Source: Paenibacillus sp. 481 (lineage in GTDB: Bacteria > Bacillota > Bacilli > Paenibacillales > Paenibacillaceae). Taken from it: a DNA stretch of 64,000 nt. The stretch is taken from assembly GCF_021223605.1 (NCBI RefSeq), contig NZ_CP075175.1, forward strand, positions 4,791,501 to 4,855,500, in the 5' to 3' direction. Positions 1-64,000 of the stretch are shown here, piece by piece; position 1 is the stretch's first letter; every line of letters starts with the position of its first letter. A program made the translations under genes and the position numbers. The notes beneath the pieces are model-generated. The model worked only from the letters and a program-made list of their open reading frames with translations, was not told the DNA's origin and searched no databases.

Positions 1-965
1 GCGTGTTGCGCCCAGGTGATGAACTGCTTTACATTACGGGAACTCCTTACGACACCCTGCATAAAGTGATCGGTCAGGTGGATGATGGTACAGGTTCATT
101 ACGTGACTGGGGTGTTCATTACAATGAGGTAGAGCTAACTATGGATGGTTCTATTAATTGGAATGAAGTAGAGGCGCAAATATCGGAGCAGACAAAAGTA
201 ATCGGCATTCAGCGTTCGCGCGGCTATGGATGGCGTGCTTCCTTTACAGTCGAGCAAATTGGTGAGATGGTTGCACGCGTAAAGGCGATCAAGCCTGATT
301 TGATTGTGTTTGTTGATAATTGCTATGGCGAGTTTACGGAGCTTATGGAACCGACAGAAGTCGGCGTAGATATCATGGCTGGCTCGCTCATTAAAAATCC
401 TGGTGGTGGCTTGGCTGCTACAGGAGGCTACATTGTTGGTAAAAAAGCTTACGTGGATGCAGCAGCTTATCGGTTGACGGCGCCTGGTATCGGTGGTGAA
501 GTCGGTGCGATGTTAGGTATGACTCGCTCGATGTACCAAGGATTGTTTATGGCACCAAGCATTGTAGGTCAAGCTGTGCGAGGCAGCGTATTTGCGGCAG
601 CGCTGTTTGAGGAACTGGGCTTTAACACGTCTCCACATTGGCAGGCGCCGCGTACTGATTTGATTCAAGCGATCCGGTTTAGTTCTGCTGAGCATCTCAT
701 TGCATTCGTACAAGGCATTCAGCGTGCGTCTGCTGTCGATGCACACGTTGTTCCGGAGCCGTGGGATATGCCAGGGTATGAACACCCTGTCATTATGGCG
801 GCAGGTACGTTTATTCAAGGGGGCAGCTTGGAGTTGTCCGCTGATGCACCTATTCGGGAACCGTTTACGGCGTATATGCAAGGTGGTCTAACTTATGCGC
901 ATGCGAAGTTGGGGGCATTGATGGCGCTGCAGACGATGCTGGATAGAGAGCTTTTGGAATTGTAA
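1..965 (+). CDS. ynbB: YnbB-type PLP-dependent methionine gamma-lyase family protein (5' end outside window)
   Basis: This is the C-terminal ~320 residues of a pyridoxal-phosphate enzyme of the cystathionine synthase/methionine gamma-lyase fold, the YnbB group (sometimes labelled aluminium resistance protein). The cofactor lysine is expected in the segment SLIKNPGGG, followed by a glycine-rich GGYIVG strand. The reading frame is open from the first bases and the family is normally about 420 residues, so the real start lies upstream. In Bacillus the same gene precedes glnR-glnA, which supports the assignment. The substrate of this subgroup is not firmly established; a role in sulfur amino acid metabolism is inference from the fold. 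Confidence 0.85.
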   Translation, partial: VLRPGDELLYITGTPYDTLHKVIGQVDDGTGSLRDWGVHYNEVELTMDGSINWNEVEAQISEQTKVIGIQRSRGYGWRASFTVEQIGEMVARVKAIKPDLIVFVDNCYGEFTELMEPTEVGVDIMAGSLIKNPGGGLAATGGYIVGKKAYVDAAAYRLTAPGIGGEVGAMLGMTRSMYQGLFMAPSIVGQAVRGSVFAAALFEELGFNTSPHWQAPRTDLIQAIRFSSAEHLIAFVQGIQRASAVDAHVVPEPWDMPGYEHPVIMAAGTFIQGGSLELSADAPIREPFTAYMQGGLTYAHAKLGALMALQTMLDRELLEL

Positions 966-1004
966 AAGTGACATGGTAGTGCTGTAAATTCGTTGTGGAG
1001 ACTT

Positions 1005-1092
1005 ACTGAAGACGTACTGAAGATGTTCGGAAGACGTTTTGAAGGCATAGCGAAGGCATAGCGAAGGCATAGCGAAAGCGTAGTGAAACGTG
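1005..1092. repeat. Degenerate 11-bp tandem array upstream of glnR
   Basis: Eight consecutive 11-bp units lie head to tail: 1005-1015, 1016-1026, 1027-1037, 1038-1048, 1049-1059, 1060-1070, 1071-1081 and 1082-1092. Each keeps a GAA core; the best-conserved form is AGCGAAGGCAT, present twice exactly. The array fills the gap between the ynbB stop and the glnR promoter and is not part of an ORF I would support. The 11-bp period is close to one helical turn. Confidence 0.75.
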
Positions 1093-1149
1093 TTAAAAGT
1101 AGCTGTGTAGGCGCTCTGAAAATAATTTTGTGAGTTTATCTAACATGTG

Positions 1150-1178
1150 TTGACACTTTTTCGAACAATGGATACAAT
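1150..1178 (+). promoter_or_regulatory. SigA-type promoter of glnR-glnA
   Basis: TTGACA at 1150-1155 and TACAAT at 1173-1178 are separated by 17 bp, a near-consensus vegetative promoter about 45 bp before the glnR start codon. I looked for a GlnR/TnrA box (TGTNA-N7-TNACA) around it and did not find a clean one. Confidence 0.75.
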
Positions 1179-1222
1179 GAGGTAAGCAAAGTACATGGAT
1201 GACAGAGGAAGGTTGATGAGCG

Positions 1223-1633
1223 ATGGGAGATGAAATTCGCAGAAATATGGCGTTGTTCCCGATCGGCATCGTTATGAAATTGACCGATTTGACGGCACGT
1301 CAAATTCGATATTACGAGCAGCATGAGTTGATAATGCCTGCCCGCACATCGGGAAATCAACGGCTGTTCTCGTTTAATGATGTGGAACGACTACTTGAAA
1401 TTAAAGCGCTCATAGAAAAGGGCGTTAACATTGCTGGTATTAAGCAAGTGTTGAATCCTGTGACGAAAGAGTCAGATGAAGCAACCGTGCTTAGTCCAGA
1501 TTCTGAAAGCAAGCGCAAGGAACTTTCGGATGCACATTTGCACCGCATGCTGAAGCAGCAACTAATGGCTGGCAAGAGACCGGGCCAAGTATCGCTTATT
1601 CAAGGCGAGCTTTCCCGATTTTTTAAACCATAG
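1223..1633 (+). CDS. glnR: GlnR, MerR-family nitrogen repressor
   Basis: 136-residue MerR-type winged-helix regulator. In Bacillus and relatives GlnR represses glnRA and other nitrogen genes when feedback-inhibited glutamine synthetase signals nitrogen sufficiency. The N-terminal helix-turn-helix is visible (residues ~15-50, including LTARQIRYYEQHEL). The C-terminal part is basic, as expected for the GS-sensing tail (residues ~105-136). The start follows AGAGGAAGG with normal spacing. It sits 35 bp before glnA, forming the standard dicistron. Confidence 0.93.
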   Translation: MGDEIRRNMALFPIGIVMKLTDLTARQIRYYEQHELIMPARTSGNQRLFSFNDVERLLEIKALIEKGVNIAGIKQVLNPVTKESDEATVLSPDSESKRKELSDAHLHRMLKQQLMAGKRPGQVSLIQGELSRFFKP

Positions 1634-1668
1634 ATTGATTTAATCCAGGCCAAAAAGGAGAGGTTCCT

Positions 1669-2997
1669 ATGGGTTACACAAGAGAAGACATTGAGCGCAT
1701 TGCTAAAGAACAAAATGTTCGTTTTATTCGTCTTCAATTTACCGATTTGCTGGGCACGATTAAGAACGTGGAAATTCCGGTGAGCCAGCTGCCTAAGGCG
1801 CTGGACAACAAGATGATGTTCGACGGTTCATCAATCGAAGGATATGTTCGTATCGAAGAATCTGACATGTATCTCGTACCTGATTTGGACACATGGGTTG
1901 TATTCCCTTGGGTGCAAGAAGACCGTGTAGCTCGTCTCATTTGTGATGTTTATATGCCAGACGGAACGCCATTTGCTGGTTGTCCGCGCGGTATCCTGAA
2001 GCGTGCTTTGAAAGAAGCAGAGGAACTTGGTTATACAGCGATGAACGTAGGTCCAGAACCGGAATTCTTCTTGTTCAAAACGGACGAGAAAGGCAACCCT
2101 ACACTGGAACTGAACGATCAGGGTGGATATTTTGACTTGGCTCCAACTGATTTAGGTGAGAATTGCCGTCGTGAAATCGTATTGAAGCTTGAGGAGATGG
2201 GCTTTGAAATTGAAGCTTCTCACCACGAAGTAGCTCCTGGCCAACACGAGATCGATTTTAAATATGCGGATGCGATTAAAGCAGCCGACCAAATTCAGAC
2301 GTTCAAGCTCGTCGTCAAAACGATTGCCCGCCAGCATGGCTTGCATGCAACGTTTATGGCTAAGCCGCTGTTCGGTGTGAATGGTTCGGGTATGCACTGT
2401 AATATCTCATTGTTCAACGACAAGGAGAACGCGTTCTACGAAGAAACGGATAAGCTCGGCTTGAGTGTAGCTGCTCGTCAATTTATGGCAGGTGTTCTGA
2501 AGCATGCGCGTGGATTCGCAGCCATTACGAATCCAACGGTTAACTCTTACAAGCGTTTGGTGCCAGGTTATGAGGCGCCTTGTTACGTGGCATGGTCTGC
2601 AAGTAACCGTAGCCCAATGGTTCGTATTCCAGCTTCGCGTGGAATGAGCACGCGTGTCGAGGTTCGTAACCCGGATCCATCGGCTAACCCTTACTTGGCG
2701 CTGGCTGTTATTTTGAAAGCGGGCTTGGACGGCATTAAGAATCAATTGCCACTTCCAGCTCCGACGGATCGCAACATCTATGTGATGACAGAAGAAGAGC
2801 GGATTGAAGAAGGTATTCCAAGCTTGCCTGCAAGCTTGCAAGAATCTTTGACAGAGCTTCTGCGTAATGATATTATTTGCGATGCTTTAGGGGAGCATGC
2901 TTTGCAGCACTTCTTAGAGCTGAAGGAAATTGAGTGGGATATGTATAGAACGCAAGTTCACCAATGGGAACGCGATCAGTATATGACTTTGTACTAA
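1669..2997 (+). CDS. glnA: Glutamine synthetase type I
   Basis: Makes glutamine from glutamate, ammonia and ATP; in Firmicutes it also controls GlnR and TnrA by protein contact. 442 residues, the usual size of the GSI-alpha form. The N-terminal beta-grasp domain contains the FDGSSIEGY segment, followed by the catalytic barrel with the metal-binding PEPEF motif and the [17 protein letters not shown] segment near residue 300. There is a strong AAGGAGAGG site. A terminator follows within 10 bp, so glnRA is a closed transcription unit. Confidence 0.97.
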
Positions 2998-3005
2998 TAC
3001 CTTTT

Positions 3006-3037
3006 AACCCTTGCGCCGTCTGGCGTGAGGGTTTTTT
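3006..3037 (+). terminator. Rho-independent terminator of glnRA
   Basis: A stem formed by AACCCTTGCGCC and GGCGTGAGGGTT closes a 3-4 nt loop and is followed by a run of T residues, directly after the glnA stop codon. Confidence 0.9.
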
Positions 3038-3294
3038 ATGTTTTTTAGCATTTTTGCGACTAAACTTGTCTTTTTCTACTTGCCCAACAAATGCCCAACT
3101 ATTTTTGCTTGGGGACAGCTCACACCAAGGGAAAGTGAATGCTATGAAATGGTTTGAGGGAACGGCCTTATTATACGCTGAGACAGCAGAGTTGCTAGAA
3201 TTGGCCAAGGGATCAGTACAGTGGTTTGTGGAGTCGGCTGACACTAAGCTACGTCATCATATTATCCAAGTGGATTTATTTGATTACTTATATA
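3038..3294. other. Intergenic stretch with no supported gene
   Basis: This is the region between the glnA terminator and the next convergent terminator. Overlapping open frames exist on both strands, but none has a convincing ribosome binding site or recognisable domain. A plus-strand frame from about 3144 encodes MKWFEGTALLYAETAELL and runs through the following terminator, which argues against it being a gene. It could be decayed mobile or phage-derived sequence. Confidence 0.4.
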
Positions 3295-3334
3295 GAAAAA
3301 ACTGCCCTTGGCATCAAACTAGGGCAGTTTTTTC
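3295..3334. terminator. Bidirectional terminator
   Basis: AAAAAACTGCCCT at 3296-3308 pairs with AGGGCAGTTTTTT at 3321-3333. Runs of A on one side and T on the other let it serve either strand. It most likely ends transcription of the minus-strand secreted protein gene just beside it. Confidence 0.88.
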
Positions 3335-3340
3335 TATATG

Positions 3341-3808
3341 TTATCTGTGTTGAGTTACATATAAGTAATAGGTCGATGATAGATTAAAGATACCCTGCCA
3401 ACCGACAATCTGAATGATGTATTCGGTGTTTGGTTCTGGGTAAAAACCAAATTGTTGAGCTTCCCCATTCTCAATAAATCTTCCAACTTGTGTTGGAATT
3501 TGACCGGTCCCACCATTATCACTTTTCTTAGTTACTAGCACCACATATTTTTGCTTATCAGGAGGTGCAAAAATAAATTCTATTTTTCCGCCAGTTTTTG
3601 ATGTATAGCTGTAGTAATCGACGTCATTTTGTTGGATGTATCCTAGAACGTACCCGCCACTTGGATTAGCCTTATTTTCGATAACCGGAGCTGTAAGATA
3701 ATTATTATTCATCGGCTCATCAGGGTCGTTAATAGAAGCGCTTGCTGGAATCGCTAAGCTGAATGACATGGCAAGTGATAGTAGTAATAAAGATAATTTC
3801 TTCTTCAT
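3341..3808 (-). CDS. Small secreted protein, paralogue of the 4589 and 5125 genes
   Basis: 155 residues with a clear Sec signal peptide (MKKKLSLLLLSLAMSFSLA, cleavage likely after ASA near residue 25). The mature part is beta-rich and contains NDVDYYSYTSKTGGKIEF, resembling the D-x-DWY-x-W core of bacterial pre-peptidase C-terminal (PPC-like) beta-sandwich domains. The same signature recurs in the two plus-strand genes downstream. The site CAGGAGG precedes the ATG. The function is unknown; export to the cell surface or medium is the only safe statement. Confidence 0.8.
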   Translation of the reverse strand: MKKKLSLLLLSLAMSFSLAIPASASINDPDEPMNNNYLTAPVIENKANPSGGYVLGYIQQNDVDYYSYTSKTGGKIEFIFAPPDKQKYVVLVTKKSDNGGTGQIPTQVGRFIENGEAQQFGFYPEPNTEYIIQIVGWQGIFNLSSTYYLYVTQHR

Positions 3809-3985
3809 GTAAAAACCTCCTGAGGGATATAATAGAAATAATTAACATATTCTATGTTGTTATCGAAAACCCTTCTTTATAGGCAAAAAATATTTCCCTT
3901 ACGAAAACATATATAACAGCATAATTAGACATCGGATAGTCGCTCATATGGGTGGCTTTTAATTTTTGTTGGGGGAGTGAGAGAG

Positions 3986-4486
3986 GTGCGGGAAGTAAGT
4001 AGTAGGTTAGAAGGAGTAAAAAGTTATCGTGTATTTTACGAGAACCCGACGCCAGAACAGCAGCTTAAATTAGCTGATTACGGGTTGGTCATCATGGAGG
4101 CAAACGTTCTAACAAAAGAAATGGTGAAGACAGTCAAATCTAAGGGAGCGTTAGTGGTCGGTTATCTGCCCACGATGCAAGCAAATGAAGCCGTCTCATA
4201 TTTGAATCAATTATGTACAAGTGACTGCTTCCACGTCAAATGTGCGCCGTATCGCTTCCCGTAATGGAAGTCATATCAAATGGATATAAGTCAAGCGCAT
4301 TACCGCAGCCTTCTACTTCCCGAATATGTACGTTTGATTCTTGGGCTTGGCCTTGACGAGGTGTTCTTCGACACCGTTGCAGACATCGTGGAGCGAGCAC
4401 ACTTTAACGCGAATGATAGAGCAAGGCAACACGCGGACACATGGTCACATCCTAAGGCACAACCCGTTAGGAGAGCCAGGATATAA
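3986..4486 (+). pseudogene. Broken GH114-like (polygalactosaminidase-family) gene, copy 1
   Basis: The first frame from GTG 3986 (after GGGGGAG) reads SRLEGVKSYRVFYENP and ADYGLVIMEAN, then a KGALVVGYL strand, the typical start of GH114/TM1410-type TIM barrels. It stops at 4264. Family sequence continues in another frame: DISQAHYRSLLLPEY and LGLDEVFFDTVADIVE, matching the conserved W-D-hydrophobic and G-hydrophobic-DGVFLDT segments. Frames change at ~4255-4280; one missing G in AAATGGATATAAG would restore a KWDIS reading. The protein is also short of internal and C-terminal portions (family ~250-300 residues). A second remnant lies at 5648-5813. Confidence 0.65.
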
Positions 4487-4506
4487 AATATGTACTGGGT
4501 AGTATT

Positions 4507-4590
4507 ATATACAAACCTAATAATTTGTGATATTTTGTAAAGGGTATATATGGGAATATACCAAACAAATTCATTAGGAGGTTTGTATAT
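4507..4590 (+). promoter_or_regulatory. 12-bp inverted repeat overlapping the RBS and start of the 4589 gene
   Basis: ATATACAAACCT at 4507-4518 is perfectly complementary to AGGTTTGTATAT at 4579-4590. The 3' arm covers the 3' half of the AGGAGG site and the first two bases of the ATG. The loop holds a second helix, GGTATAT (4543-4549) with ATATACC (4556-4562). If transcription starts upstream, the leader could hide the ribosome binding site. As DNA it could equally be a dyad operator. Confidence 0.55.
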
Positions 4591-5065
4591 GAAATTCAAA
4601 AAACTTTTGGCGATTTTGATGGTAGCTAGTAGTTTGACGGTTCTTGCATCATCACCATCTGCATTTGCAAGTGATTATGGGACTACTTCTGTTGGGGTGG
4701 GTGATACACAAGCCCAGGCGCTTGATCTTATTCCTGGAGTTTCATTTACTCACTTTCTTTCTAGTCCAACAGATGAAGATTGGTTTAAGTACACGAATAA
4801 ATCAGGTAAATTTCAGCAATTAAACACACATGTGCAACCGAATAATGGCGAATCAAACTTTAGATTTGGATTTAAGTATAAGTATAGAACGGCAAGTAAC
4901 TATGATTATGAGTCGGACATGGTATACGCGGGTTTTCTTAACTCTTATAGTGCTCAGCTTATTCAAGCAATTATTCCACCAGGGGCTACGGCGTATTTCA
5001 AGGTCGATTCTACAAAATTTGGTGGGAGTCAGTATACAATTGGTCTCCATTCATCAGACCTTTAA
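4589..5065 (+). CDS. Small secreted protein with PPC-like core (tandem copy A)
   Basis: 158 residues starting MKFKKLLAILMVASSLTVL with cleavage likely after AFA (residue ~27). The mature region has DEDWFKYTNKSGKF, RFGFKYKY and IIPPGATAYFKV, all shared with the next gene. The D-x-DW-x-x-T-N-x-[ST]-G pattern resembles PPC-like beta-sandwich domains. The start is set by AGGAGG at 4576-4581. The gene is separated from its paralogue by 59 bp, so the pair looks like a tandem duplication. No function is assigned. Confidence 0.82.
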   Translation: MKFKKLLAILMVASSLTVLASSPSAFASDYGTTSVGVGDTQAQALDLIPGVSFTHFLSSPTDEDWFKYTNKSGKFQQLNTHVQPNNGESNFRFGFKYKYRTASNYDYESDMVYAGFLNSYSAQLIQAIIPPGATAYFKVDSTKFGGSQYTIGLHSSDL

Positions 5066-5124
5066 AAAGAATAAAATCGTGAATGTGGTTAAACAATTAT
5101 TGTGTAAATAAGAAGTTTGTAAGC

Positions 5125-5583
5125 ATGAAATTTAAAAAGTTATTAGCAATACTCATGCTGGCTGCTAGTATGACGGTTATGGATCCTTCGGCGTTTGCTG
5201 CTAAAGGTATAGCTGACACAAGGCAGAATGCAATGGACATTCCATTTGGACAACAGATGAGCTTGGTTATAGAAGGTGCTGGGGATCAAGACTGGTATAA
5301 ATGGACTAACAATACAGGCACAATGAAGTACTCATATAATTTTTTAACCCCAATGGGACTCGATTGCAGATATAGATTTGGAATGATTGTTGATTACAAT
5401 AATGGAAAAGAATTTGATTTGCTTATCGCAAAAGATTTAGAGGATTCTGGGGGGTCAAGAAGTAGTATTCAACAGATAAATAAGGTGATTATCCCTCCAG
5501 GAGCAACAGTATATTATGTTGTGGAATCGAAAAATGGAATGAACGGACAATATAAGTTGTACCACTCATTCTTGAATATGTAA
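5125..5583 (+). CDS. Small secreted protein with PPC-like core (tandem copy B)
   Basis: 152 residues with signal peptide MKFKKLLAILMLAASMTVM, almost identical to copy A, cleaved probably after AFA (residue ~25). The core motifs DQDWYKWTNNTGTM, RFGMIVDY and VIIPPGATVYYVV align with copy A, while the rest has diverged strongly. The ribosome binding site is weak (AAGAAG), so translation may rely on readthrough from the upstream gene. A terminator follows at 5600. Confidence 0.8.
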   Translation: MKFKKLLAILMLAASMTVMDPSAFAAKGIADTRQNAMDIPFGQQMSLVIEGAGDQDWYKWTNNTGTMKYSYNFLTPMGLDCRYRFGMIVDYNNGKEFDLLIAKDLEDSGGSRSSIQQINKVIIPPGATVYYVVESKNGMNGQYKLYHSFLNM

Positions 5584-5599
5584 ATTTTATTGCCATTTT

Positions 5600-5626
5600 T
5601 AAAGCACCCATTGTGGTGCTTTTTAT
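5600..5626 (+). terminator. Terminator after the secreted-protein pair
   Basis: AAAGCACC pairs with GGTGCTTT around a short loop, followed by a T-rich tail, 17 bp after the stop codon of the 5125 gene. Confidence 0.85.
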
Positions 5627-5647
5627 TTTGTTGAGAAGGTGTAATAA

Positions 5648-5813
5648 GTGAGCAGGTTAGAAGGAACTAAAATTCTCAAGATTTTTCGAACAGTCAATAC
5701 CTGAGCAGGGAAAAATTGATCTCAAATGATTTGGTCATCTTCGAGGCGAATCACCTTACTAGGGAGTTGGTACAGCACGTAAAGCCCACGAGGACTAAAT
5801 TGGTTGGTTAATT
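5648..5813 (+). pseudogene. GH114-like gene remnant, copy 2
   Basis: Starting at a GTG after AAGGTG, the sequence encodes SRLEGTKILKIFRTVNT, matching SRLEGVKSYRVFYENP of the copy at 3986. After a stop and frame change it encodes NDLVIFEANHLTRELVQHVK, matching DYGLVIMEANVLTKEMVKTVK. It ends in frame with TKLVG and a stop. No barrel C-terminal sequence remains. Two remnants flanking the tandem secreted genes point to an ancient segmental duplication followed by decay. Confidence 0.62.
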
Positions 5814-5835
5814 TACGAATCCCTAAAAGATAAAG

Positions 5836-5900
5836 AGCACCTATACAACATCGTAGTCCATCTCTCAAGTGAGCCGAACTTTGTTGCAAGGTGCTGCTTT
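5836..5900. terminator. Imperfect long inverted repeat next to the lexA stop
   Basis: AGATAAAG-AGCACCT near 5829-5843 pairs with AGGTGCTGCTTTATCT near 5888-5903, with one bulged base and a loop of about 45 nt. Its location directly beyond the lexA stop on the minus strand suggests a transcription end or a remnant of a small mobile element. It lacks a typical T run, so the call is weak. Confidence 0.3.
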
Positions 5901-5902
5901 AT

Positions 5903-6532
5903 CTAATGTATGTCCCGGAATATACCGATTACCTTACCCAAAATCGAAACATTCTTCAGACGGAGCGCCTCCATCGTTGGGTTTTGCGGCTGCAAGCGAA
6001 TATGGTCCTTCTCGCGATAAAACGTCTTTACAGTAGCCTCATCATCTTCTGTCATCGCGACGACGATGTCCCCATTGTTAGCAGTTTGCTGTTGACGAAC
6101 TATAACGTAATCACCGTTATGTATGCCTGCCTCAATCATACTTTCTCCAATTACAGACAGCATAAACACGTTATTATCGTCACCAACCATATGTGCTGGG
6201 AGAGGGAAGTAATCCTCAATATTCTCAGTCGCTGTGATTGGTTCACCGGCTGTTACTTTACCAACGACCGGAACACGTGCGATCGTACGACTAAATTCAT
6301 GTACCTTCTCTGATTGTTCGTGGCTTAACAGTTCAATAGCACGTGGCTTAGTTGGATCGCGACGAATAAATCCTTTCTTCTCTAGACGATCCAAATGTCC
6401 ATGAACAGTAGAGCTTGAAGCTAGTCCAACAGCTTCTCCAATTTCACGAACAGAAGGAGGATAGCCTTTAGCGCGTACTTCGTTACGTATAAAATCAAGA
6501 ATGGCTTGTTGACGGCTAGAAATTTTAGACAA
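5903..6532 (-). CDS. lexA: LexA, SOS repressor
   Basis: Represses SOS genes and is inactivated by RecA-stimulated self-cleavage. From the TTG start it has 209 residues. The winged helix is at ~1-65 ([24 protein letters not shown]). The cleavage bond is Ala95-Gly96 in VTAGEP, with nucleophile Ser131 in GESM and catalytic Lys169 in ATVKTF. I chose TTG at 6532 because it lies 9 nt after GGAG and gives the canonical LexA N-terminus. The upstream in-frame ATGs would add 11 or fewer residues with bad spacing. It is divergent from yneA, with LexA boxes between them. Confidence 0.96.
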
Positions 6533-6576
6533 AAATATCATCTCCAATGAATACGCTTTTGTCAAAATTATACCAT

Positions 6577-6605
6577 AGAACTACCGTTCGTACAAACATA
6601 AGTTC
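6577..6605. promoter_or_regulatory. Two LexA-type boxes proximal to lexA
   Basis: GAAC-TACC-GTTC at 6578-6589 matches the Gram-positive SOS box core (GAAC-N4-GTTC). A half-degenerate AAAC-ATAA-GTTC follows at 6594-6605. The position, 45-75 bp upstream of the lexA start, fits autoregulation. Confidence 0.75.
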
Positions 6606-6669
6606 TTTAATGATGCGGTTTGGAGAGCTATTCAGACGGTTTTAATATGTAGAAAAAGATAATAAAAAG

Positions 6670-6720
6670 AGAACTTATGTTCTAATTTGTCGTTGACACA
6701 AACGTTTGTTCGTGTTAAAT
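6670..6720 (+). promoter_or_regulatory. yneA promoter with two LexA-type boxes
   Basis: TTGACA (6692-6697) and TAAATT (6715-6720) are spaced by 17 bp. One perfect-core box, GAAC-TTAT-GTTC, lies at 6670-6681. A second, AAAC-GTTT-GTTC at 6699-6710, falls inside the promoter spacer, where LexA would block RNA polymerase. Confidence 0.8.
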
Positions 6721-6766
6721 TTAGCTGGCAGTAAATTTAAGAACACACGTTTGGGGGATTAGTGCG

Positions 6767-7147
6767 ATGATATATACAACTTATCGTTCTATTTATGAAA
6801 AGACACAAATTCAATCGTTTGAAAAAATTTCTCAAGGACGCAAGCGAATGAGGCGTCTGCGCTTGCTTGCGCTTATGATGATGCTTATGTTCGTCGTATG
6901 TTCTGGCATCGTGCAAGCTTGGGGAGATACTACTCAGGACGATTATGTTATTACATATAAGAAAGTAATTGTGCAGCCAGGGGATACGGTGTGGGGAATT
7001 GCAAAGCAATATTGCCCGAATGAAATCGATATTCGTAACTATGTAAGTACAATAATTAAAAATAATGGGATACAAAATAAAGTGCTTCAGATTGGAGACA
7101 CCATACATATTCCTCTATTGACTCCAAGTATTAATACTTCTAGATAG
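6767..7147 (+). CDS. yneA: YneA-like SOS cell-division suppressor
   Basis: 126 residues: a basic N-terminus, one membrane helix (~31-49, LRLLALMMMLMFVVCSGIV), then an extracytoplasmic LysM domain (~66-116, IVQPGDTVWGIAKQYCP ... IGDTIHIP). YneA halts septation during DNA damage in Bacillus. The divergent position from lexA and the LexA box in the promoter support the same role. The N-terminal 30 residues are longer than in the Bacillus protein. In Bacillus a resolvase-like gene (yneB) follows; here ynzC comes directly. Confidence 0.88.
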   Translation: MIYTTYRSIYEKTQIQSFEKISQGRKRMRRLRLLALMMMLMFVVCSGIVQAWGDTTQDDYVITYKKVIVQPGDTVWGIAKQYCPNEIDIRNYVSTIIKNNGIQNKVLQIGDTIHIPLLTPSINTSR

Positions 7148-7219
7148 TGTCACTTAACTTGACAAGCCTGCACCTCCGTGTCAAAGTAATGAGTATGCCA
7201 GTATTTACGGAGGTAATGT

Positions 7220-7429
7220 ATGAATTTAGATCAAATGATTGCACGCATCAATGAACTGGCACGTAAGCACAAATCTGTTGGCTTGACCGAAGAAGAATTG
7301 GCTGAACGTGCACAATTACGAGAGAAATATCTTGTACAATTCCGCAAACAAGTGCGTAACAACTTGGACACGATTCAGTGGGTTGAAGACGAACAAGATA
7401 ATAACGACTCCAAGCCTGTCGTTCATTAA
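7220..7429 (+). CDS. ynzC: YnzC/DUF896 family small protein
   Basis: 69 residues, acidic-basic and helical. Begins MNLDQMIARINELARKHKS, followed by LTEEELAERAQLREKYL, the DUF896 signature. In Bacillus the orthologue is part of the LexA-controlled yneA-yneB-ynzC unit, and the order here agrees. The function is not established. There is a good ACGGAGG site 8 nt before the ATG. Confidence 0.9.
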   Translation: MNLDQMIARINELARKHKSVGLTEEELAERAQLREKYLVQFRKQVRNNLDTIQWVEDEQDNNDSKPVVH

Positions 7430-7775
7430 TTATAGGACAGTGGGTTTGATGCTACTTAGATGACTAATCATCCTTTTATTCATGAGTAGCTACTATATTG
7501 ACATCTGATGTTGGTGTTTTATGGGCATCTGAAATTATAATCGATAAGGCGATTGCAGGAAGATGGAACAAACTGTCATGACATATGTGACGTTTGAAGT
7601 ACATTTTCCTTATATCGCCTTATTCATATAAATGAACTGCTGTCCGTAAGTTCAACCTTCATAGAAGGTGTCAATTACGTTGTTTGCTTAAAGCACTATC
7701 GCATACGATTAAGGAAGTCGTGTTATCGAGCGTATTCAACGCTTACTGTCTATTTTTTAGGGGGTTACAACGTCT
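7430..7775. other. Intergenic region with a 10-bp inverted repeat
   Basis: 346 bp without a supported ORF. ATAAGGCGAT at 7544-7553 is exactly complementary to ATCGCCTTAT at 7614-7623. Between the arms lies the perfect palindrome TGTCATGACA (7574-7583). No T run follows. It could be an unrecognised leader structure or a regulator site for the membrane protein gene that follows. Confidence 0.4.
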
Positions 7776-8291
7776 ATGTCACGCAGTTGGGAACGGAAAG
7801 TTCGAAAGAACAGCACACAATTGAACAAGAAACTAAGCAAGCAAGGGAAAACGATGATTCAGTCACCTGGCGACCGATTTGATGAGTTTAAAGGTCGGAG
7901 TATCATTTTACCGATTGTACTTATCGGATTCGCGCTTATATACGCGATGTTAGGTGCTGTAGCAGGTGTTAAGGAATCACCGTTGCTTTACTGGGTAACA
8001 GTTGTTTGTTACGGGGGACTGGGATTGATCTTTATTTTCCGTCGTCCTTTTTTACGTGTATCGCAGGACAGTCTGTCTACGATTCGCTGGAATCGATTGC
8101 GTACATTGCAAGCAGAAGATATGAAAAAAATTGTGGCCCAACCAGGCTACATCATTGTTGAGCATAAAAATAAAGGCGGAAATTGGGTGTTTTCCCGCGC
8201 GATGAATCGCTATGATACAAGTGCTATGAGTGAACGTCTTGCAACTTTTGCTCAAAAGCATGGCATCGCATTCGAGCGGGTAACAAAGTAG
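7776..8291 (+). CDS. Conserved membrane protein, unknown function
   Basis: 171 residues. A basic cytosolic N-terminus (~1-40) is followed by two membrane helices (~45-65, SIILPIVLIGFALIYAMLGAV; ~72-90, LLYWVTVVCYGGLGLIFIF). A soluble C-terminal part follows with RVSQDSLSTIRW and GNWVFSRAMNRY. The C-terminal layout is reminiscent of PH-like domains on small Paenibacillus membrane proteins, but I cannot name a family. TAGGGGG precedes the ATG by about 12 nt. The next gene starts 25 bp later, so they probably share a transcript. Confidence 0.75.
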   Translation: MSRSWERKVRKNSTQLNKKLSKQGKTMIQSPGDRFDEFKGRSIILPIVLIGFALIYAMLGAVAGVKESPLLYWVTVVCYGGLGLIFIFRRPFLRVSQDSLSTIRWNRLRTLQAEDMKKIVAQPGYIIVEHKNKGGNWVFSRAMNRYDTSAMSERLATFAQKHGIAFERVTK

Positions 8292-8316
8292 TAATCTAAA
8301 TAGGGGAGAAATCGAG

Positions 8317-9138
8317 ATGGCGATTCGAGCGGTATTGTTTGATTTAGATGACACCTTGTTATGGGATGAGCGCAGTGTTGAAGAGGCATTTTATCACACT
8401 TGCCAATTTGCTGTTGCGCAAACAGCGGTAGATGCTGAGAAGTTAATGCAAGCAGTTCAGGATTATGCTCGTCAATTGTATGCTACCTATGATACATATC
8501 CGTTTACGCAAATGATAGGAATTAATCCATTTGAAGCGTTATGGGGACATTTTAAGGCAGGCGAACACGCGGAGTTTCGAAAAATGGAGCAAATCGTACC
8601 TGTTTATCGGACAGCTGTATGGACACAAGGTTTAAAAGCATGCGGTATTCATGATGAACAGTTAGGGGCACAATTAGCAGAGCGATTTATGAGTGAGCGC
8701 CGTGCTCGTCGGTATGTATATGAAGAAACGTTTACCGTGTTAGCCCAATTGAAGGAGCAGTACCCATTACTTTTGTTAACAAATGGGTCTCCTGACTTGC
8801 AGCAAGAAAAACTTGACGGTATTCCAGAGCTGGAGCCTTACTTTAAACATATTGTTATTTCCGGGGATCATGCGGAAGGTAAGCCTGCAGTTAGTTTATT
8901 TCATCATGCACTTTCTTTGCTTGACATTGAACCGCACGAAGGGGTTATGGTCGGAGATAAGTTGACAACGGATATATTAGGTTCGCAACGAGTCGGAATG
9001 CACAACGTTTGGATTAACCGGAATGATAAGTCGCTTTCCGCTTCTATACAGCCAGAGTATGAAGTTCGCCATCTCTCTGAATTATTCTCTATTATTGAAA
9101 CGATTAATAAGAAACAATTAGAATTGAATTCTAAATAG
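8317..9138 (+). CDS. HAD-family phosphatase (YjjG-like)
   Basis: 273 residues with all four HAD motifs: DLDDTLLWDE (residues ~8-17), LLLTNGS, the lysine in AEGKPAVSLFHHAL, and GVMVGDKLTTDILG. The inserted helical cap between motifs I and II is of the C1 type. Relatives dephosphorylate nucleoside monophosphates or sugar phosphates; the substrate cannot be read from sequence. AGGGGAG lies upstream. A terminator follows directly. Confidence 0.88.
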   Translation: MAIRAVLFDLDDTLLWDERSVEEAFYHTCQFAVAQTAVDAEKLMQAVQDYARQLYATYDTYPFTQMIGINPFEALWGHFKAGEHAEFRKMEQIVPVYRTAVWTQGLKACGIHDEQLGAQLAERFMSERRARRYVYEETFTVLAQLKEQYPLLLLTNGSPDLQQEKLDGIPELEPYFKHIVISGDHAEGKPAVSLFHHALSLLDIEPHEGVMVGDKLTTDILGSQRVGMHNVWINRNDKSLSASIQPEYEVRHLSELFSIIETINKKQLELNSK

Positions 9139-9139
9139 T

Positions 9140-9178
9140 AAAAAACAGAGCCTGTATAACTATGCAGGTTCTGTTTTT
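9140..9178 (+). terminator. Terminator after the HAD gene
   Basis: AAAAACAGA-CCTGTAT pairs with ATGCAGG-TCTGTTTTT around a 4-nt loop, starting at the stop codon. It is symmetrical enough to act on both strands. Confidence 0.88.
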
Positions 9179-9323
9179 CATTTGTGACCACTATGTTTTG
9201 ACACAGTATCGTCACATGAAAGGACGACATATAGCCCGAAGGAGTCATTCGTAAAAGGCTAAAGTTGTCTATAATAATACAAGATCTAATGTTGCATGGA
9301 AGATACAAGGAGATGAATGAATC

Positions 9324-9731
9324 ATGTGGAAAAGAGCTGCTGTAGCAGTAAGCCTTATATTGGCTATTACGACAGGTTGTGGCGGGGATCATGCAGGCCA
9401 CGGGGGTCACGAAGGTCACGGTAAAGAACAGACGACAGGCGAACTCATTAAAGTAGAACTTACTGTACCACAAACAGCAAAGGTGAACGCGTCGGTTGTC
9501 ATGACAGCGAACGTGACATTAAGCGAGAAGGCTGTTGAAAATGCGGAAAAAGTGGAGTTTGAAATCGTTGACGAAAGTGGAAAATCGGAAAAAATAAGCG
9601 TCAAACATAAAGAAGCGGGCAATTATGAGCTTGCAAAAGCGTTTGATAAAGCAGGGAAATACAAAGTTATTTCTCACGTTTCCGCTAATGGCATGCATTC
9701 CATGCCGAATAAGACGATTGAAGTGAAATAA
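9324..9731 (+). CDS. His-rich YtkA/FixH-like lipoprotein
   Basis: 135 residues. A type II signal peptide has the lipobox ITTG|C, with lipid-modified Cys19. A histidine/glycine-rich segment (HAGHGGHEGHG, ~23-33) follows directly. The remainder is a single Ig-like beta domain of the YtkA type (residues ~45-130). The His run suggests binding of copper or another transition metal outside the membrane; that is inference. It is a monocistronic unit between two terminators. Confidence 0.82.
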   Translation: MWKRAAVAVSLILAITTGCGGDHAGHGGHEGHGKEQTTGELIKVELTVPQTAKVNASVVMTANVTLSEKAVENAEKVEFEIVDESGKSEKISVKHKEAGNYELAKAFDKAGKYKVISHVSANGMHSMPNKTIEVK

Positions 9732-9769
9732 TCCAATGAAATAGTTGGACCTTAAAATACAGATACAAC

Positions 9770-9818
9770 AAAGGGTTACCTGCCGGTCATGAATGACAAC
9801 GGTTGAGGTAACCCTTTT
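9770..9818. terminator. Bidirectional terminator between the convergent lipoprotein gene and mtnD
   Basis: AAAGGGTTACCT at 9770-9781 pairs with AGGTAACCCTTTT at 9806-9818, placed between two convergent stop codons. Confidence 0.88.
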
Positions 9819-9828
9819 ACTTATCTAC

Positions 9829-10371
9829 TTATGCTTTTTGAAAGGATTCATCTTGATACGGATGTGCAATCCAGCCTTCTGTTTCTATAAACAAGCGAAC
9901 CGCTACAATTTGTCTATTTTCTACTAATGTAAAGAAGTGCGGAATATGTTCAGGGACAGAAATGACGTCACCTGCTTCAAGAATGACATCAAAGTAGCCA
10001 ACCTCATCTGCGCCTTTAATGACAAAAATACCATTGCCCGCTGTGATGGCGCGAACTTCATCTTCCGTATGAGTATGAACCTGCTCGAACTTTTTTAGAA
10101 GTTCATCTAGATTAGGGGTCGCATCTGACAAAGCCACAATGTCCCACGTTAAATAACCACGGCGGCCAGCTAAGTCGCGAATTTCTGTGTCATACGTGTT
10201 CAAAATCGCTTGCTTTTCTTCATCAGAAAGGACAAATTTTTCCCGCAGCGATTCGTCTAACTTCGTTGGATCCCAGTGTTCGTATAACACTTCTTGTTCG
10301 TCTAAAAAAGAACGAACGTTTTGCTCACCGGTAATGAGTTCGTTCGTATTACGAATGCGAATTTGTGCCAT
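9829..10371 (-). CDS. mtnD: Acireductone dioxygenase
   Basis: 180-residue cupin of the methionine salvage pathway. With Fe2+ it converts acireductone to the ketoacid precursor of methionine and formate; with Ni2+ it gives off-pathway products. Metal ligands are visible in HTHTEDEVR (residues ~96-104) and PEHIPHFF. It stands apart from other mtn genes here but next to metH, another methionine-forming enzyme, with divergent transcription. The ATG is preceded by GAGGGACG. Confidence 0.93.
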   Translation of the reverse strand: MAQIRIRNTNELITGEQNVRSFLDEQEVLYEHWDPTKLDESLREKFVLSDEEKQAILNTYDTEIRDLAGRRGYLTWDIVALSDATPNLDELLKKFEQVHTHTEDEVRAITAGNGIFVIKGADEVGYFDVILEAGDVISVPEHIPHFFTLVENRQIVAVRLFIETEGWIAHPYQDESFQKA

Positions 10372-10411
10372 GTGCGTCCCTCATTTCGTAAAGATGATTG
10401 GTTTACTAGGT

Positions 10412-10440
10412 ATTATAGTACAGAGGAAAAGATTGGGCAA
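10412..10440 (-). promoter_or_regulatory. Promoter of mtnD
   Basis: On the minus strand, TTGCCC (complement of 10435-10440) and TATAAT (complement of 10412-10417) are separated by 17 bp, about 40 bp before the mtnD start. No S-box/SAM riboswitch was recognised between mtnD and metH. Confidence 0.65.
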
Positions 10441-10539
10441 GAAACATTTTCAGTTAGATGTAAGTAGATGGTCTTTCCTAAATCAGGCAGTTCTGCTACA
10501 CTAGTGTCTAACTTCTTGATAGATAAGGGTGGGAGACGG

Positions 10540-13500
10540 ATGAGCAAACCGGCAATTCAGACACGATTACAAGCAGAAATTCTCATTCTTGACGGCGCGA
10601 TGGGAACGATGATTCAGCAAGAGGATCTGACACCTGAGGACTTTGGAGGCGAGCATCTTGACGGTTGTAATGAAATGCTCGTGCTGACTCGTCCTGATGT
10701 TATTCAATCCATTCACGAACAATACCTAGCGGCAGGTGCTGATATATTAGAAACGAACACGTTTGGCGCGGCTAGTATCGTACTCGCTGAATACGACTTG
10801 CAAGACCGAGCGCGGGAAATCAATCTTGCGGCTGCTAAGCTGGCGGTTGATGCGGCTGCAAAATTTAGTACACCGGAGTGGCCTCGTTATGTGGCCGGAG
10901 CTATAGGTCCGACGACGAAGACGTTATCTGTTACAGGTGGTGTCACCTTTGATGAATTGGTGGAAAGTTATTATGAGCAAGCGGTGGCCTTAGTTGAGGC
11001 AGGTGTTGATGCGATTCTTCTAGAAACGTCGCAAGATACGTTGAACGTTAAAGCAGGAGCTATTGCCATTCAGCGTGCTTATAAAAAGCTGGGTGTGGAA
11101 CTACCTTTGATGATTTCGGGTACGATTGAGCCGATGGGAACAACTTTGGCAGGTCAAAATATCGAATCATTTTACGTATCGTTAGAACATCTGCGTCCAA
11201 TCTCGATCGGTTTGAACTGTGCCACAGGGCCTGAATTTATGCGCGATCATTTGCGCACGCTCTCTTCAATTGCGAATTCAGCAGTGAGCTGTTATCCGAA
11301 CGCAGGCTTGCCAGATGAGAATGGTCAATACCACGAATCTCCGGAGTCGTTAGCCCGCAAAATTGCGACGTTCGCTGAGCAAGGTTGGCTCAACATCGCA
11401 GGTGGTTGCTGCGGAACGACACCTGAGCATATTCGTGTGCTAAGAGAAGTGCTTAGCCAATATAAGCCGCGCACTGCATACGGCAGCCATCCACCAGCCG
11501 TTTCAGGTATAGATACGGTATATATTGAGGATGAAGGACGCCCTTATATGATCGGTGAGCGCACAAACGTGCTTGGCTCACGAAAGTTTAAACGGCTCAT
11601 TGCTGAAGGGAAAATCGAAGAAGCGGCTGAAGTTGCCAGAGCACAAGTGAAAAATGGTGCTCACGTCATAGATGTTTGCTTACAAGACCCTGACCGGGAC
11701 GAAGCTGTGGACATGGCACTATTTTTACAAGAAGTTGTGAAAAAAGTGAAGGTACCACTCGTAATTGATTCTACGGATACGTCTGTTATCGAGTTGTCGC
11801 TCAAGTACACGCAAGGAAAAGCGATTATTAACTCCATTAATTTAGAAGATGGCTTAGAAAAGTTTGAGCAAGTCGTTCCACTCGTTCATCAATATGGGGG
11901 CGCGTTAGTCGTCGGCACGATCGATGAGCGAGGACAAGCCATTACCCGCGAGGATAAGTTGGAAGTCGCTCAGCGATCTTATAATATTTTAGTAAATGAA
12001 TACGGAATTCCACCTGAGGATATTATTTTTGACCCGCTCGTCTTTCCAGTCGGTACAGGGGATGAGCAATATATCGGATCAGCGAAGGAAACGATTGAAG
12101 GAATTCGATTAATTAAGGAAGCTATGCCCGCTACGAAAACCGTCCTTGGATTAAGTAATGTTTCGTTCGGATTGCCGGAGGCTGGCCGTGAGGTGCTAAA
12201 TTCGGTATTTTTGTACGAGTGTACGAAAGCAGGGTTGGATTATGCCATCGTGAACACGGAGAAGCTAGAGCGATATGCTTCGATACCGGAACATGAACGT
12301 AAAATGGCTGAGGCGTTAATATATGAGACGAGTGATGAGACGTTGGCTGCGTTTGTCGCTCAATTTCGGAATAAAAAAGTAGAGAAAAAAGAAATAAAGA
12401 GTAATCTGACGCTGGATGAACGGCTTGCTGCTTATGTCGTTGAAGGTACGAAAGAAGGACTTATACCTGATTTGGCTGAGGCATTAACGAAGTATAGCCC
12501 ACTTGAAATTATTAACGGGCCACTTATGACAGGTATGAGTGAAGTAGGCCGGTTATTTAATAATAACGAGTTGATTGTTGCTGAAGTGCTGCAAAGCGCA
12601 GAAGTTATGAAGGCATCCGTCTCCTATTTGGAATCGTTTATGGAAAAAGACGAGTCAGCCGTCAAAGGTAAAATTGTGCTGGCAACAGTAAAAGGCGATG
12701 TGCATGACATTGGCAAAAACTTAGTTGAAATTATTTTGGCAAACAATGGTTACCAGATTGTGAACTTAGGTATTAAAGTTCCGCCTGATCAAATAGTTGA
12801 AGCTTGCCGTCGTGAAAAGCCCGATGCGATCGGTTTGTCCGGACTTTTAGTCAAGTCCGCGCAGCAAATGGTCATCACGGCGCAAGACTTGCGTACCGCT
12901 GGAATCGATGTGCCTATTCTAGTAGGTGGCGCGGCATTGACGCGCAAGTTCACGAAGAATCGGATTAGCCCCGAATACGATGGTCTAGTGCTTTATGCCA
13001 AAGATGCGATGGATGGCCTAGATTTAGCTAATAAAATAATGGATACCGAGGGCCGACAGCGGCTCGTTGAAGAGCTGCGCGCGCATAAGGAGCGCTTGGC
13101 ACGAGAGGGAGAGGAACAAACCTCCTTGCCCAAGCAAACGCGTGTGGAACGTTCTGCAATCCAAGACGCGAATGTGTACGTCGCGCCTGATCTTGATCGT
13201 CATGTATTACGGGACATTCCAATTAATCAAATTCAACCGTATGTCAATTTGCAAATGCTAATTGGACATCACTTAGGCTTACGCGGTTCAGTTGAAAAAG
13301 GACTTAAAGAACGCGACCCTAAAGTAGTGGAGCTTAAAGAAGTCGTAGACGATATTTTCCGTGAAGGCGGCAAAGATGGTCTGCTGCAAGCGAACGCCAT
13401 GTATCGCTTTTTCCCAGCGCAATCGGAAGGAAACTCGATTCATATTTATGATCCTGAAAATAAGGAGCGGGTATTGCACACATTCACGTTCCCGCGGCAG

Positions 13501-13977
13501 CAGGTTGAGCCTTATTTATGCTTGGCGGACTTTTTGCGCTCAAAAGATAGCGGGGTCATGGATTATGTGGGCTTCCTAGTTGTAACAGCAGGCAAAGGAA
13601 TTCGAGAACGGGCAGAACAGCTAAAAGAGCAGGGACAATATTTAAAATCGCACGCCATTCAAGCAGTCGCTTTAGAGCTGGCGGAAGGGTTGGCGGAGCA
13701 AGTTCATCATATGATGCGCGATGTATGGGGGTACCCTGACCGTGATGACATGACGATGAAGGAACGTTTTGGCGCTCGTTATCAAGGAATTCGTGTCTCT
13801 TTCGGATATCCAGCATGTCCGAACTTGGAAGATCAGGAGCCATTGTTCAAGCTGATGGAGCCACAGCATATTGGGGTGGAGCTAACAGAAGGGTTTATGA
13901 TGGAGCCAGAAGCGTCAGTTAGCGCGATGGTATTTGCTCATCCGCAAGCCCAATATTTCAATGTAGAAAAGGCATAA
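10540..13977 (+). CDS. metH: Cobalamin-dependent methionine synthase
   Basis: Transfers the methyl group of methyltetrahydrofolate to homocysteine through B12. 1145 residues. The homocysteine domain (~10-320) has zinc-binding cysteines in GLNCATG and GGCCGTT. It is followed by the pterin-binding barrel (~345-600), the B12 cap (~640-735), and the B12 domain with DVHDIGKN, whose histidine is the lower axial ligand near residue 722. The AdoMet-binding reactivation domain (~900-1130) has RVSFGYPACP. I start at ATG 10540 after GGGTGGGAG; an upstream in-frame ATG would add 24 unrelated residues. No metF neighbour is seen. Confidence 0.96.
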   Translation: MSKPAIQTRLQAEILILDGAMGTMIQQEDLTPEDFGGEHLDGCNEMLVLTRPDVIQSIHEQYLAAGADILETNTFGAASIVLAEYDLQDRAREINLAAAKLAVDAAAKFSTPEWPRYVAGAIGPTTKTLSVTGGVTFDELVESYYEQAVALVEAGVDAILLETSQDTLNVKAGAIAIQRAYKKLGVELPLMISGTIEPMGTTLAGQNIESFYVSLEHLRPISIGLNCATGPEFMRDHLRTLSSIANSAVSCYPNAGLPDENGQYHESPESLARKIATFAEQGWLNIAGGCCGTTPEHIRVLREVLSQYKPRTAYGSHPPAVSGIDTVYIEDEGRPYMIGERTNVLGSRKFKRLIAEGKIEEAAEVARAQVKNGAHVIDVCLQDPDRDEAVDMALFLQEVVKKVKVPLVIDSTDTSVIELSLKYTQGKAIINSINLEDGLEKFEQVVPLVHQYGGALVVGTIDERGQAITREDKLEVAQRSYNILVNEYGIPPEDIIFDPLVFPVGTGDEQYIGSAKETIEGIRLIKEAMPATKTVLGLSNVSFGLPEAGREVLNSVFLYECTKAGLDYAIVNTEKLERYASIPEHERKMAEALIYETSDETLAAFVAQFRNKKVEKKEIKSNLTLDERLAAYVVEGTKEGLIPDLAEALTKYSPLEIINGPLMTGMSEVGRLFNNNELIVAEVLQSAEVMKASVSYLESFMEKDESAVKGKIVLATVKGDVHDIGKNLVEIILANNGYQIVNLGIKVPPDQIVEACRREKPDAIGLSGLLVKSAQQMVITAQDLRTAGIDVPILVGGAALTRKFTKNRISPEYDGLVLYAKDAMDGLDLANKIMDTEGRQRLVEELRAHKERLAREGEEQTSLPKQTRVERSAIQDANVYVAPDLDRHVLRDIPINQIQPYVNLQMLIGHHLGLRGSVEKGLKERDPKVVELKEVVDDIFREGGKDGLLQANAMYRFFPAQSEGNSIHIYDPENKERVLHTFTFPRQQVEPYLCLADFLRSKDSGVMDYVGFLVVTAGKGIRERAEQLKEQGQYLKSHAIQAVALELAEGLAEQVHHMMRDVWGYPDRDDMTMKERFGARYQGIRVSFGYPACPNLEDQEPLFKLMEPQHIGVELTEGFMMEPEASVSAMVFAHPQAQYFNVEKA

Positions 13978-14061
13978 TATTATTAATCATGATAGATAAG
14001 CGCATCGCCGCCTCTTCATGTTAGGGTGAGATGAGGCGGGATGGTTGATTGAGGTGAAGTG

Positions 14062-14982
14062 ATGGACGTATATTTTTTAGGAACAGGGGCAGGAATGCCG
14101 ACAACACGGCGGAACGTTAGTAGCTTGGCTTTAAGGCTGTATGATGAACGTGGAACGTTCTGGCTGTTCGATTGTGGTGAAGGAACACAGCATCAGGTGC
14201 TTCGTTCCCCAATTAAGCTGTCCAAATGTGAATTTGTGTTTATTACTCATTTGCATGGCGATCATTTATTTGGTCTTCCTGGACTGTTATCCAGTCGAGC
14301 TTTTCAAGGGGGAACAACACCATTGACGGTGTTTGGTCCGACTGGATTAAAGCGATTTTTAGAAACGGCATTTGAGGTTAGCGAGACCCATTTGCCATAC
14401 GAGCTACACATTGAAGAAATTCAAGAGGGAGTCGTATGGTCGGATGATACTTTTAGTGTGACGGCTTTACCATTAGAGCATCGAGTGCCATCATTTGGCT
14501 ATCGGGTTCAACAAAAAGACCGTCCAGGCAAGCTTAAGTTTGAGTTGCTACAGGAGCATGGTATCGCGCCAGGCCCCTTGTATGGCAAATTAAAACGCGG
14601 CGAGGACATCGAGTTGCCGAGCGGTGAGTTATTGTTTGCGGCATCCGTCCTTGGTGAACCTGTGCCAGGGCGAACGGTGACCATTTTAGGTGACACCTGC
14701 TTGTGTGAAAATGCAGTTCGTTTAGGACGTGATGCGGATTTGCTTGTGCATGAAGCCACGTTTTTGGAGGAAAAAGTAGAGTCCGCTAGTGAATTTGGCC
14801 ATAGCACAGCTATGGGAGCCGCTAAGGTTGCAAGTGATGCGGGAGCGAGAAAGCTAGTGCTCACTCATTTTAGCTCACGCTACAAAGATGATGATCAGAT
14901 GCAACAGCTGCTAGAAGAAGCGAAGTCCATTTTTCCAAATACGGTATTGGCGGATGAGCATGCTGTTATTGAGCTTGACTAA
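14062..14982 (+). CDS. rnz: Ribonuclease Z
   Basis: tRNA 3'-end endonuclease of the metallo-beta-lactamase fold, about 306 residues, the usual short RNase Z length. The zinc motif THLHGDHLFGLPGLL (~63-77) is intact. The third and fourth metal segments are DTCLCENA and the C-terminal LTHFSSRY. The ATG at 14062 is preferred over GTG 14059 because GAGGTGA ends only one base before the GTG. A hairpin with CCGCCTC/GAGGCGG arms lies in the 80-bp gap after metH but has no T run. Confidence 0.94.
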   Translation: MDVYFLGTGAGMPTTRRNVSSLALRLYDERGTFWLFDCGEGTQHQVLRSPIKLSKCEFVFITHLHGDHLFGLPGLLSSRAFQGGTTPLTVFGPTGLKRFLETAFEVSETHLPYELHIEEIQEGVVWSDDTFSVTALPLEHRVPSFGYRVQQKDRPGKLKFELLQEHGIAPGPLYGKLKRGEDIELPSGELLFAASVLGEPVPGRTVTILGDTCLCENAVRLGRDADLLVHEATFLEEKVESASEFGHSTAMGAAKVASDAGARKLVLTHFSSRYKDDDQMQQLLEEAKSIFPNTVLADEHAVIELD

Positions 14983-15020
14983 TGAAGCGTGATCAGAGTT
15001 GGCACATACATTGAGAATGT

Positions 15021-15050
15021 GAAACGGGCAACCGTTTCTTTTTCTTTTCC
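15021..15050 (+). terminator. First terminator after rnz
   Basis: GAAACGG-GCAA-CCGTTTC followed by TTTTTCTTTT, a compact hairpin with a GCAA tetraloop. The 22-bp direct repeat begins inside its T tail. Confidence 0.88.
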
Positions 15051-15065
15051 TGGGAAATCGCAGGA
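15044..15065 (+). repeat. 22-bp direct repeat, left copy
   Basis: These 22 bases (core TTTCCTGGGAAATCGCAGGA) occur again, without mismatch and in the same orientation, at 16260-16281. The flanking bases differ immediately outside, so the identity is sharply bounded. The two copies enclose the secreted lipase gene. Confidence 0.85.
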
Positions 15066-15109
15066 GCAGACAAAATCCGCTGTCCGATGCGAAATAGATA
15101 CGTAACGAT

Positions 15110-15136
15110 TAAAGCGCCCCATAGGGGTGCTTTTTG
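15110..15136 (+). terminator. Second terminator upstream of the lipase gene
   Basis: AAAGCGCCCC-ATA-GGGGTGCTTTTT: a 10-bp stem with one wobble and a T run, about 130 bp before the lipase start. Confidence 0.87.
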
Positions 15137-15264
15137 CTATTTTCAGTTATAAAAACTTTATCTAATTTGTTCAATTTAAGTGAAGGGAAAATAAGTAAAC
15201 TTATAGAATATAATTCCTAATGCTATTTGCGAAAGTAGCAAATAAACATGAGGAGGTTGTTGAT

Positions 15265-16125
15265 TTGAAGAAAGTATCGTTCATGTTGTTGGCATTTCTG
15301 CTATCGCTATCATTACTGCCAGAAATGGGGGTGAATCAAGCCAAGGCTCTTTCAGGGAGCGCTTCTACCATTGATTTAGTACGATTAAGCCATTATGCGT
15401 ATTTTAATTTTGATCGTCATGAGGGAAGTAAAATCAGTAGGATCCCAGCAGATGATCGGCAGATGAAATTACTGTTAAAAGAAATTGCGGACATGGACCA
15501 GAAAGGCTACCGCTCAAGCAAAACTTCGATTGATAAAATGAATGATTGGATCATAGCGGATGTGTTGAATGAGCGTAGAAGTGGTTTTTATGGGATCGCA
15601 TTTAAAAATCCAAAAACGACTGAAATAGTGATCGCTTTTCGCGGCACGGAAGCAACAGATATCAGTGATATTAAACAGGACATGGAGTTAGCTTTGGATA
15701 AAAATTCGAAAAGAAACCAGCTCGTGGATGCAAAATATTTTGTGAAAAAAGTGGCTGATAGATATCCAAATTACGATATTACACTTACAGGGCATTCGCT
15801 GGGTGGTTGGATTGCTCAAAACATGACCTATCAAATTAGAGAAAACCGGTTAATCAAACCATCTAGATTACTTAATACAGAAACATTCAATGCGCCTGGT
15901 TTCTGGGACCCGAACAAAAGAGGCCAAGAGAAATATGATGCTTTTATTAGTAAAAGAGATTGGGACAAAGCTTTAAAGTATAAAAAAATAACGAACTACA
16001 CCGTTGTTTCCGATCTTGTCAGCGATGTTTATTTTGATGGTCATGTTGGAGGCAAGCAACGCATCGTAAACAAGGGCCATCATGGTTCGCACAGCATTTT
16101 AGGCTTCTATGCACATCGTATTTAG
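15265..16125 (+). CDS. Secreted lipase-like alpha/beta hydrolase
   Basis: 286 residues from a TTG start set by AGGAGG at 15251-15256. An N-terminal Sec signal peptide (residues 1-28, cleavage likely at AKA|LS) is followed by a class 3 lipase/DUF2974-like fold. The oxyanion-side segment is IAFRGTEATD (~123-132), and the nucleophile elbow TGHSLGGW puts Ser178 at the catalytic site. A C-terminal histidine in HHGSHSILG could complete the triad. It is flanked by terminators and the 22-bp repeat pair, and so looks like an independent insertable unit. Substrate unknown. Confidence 0.85.
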   Translation: MKKVSFMLLAFLLSLSLLPEMGVNQAKALSGSASTIDLVRLSHYAYFNFDRHEGSKISRIPADDRQMKLLLKEIADMDQKGYRSSKTSIDKMNDWIIADVLNERRSGFYGIAFKNPKTTEIVIAFRGTEATDISDIKQDMELALDKNSKRNQLVDAKYFVKKVADRYPNYDITLTGHSLGGWIAQNMTYQIRENRLIKPSRLLNTETFNAPGFWDPNKRGQEKYDAFISKRDWDKALKYKKITNYTVVSDLVSDVYFDGHVGGKQRIVNKGHHGSHSILGFYAHRI

Positions 16126-16180
16126 TAAATAAAATGCTCAGATGTCGAAGAGATAACTTGAAAAGTGTTGTATGATAAGG

Positions 16181-16213
16181 TCAGCCAGAGTGTTCTGGCT
16201 GATTTTATTTTTT
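16181..16213 (+). terminator. Terminator after the lipase gene
   Basis: TCAGCCAGA (16181-16189), a GTGT loop, TCTGGCTGA (16194-16202), then TTTTATTTTTT. Confidence 0.92.
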
Positions 16214-16259
16214 GCGTTGTGCGATGCAAATCATCGGTTTGCAGGTAGCTGGCAAGCAA

Positions 16260-16281
16260 CTTTTCCTGGGAAATCGCAGGA
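16260..16281 (+). repeat. 22-bp direct repeat, right copy
   Basis: Exact copy of 15044-15065, lying 47 bp beyond the lipase terminator. The remaining bases 16282-16486 contain no supported gene. A short frame with ATG at 16414 has no family match that I recognise. Confidence 0.85.
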
Positions 16282-16486
16282 AATGACATAAGGAATGGGC
16301 TTGTGCATTGAACAGTCTATAACAATCAGCATTCGACGGATGGCGTTGTCACAACGAGTCGAACATAACCGATATGGAATGAACGGTTGCAAGCAAGGAG
16401 ACGGTTCATTACAATGAAAAAAGCTATACTAGACTGTAAGTTTCTTTTATTTCCACACAATAGATACGAAGAAGGTGAGTTCAAGC

Positions 16487-17572
16487 ATGAAGGAGCTTGG
16501 GTTTGCGATTGTCGGCTTCGGCACGATTGCAAAAACACATATGGTTGCGCTGCGAACGCTGCCCATCATTAAGCCGCTTCCGGTAACGCCGGTCTTAGCT
16601 GCGCTAGTAACGCGACGGCCTGAAGAGCTTGCTCAGCAAGCGGCCCAAATTGGGTTCCGTACCGTAACGGATAACTTGGAGGAGGCATTGCTGCGCGAAG
16701 ACGTGCAAGCAGTAAGCATTTGTACACCGAATGCACTGCATGCGGAGCAAGTACAGGCATGCGTACGCCACGAGCGTGCGATCTATTGTGAGAAGCCTGT
16801 GACCGAAAGTGCGGAAGCGACAGCTGCACTGTTGCACGACATTCCGCACGGCTATCCACAGCAGCTAGCATTCGTGTTCCGCTATCATCCAGCAGTGATG
16901 CGTATACGCTCTGCTTTGCAGGCTGGAATGATTGGTGATGTACTACAATGCAAAATAGCCTATTTGCGTTCAGGTTATTTGGACGAAAATCGTCCATTTA
17001 GTTGGCGCTTGAGCGATAACTTGTCTGGCGGTGGGGCCACATCTGACATTGGTGTGCATGCACTTGATCTTATTAGGCACTGGTTTGGTGAGTTTACATC
17101 TGTAAACGGACAGACGCATACGTTTGTACCTTCTCGCCCAGCTTCTGCGGGAGCAACAGAACGAGTACATATCCAAGTTGATGATTGGGCGGCAATGACG
17201 TATGAGACTGCCAGTGGTGTGCGCGGTCTTGTTGAATTATCTCGTATTGCGTACGGTGCAGATGCATTCCGAATTGACATTGTAGGTACGAAAGGTAGCA
17301 TTACATGCGATCTGGAGCGTGATAAGCATCCGAAGGTCCACTTGATTAATGGAACGTCTGGCATCATCCCTGAACCTGCGTGCCTTGCTTTACTGCCAGA
17401 TGATAAAGCGACGATGGGGCTGTTTCAGGATAGCCATTTTGCAGCACTGCATCATTTTATTTTGCGATATACAGGGGATTCGCGGTGGGATGAATTAGCG
17501 CCAACGTTGGCAGACGGATTAGTCGTTGAAAAATGGGTCGATTCCGTCAGAAAGATAAATCCGTGCGGGTAG
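16487..17572 (+). CDS. Gfo/Idh/MocA-family NAD(P)-dependent oxidoreductase
   Basis: 361 residues. The N-terminal Rossmann domain (~1-120) has the dinucleotide motif VGFGTIAKTH and the characteristic CEKPV turn near residue 105, which carries the catalytic-site lysine. The C-terminal alpha/beta domain contains SGGGATSDIGVHALDL, with the DxGxHxxD pattern typical of the family. Relatives act on sugars, inositols or related polyols. ATG 16487 sits 7 nt after GAAGGTGAG, better than GTG 16475. The last 40 bp overlap the transporter gene, implying coupled translation. Confidence 0.9.
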   Translation: MKELGFAIVGFGTIAKTHMVALRTLPIIKPLPVTPVLAALVTRRPEELAQQAAQIGFRTVTDNLEEALLREDVQAVSICTPNALHAEQVQACVRHERAIYCEKPVTESAEATAALLHDIPHGYPQQLAFVFRYHPAVMRIRSALQAGMIGDVLQCKIAYLRSGYLDENRPFSWRLSDNLSGGGATSDIGVHALDLIRHWFGEFTSVNGQTHTFVPSRPASAGATERVHIQVDDWAAMTYETASGVRGLVELSRIAYGADAFRIDIVGTKGSITCDLERDKHPKVHLINGTSGIIPEPACLALLPDDKATMGLFQDSHFAALHHFILRYTGDSRWDELAPTLADGLVVEKWVDSVRKINPCG

Positions 17573-18462
17573 GAATATATTTGCTTCTCGTATTCACAAG
17601 CATGTTGTGGGGCGGCAATTTTGTTGCCAGCAAGCTACTCGTCGAGCATGCAGATGCGTTAACTTTAACCCTTTGCCGCTGGGGGATTGCTGTATTGTTC
17701 TGGCTGCCAATCGTTTGGCTGAAGGAACGCCGTATTTTGCCGCCCAAGCAAGCATGGTTGCCCCTTTCTTTAATGGGGTTAACGGGAGTCGTCTTGTTTA
17801 ACGTCAGTATGTTTATGGCATTAGAGCAGACGACGGCTACGAATACGGGGTTAATATCAGCTCTTAATCCTGTAGCGATTGCGCTGCTTAGCTTTATCAT
17901 ATACCGCGAAAGGCTTAACCGATGGCAAGTGGTTGCTATGATCGTGTCACTCGGTGGCGCGTTGTTGTTCCTGTTGCGAGGGGAAATGAGCCGTCTGTGG
18001 TCGCTGCAATTTAACGTGGGCGATCTCTGGATGTTGTGTGCGGTTGCATTTTGGGCAATTTATTCGGTCACGGGAAAATGGGCCTTGCGCTATGTGTCCC
18101 CGTATATGTCCACCTTTTGGGGCGGTGTGCTTGGCGTGGTGTGCTTGCTTCCGTTTAAAACGGACGAGCTGCTCACGTTATCCGGTGATATGACGTTTTG
18201 GAGTAGTATTTTATACATAAGCTTTGGCTCAACGATGTTAGCGATGTTGTTCTGGAATGTGGGCGTACAACAAGTTGGGGGAACACAAGCCGGTATATTT
18301 TTAAATTTAAATCCGATTTTCACCGGAACGTTTGCCTATTTTCTGTTAGGTGAACAGATGGTGGGGGCACAATGGCTTGGTGCCGCAATCGTGATGATCG
18401 GGGTGTTCGGGTTTACATTAGCTGGAATATTACGCATGAACAAAGAAAGGGCGCTGTCATGA
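17533..18462 (+). CDS. EamA-family (DMT) membrane transporter
   Basis: 309 residues with about ten membrane helices in two EamA repeats (~10-140 and ~155-295). Hallmarks are WGGNFVASKLLVEH in helix 1 and the repeat-ending LGGALLFLL. Homologues export metabolites or amino acids; the cargo is not predictable. It overlaps the oxidoreductase gene. A GTG at 17563 is an alternative start that would avoid most of the overlap, but neither start has a strong ribosome binding site. Confidence 0.88.
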   Translation: MGRFRQKDKSVRVGIYLLLVFTSMLWGGNFVASKLLVEHADALTLTLCRWGIAVLFWLPIVWLKERRILPPKQAWLPLSLMGLTGVVLFNVSMFMALEQTTATNTGLISALNPVAIALLSFIIYRERLNRWQVVAMIVSLGGALLFLLRGEMSRLWSLQFNVGDLWMLCAVAFWAIYSVTGKWALRYVSPYMSTFWGGVLGVVCLLPFKTDELLTLSGDMTFWSSILYISFGSTMLAMLFWNVGVQQVGGTQAGIFLNLNPIFTGTFAYFLLGEQMVGAQWLGAAIVMIGVFGFTLAGILRMNKERALS

Positions 18463-18463
18463 A

Positions 18464-19303
18464 ATGAACAAAGAGACACAACAAAGACTACGAGCGTTCA
18501 TTGATTTAGATGGTACGTTATATCATGGCTCGACGATGATCGAAGGAGCGAACGAACTTATTGCAACGCTGAATCAATTGAATGTGCCGTATTTATTCGT
18601 CACGAACAATTCATCCCGGACACCAGAGGCTGTTGCAAAGTTCCTAAATTCAATTGGCATCGACGCACGTGACGATCATGTACTCACCTCTGCGCAAGCT
18701 GCTGCATCGTATATTCAGAAACATTATACGAAGCAAAAAGTGTTTGTCATTGGTGAAGAAGGGTTACAACAAGCGCTAAGTGACTCTGGGGCGAACTGGA
18801 CGGATTGTGTGGAAGAGGCATGGACAACCGATATCGGCGTTGTCGTGCAAGGCATTGATCGCCAATTATCTTATGCGAAGCTTGAAGCTGCCTCGGCAGC
18901 TATATTGCGCGGTGCGGCGTTTGTGTTAACAAATCCCGATCTCATGCTGCCTTCGGATAAAGGAATTTCCCCAGGCGCAGGTACAATCGGCGCAGCTTTG
19001 CAAGCGGCTACGGGGGTAGACCCAGTCGTAATTGGTAAACCTAGTCATATTATTATGAATGCAGCGTTAGAGCGTCTTGGATGCTCGGCTGAGGAGGCTA
19101 TTGTCATTGGCGACAATATGTTAACCGATATGAAAGCGGGTGCTCAGGTAGGCTGCCGTACGGCATTAGTGTACACAGGTGTGACCACACCAAACAATTT
19201 TGCATCGTATAAAGAGAAGTCTGGTGTGATCCCAGATCTCGTGTTCCATAATTTACAAGAGATCAGACAATGGATTATAGAAGAAGTATCCGCTACGATA
19301 TAA
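18464..19303 (+). CDS. HAD-IIA phosphatase, NagD/YutF type
   Basis: 279 residues. The motif FIDLDGTLYHGS is at ~12-23, LFVTNNSSRTPE is the second motif, GKPSHIIMNAALERL carries the lysine, and VIGDNMLTDMKAG is motif four, with a C2-type cap in between. Family members hydrolyse nucleotide or p-nitrophenyl phosphates. The ATG lies one base after the transporter stop codon, so it is the third gene of an apparent three-gene operon. Confidence 0.9.
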   Translation: MNKETQQRLRAFIDLDGTLYHGSTMIEGANELIATLNQLNVPYLFVTNNSSRTPEAVAKFLNSIGIDARDDHVLTSAQAAASYIQKHYTKQKVFVIGEEGLQQALSDSGANWTDCVEEAWTTDIGVVVQGIDRQLSYAKLEAASAAILRGAAFVLTNPDLMLPSDKGISPGAGTIGAALQAATGVDPVVIGKPSHIIMNAALERLGCSAEEAIVIGDNMLTDMKAGAQVGCRTALVYTGVTTPNNFASYKEKSGVIPDLVFHNLQEIRQWIIEEVSATI

Positions 19304-19390
19304 TGTGAACCATTTTTGACTTTCAAAGCGTGTTAATTGAGCGTCTTTGCAAAAAATAGATGATTATGTGAACAGGAAGGAAGATGCTCG

Positions 19391-20170
19391 ATGCCGGAAC
19401 TCCCGGAAATCGAAGGATTACGTAGAAAATTAAATAAGTGGATCGTCGGTCAACGGATTAAAAGCATTCACATCCAGCGTGATTCATGGTTGAATATTGA
19501 TCGCGAACAGTTGGATAATGGTGTTGTTGGCCGTCAGGTACTGTTTGTAGAACGACGTGGAAAAGCGATTATTTTTCATTTAGATGATGGACGTCGCTTG
19601 TCTATACAAGTAGGCGGTGGTGCAGAATTAACGTCACTAACCGATATGGAAGTAGAGGTAGACACGAAGGGCGCACAATTCATTTTAAATACGGAAAAAG
19701 GTTCGTTTATCATCCACGGGGCTCGTTCAGGCAGTCTCCATTGGCTCAGTGCTAGAGAGCTTGACGATGATTTGAAGGCGCTCGGATCTGATCCGCTATC
19801 TCGTCATCTGAATAGTGAAGCGTTCCGTAAACGTTTTGCACGACGTCGGGTAACGATTAAATCAGCATTGACGAATCAAGCTATCGTTGCAGGTATAGGT
19901 AGTCGCTATGCAGAAGAAATTGCATTTGTTGCGGGGTTGCACCCTTCTGCCAAGACAGAAGCACTGACAGACGATCAGTGGGATACGTTATATCATGCCA
20001 CGATTACGGTACTGGAAGACGCTATTGATCGTATTGAAGCTGGTGAAGAGGTAAACTTACACGTCCATGGAAAAGTAGGCGAGCATTGCACAAGTTGTCA
20101 ATCCATAATCGAAGAAGTTGGCAGTGGTGTTCGTGCCATGACATTTTGTCCAAAGTGTCAATCGCTATAA
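19391..20170 (+). CDS. mutM: Formamidopyrimidine-DNA glycosylase (Fpg/Nei) family protein
   Basis: Base-excision repair glycosylase/AP lyase, 259 residues, slightly short for Fpg. After Met removal the catalytic Pro starts PELPEIE (usually PELPEVE). The conserved lysine in ERRGKAIIF corresponds to Fpg Lys57. The C-terminal zinc finger is C-x2-C-x16-C-x2-C (CTSC ... CPKC) with the DNA-contacting Arg inside. The loop usually reading hLGM-x-G is QVGGGAEL, so oxidised-guanine specificity may differ. Nei-like activity is the main alternative. Confidence 0.82.
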   Translation: MPELPEIEGLRRKLNKWIVGQRIKSIHIQRDSWLNIDREQLDNGVVGRQVLFVERRGKAIIFHLDDGRRLSIQVGGGAELTSLTDMEVEVDTKGAQFILNTEKGSFIIHGARSGSLHWLSARELDDDLKALGSDPLSRHLNSEAFRKRFARRRVTIKSALTNQAIVAGIGSRYAEEIAFVAGLHPSAKTEALTDDQWDTLYHATITVLEDAIDRIEAGEEVNLHVHGKVGEHCTSCQSIIEEVGSGVRAMTFCPKCQSL

Positions 20171-20209
20171 TTTTTTCTAAACAAGCCATTACTTCTTTAT
20201 AAAATCGAA

Positions 20210-20631
20210 ATGCATCCGGCTGAAAGGGAAATGAAGCGCGATCCCGAGAAACAACGTTTCATGTACGGTTGTCATTGGTCGTTAAGAGGTGGGGATGAGC
20301 GTGCGGTCGAGACGGCTTGGCCCGACAAATGTAGCTGTGGATTTTCAACTTCTCCGGATGCATTTCAGCTAACTGTTCAATCTTTATTGCATGATTTCAT
20401 GATCGCGGAAGCTTGTATTTCAGTAGGCATTGTCGTTTATGTTGATGCGTACAAAGGCAAGGATTCGGGGGCATGTTTGCTACAATTGCCTCCCGTAGCG
20501 ATCGTCATGCAAATATCGGTGTCGATTACATCGGTTGGGAAAGCATGTCTGTGTTACTGCACTTAGCTGATTTGCGGGACAAGCTGATCGTATTGAAAAC
20601 ACGGAAAAACGGTGCCGGTGGTCATGTTTAG
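20210..20631 (+). pseudogene. Uncharacterised ORF with a probable frameshift
   Basis: Two overlapping frames read as one protein. The first (20210 to ~20468) contains GCHWSLRGGDER and a C-SCGFSTSPDAFQL segment, ending with VDAYKGKDSG. From ~20469 the second frame continues GGMFATIASRSDRHANIGV, YIGWESMSVLLHLADLRDK and LKTRKNGAGG, stopping at 20631. One extra G in the G5 run at 20467-20471 would join them into ~140 residues. I do not recognise the family. No good ribosome binding site was found for the first ATG; an ATG at 20234 follows AAAGGGA too closely. Confidence 0.4.
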
Positions 20632-20695
20632 AATAGAAATTATTAATGTCGTTAAACGACGTAGATTAAAAATTTATAATTGACATGAGGTCAAT

Positions 20696-21040
20696 ATGAT
20701 ACATGTATATTTAGATGACTGGCGGCGTTGTCCGGCCGGATTTGCTTTAGCGAAAAATATGGAAGAATGTTTGTTGCTGCTGGAAGAAGAGGAAGTAGGC
20801 ATTTTATCGTTGGATCACGATCTTGGGCCAGGCGAGCCAACAGGAACTGAACTCGTCATGGAAATGGTTCGGAGGAAGGCGTATCCTTCACAAGCGATAT
20901 ATTTGCATACATCGAGCCTTATTGGCAAGCAGCGCATGTATGAACTGTTGTATACGAGCAAGCCTGAACACGTACAACTTATAAGTGGCCCGATGCCTGA
21001 TGCTGTGCTGGAGCGGGTTAGAGTTGAACATGACCGCTGA
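20696..21040 (+). CDS. cREC-type receiver-like domain protein
   Basis: 114 residues. The pattern YLDDWRRCPAGF, ECLLLLEEEEVGILSLDHDLG and TGTELV matches the cyclic-phosphate-processing receiver family (a CheY-like fold with DD and DHDLG acidic residues). Proposed members sit in RNA or nucleotide processing contexts, which agrees with an FtsJ-type methyltransferase three genes downstream. The actual activity is not shown by sequence. GAGGT precedes the ATG. It overlaps the next gene by 11 bp. Confidence 0.75.
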   Translation: MIHVYLDDWRRCPAGFALAKNMEECLLLLEEEEVGILSLDHDLGPGEPTGTELVMEMVRRKAYPSQAIYLHTSSLIGKQRMYELLYTSKPEHVQLISGPMPDAVLERVRVEHDR

Positions 21041-21479
21041 TCAGGGAATGAATGAACAGGAGCAGCAACAGAAGCAGCAGCGCCAGCAGCAGGAGTCAAG
21101 CGAGCCAGGGAATCTCCCTAGCTCGTCGTTTGTTTCATGCTCACAAGCGGAGCTGTTGGAAGCATTAGATTCGGGACTAGTCGCGTCATCTTGGGACGGA
21201 ATATACATTTATTCACCGATGTGTGGCACGTGTAAGCTGGCCGAACAAATGTTGACGATCGTTGCTGCGGCCATGTCGGAACTTCGACTAGCTAAATTGA
21301 ATGTACAGTCTGCGCGGGAAGCGGCCGAGCGGCTGCGTATTCAAAGTGTTCCGTGCTTGCTGCTATGGTCACGTGAGGCTGAGCAAGTTGTGCAGGAAAG
21401 CGATATTCAGTACGTGTATGCATTTCATTCCGTAACGTATTTGTATGAACGTCTGAAAGGCGGGAGAGCGGATGATTAA
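21030..21479 (+). CDS. Thioredoxin-like protein with Gln-rich N-terminus
   Basis: 149 residues. A low-complexity Gln/Glu-rich stretch (EQQQKQQRQQQ, ~9-21) precedes a thioredoxin fold with active site SPMCGTC (the two cysteines near residue 70) and the cis-Pro segment QSVPCLLLW. No signal peptide is present, so it acts in the cytosol. The ATG overlaps the upstream stop region, and its own end overlaps the ABC gene by 8 bp, indicating coupled expression. Confidence 0.82.
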   Translation: MTADQGMNEQEQQQKQQRQQQESSEPGNLPSSSFVSCSQAELLEALDSGLVASSWDGIYIYSPMCGTCKLAEQMLTIVAAAMSELRLAKLNVQSAREAAERLRIQSVPCLLLWSREAEQVVQESDIQYVYAFHSVTYLYERLKGGRADD

Positions 21480-22245
21480 CGTTAGTCATGTATCGTTTCA
21501 GCGAGAAGAACGTCATATTTTGAATGATATTAATTGGCAAGTGAACGATGGGGAACATTGGGTGCTATTAGGTCGTAATGGTTCAGGAAAAACGACGCTG
21601 CTGGAACTGCTGACCGCTTACCAATTCCCAAGTTCAGGGACTATTCAGGTGCTGGGGCAAACGTATGGTCAGACAGATGTACGTGAAGTACGTAAGCAGA
21701 TCGGATACATTAGCCAGTCTGTTGTCGAAAAATTAACGCTGACTGACTCGGTTTGGGAGATTGTCGCAACAGGTGCATTTGCTTTTTTACGTTTTTATGA
21801 ACATATTCCTGAAAATATTAAAGAACAATCTCATGACTTGCTGGAGCGACTCGGTATTGGTCATCTAGCTGATCAGCCGCTGGCCGTTTGTTCACAAGGT
21901 GAGCGTAAAAAAATATTGCTCGCGCGCGCGCTAATGGGCCAACCCAAGCTGCTCATCATGGATGAGCCGTGTGCGGGTCTTGACTTATTTGAGCGCGAAA
22001 AGTTGCTGGAAGATTTAGAAGTTACGCTGCATCGGCAGTTAAGCGTTATTTATGTGACGCATCATTTGGAAGAGATAACGCCGTTGTTTACGCATGTTGC
22101 CTTACTGCATCAAGGACGTATGGTCGCTGCTGGCCCGAAGCATGAAGTATTGCGTCCGCAATTGTTATCGCAGACGTATGATTTGTCACTGCAAGTAGAT
22201 TGGGTAAATGATCGGCCTTGGACTCGAGTTGGCAGTACGGTTTAA
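21472..22245 (+). CDS. ABC transporter ATP-binding protein (YlmA-like)
   Basis: 257-residue single nucleotide-binding domain. Walker A is GRNGSGKTTLL (~34-44), a Q-loop is in YISQSV, the signature is CSQGERKKILLARAL (a variant of LSGGQ), Walker B is LLIMDEPCAGLD, and the switch histidine is in VTHHLEE. No permease gene lies beside it. It is similar in layout to stand-alone ABC proteins such as YlmA. The non-standard signature (SQGE) is typical of that group. Confidence 0.9.
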   Translation: MINVSHVSFQREERHILNDINWQVNDGEHWVLLGRNGSGKTTLLELLTAYQFPSSGTIQVLGQTYGQTDVREVRKQIGYISQSVVEKLTLTDSVWEIVATGAFAFLRFYEHIPENIKEQSHDLLERLGIGHLADQPLAVCSQGERKKILLARALMGQPKLLIMDEPCAGLDLFEREKLLEDLEVTLHRQLSVIYVTHHLEEITPLFTHVALLHQGRMVAAGPKHEVLRPQLLSQTYDLSLQVDWVNDRPWTRVGSTV

Positions 22246-22282
22246 CGAAGTGTTAAGGTTACTTTTTGGAGGGTAAAATCGA

Positions 22283-23401
22283 TTGAATCAATTACAGAAC
22301 GTACAACTGGAACAACATTATACGCCGGGCTCACATTGGGTCGTGACGGCTAATCATGGTTATATCGCTTATGCGCAAGAAGAGCTACGCCGTCGTTTTG
22401 GGCAATTAAAAAGCCGCATTTTATTGTCAGGTGAAGTAGCTTTGATGGAGCTTCCCGTTTCACATGATGACGTATGGTCTTGGATGCGCAACGAGCCTAC
22501 TATTTTTGTACGTCATCTTCAGCCTGTTCAGGCTACTTTTGTGGATAAAAATGCAGCACAACAGGCAGAACCTGCCGATGTTGACGGTGGTGCTGAAGTT
22601 GAAGCTGCATTATGGCAAACGACTGAGCTGTTAGAATGTTTGAACACGGTTATGGCTGCACGGGAATGGACGCTGGAAGGCAAGTCTATTGCTGTTCATG
22701 TGCGCCGCAGCGGTGCGGGCAGCGATGAGCGTCAGCTACGTGATGCCACAGTTCAAGCTATTGAACAGTTAAATGGTACGCATAACTTGCAGGCTGCTGA
22801 GCTTGTTGTATCCCTTTATATCCATGACGGAGTCGTGTATGCGGGGTTGTCTACTCCAGAGGAGAACGGTTCCGACTGGTCAGGTGGAGCGATGCGTTTC
22901 CAGCGGGAAGACGGTCAAATTTCACGCGCTAAGTTTAAGTTGCTTGAAGCAGAGAAGACGTTTGGGCTTGATTTTTCGGCATACCATACGGCGCTTGATA
23001 TTGGAGCAGCTCCCGGCGGCTGGACAAGCCTCCTCTTGGAGCGTGGTGTGTTTGTCACGGCTGTAGATCCAGCTAAGATGCATCCATCGCTTATGGATCA
23101 TCCCAACCTTCAGTATTATGGGAAAAATGCAGCCGACGTTGCGTTTGAATCGAATGAATTCGACTTGCTCGTCTGCGATATGAGTTGGAGTCCGAAGGTG
23201 ACCGCACAGCTCGTATATCAGCTGTTGGATGCCGTTAAGCCAGGTGGTACGGTCATTGTTACGTTGAAGCTGATGCACAAAAAGCCGCTGCAAACGATTC
23301 GCGATGTGACGGAAATGTACGAGCAGCATTTGCATATTTTGCGTGCGAAGCAATTGTTCCACAACCGTGACGAAATTACGCTGTACATGATGAAATATTA
23401 A
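22283..23401 (+). CDS. FtsJ/RrmJ-like SAM-dependent methyltransferase
   Basis: 372 residues from a TTG start after TTGGAGGG. The N-terminal ~210 residues (THUMP/RlmM-like position) are followed by a Rossmann methyltransferase domain. The SAM site is ALDIGAAPGGWTSLLLERG (~233-251), the acidic motif is DLLVCDMSW, and the catalytic-type lysine is in VIVTLKLMHKK. The K-D-K arrangement matches rRNA 2'-O-methyltransferases of the RlmE/RlmM type; the target RNA is unknown. It is the last gene of the four-gene cluster and is followed by a strong terminator. Confidence 0.85.
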   Translation: MNQLQNVQLEQHYTPGSHWVVTANHGYIAYAQEELRRRFGQLKSRILLSGEVALMELPVSHDDVWSWMRNEPTIFVRHLQPVQATFVDKNAAQQAEPADVDGGAEVEAALWQTTELLECLNTVMAAREWTLEGKSIAVHVRRSGAGSDERQLRDATVQAIEQLNGTHNLQAAELVVSLYIHDGVVYAGLSTPEENGSDWSGGAMRFQREDGQISRAKFKLLEAEKTFGLDFSAYHTALDIGAAPGGWTSLLLERGVFVTAVDPAKMHPSLMDHPNLQYYGKNAADVAFESNEFDLLVCDMSWSPKVTAQLVYQLLDAVKPGGTVIVTLKLMHKKPLQTIRDVTEMYEQHLHILRAKQLFHNRDEITLYMMKY

Positions 23402-23486
23402 TCAGTCCAGCTGTATTTTCAAAAAATAGTAGACAAGTAGTCAAGACTCTACTACAATAACGACATAACCAAATGATGGAATAGGG

Positions 23487-23537
23487 AAAGCATCCCGATT
23501 ACGACCTGTACAGGTTCGTATTCGGGATGCTTTTTTT
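23487..23537 (+). terminator. Long-stem terminator before the Tad-like operon
   Basis: AAAGCATCCCGA and TCGGGATGCTTT form the base of an extended hairpin that also pairs ACGACC with GGTTCGT, ending in seven T residues. It insulates the Tad-like operon start at 23558, only 20 bp away, so the operon promoter must lie before or within it unless readthrough occurs. Confidence 0.9.
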
Positions 23538-23557
23538 CGTTTTGGAGGAGGGGTATT

Positions 23558-25123
23558 GTGTCGCAATTAACGCCAACATTGCCGGCAGGGAAGCTGTTGC
23601 ATGGGCGTTATCGCATCGAGCATTGTATCGGTGCAGGTGGAATGAGTACGGTATATTTGGCCCATGATGAGCGGCTAATGGGAAAGCGGTGGGCGGTCAA
23701 GATTTCGAAGCCAAGTCCGAATGAAGTTAGTCATTTGATGCATGAAGCAAGGCTGTTAACTGCTTTGCGGCACCCGAATTTGCCGCTTATCGTGGACTTG
23801 TTTCCGCCAGACGAATACGGTCTTGCGTACATGGTCATGGAATATGTGGAGGGGGAAAGCTTGGCGGAGACGATGAAGCGAGGGCCTGTACCATTTGCGA
23901 AAGCACTTCATTATGGCATTCAGTTATGTAATGCGCTGTCCTATTTACATCGGCAGCAACCGCCAATTGTGTTTCGCGATGTGAAGCCTTCTAATGTGAT
24001 GATTACGTGGCAGGATGACGTCAAGCTGATTGATTTTGGGATTGCTCGCAATGTGAAAGAGGGGGCGGTCGCTGATACGGTGAAGCTCGGTACGATTGGC
24101 TTTGCAGCGCCAGAACAATATACGGGCGATCAGAGCGATGCCCGTACAGACTTGTATGGGATAGGTGCATTATTGTCGCACATGCTTACAGGTGGTCGTT
24201 GGCAGGGAGCGGAGCCGCTGCGAATACGTCTGTTGCAGGCGGACGTCCCCCAATCGTTCGGACATGTGTTGTTAAAGCTGCTCGCTGAACGGCCTGAAGA
24301 TCGATATACCGATGCGGACGAACTTAAATTAGAGCTGCTGTCTTTTGGAGGCAGCGAGTCCAATACACGTATAAGCAACGTGATTGAGGATGAATCAGCT
24401 TCTGTTCAGCGGTTTCGCGGGATTCGTTCTACAGCGATGAACGTTGGTGAGAAAGCAACCGTTATCGCTTTTGCGAGTGCAGGGCGTGGCCTAGGTTGTA
24501 CACATGCAGCACTGCTTACCGCTTACAGCTTGAGCCAAGCACGCAACGGAAAAGTGGTGTACGTTGATGCGGGTACTCGTGATGGGCTTGTCATTAGCCA
24601 GCTACGAGCAGATTATGAAGGCGAACCTAGTGCTGTTGCGGCAGCACGCGAACGGTTGTATGGGGTGACGATGATGGCTTGGGGGAGTGAACCTAGTTTT
24701 GTTCCGATATTGCAAGCCGAGTTCCATTTCATCGTACTTGATTTAGGCTTGCTAGGTACAGAGGAACGGATAAGTGAGTTCATGCGTGCACATGCGCCCG
24801 TACTTATTTGTTCAACAATGCCTTGGCGAAAGGATGAAACATACGGCATAGTCGAACAGTTTCAGGCTCGTGGTTGGAAGGGATGGCTACTGGCCGCTCC
24901 GCATGGAAGTTGTCACAGGCAAGTAAATAAGCGCGAGGATTTGCAATGGTCAGCGGCTAAAATGTGCAACGATTTGCGCGTTGTCTTAATTCCAACATGT
25001 GCGCGCCCGTTTGAGTTTACAGAAAGTGAAGAATGGTTAGCGCAATTGTTAGGTACGACAAAAAATAAGCGTGTCTGGACGGACTGGTTTCGAACTGTCC
25101 ATGAATGGTTTCGAAAAAGATAA
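23558..25123 (+). CDS. Ser/Thr protein kinase fused to a degenerate MinD/CpaE-like domain
   Basis: 521 residues from GTG after GGAGGAGG. Residues ~17-260 are a PknB-like kinase: G-loop GAGGMSTV (25-32), Lys48, Glu63, catalytic loop FRDVKPSN (139-146, with F for the usual H), DFG (159-161) and AAPEQYTG. No transmembrane helix or PASTA repeat follows. Residues ~300-500 instead form a P-loop NTPase-like fold with IAFASAGRGLGCTHAAL, a deviant Walker A lacking the GK[ST] lysine, and KVVYVDAGT. It is the first gene of the Tad-like operon. I infer phospho-control or scaffolding of the apparatus. Confidence 0.85.
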   Translation: MSQLTPTLPAGKLLHGRYRIEHCIGAGGMSTVYLAHDERLMGKRWAVKISKPSPNEVSHLMHEARLLTALRHPNLPLIVDLFPPDEYGLAYMVMEYVEGESLAETMKRGPVPFAKALHYGIQLCNALSYLHRQQPPIVFRDVKPSNVMITWQDDVKLIDFGIARNVKEGAVADTVKLGTIGFAAPEQYTGDQSDARTDLYGIGALLSHMLTGGRWQGAEPLRIRLLQADVPQSFGHVLLKLLAERPEDRYTDADELKLELLSFGGSESNTRISNVIEDESASVQRFRGIRSTAMNVGEKATVIAFASAGRGLGCTHAALLTAYSLSQARNGKVVYVDAGTRDGLVISQLRADYEGEPSAVAAARERLYGVTMMAWGSEPSFVPILQAEFHFIVLDLGLLGTEERISEFMRAHAPVLICSTMPWRKDETYGIVEQFQARGWKGWLLAAPHGSCHRQVNKREDLQWSAAKMCNDLRVVLIPTCARPFEFTESEEWLAQLLGTTKNKRVWTDWFRTVHEWFRKR

Positions 25124-25180
25124 TGAAGGTAATGGCCAAAGGCAATGAGATGACATAGAAAGGAGCCGACGAGTCTAATT

Positions 25181-26440
25181 ATGCGATGGACGAGAAGAAA
25201 AAAGCAATTAGCTTGGTCAGCGGCATCCGGCGCACTGGCGGTGGGGCTGCTGTTCGGAGGGTACATTTATTTTGTTGAATCGAGAATGGTTGTGCAACGA
25301 GATGCGATAAAAGATCAGTACGAATCGGAGATTGAGCGCTTGCAGCGATTAGCAGATGAACAAAAAAAGCGAAAAGCATCTGTATGGGTATTTAGTGATT
25401 CTTTGGCAGCAGGAAAGCGAATCAGTGCTGAAGATGTTCGCCGAGTAGATATGAATATGGATAATGTCCCCAAAGTACGTCTTCAGCATGAAAATGAAAT
25501 TGTCGGAAAAGTGCTCAAAATTGATGTCAGTTCCCAAACGGCGATTATTCCGACGATGCTCTACGACGAAGTTAAGTTACGCGATGATACGAGATGGATC
25601 GAAACGAACGTGATTCAACTTCCGCTCGCGCTGTCCACTCAGGATCGAATTGATGTGCGCATTCGTTTTCAAAACGGTCAAGATTACGTTGTTCTGTCAC
25701 ACAAGGCTATTCAGCGGCTGGTCTTACCGACGCTATGGATGCACTTGGATGAGCAAGAATTGTTAACGATCTCAAGCGCTTGTGTCGACGCTTATGTGAA
25801 CGGAGGTCAATTGTATGCGGTGCGTTACGTAGAGCCCCACATGCAAAAGAAAGCCCCCGTCAATTATCCACCAAATGCAGCGGTGCAGAAGCTTATTTCG
25901 GAACAGCCGCATATTGTCAAAAGAGCCAGTGCTGCATTGTCTACATTTGCTCGTGAACGTCTAGAGCGGCAATGGGTCGAAGAGCGTAAAAAGGATGCTG
26001 TGCAAGGAAACAGCGCAGGTTCAACGATTTATTCATCATCTTATCCGCAATCTAATGGCACAAATAGCTCACATACGAATACAGCAAGTCATACGTCTAC
26101 GAATACTGGGAATGGAGAACAGCCCGCAACACATGACACAGCCCGTTACGGGCCGGCAGGTTATTCTTATTCTCCATTTACAGGCCTTGGTCCTGAATCA
26201 AGCCGAACGGCACCGTTTGTAGGTCAGAAGCAGTTTCCTTCGGCTGATCAGAAACAGGACCAGCAGAAAGAGCAACAGAAAGAGCAGCCGGCAGATTCGA
26301 AACTAGATCCGAAACGAAATCAGAATGATGATAAGGGTGCCAATCATCACGTTGAAGGGCAGCAAGTCCCACAAGATAGCCAACGAAATGCTAGCAGTCA
26401 AACCGAGATGCAGCGAAATGGGGTGGAGGGAGTACGATGA
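25181..26440 (+). CDS. SAF-domain membrane protein, CpaB/RcpC-like
   Basis: 419 residues. A single N-terminal membrane helix (~11-31) is followed by a coiled coil (~35-65) and a SAF domain (~68-128: SVWVFSDSLAAGKRISAEDV, then VGKVLKIDVSSQTAI). A less defined beta region follows to ~250. The tail (~285-419) is low complexity, rich in Gln, Asn, Ser and Thr, and resembles an exported linker. CpaB/RcpC proteins are periplasmic parts of Tad systems; here an outer-face role is inferred. AGGAG lies 15 nt before the ATG, longer than normal. The stop overlaps the next start (ATGA). Confidence 0.78.
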   Translation: MRWTRRKKQLAWSAASGALAVGLLFGGYIYFVESRMVVQRDAIKDQYESEIERLQRLADEQKKRKASVWVFSDSLAAGKRISAEDVRRVDMNMDNVPKVRLQHENEIVGKVLKIDVSSQTAIIPTMLYDEVKLRDDTRWIETNVIQLPLALSTQDRIDVRIRFQNGQDYVVLSHKAIQRLVLPTLWMHLDEQELLTISSACVDAYVNGGQLYAVRYVEPHMQKKAPVNYPPNAAVQKLISEQPHIVKRASAALSTFARERLERQWVEERKKDAVQGNSAGSTIYSSSYPQSNGTNSSHTNTASHTSTNTGNGEQPATHDTARYGPAGYSYSPFTGLGPESSRTAPFVGQKQFPSADQKQDQQKEQQKEQPADSKLDPKRNQNDDKGANHHVEGQQVPQDSQRNASSQTEMQRNGVEGVR

Positions 26441-27168
26441 AGACGACGATATTTATCGGTTCTTGTGATAAGAGCGACCATTTACTTGCGATTGCGACCA
26501 TTTTATCGCGCTTAGGGCGTAAAGTGCTCTTAGTTGATGCGACGACGTCACAGTGGATGAGTTATCGAATTGGAAAGTGGGCAGAAAAAATAAAAATTGT
26601 GAGTTGGAGCGGTTTTGATGTCGCTGTGAACATTATGAATTGGGAGGAGCTTGAAGAGCGGACAGCTTGTAGTGGCGAGTCGGTGTTTATGTATGACGAT
26701 GTTATCGTTGATACGGATCGGGTTGTGTTTTGTGAGCCACAGCGTTGGTCTGAAGCTGAACATCGTTTGTTGACACAAACGATGGAGAGGTATTGTGTGC
26801 ACAAAAATATAGAGTGGCTGCACACGTTTAATATTGTGCAAAACGAAGAAGAGAAATTAACGTTTATACCCGTTATGCTGCGAGAGCTGGATGATGATGA
26901 TTTCGAGTTTGTTGCGGAGCGGTATCGTTCTGCATTTACTCATGAATGGGCGTCAGCGGTTATTTCAATTCCTGATGACGAAGTGGATTGGGTAGCGAAG
27001 CTAACCTATGAGTATGAGGAGTTTATCGCTTTGCATGAATATGCCAAACAGACCAAAATAGCATGGCGGCAATTGTGTGAACTGATTGTTGGCCCGATCG
27101 CAGACAAGTCATGGAAGCAGTGCCTCAAAACTGACCGGAAGGGACGTACTAATTATGCTGCCATGTAA
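26437..27168 (+). CDS. MinD/CpaE-like protein without a functional P-loop
   Basis: 243 residues. The N-terminus TTIFIGSCDKSDHLLAIATILSRLGRKVLLVDA has the strand-loop-helix-strand shape of a MinD/ParA core, but the loop (residues 8-16) lacks the GK[ST] signature. Nucleotide hydrolysis is therefore unlikely. In Tad loci CpaE-type proteins localise the machine, which is the closest analogy. It is coupled by ATGA to the SAF gene and overlaps the next gene by 14 bp. Confidence 0.65.
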   Translation: MKTTIFIGSCDKSDHLLAIATILSRLGRKVLLVDATTSQWMSYRIGKWAEKIKIVSWSGFDVAVNIMNWEELEERTACSGESVFMYDDVIVDTDRVVFCEPQRWSEAEHRLLTQTMERYCVHKNIEWLHTFNIVQNEEEKLTFIPVMLRELDDDDFEFVAERYRSAFTHEWASAVISIPDDEVDWVAKLTYEYEEFIALHEYAKQTKIAWRQLCELIVGPIADKSWKQCLKTDRKGRTNYAAM

Positions 27169-28096
27169 AAATTGGGTTGTAACACCAGGTGTACACGGAT
27201 GCACAGGTGTTACGTCGATTACGGCTTGCCTTGGCATGATCCTTGCTTGGCAGTTTGGGTTCAAAGTGCTGATCGCTCATCTTGGTCGCAGGGGAGACGG
27301 GGTAGAGGAGATGTTTGCGGGGCATCAACCCGAACTGGACATGAATCATTTTAATGAATCGAGCAGTGTGAATCCATCCAGTACTTTACTCCCAAATGGC
27401 TGGGATGCTTTGCAACGTTTGGCTGTTCACGGTCGGCTGAATCCGTCATTGCTTATTTCTTGTACGATACCCGTCATGCGCAATTTAGACATTTTGCCAG
27501 GATATGATGATTCGAGTCTAGAAGCTGCCACGGCCACGCTGAATATGACGGCTACGCACCAGCAAACGCAACAAACGATAGCTGCGCTGCTGGAACAAGG
27601 GGCTCTTCATTATGACATTGTGCTGTGGGCTGACAATGTACGTATGCAAGGTAGCTATGCAGGGGGGCCAAAGGCGAATAAGCGCGTTGCAGAGCTGATA
27701 CACAACGATGTGCGATCACATTTGCTGCATCAAATTGTTGTGCTCCCGCAGCAAAAGGCACTTATTGAGCAAGCACTGGTGGATCAAGGGCGTCAGGGTG
27801 CTTCAGCGTACGTGATAGGCGCCTATGATGAAATGGCGCGATGGAATATTGCAAATGTACGGCGAAAATTTAAGTTGCCCCAACCTATTTTTGCTATGCC
27901 ATATGTGACAGCGTATCGAAATGCACATGAGGATGGAAATATGACTACTTGGTTTATACGACAATGCCAACTTTATGAAAAGGGGAAAGAGTCGGCCTTA
28001 GTCAAGCATATGTTGCGACTTGCGCAGTATGTTATGCAAGAGTCGGGCATGAATGAACGTCCCGCATGGACAGAAGGGCGTGACCGAAGTGGTTAA
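27155..28096 (+). CDS. Second MinD/CpaE-like NTPase-fold protein
   Basis: 313 residues. The N-terminal WVVTPGVHGCTGVTSITACLG (~7-27) follows the deviant Walker A spacing of MinD proteins but with C-T-G-V-T-S in place of G-x-GKT. It is followed by FKVLIAHLG and later YDIVLWADN (Walker-B-like position). Start ATG 27155 follows GGAAGGGA. Together with the kinase C-terminus and the preceding gene this makes three consecutive NTPase-fold modules, none with a canonical lysine. A scaffold or heteromeric regulator is the likeliest role. Confidence 0.65.
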   Translation: MLPCKNWVVTPGVHGCTGVTSITACLGMILAWQFGFKVLIAHLGRRGDGVEEMFAGHQPELDMNHFNESSSVNPSSTLLPNGWDALQRLAVHGRLNPSLLISCTIPVMRNLDILPGYDDSSLEAATATLNMTATHQQTQQTIAALLEQGALHYDIVLWADNVRMQGSYAGGPKANKRVAELIHNDVRSHLLHQIVVLPQQKALIEQALVDQGRQGASAYVIGAYDEMARWNIANVRRKFKLPQPIFAMPYVTAYRNAHEDGNMTTWFIRQCQLYEKGKESALVKHMLRLAQYVMQESGMNERPAWTEGRDRSG

Positions 28097-29933
28097 GTGG
28101 CTGCTCATTGGCATGATTGTGATCGCTGCAGGTTGGTTCATATGGCGGTGGCGTCAAACGAGGAGACAGCGTATTTCACAACCCGATCATCATTGGACAT
28201 GGGATAAACTTGATACGGTTGTACGTGAATCATTTCAATCATGGACATCAGAGCCTGTACTTGATTATTTTGCAGACGATGAAAAATTCAAGCGAGAGTA
28301 TCAGCGGCGGTTAGCATTGAAGCAAGCTTTAAAAGGCTGTTGTAGCGGGGATCCGGCAGACAAAGAATTCATTAAAGACGTGATCGTCGATATGTTGGTC
28401 AAGCATGTAAAATTGTCGGCTAATCAAATGAACCAATTAATAGATTTTGAACAGCCCGCGCAATTGTCCGCTACTGACAAATTTGATTTGCTGCTATTCG
28501 GATATAAATGTCGTTGTGGCTATGATGCGTTGCATGAACTTATACAAGCGTATAGCTGGGACGAATTGAAAAAGTTAGATGACCTTTCTGGCAAGGATGA
28601 GCAATGCTATGTCATTACTGTGCAGGACGTAGAGATTGCTTTTAGACAAGAGAGGTTTACGTTTACGAACGAAGAAAAATTGGCCATAATCGCACAACGT
28701 CTCTATCAACGGTTTAAAGGTTTCTCTGTGATCGATGAAATTCGTGACATGTGTATAGACGGGGTGTCTGGGGGCGTGAACGGGATAACAGGTCATGTTC
28801 GAAAAGGTACTGTGCCGATATATGCGCATGATAGCGTGTGGATTTTTTACCGAGGAAAATCAATTCGACTAGCTTTTTTATCGTTCGGTAGTGAACGAGA
28901 GTTGAAGAGGGTTTGTCATAACATCTATAAATATGGTGCTCCTGGGCCGTTAACGGAAGCGGATGGGTATCGAGTGAATGATATGAAGGACGGTTCGCGA
29001 GTTGTCGTACTTAGACCACCTTTTAGTGAATCTTGGGCTTTCTTTGTTCGCAAATTTGACGCTGAGCATGCGACGCTTGAGCATCTGATTACAGACCGAA
29101 ATGCGGAAATTCCGATACGCTTGCTACAGTTTATGATGAAAGGAGCACGTATTACAGCGATTACGGGTGCGCAAGGTTCAGGAAAAACAACAATGCTCAT
29201 GGCATTAGTGCAGTCGATATACAGCTTCCATACACTGCGTGTGCAGGAGCAGGCGTTTGAATTGAATTTGCGCCGTATTTACCCGGACAGAAATATTTTA
29301 ACGTTACGCGAAACAGAACGAATTACAGGACAGGCAGGGTTGGATGTACAGAAAAAAACGGACGGCACTGTACACATTTTAGGAGAAGTCGCAACAGACC
29401 CTATTGCAGCATGGATGGTGCAGATGGCGCAAGTAGCGAGCTTGTTTACGGTGTTCACACATCATGCGAAGACGTTTTCAGACCTCGTGTTCTCACTTCG
29501 CAATTCATTATTAAAAACAGGCATGTTTCATAACGAGCAAGTAGCTGAGCAACAGGTCGTTAACGTCATACATTTTGATATTCATTTAGCGCGAAGTGCA
29601 GATGGGAAACGTTATATTGAGCGGATTACGGAATGTATTCCAATTGAAGCTGCTGCTGAAGATTTTGCTTTATTAGATCAAGCTGAGCAAGGGGAACAGG
29701 GGGCGAACTGGGGACAGTTTATACATACAACGGCTTCAGCTGTTCGTCATTTCACGCGATCACGAAAGTTTCAATACCGCAACATTGTGGAGTATCGGAA
29801 TGGTAGCTACATATGGGTTAACAGTTTGACTGCGGGGCAAGTAGCGGATATGGCTACGCATATGACCGCTTTGGATAAACAGCGTTTTTATGATTGGCTG
29901 GCCCAGGAAGGGAGGGTGCCTGTGAGCGCATGA
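28089..29933 (+). CDS. TadA/CpaF-like secretion ATPase with N-terminal membrane anchor
   Basis: Hexameric motor family of type II secretion/Tad pili. The protein is ~614 residues, longer than usual CpaF. It begins with one membrane helix (WLLIGMIVIAAGWFIWRW, ~3-21), unlike most cytosolic TadA proteins. Walker A is ITGAQGSGKTTML (codons near 29160-29200). The Walker B region is VHILGEVATDPIAAW, and the His box FTHHAKTFSDL follows. GTG 28089 lies 10 nt after AGAAGGG; ATG 28053 is an alternative start that overlaps the previous gene more. The stop overlaps the next ATG. Confidence 0.85.
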   Translation: MVKWLLIGMIVIAAGWFIWRWRQTRRQRISQPDHHWTWDKLDTVVRESFQSWTSEPVLDYFADDEKFKREYQRRLALKQALKGCCSGDPADKEFIKDVIVDMLVKHVKLSANQMNQLIDFEQPAQLSATDKFDLLLFGYKCRCGYDALHELIQAYSWDELKKLDDLSGKDEQCYVITVQDVEIAFRQERFTFTNEEKLAIIAQRLYQRFKGFSVIDEIRDMCIDGVSGGVNGITGHVRKGTVPIYAHDSVWIFYRGKSIRLAFLSFGSERELKRVCHNIYKYGAPGPLTEADGYRVNDMKDGSRVVVLRPPFSESWAFFVRKFDAEHATLEHLITDRNAEIPIRLLQFMMKGARITAITGAQGSGKTTMLMALVQSIYSFHTLRVQEQAFELNLRRIYPDRNILTLRETERITGQAGLDVQKKTDGTVHILGEVATDPIAAWMVQMAQVASLFTVFTHHAKTFSDLVFSLRNSLLKTGMFHNEQVAEQQVVNVIHFDIHLARSADGKRYIERITECIPIEAAAEDFALLDQAEQGEQGANWGQFIHTTASAVRHFTRSRKFQYRNIVEYRNGSYIWVNSLTAGQVADMATHMTALDKQRFYDWLAQEGRVPVSA

Positions 29934-31993
29934 ATACAACTTGGCTAATCACTATTGCTTTTTTATGTGTCCTAATGAGTTTTTTATTATGGAAAATGGC
30001 TAGGCGTAAAGAGCGACAGCAAATAGGGATTACGTTGAGTGCTGAATCTTCTGTGAAGAAGGTGCTTAGACAGCTGTTGCGACGGTTATACGTACTGTTT
30101 ATTAGGTTGCCACTCGTTCGCATTAAAGCGCGTTCCGTTCGGGAACAACTCGCTCCTGTTTATTCTTACGATGAGTGGAAGCTAAGGGAGCAGACTGCGG
30201 CTATTATTGTTGGCAGTAGTCTCGTTATGATGATGGCCTTGGGCTTATTTTTATCATTTGAGCAGGATGTGCTGTCTTGGTTGATGCTTATTGTCCTGCT
30301 TAGTGTTGCTGAAAGTTTGTATACTGATTTCGTCATTCAGCGAGCTGAGCTTCAATTGCTGCGTCAATCCGTTTATGTGCTGGCCGATGTCCGCCAGTCT
30401 TACCATCGATGCCGCATCGTTGAATCTGCGCTCGAGGAAGCACTGGAGCGTGCTGCTGCGTATGCGGCCCCGCATATGCAGCGGCTGCTTCAAATGCTGC
30501 AAGAGCCAAATCCAGATGTCGCGCTTGCAGCATACGAGGAAGCGGCTCCCAATCGGCATTACAAACTATTCGCAGGGTTATCGCGGTTAGTGGCGGAGTA
30601 CGGTGATCCGCCACAGCAAAAAGGGTCGTCTTATTTGCAAGGCATATCAATGATAGTGCAAGAAATGCAAACCGAGGTCGTATTGCGAACAAAGCTAGAT
30701 TATTTATTAAAAGGATTGAAAGTCATTGCGGTGGCTCCTGTGTTGTTTGCAGATCCATTAGAAATGTGGGCTAGAACTCATTTTCCGACTATGGATGCCT
30801 TTTATGACAGTAAATTAGGTTGGTCACTGCAAGTTGCCGTGTTTATTGTTGTGCTGACTAGCCATAAACTGCTTGGATATTTACAGTGGCGGAGTGAGCG
30901 CCCGCGTCCGCAGGAACAAGCTCGCCGCCGCTGGGATGAACCGATCTGGAAACTTACTTTCGCTCAACATGCGGTTAAGCGCTGGATGTCTCGTATTGAG
31001 GTAAGGAAATTGAGCATTTTGCATAAGCGACTGCAAGAAGCGAATGAAACGATTCCGCTATCTAGATTTTATTTGCGGCGACTTTTATATAGCTCACTAA
31101 CAACGCTACTGGCATTTGTGTTCGTGGTGCTCCTACAAGTACAGGCTAAAGATTGGCATATTGAACGTCTTGCCGAACGTCTTATATCCTTGGAGCAGGC
31201 GCACGGATACCATCCTCAATATAATGCCAGAAGCCATAATGCTGTACGGATACATTCTCACGAGCATTGGCTGCGGCAGGTCGTACAAGATGAGAGCAGG
31301 CTTGAAGGGAAGGGACGTTTACAACAAGAGATAAGCGAGCTTTACACTAGCTCAGGAGATGTTTTTTTGGGACATGCAGTTGAAGCGATCGTTCATTCTG
31401 CTGAGCGAATACGGAATGATAGCTTAGGCTGGCAACAGATGCTGCTTATTTTATTCGTCAGCTATACGACATACTACGTGCCTGTGTGGATGCTGCTGCT
31501 ACGTATTCGGCTTAAAGAAATGGAAATGCGCACAGAATTAAGCCAATTCCACTCGCTTGCTCTACTGCTGCGTGCTTTTCGTAAACTGACGGCTGAGCAG
31601 TTACTGGAATGGATGACGCGTAGTGCCGTCGTGTATCGACGAGCTTTGGAGCGCTGTTTATTGAACTGGGAGAGCGGGGCGGATGACGCGCTTGACACCT
31701 TGAAAAAAGACGCGCCATTCCCTGACTTTGTAAGATTCGTCGATCGGATTGCGCTGGCGCACAATTATGTACCGCTTCAGGAAGCTTTCGATGATGTAGA
31801 TCAAGATTGGCTGTATGAACAAGAAATGCGTAAGCAGCATCATGAGCGCACGATTGACGCCAAAGCGGGTTGGGGGCAATGGATTGGATTTGCTCCTATG
31901 TATGCTTTAATTTTTATTTACTTAGTTATTCCGCTGTTGTGGATGAGTACGCAGCAGATGCAGCAATCTTTTGATCAGATTAGACAGTTATAA
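29930..31993 (+). CDS. TadB-TadC-like inner-membrane platform protein (apparent fusion)
   Basis: 687 residues with seven likely membrane helices: ~4-22, ~89-109, ~114-133, ~300-317, ~385-404, ~503-523 and ~652-672. Two long cytosolic helical segments lie between the paired helices, the pattern expected if two type II secretion F (TadB and TadC) domains are joined. Standard Tad loci use two separate ~300-residue proteins. Start ATG 29930 overlaps the ATPase stop, behind AGGGAGGG. The domain call rests on position after TadA and topology rather than on a strong motif. Confidence 0.72.
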   Translation: MNTTWLITIAFLCVLMSFLLWKMARRKERQQIGITLSAESSVKKVLRQLLRRLYVLFIRLPLVRIKARSVREQLAPVYSYDEWKLREQTAAIIVGSSLVMMMALGLFLSFEQDVLSWLMLIVLLSVAESLYTDFVIQRAELQLLRQSVYVLADVRQSYHRCRIVESALEEALERAAAYAAPHMQRLLQMLQEPNPDVALAAYEEAAPNRHYKLFAGLSRLVAEYGDPPQQKGSSYLQGISMIVQEMQTEVVLRTKLDYLLKGLKVIAVAPVLFADPLEMWARTHFPTMDAFYDSKLGWSLQVAVFIVVLTSHKLLGYLQWRSERPRPQEQARRRWDEPIWKLTFAQHAVKRWMSRIEVRKLSILHKRLQEANETIPLSRFYLRRLLYSSLTTLLAFVFVVLLQVQAKDWHIERLAERLISLEQAHGYHPQYNARSHNAVRIHSHEHWLRQVVQDESRLEGKGRLQQEISELYTSSGDVFLGHAVEAIVHSAERIRNDSLGWQQMLLILFVSYTTYYVPVWMLLLRIRLKEMEMRTELSQFHSLALLLRAFRKLTAEQLLEWMTRSAVVYRRALERCLLNWESGADDALDTLKKDAPFPDFVRFVDRIALAHNYVPLQEAFDDVDQDWLYEQEMRKQHHERTIDAKAGWGQWIGFAPMYALIFIYLVIPLLWMSTQQMQQSFDQIRQL

Positions 31994-32082
31994 CAGGACG
32001 CGACATTGGCCATTGATAACTAAATTAATGAATAGATATCTAACTATTAATGGGACTAAATAATAATTAAGGGGTTGAAGCA

Positions 32083-32559
32083 ATGAATAATGCACAGACG
32101 GCTCTCAAGGTGGCGGCAGGTATTTTTTTAACAATAGCTTTGATTACAATCGTTGTATTGCTGTTCGTATCCGCACAAGAAGCGACGAAAACGGCGCAAA
32201 ATGAGTTCTCGTCGATTCAGACGGAGTTAAGTAAGGCATCCTTTACGGTGTATGACAATACATCAGTAAGTGGTTCGCAAGTTATTAATGCGATTCGTAA
32301 ATTTCATAAGCAGGATCAGTTTGGAATTCGTGTTATTACAGGGAAAAACAAATTCAGTGATAAAAATCATAAAGGTCAATATTATGGTTTGAGCGTTACA
32401 GATGCTGGAACATTCGACGGCTCTAATCGGAATGACAGTATCGAGGAGGCTATCTCTGAATCAAAGGATGCATATGTGAATCCGAGCGGAAAGTTCAAAG
32501 CTAAAGTCATTTTGGATTCTAGCAATGTCATTCGCGGGATCGTTTTTAATCAGCAGTAA
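32083..32559 (+). CDS. Pilin-like single-anchor protein, probable major subunit
   Basis: 158 residues. The N-terminal hydrophobic helix (~9-31, KVAAGIFLTIALITIVVLLFVS) continues as an amphipathic helix (AQEATKTAQNEFSSIQTEL) and then SVSGSQVINAIRKF, with a small beta-rich domain at the C-terminus. This is pilin architecture, but the classical G|x4-E prepilin site is absent. Related proteins in Firmicutes Tad-like loci are often misnamed ABC transporter permease. It has its own AAGGGG site, an 89-bp leader, and a terminator after it, all consistent with higher expression than its neighbours. Confidence 0.7.
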   Translation: MNNAQTALKVAAGIFLTIALITIVVLLFVSAQEATKTAQNEFSSIQTELSKASFTVYDNTSVSGSQVINAIRKFHKQDQFGIRVITGKNKFSDKNHKGQYYGLSVTDAGTFDGSNRNDSIEEAISESKDAYVNPSGKFKAKVILDSSNVIRGIVFNQQ

Positions 32560-32602
32560 ACTAAGGTAGTTACAAGTGTAAGGATAATTAGGGTAATTAG
32601 TT

Positions 32603-32643
32603 AGGGTACTTAGGATATCAGATACAACAAGTACCCTTTTTTT
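32603..32643 (+). terminator. Internal terminator after the pilin-like gene
   Basis: AGGGTACTT (32603-32611) pairs with AAGTACCCT (32629-32637), followed by seven T residues. The downstream minor-pilin-like genes start 23 bp later without an obvious promoter, so it probably allows partial readthrough. Confidence 0.85.
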
Positions 32644-32665
32644 CTAAAAGTAAGGGGGGAGTTCT

Positions 32666-33046
32666 GTGGAAGCTAACACGCGCAGCATGATTGAGTTTGC
32701 TGTCGCATGCACCATGTTTATGAGTGCGTTAGGATTATCGTTTGAGTTAGTGCGGAGTAATACGAGTACGATAACAGCTCTGTTTTCACAAAATCTGATT
32801 AAAGATCGCAACGTCAACCACACTTTGACACAAGCTCAAGCTCCGGTTATTTTAGGTGCTGAAATTGTACACATGATAAGGTTCATTTCCGAGCTGAGTA
32901 TTGACATCGAAGTGGAAGGGCATCTTTTTAGACCGGACACAGCTATTGATTCACTAGATTTATCTTTTATAGCAACGCAAAAAAGGTACAGCGTCGTTCA
33001 AATACGAGATGAAGTGGGCAAGCTCGTACGTCTTCGTTACGACTAG
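32666..33046 (+). CDS. Minor pilin-like membrane protein
   Basis: 126 residues from GTG after AAGGGGGGAG. An N-terminal hydrophobic helix (~8-28, IEFAVACTMFMSALGLSFELV) precedes a short periplasm-type domain. The segment VILGAEIVHMIRF parallels SGSQVINAIRKF in the preceding pilin-like protein, suggesting common ancestry. No cleavage motif is clear. It is operon-linked to the next three genes. Confidence 0.65.
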   Translation: MEANTRSMIEFAVACTMFMSALGLSFELVRSNTSTITALFSQNLIKDRNVNHTLTQAQAPVILGAEIVHMIRFISELSIDIEVEGHLFRPDTAIDSLDLSFIATQKRYSVVQIRDEVGKLVRLRYD

Positions 33047-33056
33047 GGGGAGTTGT

Positions 33057-33608
33057 GTGTCAAATTCAATCGAAAAGCTTGTAGGTGTGCTGCTGTGCAT
33101 TTTGCTATTGTTCATTTACCCGCTAATGGACTTTTTTCAGCGACAGGATGATATTTCTTCCATGTATGTGTTTAAAAGTGTAACTGCTTTTGTTGATGCT
33201 GCACGGGACAAGGGGTTCGTTACGCCGCAAATGTATGTAGATTTTACACGTGAGTTGGAGCAAACCGGAAATATGTTTCATGTACAAATGGAGCATTATC
33301 AGAAGAAATATGATCCCCTTTATGAAGATCCGAATCATGCATCAAGCTTTAAAAATGATTTTCTTGTCCATCATGAGCTTGTAAATACGGAGGGTATATT
33401 ATTGGTGATGTTCCCCGATTCTAAAGAACCTATGGATGCACTTAGTCGTCGTTATGAGATGAAAGCTGGCGATTATTTTAATGTTATCGTAAACAATGCA
33501 AACCGCACTAAAGCGACAGTGTTGCACGAGTTTTTAACTCAATCTTTAAGCTCAAATGAAAAGATCGTCATTCCTGTAGGGGGAATGGTGCGTAATGAAG
33601 ACTATTAA
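33057..33608 (+). CDS. Pilin-like protein of the Tad-like locus
   Basis: 183 residues from GTG 33057, set by TAGGGGGAG. N-terminal anchor at ~8-26 (VGVLLCILLLFIYPLMDFF). The following region, SVTAFVDAARDKGFVTPQMYVDF and MFHVQMEHYQKKYDPLYED, is a pattern I associate with uncharacterised proteins in Firmicutes Tad-like clusters. It starts 10 bp after the previous stop and overlaps the next gene by 14 bp. Confidence 0.68.
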   Translation: MSNSIEKLVGVLLCILLLFIYPLMDFFQRQDDISSMYVFKSVTAFVDAARDKGFVTPQMYVDFTRELEQTGNMFHVQMEHYQKKYDPLYEDPNHASSFKNDFLVHHELVNTEGILLVMFPDSKEPMDALSRRYEMKAGDYFNVIVNNANRTKATVLHEFLTQSLSSNEKIVIPVGGMVRNEDY

Positions 33609-34563
33609 ATTAGCTATTTTTTTCGTACTTATTTTGTCGCCTTTTTTTTGGCATAACCGTCTTTATTCGCAAGAACAAATGTTCAATTTACATACGGAGC
33701 AAAAATACAATCAGATGTTAAATACGGCTGTCGATGATGCAGCCTTGATTCTTCAGCAATCAGCAGTTTGGAAAGAGGCAGAAGAGGGGTACGAATCGGA
33801 TAAACGGCTACAATTAAACAAAGAGCTGGCGCTGCAAACTTTTTTTCGTTCATTGCACCTTAATTTGCAAATTGTGACTGATCCTATTAGTCAATTACAA
33901 CTGAAAAATTATATTCCAGTCGTGCTCTTGCTCGGTTACGACGGGTATGAGCTGTATGCTGAGGAACAATTTGTCGATACGAAACAACAAGTACAGTTCA
34001 CACATGTTTGGATGCCTAAACGGCCATACAGTTATGTTGATCCACATGGAAACGTGTTCTCATTTACACTAGATGATTTTGTTACGGTGTACACCACCAC
34101 TGGACAATGGATTAGAGGATACCAACGTGAATTGCAATTGTCGACTCATATTCCGCTTTTGCAAGATGAAAAATCGTTTGATGCTGTGCGCCGTACGATG
34201 ATTGTTAATCGGGTACAAGAAGATGTAGCTTATCGTATTAATTTGCACAATGAGTGGTCAAAACGAAACGGTGTTGCATACACATTTACACTGCCGACCA
34301 TTTCAACAGAGGAGTGGCATAATTCAATAGACGATGTAGGTATTATCGCTTTCGTTCAGGGATTGCCGATGGGTACGGCTCGTTACAACAATTATGCGTT
34401 AGGTGGAGCAAGATTAATAAGGAATGAGTATGTCTATGGTACGACTATTCAGGGGATAAAGGTTGCTTATCCTCAAGCTTGTAAGCCGATAGTGATCGAG
34501 GAAACGTTCACAGGTGCGCGTGAAGCAGCAAAACAAGGGTATTATCCGAAGCGGTGTAAATAG
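33595..34563 (+). CDS. Exported or anchored protein ending the Tad-like operon
   Basis: 322 residues. A short N-terminal hydrophobic segment (~4-19, IKLAIFFVLILSPFFW) acts as signal or anchor, followed by a long helix (residues ~28-60) and a large soluble domain containing YSYVDPHGNVFSFTLDDFVTVY. Size and topology suggest a tip or minor subunit of the surface structure. It has no recognised enzymatic motif. The ATG lies within the end of the preceding gene behind GGGGGAA. No terminator is evident before the riboswitch. Confidence 0.65.
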   Translation: MKTIKLAIFFVLILSPFFWHNRLYSQEQMFNLHTEQKYNQMLNTAVDDAALILQQSAVWKEAEEGYESDKRLQLNKELALQTFFRSLHLNLQIVTDPISQLQLKNYIPVVLLLGYDGYELYAEEQFVDTKQQVQFTHVWMPKRPYSYVDPHGNVFSFTLDDFVTVYTTTGQWIRGYQRELQLSTHIPLLQDEKSFDAVRRTMIVNRVQEDVAYRINLHNEWSKRNGVAYTFTLPTISTEEWHNSIDDVGIIAFVQGLPMGTARYNNYALGGARLIRNEYVYGTTIQGIKVAYPQACKPIVIEETFTGAREAAKQGYYPKRCK

Positions 34564-34660
34564 TGGAAAATATGCAGGGGTAATTTGGTAACAAGTTCTT
34601 TCCAAACGAAAAAAATCGTGATACACTTACGGAGCATTGCACAATAAGAATACATATCTA

Positions 34661-34755
34661 TCACTAGGGGTGCCATCTTGGATGGCTGAGATGAAGCAAA
34701 TGCTTCGGACCCTTAGCACCTGATCTGGATTATGCCAGCGTAGGGAAGTGTGGAT
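34661..34755 (+). ncRNA. TPP riboswitch (THI element)
   Basis: The aptamer is read from its conserved blocks: GGGGTGC near 34667, CTGAGATGA at 34686-34694, ACCCTTAGCACCTGATCTGG near 34709-34728, then GCCAGCGTAGGGAAGT near 34734-34749. It binds thiamine pyrophosphate and should switch off the thiamine operon that follows. About 210 nt separate the aptamer from the terminator. Confidence 0.95.
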
Positions 34756-34946
34756 TGATTGGTGAGAACGACAACCATTAAATGATGTGTCTAACGAATT
34801 GGCAAGCTCAATCATGCTGGGCAGACGAATACATTGTCTGTATGATACTGCGAATATCAACTGTGCACGTGGTTCCGTCCGCTAGGGACGTATCATTGTG
34901 CCACGACAAGTTGACTAGCTGAGCTGCTTCCAAGTTTTTGACACTC

Positions 34947-34998
34947 GTTATGGTCAACCAACGATCATAACCACTCTCTACGTGAGAGTGGTTTTTTT
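34947..34998 (+). terminator. Riboswitch expression platform: antiterminator and terminator
   Basis: The terminator is AACCACTCTC (34969-34978) with GAGAGTGGTT and eight T residues to 34998. A competing helix pairs GTTATGGTC (34947-34955) with GATCATAAC (34963-34971), overlapping the terminator's 5' arm. The two structures exclude each other, as expected for TPP-controlled termination. Confidence 0.78.
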
Positions 34999-35042
34999 GT
35001 GTGGAAATATTGAGAAATATCGAGAATTAGCGAGCTTAAATA

Positions 35043-35699
35043 ATGAAGGAAGTGAACGGATTGATCGAGCCGTGGCTGCATGTTGTTACACCTGATGCCG
35101 TTCTCCCAGATGAGATCGTACATATTGCATGTGAAATTCATGACAAGGTCGATGTATTGCACATTAGGCAAAAGCAGTGGTCGGCTCGGCAAATTTGGGA
35201 CGTTGTTGAACGTTGTAGGCATGCGGGCGTGTCGATGCACAAAATTATCGTTAATGATCGCGTAGACGTTGCAGCCGCATTGCATGTACGAGGCGTACAG
35301 CTTGCTTATCATAGCTTGCCTGCTCATGTCATACGAACTTCATTTCCACAGTTAGCTATAGGTGTATCGGTGCATAATCCTGAAGAAGCTCGAAGCGCCG
35401 CTGCTGCGGGAGCAGATTATATGTTGTTTGGTCACATTTATCCGACTGCATCCAAAGAAGGCTTAGCACCGCGCGGGATCACAGCTCTGCGTGCATGTCG
35501 TGATGCTGTGCCATATATTCCTACTATTGCAATAGGCGGCATTAAAGAAGAGCTCGTAATAGAAGTAATTGCAGCTGGCGCTTCAGGAGTAGCTGTTATG
35601 TCGGCCATCTGGGGGGCAGACAATCCTGCCAGCTCCGTGCAACGGTTTCGTGATGCGCTGCATGCTGCGGTATGCGCTAGAGGTAAATTGTCCGACTGA
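35043..35699 (+). CDS. tenI: TenI, thiazole tautomerase
   Basis: 218 residues, thiamine-phosphate-synthase-like TIM barrel. Motifs include HIRQKQW, IIVNDRVDVAAAL, VSVHNPEEARSAAAAGADYMLFG and the phosphate-binding IAIGGI. TenI aromatises the ThiG product rather than joining the two thiamine halves, and the Bacillus order tenI-thiO-thiS-thiG is kept here, so TenI is preferred over ThiE. The catalytic ThiE is the separate gene at 39124. It is the first gene after the riboswitch. Confidence 0.85.
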   Translation: MKEVNGLIEPWLHVVTPDAVLPDEIVHIACEIHDKVDVLHIRQKQWSARQIWDVVERCRHAGVSMHKIIVNDRVDVAAALHVRGVQLAYHSLPAHVIRTSFPQLAIGVSVHNPEEARSAAAAGADYMLFGHIYPTASKEGLAPRGITALRACRDAVPYIPTIAIGGIKEELVIEVIAAGASGVAVMSAIWGADNPASSVQRFRDALHAAVCARGKLSD

Positions 35700-35724
35700 G
35701 CCAACGGAAACGAGGAGGGGTTGT

Positions 35725-36945
35725 ATGGGGAGCGGGTTAACTTACAACGGGAAAAAGGTTAACAGTTCGGATGTGGTCGTTGTTGGGGGTGGAGTAATTG
35801 GTTGTAGTGTTGCTTATGAATTAAGTAAGCGTGGCGTGCGTGTAACGCTGCTGGAAAAAGGAACGATCGGTTCTGGATCGAGTTGCGCGGCCGCTGGAAT
35901 GTTGGCACCTGTTGCGGAGCGTATTGCTCAGCCGGAGCTTGCTCAGTTTGCATGCTTGAGCAAATCGCTGTTTCCTAGCTGGACAGAAGAGCTATGGGAG
36001 TGTGCCCATGTGGATGTAGAGCTACGACTGCGTGGCTTGTTAATACCTGTAGCGACGAATGAAAATGTGCAGCAAATCGAAGCGCAACTGCATGCTGCCG
36101 CAGCATTTGCTGATAATACAGCTGCTGCTAGCAGCCATTGGCTTGCAAGCGATCTACTAGCACGGCTGTATCCGGCGCTTCATGATTCGCTTGCTGGAGC
36201 CTTCTATGTGGAGGAAGGCCACGTTATGCCGACGCTGCTGATGCAAGCATTAGCAACAAGCGCACGTCTTCATGGTGCGCAATTGCTAGAGCATCGTGCC
36301 GTAGTGAGACTGTTGCACGAGCAAGGCCGCGTTGTTGGTGTGGAGACGATGGACGGGGTGTGGCATGCTGACCACGTTGTTATCTGTTCTGGATTGGAAA
36401 GCGCTATGTTTACCCAATCGTTCGGACTAGACCTTCCATTACATGCTGTGCAAGGCGAACTCGTCGTTGTTCAATCCCATAACATTCATTTGGAGCAAGT
36501 TGTTTATGGAGCGGGAACGTATATCGTTCCGAAAGGAAACGGGTATTTTTATATCGGTGCCACGTCTAACGCGCATTGTTATGACCACCATGTTCGTGCG
36601 CTAGCTGTGCAGCGATTGATCGAGCAGGCAACTGCATATGTGCCGTCTATTGCAGATGCCCGTTTCGTGGAAGCTTGGGCAGGTTTACGCCCGTGCACGC
36701 CAGATGAATTGCCATACATAGGGCCGGTGGAGGACATTGAAGGGTTGTGGATGGCGTCCGGGCATTACCGCAATGGGATTTTGCTCAGTGCCGCAACGGC
36801 ACAAGGGGTTGCGCAATGGTTATTAGCGGGAGCGGCGAAGGAACATATGCCGTGGGAGATGTTGGCGGCATTCAGTCCGGATAGACAACATTCCAAGTCA
36901 ATACATCCTGCTGCACAAATGAATGCCGAGATTCGTATGACTTAA
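35725..36945 (+). CDS. thiO: Glycine oxidase ThiO
   Basis: 406 residues, FAD-dependent amine oxidase of the DAO fold that produces iminoglycine (dehydroglycine) for thiazole formation. The FAD motif VVVVGGGVIGCSVAYELSKR starts near residue 17. The C-terminal RPCTPDELPYIGP and GHYRNGILLS are typical of ThiO. ATG 35725 is set by AGGAGGGG; the in-frame ATG upstream would reach into tenI. Confidence 0.92.
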   Translation: MGSGLTYNGKKVNSSDVVVVGGGVIGCSVAYELSKRGVRVTLLEKGTIGSGSSCAAAGMLAPVAERIAQPELAQFACLSKSLFPSWTEELWECAHVDVELRLRGLLIPVATNENVQQIEAQLHAAAAFADNTAAASSHWLASDLLARLYPALHDSLAGAFYVEEGHVMPTLLMQALATSARLHGAQLLEHRAVVRLLHEQGRVVGVETMDGVWHADHVVICSGLESAMFTQSFGLDLPLHAVQGELVVVQSHNIHLEQVVYGAGTYIVPKGNGYFYIGATSNAHCYDHHVRALAVQRLIEQATAYVPSIADARFVEAWAGLRPCTPDELPYIGPVEDIEGLWMASGHYRNGILLSAATAQGVAQWLLAGAAKEHMPWEMLAAFSPDRQHSKSIHPAAQMNAEIRMT

Positions 36946-37055
36946 ATTGACCATTGGATGAAGTCACTCACAAATTATGTCGCTAATGCCGTTACTAATG
37001 CCTTTAAGGGTGCCTTCATTTATGCCGCTTCATCTCAAAGAACAGGAGGATTCGT

Positions 37056-37262
37056 ATGCAGCAACTAACTATTAATGGAAAATTCATGGACATACCAGAA
37101 GAAGTTCATACCGTGCAGCACTTGTTGGAGTGGCTGCAGATGAGCAATCGTATCGTTATTGTCGAACATAACGAACAGATCGTGATGAAAACCGAGCATG
37201 TCGATAAACGAATTCAACATGGTGACAAAATCGAAATCGTACATTTTGTCGGAGGGGGTTAA
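37056..37262 (+). CDS. thiS: ThiS sulfur carrier protein
   Basis: 68-residue ubiquitin-like protein beginning MQQLTINGK and ending VHFVGGG, with the C-terminal Gly-Gly that is adenylated and thiocarboxylated to deliver sulfur to ThiG. ACAGGAGG is upstream. ThiF, the enzyme that adenylates ThiS, is not in this operon. Confidence 0.92.
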
Positions 37263-37263
37263 T

Positions 37264-38094
37264 TTGAATATGGACCAATTGGAGTTGAATGGGCAGTTGG
37301 CAGAGCAGTTGAAAGAGCAAATGAAAGAACAGTTGCAAATAGGGCCGTACTCTTTTAAGTCGAGGTTGCTTCTCGGAACCGGAAAGTTTCCCGACTTTAC
37401 TATGCAACAGCAAGCCATAGACGCTTCTGCATCAGAAATTTTGACGTTCGCTGTAAGACGTATGAACATTTACGATCCGCAGCAGCCGAACTTTTTGGAA
37501 CAGCTCGATTTAAATAAGTATACCTTACTGCCCAACACAGCAGGAGCATCGACAGCTGAAGAGGCGGTTCGCATCGCTCGCCTTGCTAAAGCCTCTGGAC
37601 TTTGTGACATGATTAAAGTAGAAGTGATCGGCGATATGAAAACACTGCTGCCAGATCCGATTGAAACGTATCGCGCCTGTGAAATGCTGCTAGATGAAGA
37701 CTTTATCGTGTTACCATACATCTCAGATGATGTCATACTGGCAAAGCGTTTAGAGCAGCTAGGGGTTCACGCAGTTATGCCTGGAGCATCTCCAATTGGT
37801 ACTGGACTAGGATTGCTCAACCCATTGCACTTATCTTTTATTATTGAACAGGCTAATGTTCCTGTTATCATAGACGCAGGAATCGGGTCACCTGGTGATG
37901 CTGCGAAGGCGATGGAATTAGGCGCAGACGGAGTTCTACTAAATACTGCCGTGGCTGGTGCCCAAGATCCCGTTCGCATGGCTGAAGCAATGAAATGGGC
38001 TGTACATGCGGGCAGACTCGGTTATGAAGCAGGTCGTGTTCCAATGAAGCGCTATGCATCGGCCAGCAGTCCAATGGAAGGTTTAGTTAAATAA
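37264..38094 (+). CDS. thiG: Thiazole synthase ThiG
   Basis: Forms the thiazole ring from deoxyxylulose phosphate, dehydroglycine and ThiS-thiocarboxylate. From TTG 37264 (after GGAGGGGG) it has 276 residues. [29 protein letters not shown] and [31 protein letters not shown] are canonical. The first ~20 residues are a Gln/Glu/Leu repeat ([19 protein letters not shown]) not normal for ThiG. ATG 37270 is a possible alternative start. TTG overlaps the thiS stop region. Confidence 0.93.
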
Positions 38095-38240
38095 CAGTAA
38101 GCGTAACAATAACCGTAACCGTAGCAACAATGGACAACAGTAATGGTAACCCTAATCATATCCAAGTCCATACCTATTTCCATACCACAAACATTGCAAG
38201 CAGGAGCAGGAAAAACACCACACAGAAAGGAGGGGAGCGA

Positions 38241-39134
38241 ATGCATATCAAGACAGCGCTGACGATTGCCGGTTCCGATTCCGGCGGTGGCGCAGGTATT
38301 CAAGCAGACATAAAAACGTTTCAGGAGTGTGCTGTATATGGCATGAGCGCGATAACAGCCGTTACAGCTCAGAACACGCTGGGTGTACACTCCGTCTTTC
38401 CATTACCACTGGTAGAAGTAGCTGCTCAACTTGATGCTATTGCAGACGACATCCGACCAGACGGCGTAAAGACAGGGATGCTCTACGATAAGGATACGAT
38501 TTGCCTCGTTGCCGACCGCATTCAACGTTATCATTGGCGCAATATTGTCGTCGATCCGGTGATGATTGCGAAAGGTGGGGCTAGTTTGCTGCGATCAGAT
38601 GCTGCAGAGGCCCTGATCGAGCAACTTCTTCCGCTAACGACGGTTGTAACGCCGAATCTCCTCGAAGCAGAAGTACTGGCCAAGATGACGATTCAAAGTC
38701 GGGAGGATCGTCTAGAGGCCGCCCGTCGTATTCATGCATATGGGGCAAAATGGGTGTACATCAAAGGCGGCCATGACGATAATGAAGAACATGCGACTGA
38801 TCTCGCATTTAATGGAGAAGAAGCACGCTGGTACAGCAGTGAACGAATTGCAACAGTTCATACGCATGGCACAGGCTGTACGCTCTCAGCTGCCATAACA
38901 GCCTCGTTAGCGTCAGGTGCAGAACCGACAACCGCATTTGAACGTGCCAAAGCGTATATCCAGCTTGCGATTGCACATCCGCTTGGCATTGGAAATGGAC
39001 ACGGCCCAGTAAACCATTGGGCGCAGCGTGGTCTGTACATGCAGCTAAAGCCAGAACAATGGAATGCAGCTCGATTGGAGCCGACTCCACTTGATAAGAC
39101 CGTTCAACTGGAGGGACAGCAATATGCAAAGTGA
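38241..39134 (+). CDS. thiD: HMP/HMP-P kinase ThiD
   Basis: 297-residue ribokinase-fold enzyme phosphorylating hydroxymethylpyrimidine twice. ALTIAGSDSGGGAGIQADIKTF at the N-terminus, VVDPVMIAKGG, and THGTGCTLSAAI (anion hole and catalytic Asp region; here G-T-G-C) are diagnostic. Strong AAAGGAGGGG. Between thiG and thiD is a 146-bp gap with a short GTAAC-rich 6-bp repeat near 38097-38127. It overlaps thiE by 11 bp. Confidence 0.93.
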   Translation: MHIKTALTIAGSDSGGGAGIQADIKTFQECAVYGMSAITAVTAQNTLGVHSVFPLPLVEVAAQLDAIADDIRPDGVKTGMLYDKDTICLVADRIQRYHWRNIVVDPVMIAKGGASLLRSDAAEALIEQLLPLTTVVTPNLLEAEVLAKMTIQSREDRLEAARRIHAYGAKWVYIKGGHDDNEEHATDLAFNGEEARWYSSERIATVHTHGTGCTLSAAITASLASGAEPTTAFERAKAYIQLAIAHPLGIGNGHGPVNHWAQRGLYMQLKPEQWNAARLEPTPLDKTVQLEGQQYAK

Positions 39135-39882
39135 ACAGTTAGGAAGTAGGACTGATGAGAAGGGTAATGAAAATGAAGCTAAGGGTGAGTGTGAGCAGCG
39201 GCAAAACCGTATTTCCTCGACAAACAAAGCTCTAGCAGACATGTGCCAGGTTATGTTTGTGGCGGGAACTGCCAATGTTCCTGCAAGTAGCACGCTTGTT
39301 GACGTGTTGGTTACCGCATTGAGGGGAGGCATAACATCTTTTCAATATCGCGAAAAGCCCAGTGAATCAAAGCTAACGCCTACAGAACGATTCGAATTGG
39401 CACTACAACTTCGACAACTGTGCCGTACTTATGCCGTTCCTTTTTTTGTGAATGATGATGTACATTTAGCTACTGTGGTAGATGCCGACGGGATTCATCT
39501 GGGTCAAGAGGATATGCCCCTTGCGGAAGCGCGGCGAAAAATGCCGCACGCGATGATCGGGTTGTCCGCTCACAACGTGGAGGAAGCGCGGTCTGCGGTC
39601 GCTTTAGGCGCCGATTATATTGGTGTAGGTCCGATGTTTATGACAAATACGAAGCTTCATGTTCGTCCCGTCCAAGGACCACAAGTTATTGCTGCCATAC
39701 GCGCAGCGGAACTGACCATTCCTATGGTTGGGATCGGAGGGATTACGGTTGAACGTATCCAGCAGGTTATGAACGCAGGGGCTGACGGAGTTGCCGTTGT
39801 AAGTCATATTGCAAGTGCAAGCGATGTATTTTCAACTGTTAAGGCTTTAAAAAAAGAAGTGGTTCTTCATAAGCAACGGTAA
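39124..39882 (+). CDS. thiE: Thiamine-phosphate synthase ThiE
   Basis: 252 residues joining HMP-PP and thiazole phosphate. Conserved: TSFQYREKP, FFVNDDVHLATVVDADGIHLGQEDMP, IGLSAHNVEEARSAVALGADYIGVGPMF and MVGIGGI. About 40 N-terminal residues, polar and charged, precede the barrel and exceed the usual ~215-residue size. The start at 39124 follows GGAGGG inside the thiD end; no nearer start has a comparable site. Confidence 0.92.
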   Translation: MQSEQLGSRTDEKGNENEAKGECEQRQNRISSTNKALADMCQVMFVAGTANVPASSTLVDVLVTALRGGITSFQYREKPSESKLTPTERFELALQLRQLCRTYAVPFFVNDDVHLATVVDADGIHLGQEDMPLAEARRKMPHAMIGLSAHNVEEARSAVALGADYIGVGPMFMTNTKLHVRPVQGPQVIAAIRAAELTIPMVGIGGITVERIQQVMNAGADGVAVVSHIASASDVFSTVKALKKEVVLHKQR

Positions 39883-39948
39883 TGCGTGGTTAAGCAAAAA
39901 ATTGCAGAAGGTATGGAAAGTTGCAGAGATGATGCGAAATGGTGCAGA

Positions 39949-40002
39949 GGAGAGCGGCACAAAAGCTTACGATTCATTCGATTTGCGATGTGCCCTGCTC
40001 TT
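39949..40002. terminator. Possible terminator between convergent thiE and thiN
   Basis: GAGC-GGCACA near 39952-39961 pairs with TGTGCC-GCTC near 39989-40000 with a two-base bulge and a loop of ~27 nt, followed by TTTCT. It lies between convergent genes and is only moderately convincing. Confidence 0.4.
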
Positions 40003-40017
40003 TCTACCATATAGTTG

Positions 40018-40698
40018 CTAGTCGCGACTGCAAATAACGAGTAAATAACCTGAAACAATGCGAATGCTCCCTGTCGCAGCAACAAGTTCATTACTAATGC
40101 CTACGGACTGGCCAATTTGCAAAGTCGCATCCTGCAAAGGATAAGCAAATCCGCTTAGTGTAATGCCTCGCACTTCCATACTTAGCGGGAGTAACGAGAC
40201 GTACTTGAAATGCTGCAAATGCTGGGCTGAAACGACGATCTCCTTTTTAGTTAACATGATTAAATTGTTGTTATCCGCAATTCGACACATGATATTAGCC
40301 TCAACAGCTTGACGCAGCAGATGAATATTCGCTAATGTGTGGTCAAGCCGCGTGCCAGTCGCTCCGCAAATCGTGATGAGGTCAGGCTTATAGCTCAAAG
40401 CGGTTTGGAAGGCCAGCTCCGTATCCGTGTAATTTTTATCAACCGCATCACAACCGACGTACCGCTTGCTTGTCGATTCAACCAGAGCTCGTTCTTCGTC
40501 TGTAACCGAATCAAAATCCCCAATTGCAAGATCGGGTATAATACCGTGTGATATTAAAAATAACGCTCCTCGATCCGCACCAATAATGAAATCCGCTGAA
40601 TCGGTATAAAGAATAAGTTCTGTATGCAACTGCCCGCCGGCAAAAATAACGATATGATTATAGTTGTCTTGTTTCTGTGACTTGGATGACTCCAGCAT
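40018..40698 (-). CDS. thiN: Thiamine pyrophosphokinase
   Basis: 226 residues converting thiamine to TPP. Motifs FIIGADRGALFL, LAIGDFDSVT, DKNYTDTELAF and GATGTRLDHTLANIHLL mark the catalytic domain (~15-135); the C-terminal domain contains the GSIRIVSGYLLV strand. In Bacillus thiN is usually near rpe/rsgA; here it sits beside the biosynthesis operon, convergent to it, completing the route to the riboswitch ligand. AAGGAAGG precedes the ATG. Confidence 0.93.
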   Translation of the reverse strand: MLESSKSQKQDNYNHIVIFAGGQLHTELILYTDSADFIIGADRGALFLISHGIIPDLAIGDFDSVTDEERALVESTSKRYVGCDAVDKNYTDTELAFQTALSYKPDLITICGATGTRLDHTLANIHLLRQAVEANIMCRIADNNNLIMLTKKEIVVSAQHLQHFKYVSLLPLSMEVRGITLSGFAYPLQDATLQIGQSVGISNELVAATGSIRIVSGYLLVICSRD

Positions 40699-40887
40699 GA
40701 CAAACCTTCCTTTACGTTAAACTACAGTATGTACAACCTTTCACTAGCCGCACTTCATCATACAAGTATAGCTTATTTTTGAACTGAAATTCTAGCTTGA
40801 ACGAATTTCGCACAGCAGATACAATAATGAAAGTTTGCTTTGTCAAAAAAATATGTAGACCAGCGGCGAAGAGGAGTCACAGCACAG

Positions 40888-41493
40888 ATGGACGTTGACA
40901 TTTTTACAGTGTTCAGTTTTATTGGTACGATTGCCTTCGCACTCTCAGGTGCGGTTGTCGCGATGGAAGAGAAATATGACGCGCTCGGCATTTTTGTACT
41001 CGGGATGGTTACTGCTTTCGGTGGCGGGGTTGTGCGAAACGTATTGATTGGCGTTCCTGTTACTACACTTTGGTCGCAAAATACGTTGTTGACCGTAGCG
41101 ATGATTTCAATTGCAATATTGTTTGTTGTCCCTCTTCGCTGGATCGAAACGTGGCGCAAAACGGAAGTGTACTTTGATGCAATCGGACTGTCAGCTTTCG
41201 CCATTCAAGGAGCGATGTATGCTGTCGAGATGAATCACCCCGTAAGTGCAGTCGTGGTTGCAGCGATGCTGACTGGAATAGGCGGAGGAATTATACGAGA
41301 TATATTGGCAGGGCGGAAACCGATTGTGCTCCAGCATGAAGTTTATGCGTTGTGGGCGATTTTAGCAGGTTTATTTATCGCACTAGGGTGGGCGAATACG
41401 ACAATTGAACTGCTTATTTTGTTTACTTCCGTCGTCATGTTTCGTATGTTGTCCGTTTATTATAATTGGTCGGCTCCAAAACGTTCGCTTTAA
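40888..41493 (+). CDS. UPF0126 (TRIC-like) membrane channel protein
   Basis: 201 residues with about seven membrane helices in two repeats. Each repeat has a glycine-rich turn: VTAFGGGVVRNVLIG and LTGIGGGIIRDILAG, the hallmark of UPF0126/prokaryotic TRIC channels, which conduct small cations as trimers. ATG 40888 follows GAGGAG by 11 nt; TTG 40840 would add 16 charged residues. Confidence 0.88.
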   Translation: MDVDIFTVFSFIGTIAFALSGAVVAMEEKYDALGIFVLGMVTAFGGGVVRNVLIGVPVTTLWSQNTLLTVAMISIAILFVVPLRWIETWRKTEVYFDAIGLSAFAIQGAMYAVEMNHPVSAVVVAAMLTGIGGGIIRDILAGRKPIVLQHEVYALWAILAGLFIALGWANTTIELLILFTSVVMFRMLSVYYNWSAPKRSL

Positions 41494-41518
41494 AAAATGA
41501 AACAAGTAAGGAGAGGGT

Positions 41519-42004
41519 ATGATGATACAAGTTCTATTCGTATGTCTAGGTAATATTTGTCGTTCACCGATGGCAGAAGCTGTGTTTCGTGAACATGTTC
41601 GCCAGGCTGGTTTAGCGAGACAGATTCAGATTGACTCTGCGGGTACAGGGGATTGGCATATCGGGCATCCACCGCATAAAGGAACGCGTGCCATTTTGGA
41701 TAAACTGGGAATTACGTATGAAGGGATGAAGGCACGACAAGTTGTGCCGAAAGATTTCGTTCAGTTTACGTATATCATATGTATGGATAGTAGTAACGAA
41801 AGAAATGTGCGGGCATGGAAAGGAGCGAACAAAGCAACGGGCTCTATTATCCGCTTTATGTCGCTGTTGCCAGAAGAACCTATTACTGAGGTGCCTGATC
41901 CGTACCATACAGGAAATTTCGATGAGGTGTACAAGCTCATAAACGACGGCAGCGCTCGTTTGTTAGCGCAAATTGTGACGGATCATCAGCTTCAGATCAA
42001 ATAA
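41519..42004 (+). CDS. Low-molecular-weight protein tyrosine phosphatase
   Basis: 161 residues. The P-loop VCLGNICRSPMAEAVF (CX5R, residues ~8-16) and the acid loop EVPDPYHTG (general acid Asp) are intact, as are the W and Y region residues of the LMW-PTP fold. A strong AAGGAGAGGG precedes two consecutive ATGs; I use the first. It is followed by a terminator. Confidence 0.93.
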   Translation: MMIQVLFVCLGNICRSPMAEAVFREHVRQAGLARQIQIDSAGTGDWHIGHPPHKGTRAILDKLGITYEGMKARQVVPKDFVQFTYIICMDSSNERNVRAWKGANKATGSIIRFMSLLPEEPITEVPDPYHTGNFDEVYKLINDGSARLLAQIVTDHQLQIK

Positions 42005-42019
42005 AAAGTGAATTCCATG

Positions 42020-42066
42020 TAAAAAAGAAGTGCCGTCTCGATTATGCAGACGAGTCACTTCTTTTG
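42020..42066 (+). terminator. Terminator after the phosphatase gene
   Basis: AAAAAAGAAGTG-CGTCT pairs with AGACG-CACTTCTTTT around a 9-nt loop. It lies between convergent genes and can work in both directions. Confidence 0.85.
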
Positions 42067-42110
42067 TGCTTCATGTGGAAAATGAAATATTTAATATCAT
42101 TAATCATTTT

Positions 42111-42839
42111 CTACATTAAAAAATATTTAAGTGCATCTGGCAGATGCTTTTGCCAAAAGCCCCACAAATGGTTGCCGTCCATTTCTTCGTAATGGAGCTT
42201 AGCACCGCGCTCCTCCAGCAATTTCTTAGCTGTTCGGTTCAAATCAACGAAGTCGAACGTTCCGCGATCTGTCGGGTACGCTGTTTCTTGCAGACCGACA
42301 ATCATGTGCATATGCAGCCATGACAAGTCACGTTCCGCCGCAATCAACTGCTGTGAGGCCGAATAGTAAGCGCCGGACATGGCAATAACTTGACGGAAGC
42401 GCTCTGGATACTGAAGCGCAAGATGGAGCGATACGGTGCCTGCTAACGAATCTCCAGCAAGGATGACGTCCGTCCAATCCGTACGAACCGGATACAGTCG
42501 TTCAATTGTAGGAACGATTTCTTCGGCAAAGGCTTTACAGTATGACTCGAAGCGATCTCCGTCTGGTGCATACTCGGAGGTGCGAATTTTTTTATCCACA
42601 TCTACACCGACAATAATGAAGGGCTCCATATCTTCTTCTAATATAAGTCGGTTGGCATGCGTTGCAATGCGACCGAAGTTAAAGAAGTCCTCGCCGTCCT
42701 GACAATACACGACAGGGTAGCTAAGCATTTCTTGATATCCAGGTGGTAAGTACACTCGAACGTGTCGACTTTCCCCGAGATGGAAGCTTGGGATATCATG
42801 TTTTACAATTGTACGCTTGAACAAAGATGAATCAGACAT
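42111..42839 (-). CDS. Alpha/beta-hydrolase of the esterase D/Fes family
   Basis: 242 residues. After an N-terminal beta region with VRVYLPPGYQ come VVYCQDGEDFF, the nucleophile elbow LAGDSLAGTVSLHLAL (Ser near residue 120) and the C-terminal GNHLWGFW with the catalytic His. This PF00756-type architecture includes siderophore esterases, feruloyl esterases and S-formylglutathione hydrolases; no choice is possible here. No signal peptide. ATG 42839 follows GGCGGTGA with good spacing; GTG 42848 is an alternative. Confidence 0.87.
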   Translation of the reverse strand: MSDSSLFKRTIVKHDIPSFHLGESRHVRVYLPPGYQEMLSYPVVYCQDGEDFFNFGRIATHANRLILEEDMEPFIIVGVDVDKKIRTSEYAPDGDRFESYCKAFAEEIVPTIERLYPVRTDWTDVILAGDSLAGTVSLHLALQYPERFRQVIAMSGAYYSASQQLIAAERDLSWLHMHMIVGLQETAYPTDRGTFDFVDLNRTAKKLLEERGAKLHYEEMDGNHLWGFWQKHLPDALKYFLM

Positions 42840-43013
42840 TAAGGTCACCGCCTACATGCAAAAATTTGTTGATTTTGGTCAACACTATTATTCATAACGT
42901 TTTTTGTGCCGGCCTCGCTAAAAGAATGGACAATGCCAAGAAACGATCCTTTTTAATAGGAAGAAAGGGATTAGCGAGTTCCAAATGTTCACAACTTCGA
43001 CAACTTTGTTGTA

Positions 43014-43129
43014 CACTGTTATAGTGCCAATTTCGAACTGTTATAACTACAATTCTACAAAATGTTCAATTTTTTCGCGTTTTGTTTTGACCAAATGATT
43101 AAAACAGGTGTATAATGATTCTATAACAG
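43014..43129 (+). promoter_or_regulatory. pdhA promoter with three CTGTTATA motifs
   Basis: TTGACC (43087-43092) and TATAAT (43111-43116), spaced 18 bp, form the promoter. CTGTTATA occurs at 43016-43024 within the dyad CACTGTTATAGTG (43014-43026), and again at 43038-43045 as part of GTTATAAC. It occurs inverted as TATAACAG at 43122-43129, which covers the expected +1. This arrangement looks like binding sites for an unidentified regulator. An 8-bp inverted repeat, CTCGCTAA/TTAGCGAG (42915-42922, 42971-42978), lies further upstream. Confidence 0.6.
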
Positions 43130-43157
43130 TGCAACAAAATCTTCAAACTTTTATTGA

Positions 43158-44237
<1,080 letters not shown>

Positions 44238-44379
44238 TTAATACTTAGCAAATAGGCTGGGCAGAGTGTGTACAACGTACTTTGTATACCGTACAGCGTA
44301 CAACACTGCTTGGCACCGACATATAGATTCCAGCCTTGTATGCAAGGCTTTGCGATAACGGTAAGGAGGACACGAAGCA

Positions 44380-45357
44380 ATGGCACAAATGAATATGAAA
44401 GAAGCGATTCGCGACGCAATGCGCGTTGAGTTGAAGCGCGACCCTAACGTCATTATTTTCGGTGAAGACGTTGGTCATGTTGGCGGTGTTTTCCGTACAA
44501 CAGAAGGTTTGCAAAAAGAATTTGGTGAGGATCGTGTATTTGATACACCACTTGCAGAAGCTGCAATCGGTGGTTTGGCAGTAGGTTTGGGTATCCAAGG
44601 CTTCCGTCCAATAGCTGAGATTCAATTCGTCGGCTTCATCTACGAAGCAATGGACCAAATGTGCGTACAAGCTGCACGTATGCGTTTCCGTTCTGGCGGA
44701 CGTTACAACTCGCCAATCGTATTCCGTACGCCTTTCGGCGGTGGCGTAAAAGCTGCGGAATTGCACACAGATTCCTTGGAAGGTTTGATGATTCAAACAC
44801 CAGGTATCAAAGTAGTAGTTCCTTCGAACCCTTACGATGCTAAAGGCTTGATGATTGCTGCGATTCGTGATAACGATCCAGTATTCTTCATGGAGCACTT
44901 GAACTTGTACCATGCATTCCGTGCAGAAGTTCCAGAAGACGACTACACAGTTGAACTTGGTAAAGCTAGCATTGTACGTGAAGGTAAAGACGTTACAATC
45001 TTGGCTTACGGCTTGATGGTGCACACAGCGATGAAAGCTGCTGCTGAACTTGAAAAAGAAGGCGTACAAGCAGAAATTATCGACTTGCGCACATTGATGC
45101 CGCTTGATATTGACACAATTGTTGCGTCCATTAAAAAGACAAACCGTGCAATTGTTGTTCAAGAAGCACAAAAAACATCCGGCGTTGCAGCGGAAGTTAT
45201 CGCTCAAATTAACGAGAAGGCTATTCTTCATCTTGAAGCTCCAGTTCTTCGCGTTGCTGGTCCAGATACGATTTATCCATTTGCACAAATCGAAGATCAA
45301 TGGTTGCCTAACCCTGCGCGCATCGTAGCGGCAGTTAACAAGGTATTGAACTTCTAA
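44380..45357 (+). CDS. pdhB: Pyruvate dehydrogenase E1 beta
   Basis: 325 residues, partner of E1 alpha. Conserved [37 protein letters not shown], the [19 protein letters not shown] block and the C-terminal transketolase-like domain (VQEAQKTSG). AAGGAGGA is upstream. The 142-bp gap after pdhA contains no clear terminator. Confidence 0.95.
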
Positions 45358-45390
45358 AGAAGGACCGATAGAGAGTAGGAGGTTATCCCT

Positions 45391-46683
45391 GTGGCAAAAT
45401 TCGAGTATCGCTTTCCTGAGCTAGGCGAAGGATTGCATGAAGGCGAAATTATTAAAATGCTTATTAAACCGGGTGACAAAGTAACAGATGATGATATCAT
45501 CATGGAGGTACAAAACGATAAAGCTATCGTTGAAGTTCCTTGCCCGGTAAACGGAACAGTACTTGAAGTTCTTGCAAAAGACGGTCAAGTTATGCACATG
45601 GGCGAAGTTGTTGCGATTATCGACGCAGAAGGCGACGTTCCTGAGCAAGCTGCTCCAGCTGAAGAAGCGAAGGAAGAGGCTCCGGCAGCAGCAGCTCCGA
45701 CAACGGATGCAGCTGCACCAGCGGCAGCTCCAGTAGCACCTAACCGTGAAGTTTTGGCTACTCCAAGCGTGCGTAAGCTTGCTCGTGACCTTGGCGTAAA
45801 CATCGCTGAAGTTCCTGCAACAGGCAACAACGGCAAAATTACACGTGAAGATGTAGAAGCATTTGCTAAAGGTGGCGTTCCAGCGGCAGCTCCAGTAGCT
45901 AAAACTGAAGAAGCAGCTTCCGAAAAAGCAGCAGCTCCAGCTGAGAAAAAAGCAGCGGCAGCTCCAGCAGCAGATCGTTTCGTGGAAGAAGAGCGCACAC
46001 CATTCAAAGGTATCCGCAAAGCGATTTCCAATGCGATGGTTAAATCTGCTTACACAGCTCCACACGTTACAATTATGGACGAAGTGGACGTAACTGAGCT
46101 TGTTGCATTCCGCAACCGCTTGAAGCCAGTTATGGAGCAAAAAGGCAAGAAAGTTACTTACTTGCCATTCATCGTGAAAGCTTTGGTAGCAGCTTGCCGC
46201 CAATTCCCAGTGATGAACGCAACGATCGACGAAGAAGCACAAGAAATTGTGTACAAAAAGTACTACAACATCGGTATCGCAGCAGACACAGACAACGGCT
46301 TGATCGTTCCTGTTGTTAAGGACGCAGATCGCCGCAGCATCTGGATGATCTCTGACGAAATTCGTGACTTGGCAGCACGCGGCCGTGACGGCAAACTTGG
46401 CCCGAACGAGTTGAGAGGCTCCACAATCACAATCACAAACATCGGTTCCGCTGGCGGTATGTTCTTTACTCCGATCATCAACTTCCCAGAAGTTGCGATC
46501 TTGGGTACTGGCCGTATCTCTGAGAAGCCAGTTGTGAAGAACGGCGAAATCGTAGCAGCGCCAGTAATGGCATTGTCCTTGAGCTTCGACCACCGTCTGA
46601 TCGACGGTGCTACTGCACAAAACTTTATGAACTATATCAAACAGTTGCTGGCTAACCCTGAGTTGCTAGTCATGGAGGTATAA
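45391..46683 (+). CDS. pdhC: Dihydrolipoamide acetyltransferase (E2)
   Basis: 430 residues from GTG after AGGAGG. A single lipoyl domain (~1-78) has the modified lysine in QNDKAIVEV (Lys44). An Ala/Pro/Glu-rich linker (~82-120) is followed by the E1/E3-binding domain (~122-160, ATPSVRKLARDLGV ... GKITREDVEAF), a second Ala-rich linker, and the catalytic domain (~205-430) with SFDHRLIDGA carrying the active-site His. One lipoyl domain is normal for Firmicutes. Confidence 0.95.
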   Translation: MAKFEYRFPELGEGLHEGEIIKMLIKPGDKVTDDDIIMEVQNDKAIVEVPCPVNGTVLEVLAKDGQVMHMGEVVAIIDAEGDVPEQAAPAEEAKEEAPAAAAPTTDAAAPAAAPVAPNREVLATPSVRKLARDLGVNIAEVPATGNNGKITREDVEAFAKGGVPAAAPVAKTEEAASEKAAAPAEKKAAAAPAADRFVEEERTPFKGIRKAISNAMVKSAYTAPHVTIMDEVDVTELVAFRNRLKPVMEQKGKKVTYLPFIVKALVAACRQFPVMNATIDEEAQEIVYKKYYNIGIAADTDNGLIVPVVKDADRRSIWMISDEIRDLAARGRDGKLGPNELRGSTITITNIGSAGGMFFTPIINFPEVAILGTGRISEKPVVKNGEIVAAPVMALSLSFDHRLIDGATAQNFMNYIKQLLANPELLVMEV

Positions 46684-46687
46684 TCTA

Positions 46688-48106
46688 ATGGTAGTAGGAG
46701 ACGCATCTTTACAAATCGACACATTGGTAATCGGCGCAGGTCCTGGTGGATACGTAGCAGCTATTCGTGCTGCTCAACTAGGTCAAAGCGTACTCGTAGT
46801 TGATAAGTCGGAACTCGGCGGCGTGTGCTTGAACCGTGGCTGTATTCCTTCTAAAGCGTTGATCAGTGCAGCGCATCAATACGAAGTAGCACAACACGCT
46901 TCCGATATCGGAATTCAAGCGGAGAACGTAACAGTTGACTTTACAAAAGTTCAAGCGTTCAAAGCTGGCGTAGTTAAAAAGCTGACAGGCGGCGTTGGTG
47001 CGCTCTTGAAAGCGAACAAAATTCAAGTATTCCAAGGCGAGTGCATGTTCATCAACGAAAACGAAGCGCGTGTGTTTAACGACCAAGAAGCGCCACGTTA
47101 CATGTTCAAGAACTGTATCATCGCTACAGGTTCCCGCCCGATCGAATTGAAAGCATTCCCGTTCGGCGGACGCATCTTGTCTTCGACAGAAGCGCTTGAG
47201 CTTCCTGAAATTCCGAAGAGCATGATCGTTATCGGCGGTGGCTACATCGGTGCAGAGCTTGGTCAAATGTACTCCAAGTTCGGTACTAAAGTAACGGTTA
47301 TCGAAGGCGCAGACATGATCTTGCCAGGCTTCGATAAAGACATGACGCAAATCGTGTCCAAAAACATGAAGAAAACGAACGTCGATATCGTTACAGGCGC
47401 TAAAGCGGAAAGCTCTTCGCAAACAGATAAAGACGTTACGGTTAAATATACGGTTGGTGGCGAAACGAAAGAAGTTACAGCTGAGTACTTGCTCGTAACA
47501 GTTGGCCGTCGTCCAAACACAGATGGTGAACTTGGTCTTGACTTGGTTGGCATTAAAATGACTGACCGTGGCGTGATCGAAGTTGACCACCAAGGACGCA
47601 CAAGCGTACCTCATATCTTCGCTATCGGCGATATCGTTCCTGGTCTTGCGTTGGCGCATAAAGCGTCCTACGAAGGTAAAGTAGCGGCTGAAGCGATTGC
47701 AGGTATGCCTAGCGTTGTTGACTACAAAGTTATGCCAGCTGTATGCTTCACAGATCCAGAATGCGCTAGCGTTGGTCTGTCTGAAACAGAAGCAAAAGAA
47801 AAAGGCTACAAAGTTAAATCTGGCAAGTTCCCGTACGCAGCGAACGGCCGTGCTCTGTCCCTCGGCGGCAGCGTAGACGGTTTCGTGAAAATCGTTGCTG
47901 ACGCAGAGACAGGCATCGTGCTTGGCTCGCAAATGGTTGGACCAGAAGCGTCCAACTTGATCGCGGAAATGGGCTTGGCGGTTGAGATGGCTGCAACGTT
48001 GGAAGATTTGGCGTTGACAATCCATGCTCACCCAACACTTGGTGAAATCGTGATGGAAGCAGCAGAAGTTGTGCTGGGCCACCCGATTCACGCGGTAGGT
48101 AAGTAA
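46688..48106 (+). CDS. pdhD: Dihydrolipoamide dehydrogenase (E3)
   Basis: 472-residue flavoprotein reoxidising lipoamide with NAD+. FAD motif VIGAGPGGYVAAIRAAQ, redox disulfide GGVCLNRGCIPSK (Cys47/Cys52), NAD motif VIGGGYIGAELG, and the C-terminal His-Glu dyad in HAHPTLGE. It starts 4 bp after pdhC behind GGAGG and closes the operon before a terminator. Confidence 0.96.
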   Translation: MVVGDASLQIDTLVIGAGPGGYVAAIRAAQLGQSVLVVDKSELGGVCLNRGCIPSKALISAAHQYEVAQHASDIGIQAENVTVDFTKVQAFKAGVVKKLTGGVGALLKANKIQVFQGECMFINENEARVFNDQEAPRYMFKNCIIATGSRPIELKAFPFGGRILSSTEALELPEIPKSMIVIGGGYIGAELGQMYSKFGTKVTVIEGADMILPGFDKDMTQIVSKNMKKTNVDIVTGAKAESSSQTDKDVTVKYTVGGETKEVTAEYLLVTVGRRPNTDGELGLDLVGIKMTDRGVIEVDHQGRTSVPHIFAIGDIVPGLALAHKASYEGKVAAEAIAGMPSVVDYKVMPAVCFTDPECASVGLSETEAKEKGYKVKSGKFPYAANGRALSLGGSVDGFVKIVADAETGIVLGSQMVGPEASNLIAEMGLAVEMAATLEDLALTIHAHPTLGEIVMEAAEVVLGHPIHAVGK

Positions 48107-48173
48107 TCTCCTATCTCTCTGAAGGTTCTGTTATAATTCTGTTACGGTTCTGAATAATGATGCTTTTTTGTTC

Positions 48174-48207
48174 CCCTCGCAGCCAATAGCTGTGAGGGAT
48201 TTTTTTA
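48174..48207 (+). terminator. Terminator of the pdh operon
   Basis: CCCTCGCAGC-CAATA-GCTGTGAGGG followed by ATTTTTTT. Confidence 0.92.
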
Positions 48208-48327
48208 TGTAACCCATCATGTTAGGATGCGGTTTACAGAAATGTTGGACTGCACAATAATGATTTTTTGCAAACAGAATGTTAAACTGAATAAGGATAT
48301 CGATCGGAATGAAAGAGGGTAAATGAG

Positions 48328-49122
48328 ATGAAACAATACTTAGAGCTGCTTCAAGACGTATTGAACAATGGGGTGCATAAAGAGGATCGGACAGGTACAG
48401 GTACGATTTCTGTGTTTTCACGTCAGCTCCGCTTTGACTTAAGCAATGGATTCCCGCTTGTAACGACAAAGCGACTGCACGTAAAATCGATCGTGCACGA
48501 GCTGCTATGGTTTTTGAGCGGAGATACGAATATACGTTATTTAAAGGATAACGGTGTGCGGATATGGGATGAATGGGCGGACGAGAACGGGGATTTAGGG
48601 CCTGTATATGGTTCACAGTGGCGGAACTGGGAAACGAAAGATGGACGTGTGATCGATCAGATTACGAACGTAATCGAGCAAATTAAGACAAATCCTGATT
48701 CACGCCGCTTGCTCGTTTCGGCATGGAATGTGGGCGAAGTCGATCAAATGAAGTTGCCGCCATGCCATTATGCGTTCCAATTTTATGTCGCAAACGGCAA
48801 ACTCAGTTGCATGCTTAACATGCGTTCGGTAGATACGTTTTTGGGATTGCCATTCAATATCGCAAGTTATGCCCTGTTGACGCATATGATCGCTCAACAG
48901 TGCGATCTTGAGGTAGGTGAGTTTATTTGGACGGGTGGAGATGTTCATATTTACACGAACCATCTGGAGCAGGTGAACACACAATTGCAGCGTGAGCCTT
49001 TACCTCTGCCTAAGCTTGTCATTAAGCGTAAGCCGGAATCTATTTTCGACTATACATTTGAAGACTTTGAATTTGCAGATTATGAACATCATCCAACGAT
49101 TAAAGCGCCGGTAGCGGTGTAA
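48328..49122 (+). CDS. thyA: Thymidylate synthase ThyA
   Basis: 264 residues; methylates dUMP using methylenetetrahydrofolate. [29 protein letters not shown], the catalytic cysteine in [12 protein letters not shown] (about residue 147) and [12 protein letters not shown] are diagnostic. The 264-residue length is the short E. coli-like form. It is followed by folA, which regenerates the folate it oxidises. Confidence 0.96.
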
Positions 49123-49246
49123 GCATGTAAGTGTTTAGAGTATATGGAGTATTTTGAATATTTAGATTAGCACTTCAATCAGCACTTCAATGATTCTGCT
49201 TCATATTTGTCTGTATGCGGTGGACAAGAGGAGAGGAGAATATAGG

Positions 49247-49738
49247 ATGCCAATTACAATGATCTGGGCGATGGATAAGCAGCGTATTATAGGAAAAGAT
49301 AATACATTGCCATGGCATTTGCCGAACGATTTAGCGTATTTTCGTAAGCAGACGCTCGGTAAAACGGTCGTGATGGGGCGGCGTACGTTTGAATCGTTTG
49401 GAAAGGCGCTGCCTAAGCGTCGCAATCTCGTATTAACACGTAATTCGAATTGGAGCGTGCCGGATGCTGAAGTGATTTTCGGCATAGATGACGTGCTTGC
49501 GTTAGCACCGAACGAAGAAGTGATGATTATTGGCGGGGCACAAATATACGACTTATTTATGGAACACGCGGATCAGCTGCTTGTAACGGAAATTGAGGAG
49601 GAGTTCGAAGGTGAGGATTATTTTCCACCTTACGACGAATCCTTGTGGGAACTGGTGAGCGAAGTTACTGGTGAAGTCGATGAGAAAAACCGCTATGCGC
49701 ACCGTTTTTTAACATATAGGCGCAAATCTACAAGCTAA
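49247..49738 (+). CDS. folA: Dihydrofolate reductase
   Basis: 163 residues reducing dihydrofolate with NADPH. MIWAMDKQRIIGKDNTLPWHLPNDLAYF, VVMGRRTFESFGKALPKR, MIIGGAQIYDLF and the FPPYDESLW C-terminal pattern are typical of chromosomal DHFR. ATG 49247 follows GAGGAGAGGAG; a further in-frame ATG at 49190 would add 19 residues that do not fit the family. Confidence 0.95.
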   Translation: MPITMIWAMDKQRIIGKDNTLPWHLPNDLAYFRKQTLGKTVVMGRRTFESFGKALPKRRNLVLTRNSNWSVPDAEVIFGIDDVLALAPNEEVMIIGGAQIYDLFMEHADQLLVTEIEEEFEGEDYFPPYDESLWELVSEVTGEVDEKNRYAHRFLTYRRKSTS

Positions 49739-49894
49739 AACATAGTATAAATATGGAGAGAAGACCGATCTCTGTGCTCTAGTAATGCGTAACTGCAAAA
49801 GAGTGCAAATGATCTGCCTTTCTCTCCATTTTCATTTGTGCTCAATTTCTGTAACATATGGGGAAATCTCATGTCGAAGCTTGCAATTTATTTA

Positions 49895-49923
49895 TTGCAT
49901 CTTTTTCCGGCACCGTTTAATAT
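49895..49923 (+). promoter_or_regulatory. Probable promoter of gltD
   Basis: TTGCAT (49895-49900) and TAATAT (49918-49923) with 17-bp spacing, 54 bp upstream of the gltD start. No clear GltC or TnrA site was recognised. Confidence 0.6.
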
Positions 49924-49976
49924 GTTATATAAGCTTACATGAAAAGAGATACGGACAGACGGATGGAGGAGAACGC

Positions 49977-51464
49977 ATGTCAACACCTACGGGCTTTATG
50001 GAGTATACTAGACAAATCCCAGCTGATCGTGACCCGTTGGAGCGATTGAATGATTGGGAAGAGTTCCACAAGCATTTGAGTGAAGAGGAACTGCGTACGC
50101 AAGGTGCGCGATGCATGGATTGCGGTACGCCATATTGTCACACGGGCATTGAATTGACTGGTGGAACGTCAGGTTGTCCCATTAACAACTTGATTCCAGA
50201 GTGGAATAGCCTTGTGTTTCGCGGGTTATGGCATGAAGCGTTGGATCGTCTACATAAGACGAACAACTTTCCTGAATTTACAGGACGGGTGTGCCCAGCA
50301 CCGTGCGAAGGCTCCTGCACTGTGGGACTAATCGGCAAATCGGTTACGATTAAGACGATTGAGCAAGAGATCATTGATCGCGGTTTTGATGAAGGCTGGG
50401 TAAAGCCACAGCCACCAGCAAAGCGTACAGGGAAGCGTGTAGCTGTAGTTGGTTCGGGCCCTGCAGGCTTGGCGTGTGCATCGCAGCTGAACAAAGCTGG
50501 ACACACGGTGACGGTATACGAGCGTGCAGATCGGATTGGCGGCTTGCTTACTTACGGAATCCCGTCCATGAAATTGGATAAAGGAGTCGTGCAGCGCCGG
50601 GTAGATTTATTGGAAGCAGAAGGCATACAGTTTGTTGTCAACACGGAAATTGGCAAGGATATATCCGCACAAGAGGTTCTGTCGCAATTTGATGCGGTTG
50701 TGCTGTGTGGCGGTGCTACAAAGCCGCGTGAATTCGATATTGAAGGCAGCCATTTAGACGGCATTCACTATGCAATGGACTACCTGAATGGAACGATTAA
50801 GAGCTACTTGGACTCGAACTTAGAGGACGGTAACTACATTTCAGCTAAGGACAAGGACGTTATTGTTATCGGTGGCGGTGACACGGGCACCGACTGTATT
50901 GCGACAGCACTTCGACACGGTTGCAGCAGTGTTACGCAGTTCGGTACGCACGCGAAAGCGCCGCTTGAGCGTGACTCTGTTGCGAATCCGTGGCCGCAAT
51001 TCCCTAATGTGTATACACTTGATTATGCGCATGAGGAAGCAAAAGCATTGTACGGACACGATCCACGTGAATTTTCGATTATGACGACGAAGTTCATTGG
51101 GGATGAGAACGGTAAGGTTAAAGAGCTTCATACGGTGCAAATTGAGCGTTCCGTCGATGAGACTGGTCGTAAAACCTATAAGCCTGTTCCAGGTACGGAG
51201 CGCGTCTTCCCAGCACAGCTAGTCATGATCGCAATCGGCTTCAACGGCCCAGAAGCAACGCTGATTGAGCAATTCCAATTGGCAACAGATCGTTGGACGA
51301 ACGTAAAGGCGAACTATGGCGAATATCGAACGAATGTGGAGAAGGTATTTGCGGCAGGAGATATGCGTCGCGGACAAAGTTTAGTCGTGTGGGCGATTAA
51401 TGAAGGCCGCGAATCGGCTCGTGAAGTGGATAAATATTTAATGGGTAGCTCGTTGCTGCCATAA
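49977..51464 (+). CDS. gltD: Glutamate synthase small subunit
   Basis: 495 residues. The N-terminal Fe-S region has [10 protein letters not shown] and CPAPCEGSC. It is followed by FAD binding in [15 protein letters not shown] and NADPH binding in [11 protein letters not shown]. Supplies electrons to the large subunit GltA to form glutamate from glutamine and 2-oxoglutarate. The gltA gene is not adjacent, unlike in Bacillus. ATG 49977 after GGAGGAGA matches the GltD N-terminus; an open frame extends 64 residues upstream without homology. Confidence 0.94.
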
Positions 51465-51476
51465 TAAGAATGTACT

Positions 51477-51513
51477 AAACTGCGCTAAAGTTTTATTTAA
51501 GCGCAGTTTTTTT
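51477..51513 (+). terminator. Terminator of gltD
   Basis: AAACTGCGCT pairs with AGCGCAGTTT across a 13-nt loop, followed by a T run. Confidence 0.9.
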
Positions 51514-51633
51514 GTTTACACAGTTCTGGCTAAGCTCCATCGTAAAAGGAGTTGCACAGTAAAAATAATTTGAGATATAATAAATTGGTATACATTATTT
51601 AACAAATAAAATCACATGTAGAGAGGTGCTTCC

Positions 51634-52398
51634 GTGCATTCACCAACCTTATTTTTCAAAGATAATGAAGATCACCATCCTGATTTAAGATTGATTTGCT
51701 TTCACTATGCAGGAGGAGGTTCTTCTATATATCAGACTTGGCAAAAAGAATTTCCAACTGGTATACAAGTATGTCCTGTGCAATTGCCGGGGAGAGAAAA
51801 TCGCTTTGTAGAACAACCGTTAGAATCGTTATCTGCCATCATAGCTGCGATTTTGCCTGAAATGAGGTCAATGATCCGTACGCCATTCGCTTTCTTCGGA
51901 TACAGTATGGGCGCACTAATCGCCTTTGAGTTGGCAAGAGAACTATTTCGTCAGTATCAAGTCAGCCCAACTCATTTGTTTGTCTCAGCTAAAAATGCAC
52001 CGCATCTTCCTCTTTTGTCACGTGAGCTCCATCGTCTATCTGACTCTGATTTCACGGAGGAGCTTAGGAAAATGCAAGGCACGCCTGAAATTCTTTTGCA
52101 AAATGAGGAATTGATGAAAATGGTGCTACCGCGCATTAGAGCCGATTTTAAAGTGTGTGAAACGTATCAATTTATCGAGCAGGACAAGCTTAAATGCCCG
52201 CTTACCGTGTTTGGTGGCACGCATGACCCGAGAGTAAGTGTAGATGCTTTGGCGGAATGGGGGCAATATACAGAAGGAGACGTGCATATTCAGCTGTTCG
52301 AGGGAAATCACTTTTTTATTCATGAACAACAATCTGCAATCATTTCTGCTATCTTAAACCAACTAAAGTTGGAAACACAACCGTATGGGATTAGATGA
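51634..52398 (+). CDS. NRPS-associated type II thioesterase (GrsT-like)
   Basis: 254 residues from GTG after GAGAGG. FHYAGGGSSIYQTW, VQLPGRENRF, the nucleophile elbow FFGYSMGALIAFELAR (Ser near residue 93) and GNHFFIHEQ with the catalytic His match external thioesterases that clear misprimed carrier domains of NRPSs. GrsT holds the same position before gramicidin S genes. It lies 1.5 kb upstream of, and co-oriented with, the NRPS. The stop overlaps the next ORF by 14 bp. Confidence 0.92.
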   Translation: MHSPTLFFKDNEDHHPDLRLICFHYAGGGSSIYQTWQKEFPTGIQVCPVQLPGRENRFVEQPLESLSAIIAAILPEMRSMIRTPFAFFGYSMGALIAFELARELFRQYQVSPTHLFVSAKNAPHLPLLSRELHRLSDSDFTEELRKMQGTPEILLQNEELMKMVLPRIRADFKVCETYQFIEQDKLKCPLTVFGGTHDPRVSVDALAEWGQYTEGDVHIQLFEGNHFFIHEQQSAIISAILNQLKLETQPYGIR

Positions 52399-53029
52399 TG
52401 AGCTGCCCATAATACACACTACTCCAACCAACAAGAAACCTAAACAAACATCCCATGTTCTTTTTCTGCTCTTATTTCTGATGTTCACGGCTATACTAAC
52501 GTGCGGCCTCTTCTTTTTACTTCGACAGTTTAATGTAAGCAACACCGTTATTATGAGCTCTAACTTAGGAATGATCGTACTCATACCGTCCACGTTCTAC
52601 TTGTTATGTGCGCGTCCAAGATCAATGCCGAGAGAATAGGTGTATGTCTGGTATGTTTTTGCCATCGCTTTAACTTATTTTATAACTCCGTCTGAGCATC
52701 GACCGCATCGCCTGTTCGATCATCACCTGCAAGTGAATTTAGGCTTCCAAGGAAGTGTCACCGTTAGATTGGACAATATCGAAGCCGTACATGAAGCCAA
52801 GTCTTTTGAGCTAGGGGCGAAAGTTCCGGACGACATATTTGTGTCGTTGATGCGTTTGGATGCCCCACAGTTTGAAATTTGCTTACAGGAGCCCGTGCAA
52901 ATGCAAGGCTCGTATGGAGTGAAGAAAATGATTTCGAAAATCGTGCTGCGAGTGGATCACGCAAGCGACTTTATTGCCGAGCTAGAAGAACAACGGGTCA
53001 TATCTGCAAGAAATGAATTCTACCAATAG
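52385..53029 (+). pseudogene. Membrane protein interrupted by an in-frame TAG
   Basis: One frame runs from ATG 52385 to 53029 with a single amber codon at 52637-52639. Before it are two membrane helices (~25-45 and ~54-73). Immediately after it the frame continues VYVWYVFAIALTYFI, a third helix, and then a soluble region (HHLQVNLGFQGSVTVRLDNIEAV ... QGSYGVKKMISKIVLRV) resembling a PH-like beta domain. A TGG-to-TAG change would explain the stop. No ribosome binding site precedes the GTG after the stop, so the second half is probably not made alone. Function unknown. Confidence 0.6.
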
Positions 53030-53926
53030 TGAACATATAATGAAAATGGCATATTACTAATCAATGGGGCTGCGTCTATCGATACATTAGTCGCGGCTCT
53101 TCGTATGCTTGATTAGCTAGAAGTATTAATAACAAGGCCTCAAAAAAACGAGATATACAAATATTATACAATAAGGCATAATCAGCACTAATTACACATA
53201 TTCAAAAAGTTCATGCTTATATGGAAATGAGTGTAATATGATGTTTAACACTTTTATTTTTCCATGTATATGACCGTTCCCACGCGACTAACAATGTAAG
53301 GCTTCCCTGTTATACACTCCTCTTAGTATTTGGCTACAGTATCGCGTTTTGTATCTGCATATGAAATTAACTGTTAAGTAAGTTCTGTATATCTGTTGTC
53401 TTCGTAAAATAGCACCGTTAATTCCTCTTACAACTCGCCAACTTCATGGTTAACCGACACTCTATTTGAGCAAGTTCTGAGGCCGTATTCCTATTATCGT
53501 TTTCTGTTTCGTTTTTAAAGATTAGTTAAATATTATATAGTTATAATTAAATATATAATAACTATGATATTATTAATAATGTTTATATCATTTTGTATTT
53601 GAGCCTATTTTAAACAAAAATATACATTAAAGGAGGGTGTGTTTCAATCGACAGATTAGTCTCAAGATGATTATCGTACAGTATCCGCGCAAATTTTCTT
53701 TCTTAACTTTTGATCCTGTTCCATTCCCTCGAACGTGAACTTGTAATACCGAGTTAGATGATGCCGTGCATCTCTAACATGTATCTTTCAAACATCTCAT
53801 GACGAAGCAAAATCAATTCGGCGTGTACGTATTCCAATCAAGCATTTGCCGAAGTAAGGATTTATTATAAGTCAACTTAATGAAATGATGTTAAAAATCA
53901 TCATTGATTACAAGAGGTGCAGAGAT
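53030..53926. other. Long gene-free leader upstream of the NRPS
   Basis: Nearly 900 bp with no supported gene. It is markedly AT-rich around 53500-53620, where ATAGTTAT (53537-53544) and ATAACTAT (53558-53565) form an inverted repeat. AAAGGAGGGTGTG near 53630 looks like a ribosome binding site before a ~33-codon frame starting GTG, but spacing is poor. No T-box, riboswitch or terminator was recognised. It probably holds the NRPS promoter and regulator sites. Confidence 0.5.
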
Positions 53927-56900
53927 ATGAGTAAAGATATCATTCAGTCGTTTTCGTTAACACATCCCCAATTAAGAATTTGGTACTCCGAATTATTTTA
54001 CCCGGGCAAAAACGTTTCTGGCGTTTCTGGAACAATGAAGCTCAAAGGTAATGTGAACATCGACGCTTTTATGCAAGCTATGCAATTGTTAATTAAGCAA
54101 AATGACGGTCTCCGGATTAAAGTCATTGCCGAAGATGGGGTTCCTAAACAATATGTAGAAGATTATATCGAAAAACAATTTGAAGTTATTGACTTTTCTC
54201 AAGACGGACAGGAAAGTAAAGCAACAGAGTGGCAGCAGGAGCATAACCAGATGCCTATTACGCTGTTGGATTCGGTTCTATATAAGATAACCTTTTTGAA
54301 GATCAGTGACGAAGAGTACTGGTGTAATGTTAGAACGCATCATATTATTTCAGATGGTATTTCTATGAATATAATCGGAAATCAAATTGTCCAAACGTAC
54401 TTGGAATTGACGAATGGGGTGTTCGTTGAGAAAGGCCCGAACCACTCTTACATCGATTTTATTCATGAAGAGCAGCAGTATGAACTGTCAAATCGTCATG
54501 AAAAAGATAAATCATACTGGTTAGAAAAGTTCAGCACATTACCTGAGGTAACAGGGTTGAAGTCATACAATCCTCTAACGATGAGCACTTCAGCGAGACG
54601 GAAAGCGATAACGCTGAGCGATGAACATTATCAGGCCATTAAAGCATTTTGTGAACAAAACAATATCGGCGTACTCACTTACTTTTTATCCGTATTGTAC
54701 ATTTACATCCACAAAATAACGAATCAGAACGACATTGGAATCGGAACGTTCTACGCAAATCGGGTAACTAAAAAAGAAAAAGAGATGTTAGGAATGTTCG
54801 TAAGTACGGTTACGACACGCTCGTTCGTAGATCCAGAGATGGATATCATTCCATTTATGAAGAGCGTTGCGAAGGATCAGACATCGATCTTACGTCATCA
54901 GCGGTATCCTTACAATAAACTGATCCAAGATCTGAAAGAGGCTCAACCACACGGCGATATCGAGGATCTATTTGGCGTTACGATTCAATATCAGCCTATG
55001 AGTTTTGTGCATTTAGATAATGATTTAAGTGTAGAATTTCAAAATCAATTTTGTGGTGAAGTCGTTAATGATTTGGATATTCATATTATGGAGTTTATGG
55101 ATAAAAAACAAATCATTCTGGATTTTGATTACCGCATTCATCTATTTGAAGAAGATGAAATTGCGCAAATCATCCAACAGTTCATTACAACCTTAGAGTC
55201 GATTATTAACGCCCCACAGCAAAAAATTGGCGATGTTTCATTAATTAGCGAAGATGAAAAAAATAAAATTTTAAACGTCTTTAATGATACAGCAGCGGAT
55301 TATCCAAAAGAGAAGACGATCCATCAAATGTTTGAAGAACAGGCAGTGAAAACTCCTGAGCAAGTAGCGATTGTAGGTGAAGATAAGCAATACACATACC
55401 GCGAGCTAAATGAGCAAGCTAACCGAATCGCACGATCCTTGCAACAACGGGGTGTGAAGTCCGGAAGTGTTGTCGGTCTAATGGCGGATCGTTCACCGGA
55501 TATGGTAGCCGGGGTACTTGGTATTTTGAAGACGGGAGGTTGCCTTGTCCCAATCGATCCACAGTATCCAGTTGATCGTATTCAATACATGATGGAGGAC
55601 AGCGGCATTCGGTTACTGCTTACTGAAGCGACTCGAATCGAGCAGGTACAGGCACAATTTGCAGATGTAGAATTGCTTGGCCTCACTCACAATCAGGGGA
55701 TTGAAGACGTCTCTAATGTGGTGTCAAATGGAGCGTCCAATGATCCGTTGTACATTATTTATACATCTGGGACAACAGGTAAGCCTAAGGGTGTAATCCT
55801 TGAGCACCGCAATATGGTCAATCTGCTACATTTTCAATATAGGGATACTAATATTCCGTACGACAAGAACGTACTTCAGTACTTCACAAGCAGCTTTGAT
55901 ATGTTTTATTTGGAGACTTTATCTACGCTTGCTGCGGGTGGGTGCTTGTTCGTTATTGACGAAGAAGCGAAAAAAGATACGGACTACTTGTTGTCATTTA
56001 TTAATCGTTGGCATATCGATGTCGTGCTGTTCCCAACAGCGTTGACCAAGTTTTTGTTCATGGAGAGCGGCTTGGCTGAGCGCTTTCCAACGTGTGTACG
56101 CCATATCATTACCGCTGGCGAACAATTAGTCGTACCGGAGGGATTAGCAGAATTCCTACGCCGTAACCAAGTGTGGCTGCATAATCACTATGGCCCATCC
56201 GAGACTCACGTGGTCACTACGTTGACTATTTCACCTGATGAAGCAGAGGCCGGAGTACCTACGATCGGTAAGCCGATTTCCAATACAGCCGTTTATATGT
56301 TATCCGAAAGTGGCTTAATGCAGCCTATCGGGGTACCAGGAGAGCTGTACATTTCAGGAGATAATGTGGGCCGGGGCTACATAAATAGAGATGATTTAAC
56401 TTCAGAAAAATTCGTTGCTGATCCGTTCAAGCAAACCGAGAGATGTTACCGCACAGGAGATTTGGCTAAATGGCTAGCCGATGGAAGCATTGAATTTTTA
56501 GGCCGGATCGATCATCAAGTGAAAATTCGTGGTTACCGGATTGAATTAGGCGAGGTAGAAACGCAGCTATTGAATATGGATTCTATCAAAGAAGCAATCG
56601 TAATTGCGAGAGAAGACGCAGCTGGACAGAATCTGTTATATGCATACTACGTAGCAGATAAGCAACTGACTGTAGGAGATTTAAGAGGTGCGCTGTCACA
56701 TGAACTTCCAGCATATATGATCCCGTCCTACTTCGTACAGTTGGAGCAGATGCCTTTTACTCCAAATGGGAAGGTTGATCGCAGAGCATTGCCTTTACCA
56801 GAGGGAAGCTTACAAACGGGCGTCGAGTATGTAGCCCCTCGAACACCAGCGGAAATACAGTTGGCCCAAATATGGCAAGAACTATTAGGAATATCGAATA

Positions 56901-59900
56901 TTGGGGTGTCAGACAACTTCTTTGAAATTGGTGGGCATTCATTACGTGCCACGATGCTGGTATCTAAAATTCAGAAGCAGATGTTCAAAACTGTGCAACT
57001 GCGAGACATCTTTTTGTTACCGACAGTTGAACAGCTGGCACAATACATGGATGGAATGGATCAGACAACGTATGCAGCCATTCCTATTGTGGGAGCCAGA
57101 GAGTATTACCCTGTGTCCTCAGCACAAAAACGGTTGTATATGCTAAGTCAAATCTCTAGTGGTCAACTCAGTTACAACATGCATGGCGTTATGCTTCTGA
57201 CAGGCGCGCTAGAACCAGAGCGAGTCGAAGCGACGTTCTGCGAGCTAATTGAGCGTCATGAGACACTGCGGACAAGCTTTGACGTTGTGAATGGCGAACC
57301 GATTCAGCGAGTGCATGCTACGGTTGGATTCAAATTGGAACATGTAACAGGGCATGCGGATCAAGTTGACGAACTGATCCAACAGTTTGCACGTGCGTTC
57401 GAGCTTAAACAGGCACCACTTATACGGGTAGGACTGCTCAAGCTTGAATCTGAACGTCACTTATTGTTGTTTGATATGCACCATATTATTTCTGACGGGG
57501 TATCCATTAGTATTTTGATGCAGGAATTTACACAGCTATACAAGAGCATGGCTTTGCCTCCATTGCGTATTCAATACAAGGATTACGCGGTGTGGCAACA
57601 AGCGGAAGTTTCCAGCGAATCAATGCGACAGCAGGAACAGTACTGGCTGGACGTATATAAAGATGAAATTCCAGTGCTGGACATGCCGACTGACTATGTG
57701 AGACCTGCCATGCAAAGCTTTGAGGGCGACACGCTTGAATTTACGATCGACACACATCATAGCAATGCATTAAGACAGATCGCGGCGGATACAGGCTCAA
57801 CCCTATACATGGTACTATTAGCGGCTTATACGACATTGCTTCATAAATATTCAGGTCAAGAAGATATCGTTGTCGGAACTCCGATTGCGGGCCGTGGACA
57901 TGAAGATGTAGGACAGCTGATCGGTATGTTCGTTAATACGCTAGCTCTACGTAATTATCCTTCGGCTGAGAAGTCGTTCTCTGAATATGTACAGGATGTA
58001 AAAGAAAAAGCGCTTAAAGCGTATGAGCGTCAAGATTTTCCTTTTGAAGAACTGGTAGAAAAGTTAGACGTAAAGCGGGACACCAGCCGAAATCCACTGT
58101 TTGATACGATGTTCGTCCTGCAAAATACGGAGCGACAAGAGCTTGGGATGGATGGTGTACAGGCTGAACCGTATCCGATCAAACATACGATATCCAAATT
58201 CGATTTAACCTTATCCGCGATCGAGACGGAGGACATCATAGTATGCAGCTTCGAGTACGCCACCTCATTGTATAAACAAGAAAGTGTGCTTAGAATGGCT
58301 GAGCACTTTAGTCAGTTAATTACGGCTATCGTAGATCATCCTCACACAACGCTTTCATCTATTGATATCATCACACCACAAGAAAAAGTGCTGCTTGGAT
58401 TATTTAACGATACTTCAACAGATTACCCACAAAACAAGACTATTAATCAGTTATTCACAGAGCAGGTAGAACGTACACCAGATCAAATAGCGGTAGTCCA
58501 TGATGACAAGCAGCTAACGTACCAGGAGTTGAACGAGCGAGCGAATCAGCTTGCACGGGCGTTAAGAGCTGAGGGAGTACAGACCGATGAGTTGGTCGGA
58601 ATCTTTGCTGATCGATCGTTGGAGCTGATCATCGGGATGATCGGGATTTTGAAAGCTGGCGGAGCTTACGTGCCGATTGATCCAGACTATCCGGAAGATC
58701 GCATCAATTATATGCTGGAGGATTCAAACGCCCGATTGTTAGTCGTTCAAAATGATCGACGCGGGTCACAGCTTGCATTTTCGGGTAAAATCATCAATTT
58801 GAGCGATGCACAGCCTTATATCGAGCTAGAGCCGCAACTTGATGAGCCAGCCGCTTATAACAACTTGGCGTATGTTATTTATACATCAGGCACAACAGGC
58901 CAGCCAAAAGGGGTAATGATTGAGCATCGTAGCGTTGTTCGTTTAGTTAAAAACACAAATTATGTTGAGTTAAATGAAGAAACACGCATTTTGCAGACAG
59001 GATCTGTAGTATTTGACGCTTTAACATTTGAAATATGGGGAGCGCTGCTGAACGGTGGACGGGTACATGTGGTGTCCAATGACGTTATCATGGATCAGAA
59101 ACAGCTGCGGCAGGCCATTCAGAAGTACGAAATAAACACGATGTGGATGACAGCTCCATTGTTTAACCAACTCACGCAGCAAGACAGCAAGCTGTTTGAG
59201 GGAGTAAAGAGCTTGATTATCGGAGGCGACGTATTATCTGTGGCGCATGTGAATCGCGTGCTACAGCAAACTCCGGCATTAAACATGATTAACGGATACG
59301 GCCCAACGGAAAATACAACTTTCTCGACCTCTCATTTGATTCAAGGGCAGCAGGAGGGCGCTGTGCCAATTGGCCGTCCTATCCATAACTCCACGGGGTA
59401 TGTGGTGGATAAAAGGATGCGTCTTCAACCAATCGGAACATGGGGCGAGTTAATCGTTGGCGGTGACGGTGTCGGCCGAGGGTACTTAAATAGGCCAGAA
59501 CTGACAGCGGAAAAGTTTATAGACAGTCCTTTCCGTGCAGGCGAGCGCTGCTACCGGACAGGGGACATCGTACGCTGGCGTGCGGATGGAACGCTTGAAT
59601 ATAAAGGACGTATCGACGAGCAAGTTAAAATTCGCGGATACCGCATTGAGCTTTCCGAAGTGGAGGCCCAGCTTCTCAATGTTGCGCTCATTCAAGAGGC
59701 GGCTGTCATTGCACGCCAAAATGATAACGGCCAGAAATATATGTGTGCGTATGTTGTAGCAGAGCAGCCGATTAACGTGAATGAACTCCGAAGCGCAATG
59801 TCGCAACATTTACCGAACTATATGATTCCGTCCTATTTTGTACAATTAGAGCAACTGCCGCTCACGCCGAATGGAAAAGTCAATCGTAGGGCGCTGCCTG

Positions 59901-62900
59901 CACCAGACGAGACAAGTGTCCACACCGGAGTTGAGTACGAAGCACCGCGTACAGGGGCTGAACAAACGCTCATTTCCATTTGGGAAATGGTATTAGGTGC
60001 AAAGAAAATTGGTATTCAGGACAATTTCTTCGATCTTGGTGGAGACTCGATTAAATCGATCCAAGTTTGCTCGAGATTGTTCCAAGAAGGTTACAAACTG
60101 GAAATGAAACATTTATTCCAGTACCCGACGGTGGCCGAGTTAAGCCATCATTTGCAGCCAGTTGGTAGAATTGCTGACCAAGGTGAAGTGACCGGATTGG
60201 TGAAACTTTCCCCCATTCAGCAATGGTTTTTTGAGCAACAATCACCTGAGCCGCATCATTTTAACCAGTCGGTCATGTTATACCGTGAGCAAGGTTTTGA
60301 TGAGGCGTTACTGCACAAAGTGATGAAAAAATTGGTTGAACATCACGATGCTTTGCGAATGGTGTTCCGTACACAGCCGAACGAAGTGGGTTACGAAGCG
60401 TGGAATCGAGGCGTCGATGAAGGCGATCTATATAGCTTGCAAGTGATCAATGTTAAAGAAGTGCCTGATTCTGAACGGGACGAAGCCATAGCAGCTAGAG
60501 CCACTAGCATTCAAAGCAGCATTCATTTAGAAGCAGGGCCTCTGATCAAGCTAGGGTTGTTTCAATGTGCTGAAGGCGATCATTTGCTAATTGCGATTCA
60601 TCATTTGGTCATCGACGGGGTTTCTTGGCGGATTTTGTTTGAAGATATTTCGTCAGGCTACGAGCAAGCTGTGCAGGGACAAGACATTCGTCTTCCGCAA
60701 AAAACGGATTCGTTCCAAGCATGGTCGGAACAATTGTCCCAGTATGCCATTAGTCAAACATCAGTGATCGAACGTGAGCAGGCCTACTGGCAGAAGCAGT
60801 TCATCGATCCATCAACTCATTCACTATTGCCAAAGGATATGCAGCCGGACGAAAGTGGCGCACATGCAAAGTCGCTGCTTAGTGATAGTCAGATGATGAC
60901 GGTGCAATGGACCGAGCAAGAAACGGAGCAATTGCTGAAACAAGCAAATCGGGCCTACAACACGGAAGTGAATGACTTGCTGCTGACGGCATTAGGCATG
61001 GCGATTCATACTTGGACAGGTATGGAGCGGGTTATGATTAATCTCGAAGGTCACGGAAGAGAAGCAATCCTCTCCGATGTCGATATTACACGTACGGTTG
61101 GATGGTTTACGAGTCAGTACCCAGTCGTGCTCGAAATCGGTGCAAATAAAGAAGTGTCGCATCGAATCAAAAGTACAAAAGAAGGCTTACGTCAAATCCC
61201 GCAAAAAGGGATTGGCTACGGGATATTAAAATATTTGTCCGGCCTGCAAGAGAGCCCTACATTTAAATGTAAGCCAGAGATCAGTTTTAACTATTTAGGT
61301 CAATTTGATCAAGATCTGCAAAATAGTGCGCTTCAATTATCTTCTTATTCGCGTGGAGAAGATATTAGCGGCCTGATGGAGAAGAAGTATGCACTGGATG
61401 TAAATGGCGGTATCTCCGGAGGATCTTTGAAGCTGACCATTAGTTACAGTTGCAAGCAATATTACAACGACACGATGGCCCAACTAGCTGAGTTATTAAG
61501 AACGAGCCTTTTGGAAATCATTTCTCATTGTGTTGCGAAAGAAAAGGTAGAGCTAACGCCAAGTGACGTTTTAATGAAAGAAGTTACCATTGAGGAGCTG
61601 GAGTCGCTTGTAGCGGCTAATGAACATGTAGGCGAAATTGAGGATGTCTATGGATTGACACCGATGCAGACAGGTATGTTGTTCCACAGCTTAATGGAGC
61701 CGAATTCGGCCGCTTATTTTGAGCAGGCGACATTTGATTTACAGGGAAGCTTCAATGTAGAGCTATTCGCCCAAAGCTTGAATGGGCTAGCAGCTAGACA
61801 TCAAATTTTCAGAACGAATTTTTATAGTGGGTGGAAAGATACTCCTGTTCAAATTGTGTATCGGAAAAAGGATGTTGAGTTCCATTTTGAAGATATAAGT
61901 GGAATGCCAGAGGAGCAGCGCGAAGCCTACATTTCTAATCTTATTAAAGAAGATAAAGCTAGAGGATTTAAGTTGACTCACGATTCGCTGATGCGCATCA
62001 CCATCTTACTTGTGCAACCAGAAACCTACCATTTTGTATGGAGTTTCCATCATATTTTAATGGACGGCTGGTGCTTGTCGATCGTCACGAAAGAAGCTTT
62101 CGGAAACTACTTTAGTATGTTGGAACAACGAAAGCAAGAGCTGCCGACGGCTACGCCTTACAGTCAATTTATCGAATGGCTGGAACGCCAAGATCAAGAA
62201 GAAGCTGGTCGCTATTGGAACAATTATTTAGCGGGATACGAACAACAGACGCTGCTACCTAAGATCACGACAAACAAAGTAGATGGCTATGCAGCTGAGC
62301 AACTAACTTGCCCACTTGATAAGTCACTGAGTGAGGGTATGAATCGGGTTGCAAAGCAGTACCAAGTAACCATTAATACGTTGATGCAGACTGCTTGGGG
62401 TATGGTGCTCCAAAAATATAATCACAACGATGATGTTGTCTTCGGCAGTGTGGTGTCTGGAAGACCGTCTGAAATTGCAGACGTGGAACAAATTATCGGC
62501 TTGTTCATCAACACGATTCCAGTACGTATTCAGAGCGAATCAGGCGAAAGTTTTGCTGACGTGATGAAAAAGATTCAGGAGCAAGCACTGGCATCTAACG
62601 CCTACGATACGTATCCACTTTACGAAATTCAGGCGCAGAGCGAGCAGAAGCAAGATTTGATTAATCATATTATGGTATTCGAAAATTACCCAGTGGGAGA
62701 GCGGTTGGAGCAGCTGGGAAGTGGTAGTAAAGCAAGCTTTTCGATAGCCAATATTGAAGTAACTGAGCAGACCAACTATGACTTTGATTTGACCGTGATG
62801 CCCGGGGAAACGATATCCATTATATTCGGGTACAATGCACACGTATACGATCTAGAAACGGTCGTACGCATTCAAAATCATCTTATTCATGTGCTGAAGC

Positions 62901-64000
62901 AAATCATACACAATCCACAAATCAAGGTGGAGCAATTGGAATTGGCTTCAACTGAAGAACAAGAGCAAATTTTGGACATTTTCAATGCAACGGCAGCAGA
63001 CTATCCGCAGGAGAAGACGATACCTCAACAGTTCGAAGAGCAGGTAGAGCGCACCCCGGATCAGGTTGCGATTAGATTTGATGATAAGCTGATGACTTAT
63101 CGGGAGTTGAACGAGCGTGCGAATCGCCTAGCGCGAACGTTAAGATCCAAGGGAGTGCAAGCGAATCAGCTTGTAGGTCTGATGGCAGAGCGTTCTTGTG
63201 AGGTCATTGTTGGCATCATGGCGATTTTAAAAGCGGGCGGCGCCTATGTGCCAATCGATCCGGATTATCCGGAGGAGCGAATCAGCTATATGCTGAATGA
63301 CTCGGGCACGCAGTTGCTGCTGACACAGCATCATTTACAAGAGCGTGTCCATTATGAGGGCACGGTACTCTTGCTTGATGAGGTTCACGCCTATGAAGAG
63401 GACGGTTCAAATTTAGAGCTTATTCATGAGCCTAAAGATTTGATTTACGTAATCTATACATCAGGCACGACGGGTAATCCTAAGGGTGTTTTAGTCTCGC
63501 ATCAGAATGTGTGGAGCTACGTTCATCATTTTGTGGAGACGTTTAACATTCAGGCTACGGATCGGATTTTGCAGCAGGCTTCGATATCGTTCGATACGTC
63601 AATCGAGGAGCTGTATCCAGCTCTAATGACTGGGGCCAGCATTGTTATCCTAAGCAAGGATGACGTGATGAATGCGCAAATCTTGTCTGAACAAATTAGA
63701 GCACAGCAAATAACGGTCGTCACTTGTTCGCCATTGTTATTAAATGAATTGAATCAATGGTTAGGGGATGTCCATCCGGTAAGGCTGTTTCTTTCCGGTG
63801 GAGATGTGCTGCGGAAGGAATATTATTCTAACTTGCGTGGCGCGGATGTATATAACACATATGGGCCAACCGAAGGAACGGTATGTGCGACGTATCATCA
63901 GTGCTCTGGTAACGAAGGGTCTAGCGTCCCGATCGGTAAGCCAATCGCGAATAAACGCGTGTACATTTTAAATCGACATAGTAAACATAGTCAGCATGGT
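53927..64000 (+). CDS. Nonribosomal peptide synthetase, three modules visible, 3' end outside window
   Basis: Open for 3358 codons from ATG 53927 (AAGAGGTG upstream) to the window end. Domains: C1 (~53950-55250, HHIISDG at 54338); A1 (~55300-56780); PCP1 with GGHSLRAT, Ser codon 56939; C2 (~57090-58370, HHIISDG at 57479); A2 (~58420-59890); PCP2 with GGDSIKSI, Ser 60047; epimerisation E (~60200-61560, HHLVIDG at 60599); C3 of the post-epimerisation type (~61640-62950, HHILMDG); A3 from ~63000. C1 resembles surfactin-type starter domains that add a fatty acid. By-eye codes against GrsA: A1 DMLLIAHVV (proline-like), A2 DAFWIGGTF (valine), A3 DTETLGTVC (unassigned). Confidence 0.93.
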   Translation, partial: MSKDIIQSFSLTHPQLRIWYSELFYPGKNVSGVSGTMKLKGNVNIDAFMQAMQLLIKQNDGLRIKVIAEDGVPKQYVEDYIEKQFEVIDFSQDGQESKATEWQQEHNQMPITLLDSVLYKITFLKISDEEYWCNVRTHHIISDGISMNIIGNQIVQTYLELTNGVFVEKGPNHSYIDFIHEEQQYELSNRHEKDKSYWLEKFSTLPEVTGLKSYNPLTMSTSARRKAITLSDEHYQAIKAFCEQNNIGVLTYFLSVLYIYIHKITNQNDIGIGTFYANRVTKKEKEMLGMFVSTVTTRSFVDPEMDIIPFMKSVAKDQTSILRHQRYPYNKLIQDLKEAQPHGDIEDLFGVTIQYQPMSFVHLDNDLSVEFQNQFCGEVVNDLDIHIMEFMDKKQIILDFDYRIHLFEEDEIAQIIQQFITTLESIINAPQQKIGDVSLISEDEKNKILNVFNDTAADYPKEKTIHQMFEEQAVKTPEQVAIVGEDKQYTYRELNEQANRIARSLQQRGVKSGSVVGLMADRSPDMVAGVLGILKTGGCLVPIDPQYPVDRIQYMMEDSGIRLLLTEATRIEQVQAQFADVELLGLTHNQGIEDVSNVVSNGASNDPLYIIYTSGTTGKPKGVILEHRNMVNLLHFQYRDTNIPYDKNVLQYFTSSFDMFYLETLSTLAAGGCLFVIDEEAKKDTDYLLSFINRWHIDVVLFPTALTKFLFMESGLAERFPTCVRHIITAGEQLVVPEGLAEFLRRNQVWLHNHYGPSETHVVTTLTISPDEAEAGVPTIGKPISNTAVYMLSESGLMQPIGVPGELYISGDNVGRGYINRDDLTSEKFVADPFKQTERCYRTGDLAKWLADGSIEFLGRIDHQVKIRGYRIELGEVETQLLNMDSIKEAIVIAREDAAGQNLLYAYYVADKQLTVGDLRGALSHELPAYMIPSYFVQLEQMPFTPNGKVDRRALPLPEGSLQTGVEYVAPRTPAEIQLAQIWQELLGISNIGVSDNFFEIGGHSLRATMLVSKIQKQMFKTVQLRDIFLLPTVEQLAQYMDGMDQTTYAAIPIVGAREYYPVSSAQKRLYMLSQISSGQLSYNMHGVMLLTGALEPERVEATFCELIERHETLRTSFDVVNGEPIQRVHATVGFKLEHVTGHADQVDELIQQFARAFELKQAPLIRVGLLKLESERHLLLFDMHHIISDGVSISILMQEFTQLYKSMALPPLRIQYKDYAVWQQAEVSSESMRQQEQYWLDVYKDEIPVLDMPTDYVRPAMQSFEGDTLEFTIDTHHSNALRQIAADTGSTLYMVLLAAYTTLLHKYSGQEDIVVGTPIAGRGHEDVGQLIGMFVNTLALRNYPSAEKSFSEYVQDVKEKALKAYERQDFPFEELVEKLDVKRDTSRNPLFDTMFVLQNTERQELGMDGVQAEPYPIKHTISKFDLTLSAIETEDIIVCSFEYATSLYKQESVLRMAEHFSQLITAIVDHPHTTLSSIDIITPQEKVLLGLFNDTSTDYPQNKTINQLFTEQVERTPDQIAVVHDDKQLTYQELNERANQLARALRAEGVQTDELVGIFADRSLELIIGMIGILKAGGAYVPIDPDYPEDRINYMLEDSNARLLVVQNDRRGSQLAFSGKIINLSDAQPYIELEPQLDEPAAYNNLAYVIYTSGTTGQPKGVMIEHRSVVRLVKNTNYVELNEETRILQTGSVVFDALTFEIWGALLNGGRVHVVSNDVIMDQKQLRQAIQKYEINTMWMTAPLFNQLTQQDSKLFEGVKSLIIGGDVLSVAHVNRVLQQTPALNMINGYGPTENTTFSTSHLIQGQQEGAVPIGRPIHNSTGYVVDKRMRLQPIGTWGELIVGGDGVGRGYLNRPELTAEKFIDSPFRAGERCYRTGDIVRWRADGTLEYKGRIDEQVKIRGYRIELSEVEAQLLNVALIQEAAVIARQNDNGQKYMCAYVVAEQPINVNELRSAMSQHLPNYMIPSYFVQLEQLPLTPNGKVNRRALPAPDETSVHTGVEYEAPRTGAEQTLISIWEMVLGAKKIGIQDNFFDLGGDSIKSIQVCSRLFQEGYKLEMKHLFQYPTVAELSHHLQPVGRIADQGEVTGLVKLSPIQQWFFEQQSPEPHHFNQSVMLYREQGFDEALLHKVMKKLVEHHDALRMVFRTQPNEVGYEAWNRGVDEGDLYSLQVINVKEVPDSERDEAIAARATSIQSSIHLEAGPLIKLGLFQCAEGDHLLIAIHHLVIDGVSWRILFEDISSGYEQAVQGQDIRLPQKTDSFQAWSEQLSQYAISQTSVIEREQAYWQKQFIDPSTHSLLPKDMQPDESGAHAKSLLSDSQMMTVQWTEQETEQLLKQANRAYNTEVNDLLLTALGMAIHTWTGMERVMINLEGHGREAILSDVDITRTVGWFTSQYPVVLEIGANKEVSHRIKSTKEGLRQIPQKGIGYGILKYLSGLQESPTFKCKPEISFNYLGQFDQDLQNSALQLSSYSRGEDISGLMEKKYALDVNGGISGGSLKLTISYSCKQYYNDTMAQLAELLRTSLLEIISHCVAKEKVELTPSDVLMKEVTIEELESLVAANEHVGEIEDVYGLTPMQTGMLFHSLMEPNSAAYFEQATFDLQGSFNVELFAQSLNGLAARHQIFRTNFYSGWKDTPVQIVYRKKDVEFHFEDISGMPEEQREAYISNLIKEDKARGFKLTHDSLMRITILLVQPETYHFVWSFHHILMDGWCLSIVTKEAFGNYFSMLEQRKQELPTATPYSQFIEWLERQDQEEAGRYWNNYLAGYEQQTLLPKITTNKVDGYAAEQLTCPLDKSLSEGMNRVAKQYQVTINTLMQTAWGMVLQKYNHNDDVVFGSVVSGRPSEIADVEQIIGLFINTIPVRIQSESGESFADVMKKIQEQALASNAYDTYPLYEIQAQSEQKQDLINHIMVFENYPVGERLEQLGSGSKASFSIANIEVTEQTNYDFDLTVMPGETISIIFGYNAHVYDLETVVRIQNHLIHVLKQIIHNPQIKVEQLELASTEEQEQILDIFNATAADYPQEKTIPQQFEEQVERTPDQVAIRFDDKLMTYRELNERANRLARTLRSKGVQANQLVGLMAERSCEVIVGIMAILKAGGAYVPIDPDYPEERISYMLNDSGTQLLLTQHHLQERVHYEGTVLLLDEVHAYEEDGSNLELIHEPKDLIYVIYTSGTTGNPKGVLVSHQNVWSYVHHFVETFNIQATDRILQQASISFDTSIEELYPALMTGASIVILSKDDVMNAQILSEQIRAQQITVVTCSPLLLNELNQWLGDVHPVRLFLSGGDVLRKEYYSNLRGADVYNTYGPTEGTVCATYHQCSGNEGSSVPIGKPIANKRVYILNRHSKHSQHG

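Follow-up and report, generated by a model that had tools for sequence, protein, structure and literature searches.

A ten-gene Tad-like operon

The window, by which we mean the whole 64,000-nucleotide stretch of Paenibacillus sp. 481 DNA that was analyzed, contains ten co-oriented open reading frames at positions 23558 to 34563 of the + strand, which overlap or are separated by short gaps in the window's list of open reading frames. An earlier note, made from the sequence alone, had taken them for one operon, and the ten-gene operon is real. The likely starts of genes 4 and 6 are at 27155 and 29933, with the ATG of gene 6 overlapping the stop codon of gene 5. The likely start of gene 9 is a GTG at 33057, which the alignment of its relatives also uses; the list gives 33009.

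Synteny was compared, as the note had proposed, in two sets of 40 and 80 loci that have at least 16 loci in common. Gene order was kept in 107 of the 120 loci fetched, with at least 16 loci counted twice. Among the genes called as open reading frames, the order was kept in 39 of the 40 and 68 of the 80 loci, indicating that the grouping is more than chance. The sole exception in the first set was a second, canonical TadA further downstream. Ten of the 12 exceptions in the second set had an extra E1-like (ParA-like) call upstream, and the others were L108, with a family-7 gene after gene 9, and L152, with an extra SAF call. The nine genes after the kinase gene were called in full at 17 of the 40 and at 40 of the 80 loci, and at least seven of the nine at 34 and 74 loci, respectively. 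By eye, the uncalled genes had often been displaced by longer antisense open reading frames.

Gene 1 (23558..25123) encodes a Hanks-type Ser/Thr kinase (Pkinase, E-value of 1.7e-36) fused to a degenerate TadZ/MinD-like domain at about residues 275-521. The catalytic K, D, N and DFG were present in 28 of 28 sequences, and the C-terminal part matched the canonical TadZ of the same genome at 94% in hhalign (target profile of two sequences), in agreement with the kinase-MinD fusion that the note had read. The kinase domain was found in 20 of the 40 and 37 of the 80 loci; another count gave 21 for the first set, but L045 matched via its MinD-like part only. Gene 2 (25181..26440) encodes a SAF/CpaB-RcpC-like protein with an N-terminal hydrophobic segment, which matched ChapFlgA (1e-5) and TIGR03177 CpaB (7.8e-9; 35 bits, below the 71 required). 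Gene 3 (E1, 26437..27168) encodes a TadZ-like protein without the Walker lysine, and gene 4 (E2, 27155..28096) a TadZ/CpaE-like protein with a degenerate P-loop in a motif check. Gene 3 matched gene 4 at 92% in hhalign, and genes 3 and 4 matched TadZ, again as a two-sequence profile, at 75% and 89%, respectively. The SAF protein and the two CpaE-like proteins proposed earlier are present.

Gene 5 (28053..29933) encodes a TadA/CpaF-like secretion ATPase with an N-terminal hydrophobic helix recognized by eye. The best match of its profile (A1) was to CpaF structures (5.5e-18, over 262-537), followed by FlaI, an archaeal type II secretion ATPase, VirB11 and PilT, and its match to TIGR03819 (1.6e-10) was below the cut-off. 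The G and K of Walker A, E445 and an HH pair were invariant in 26 alignment rows, as would fit the P-loop of the TadA-like ATPase already claimed. Gene 6 (29933..31993) encodes a platform protein, which the note had called TadBC-like. Its N-terminal half matched canonical TadB at 86% over 233 columns in hhalign; its C-terminal half, perhaps a second TadB/C-like unit, reached 17.6% to TadB and 0.8% to TadC. Against eight canonical targets, all pairs other than the TadB and TadZ matches were below 10%, except for this 17.6%.

The profile searches suggested in the note recovered a Tad-like ATPase, a TadB-like half, TadZ-like proteins and a SAF region resembling CpaB below the cut-off, and its kinase motifs, Walker A and N-terminal hydrophobic segments were confirmed. 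The operon is Tad-like, not classical Tad. It shares with Tad/Flp systems (type IVc) the CpaF-like ATPase, the TadB-like platform, the TadZ/CpaE-like proteins and small membrane subunits encoded 3' in the operon, and probably the SAF protein, whose CpaB match is below the cut-off. However, it differs in its long platform gene, in three TadZ-like domains with one of them on a kinase, in the hydrophobic N-terminal helix of the ATPase, and in that neither TadV nor TadE/F nor a prepilin cleavage site was found in the operon. None of the ten products matched a secretin or prepilin peptidase family in profile searches, as the note had observed. Nor were components of type VII secretion (EssC or WXG100; the genome's own copies lie elsewhere) or of a conjugation-type T4SS (VirB4, a coupling protein or a relaxase) found among them.

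Candidate subunits without a prepilin cleavage site

Gene 7 (32083..32559) encodes a putative leaderless pilin-like protein and candidate major subunit, in which M1, N3, A4, A7 and A11 were invariant in 37 rows. Gene 8 (32666..33046) encodes a candidate minor subunit that matched gene 7 at 92.5% over 131 columns in hhalign. Judged from their sequences, genes 7 and 8 encode paralogous small membrane proteins, for which a pilin fold is a candidate. Gene 9 (33057..33608; 38-row alignment A4) encodes a small anchored protein that served as the module marker in our survey, and gene 10 (33595..34563) a 322-aa anchored protein with 15 invariant columns in 48 rows, a candidate minor subunit or tip base.

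The description of all four as pilin-like stood only in part: gene 8 is a relative of gene 7, but no known pilin or TadE profile matched any of genes 7-10. In hhalign against the genome's own TadE proteins, as single-sequence targets, they reached at most 2.5%, giving no TadE/TadF assignment. Pfam scans of 37 relatives of gene 7 and 38 of gene 9 revealed no consistent family, and Flp was absent among the matches listed (25 families) for the gene 7 relatives. DUF4153 matched weakly in 17 of these 37 and was judged a chance match to the membrane helix. Searched by sequence against the PDB, genes 7, 9 and 10 gave chance-level matches only, and gene 10 had no family match in profile searches.

The prepilin cleavage site (G-x4-E) was found in 0 of 80 family-7 sequences, while the same scan detected it in the genome's own classical Flp pilin and in two TadE controls. 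This agrees with the note's reading of the pilin candidate and supports its suggestion that assembly may differ from classical Tad. A loose scan gave matches in 5 of 66 sequences for gene 8, 2 of 72 for gene 9 and 15 of 78 for gene 10; we did not count these as leaders, since most printed examples span or precede the likely start Met.

The genome search for a TadV-type peptidase, also proposed earlier, revealed one A24 prepilin peptidase (G000:C1:3429956), which lies in a separate classical Tad locus. An A24 gene was present in 195 of the 197 genomes of the family sample, including all 105 with the module, so its absence could not serve as a test of peptidase independence, and processing in trans is conceivable.

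A weak terminator-like hairpin with a T-run follows gene 7 (32603..32645, + strand; MFE of -11.3 kcal/mol, z of -1.34, 23 of 200 shuffles as good) and was missing from a stricter terminator scan. A comparison with relatives gave no support for a conserved terminator at this place, with 27 of 57 loci versus 54 of 168 random control stretches. The promoter scan was near background (28 found versus 20.2 expected, sd of 5.0). A phage origin was dismissed, with two weak matches in 50,697 records.

Three genomic settings of the module

Relatives of the operon were observed at a fixed chromosomal site, where they are headed by the kinase; on large plasmids and T4SS-like elements, where the kinase is missing; and beside type VII secretion genes. 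Some kinase-less copies neighbor genes for a coupling protein, VirB4/TraG, an M23 peptidase, Replic_Relax and ParB, and coupling-protein or Replic_Relax genes occurred in 6 of 8 plasmid stretches. MOB-suite typed all eight plasmids read as non-mobilizable. No DUF5704 was seen in plasmid stretch L084, and L090 had only a protein resembling the C-terminal end of DUF5704. In a quick ATPase tree with a long outgroup (120 length-filtered sequences, 79 after a near-identity cut), the plasmid copies fell outside the kinase group, which corresponds to one change with a support of 50; for 39 of the 41 rows in this group, the support was 95.

At L063 and L067-L069, the module adjoins an EssC-like FtsK/SpoIIIE ATPase gene, accompanied by WXG100 at L063; the WXG100-like and ubiquitin-like genes named by eye at L067 had no Pfam match. 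An EssC relative lay within 15 kb of the module, by coordinates, in six genomes (G139, G182, G070, G049, G159 and G120). The genome of Paenibacillus sp. 481 has a T7SSc-like locus at 3436341-3445180 with EssC-like, WXG100, vWA, PP2C and YukD genes, in which the 771-aa protein at the kinase position matched no Pfam family at 0.01. The T7SSc is a separate machine. A profile check of the neighbor names given by eye bore out EssC-like, vWA, WXG100, YukD, PP2C, ParB, M23, RAMP and integrase.

Co-occurrence of the module with DUF5704

In the family sample of 197 genomes, 105 had the module and 100 had DUF5704, and all 100 were inside the module set (p of 9e-51, uncorrected for phylogeny). In the order sample of 119, the module (by another marker, protein 9) was found in 57 genomes and DUF5704 in 55, all inside (p of 5e-32, likewise uncorrected); 35 of these 55 genomes are also in the family sample and the other 20 lie outside the family. 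In the phylum sample, both occurred in the same 3 of 249 genomes, which are also in other samples. In patchy genera, the two appeared together: 5 and 5 of 22 genomes in g13, 4 and 4 of 8 in g5, and 1 and 1 of 20 in g17. Both were present in only 4 of 8 genomes of g12 and 0 of 1 of g4. Five module genomes of the family sample lacked DUF5704: G028, G046, G083, G171 (ATPase about 40% identical) and G117. The T7SSc-like EssC tracked the module far less than DUF5704 did (47/105 versus 10/92).

DUF5704 was distant from the module in 12 single-contig genomes looked up, ours among them. In our genome, DUF5704 and a copper-amine-oxidase-N or SLH partner are encoded 1.28 Mb from the operon. In at least 34 of the 100 genomes, DUF5704 was within 15 kb of the module. 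By eye, both DUF5704 and its partner protein start with signal-peptide-like segments. In G139, the one genome in which we tested their architecture, four of seven DUF5704 copies were 19-42% identical in the first 400 columns and 91-100% in the last 500; RHS-type genes alternate with these four copies, next to T7SSc-like genes and a module. Our literature search found no publication on DUF5704 or on leaderless pilins. The link between DUF5704 and a Tad-like module is new.

Discussion

We tentatively read the operon as the Tad-like motor of a filament whose subunits are leaderless, working with DUF5704 proteins as a device for cell contact. A short filament or pseudopilus at the surface would be extruded by the CpaF-like ATPase and TadB-like platform, with gene 7 as the major and genes 8-10 as minor subunits. 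These subunits would start directly at the membrane helix, and we propose that they thus need no prepilin peptidase. Positioning of the machine may fall to the SAF protein together with the three degenerate TadZ-like modules; in the chromosomal form, one of these modules is joined to the Hanks kinase, which may switch the machine. Exported DUF5704 and its copper-amine-oxidase-N or SLH partner would be a variable adhesive or receptor-binding surface part. The same device might serve mating contact in the plasmid and element relatives with transfer-type genes, and target contact in those beside type VII secretion toxin loci. Our confidence was lowered slightly, from an even chance to just below it, because all eight plasmids read were typed non-mobilizable. 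A bolder version is rather unlikely: a distinct Gram-positive branch of type IV filaments, with leaderless subunits polymerized without prepilin peptidase and DUF5704 as interchangeable targeting tips, forming one portable apparatus used in the transfer of plasmids or elements, in type VII toxin secretion and, under kinase control, on the chromosome.

The co-occurrence with DUF5704 would equally fit a secretion machine, in which the motor forms a short pseudopilus of the type II secretion kind that moves DUF5704 and its partners through the thick wall and S-layer, and no pilus is made; their signal-peptide-like segments would allow such a two-step route. We consider it unlikely, since monoderm cells lack an outer membrane that would need crossing and the conserved gene 7 N-terminus and gene 7/8 paralogy fit polymerizing subunits as well. 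That the operon makes an ordinary Tad pilus, with subunits processed by the TadV peptidase of the classical locus, is consistent with the A24 gene in this genome and in every module genome of the family sample, and with the account of Garrett et al. 2024 (PMC11217815), which, as far as it is accessible, names the genes beside T7SSg a complete set for a Tad pilus. However, family 7 lacks the cleavage site that the genome's own Flp pilin carries, the ATPase, SAF and platform proteins score below curated cut-offs, and Flp and TadE matches are missing, which makes this improbable.

The transfer-type neighbors of the kinase-less copies, the position of plasmid copies outside the kinase group in the quick tree, and the finding of no other unbroken T2SSE-type gene in the Paenibacillus genome point to a DNA-transfer or uptake apparatus, which would be part of the conjugation channel on plasmids and, in its chromosomal version, a domesticated competence device. 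We regard this as quite improbable, given the non-mobilizable typing of the plasmids, the type VII settings and exported variable DUF5704 proteins, which need no DNA, and the lack of a DNA-binding or channel family match among the ten products. Most improbable is a membrane signaling or wall-remodeling complex with genes 7-10 as anchors rather than filament subunits. Its active-looking kinase, as judged from motifs, and the lack of pilin, TadE or PDB matches for genes 7, 9 and 10 and of a Pfam match for gene 8 would fit, but motor and subunit genes stay together even though the kinase domain is found in only about half of the loci.

Among known systems, the closest report is that of Garrett et al. 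2024 (PMC11217815), the accessible part of which describes Tad pilus genes beside T7SSg (Paenibacillus, Acetivibrio) and T7SSh. The modules at L063 and L067-L069 are probably these genes. The window copy differs in being chromosomal, kinase-headed and without adjoining T7SS genes, and DUF5704, plasmids and leaderless subunits are absent from the accessible part of their account. The note's "undescribed" structure or secretion system was therefore partly right, but Tad genes beside T7SSg and T7SSh had been reported. TP114 conjugative type IV pili with the PilV shufflon, in the portion of the source seen (PMC9045228), work alike, in that a type IV filament encoded on a plasmid contacts the recipient through interchangeable adhesin ends; the likeness is proposed for function only. 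In contrast to PilV, DUF5704 is a separate protein with a signal peptide (by eye) and a variable N-terminal end. A study of Paenibacillus sp. NAIST15-1 (PMC5072692) reports, in its accessible part, no change in motility after two genes had been deleted at each of two putative pili loci; that one of these loci is an ortholog of the operon is our guess.

The strict link to the module gives DUF5704, a family without a known function, a machine to work with and a role that can be tested. To our knowledge, every type IV filament known requires a prepilin peptidase, and subunits beginning at their membrane helix would, if true, break this rule. The findings also bear on whether Tad genes beside T7SS are a coincidence, which Garrett et al. 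2024 (PMC11217815) leave open in the accessible part of their account: the same module recurs next to a second type of T7SS as well as on plasmids, and most of the module genomes sampled have DUF5704.

A Tad-like operon at a conserved chromosomal site

The ten-gene operon (23558-34563 in the window, all genes co-oriented in the ORF listing) lies on the single 5.69-Mb contig of Paenibacillus sp. 481. The genes upstream encode an ABC transporter and an FtsJ-type methyltransferase, and relatives of the methyltransferase gene are present at 51 of the 57 module loci with a kinase domain. A TPP riboswitch (34656-34763) lies just downstream, and the 3' flank also contains genes resembling thiamine genes, as named by eye. 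The nearest named loci by ATPase identity (59-64%) belonged to Paenibacillus dendritiformis, P. apiarius, P. profundus, P. popilliae, P. alvei and further Paenibacillus strains. A 118-aa ORF at 20210-20566 had no Pfam match; locus L128 carries a 288-aa AP_endonuc_2 gene at the same place, of which the ORF is possibly a remnant.

The best structural match of the ATPase profile was CpaF (5.5e-18), followed by FlaI, an archaeal type II secretion ATPase, VirB11 and PilT. Because the Walker A G and K, E445 and the HH pair were unchanged across 26 aligned rows, the ATPase looks active. Kinase catalytic residues were likewise kept (28/28), and the usual P-loop lysine was absent from all three TadZ-like domains. 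Profiles were compared with the classical Tad proteins of the same genome, with only two sequences in the TadZ target and one in each TadE target. The N-terminal half of gene 6 scored 86% with TadB, and the C-terminal part of gene 1, gene 3 and gene 4 scored 94%, 75% and 89% with TadZ. All remaining pairs between the module and classical Tad were below 10%, except the C-terminal half of gene 6 with TadB (17.6%). Genes 7 and 8 are paralogues (92.5%), and family and profile searches found no match for genes 9 and 10.

Leaderless subunits

Relatives of gene 7, the candidate major subunit, begin with M-x-N-A-x-x-A-L (77 of 79), immediately followed by a hydrophobic helix. The ORF calls placed 0 to 15 residues ahead of the motif, and 69 in one overlong call. 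A scan for prepilin-type sites found none in 80 family 7 sequences, and found them in the controls, namely the 61-aa classical Flp pilin and two TadE proteins of Paenibacillus sp. 481. The sole A24 (prepilin peptidase) gene of this genome is in the classical Tad locus. An A24 gene was, however, present in all 105 module genomes of the family sample, which counts against peptidase independence. Tested against Tad for a cleavage site, an in-locus peptidase and TadE, the operon showed none of these features, and we therefore class it as Tad-like rather than as a Tad locus proper.

Among the examples listed, some gene 10 orthologs start with M-K-x-I-E-W and, like mature pilins, have Glu at position 5. 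In six modules from Clostridia MAGs (L150, L152, L155, L156, L166 and L168), three or four family 7-like genes stand in tandem, and gene 10 is longer or split. The classical Tad locus of Paenibacillus sp. 481 (3407735-3423938; L079, L080) has an interrupted tadA, whose two parts are separated by about 15 kb containing unrelated genes and an integrase-like ORF of 77 aa.

Settings of the module

Module relatives occurred in three settings: kinase-headed at a conserved chromosomal place, kinase-less, and beside type VII secretion genes. A kinase domain was present at 20/40 and 37/80 loci in two overlapping sets. By our reading, each of the 19 genomes sampled from the genus of the window, Paenibacillus sp. 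481 among them, has a strong ATPase match. The large plasmids bearing kinase-less copies came from Thermobacillus, Paenibacillus (three), Cytobacillus, Alkalihalophilus, Lysinibacillus and Butyrivibrio. A coupling-protein or replication-relaxation gene is annotated in six of the eight stretches (L083, L084, L086-L089), and MOB-suite typed all eight plasmids as non-mobilizable. Other kinase-less loci adjoin VirB4/TraG and M23 genes (L045), M23 genes (L051, L070, L103) or a ParB gene (L055). An EssC-like ATPase adjoins the module in L063 and L067-L069, and in a second lineage (genome G139) the module accompanies a T7SSc-like set (EssC-like, WXG100, vWA, kinase) and RHS-type genes. In a quick ATPase tree, the kinase form and the first-lineage type VII form (L063, L067-L069) each grouped together, and the plasmid copies were scattered outside the kinase group.

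In ten loci (L107, L109, L111, L113, L125 and five more), the module is preceded by an additional gene for a ParA-like protein of about 275-320 aa; together with the ParB gene confirmed in L055, this hints at a plasmid or element origin. L070 and L071 represent a divergent subtype, with an ATPase 35-40% identical, genomes lacking DUF5704, and an adjoining M23 peptidase in L070.

T7SSg and T7SSh are reported to adjoin Tad pilus genes, and the passages cited leave undecided whether this is coincidence (Garrett et al. 2024, PMC11217815). In Paenibacillus sp. NAIST15-1, motility was unchanged when two putative pili loci were disrupted by deletion of two genes each, and in the part cited no pilin gene was identified by its authors (PMC5072692). 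One of these loci may be an ortholog of the module (L096).

Co-occurrence with DUF5704

Six of the eight stretches from plasmids (L083, L085-L089) have, after the module, a gene of the SLH, stalk-domain or copper-amine-oxidase-N type together with one for the exported protein family DUF5704. DUF5704 was not seen in the L084 stretch, and L090 has only a protein resembling its C-terminal end. The kinase-type loci L091 and L092 carry the same pair, and we therefore counted whole genomes. In the family sample (n=197), the module (ATPase match E < 1e-100; next weaker match 2.5e-16) was present in 105 genomes and DUF5704 in 100, all 100 within the 105 (p 9e-51, kinship ignored). In the order sample (n=119), with protein 9 as marker, the counts were 57 and 55, all 55 within the marker genomes (kinship ignored); the two marker genomes lacking DUF5704 have E values of 3e-5 and 8e-4. 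Thirty-five of these 55 were already in the family sample, and the 20 new ones all came from outside the family. In the phylum sample (n=249), both occurred in the same three genomes, which are also common to the other samples. In patchy genera the two were mostly found together, with the exceptions of g12 (8 module, 4 DUF5704) and g4 (1 and 0).

Linkage alone is insufficient to explain this co-occurrence, since the DUF5704 gene of Paenibacillus sp. 481 (3536510-3539785) lies 1.28 Mb from the module and, in 11 more single-contig genomes looked up, the distance by coordinates was at least 0.9 Mb. In contrast, classical TadB was present in 58 of 59 genomes irrespective of the module, and T7SSc-like EssC in 47 of 105 module genomes versus 10 of 92 without it. 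The Paenibacillus sp. 481 DUF5704 gene adjoins RAMP-superfamily (type III CRISPR-like) genes (L209, 3530185-3539785).

Identity among ten DUF5704 proteins rose from 13-22% in the first 400 alignment columns to 39-44% in the middle and 51-66% in the last 500. For four of the seven copies in G139, included in the ten, the values were 19-42%, 59-62% and 91-100%. The near-identical C-terminal ends in G139 suggest gene conversion. In this genome (5634001-5690000; L210-L212), DUF5704/SLH-like pairs form an alternating array with RHS-type and lipase-like genes, and this array adjoins the T7SSc-like locus and module. The term DUF5704 was found in no paper of the literature searched.

A possible contact machine

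In plasmid type IV pili, PilV variants are described as selecting recipients (PMC9045228). We tentatively propose, at slightly less than an even chance, that the module and DUF5704 form a contact machine; our confidence was lowered slightly, as was that in a bolder and less likely reading of the module as a separate branch of type IV filament machines, because all eight plasmids were typed as non-mobilizable. A Tad-like motor with leaderless subunits would team with an exported family whose base is constant and whose end varies, resembling the PilV-bearing pili in its working, a comparison made on function alone. Such a machine may form filaments, mediate adhesion and be controlled by the kinase.
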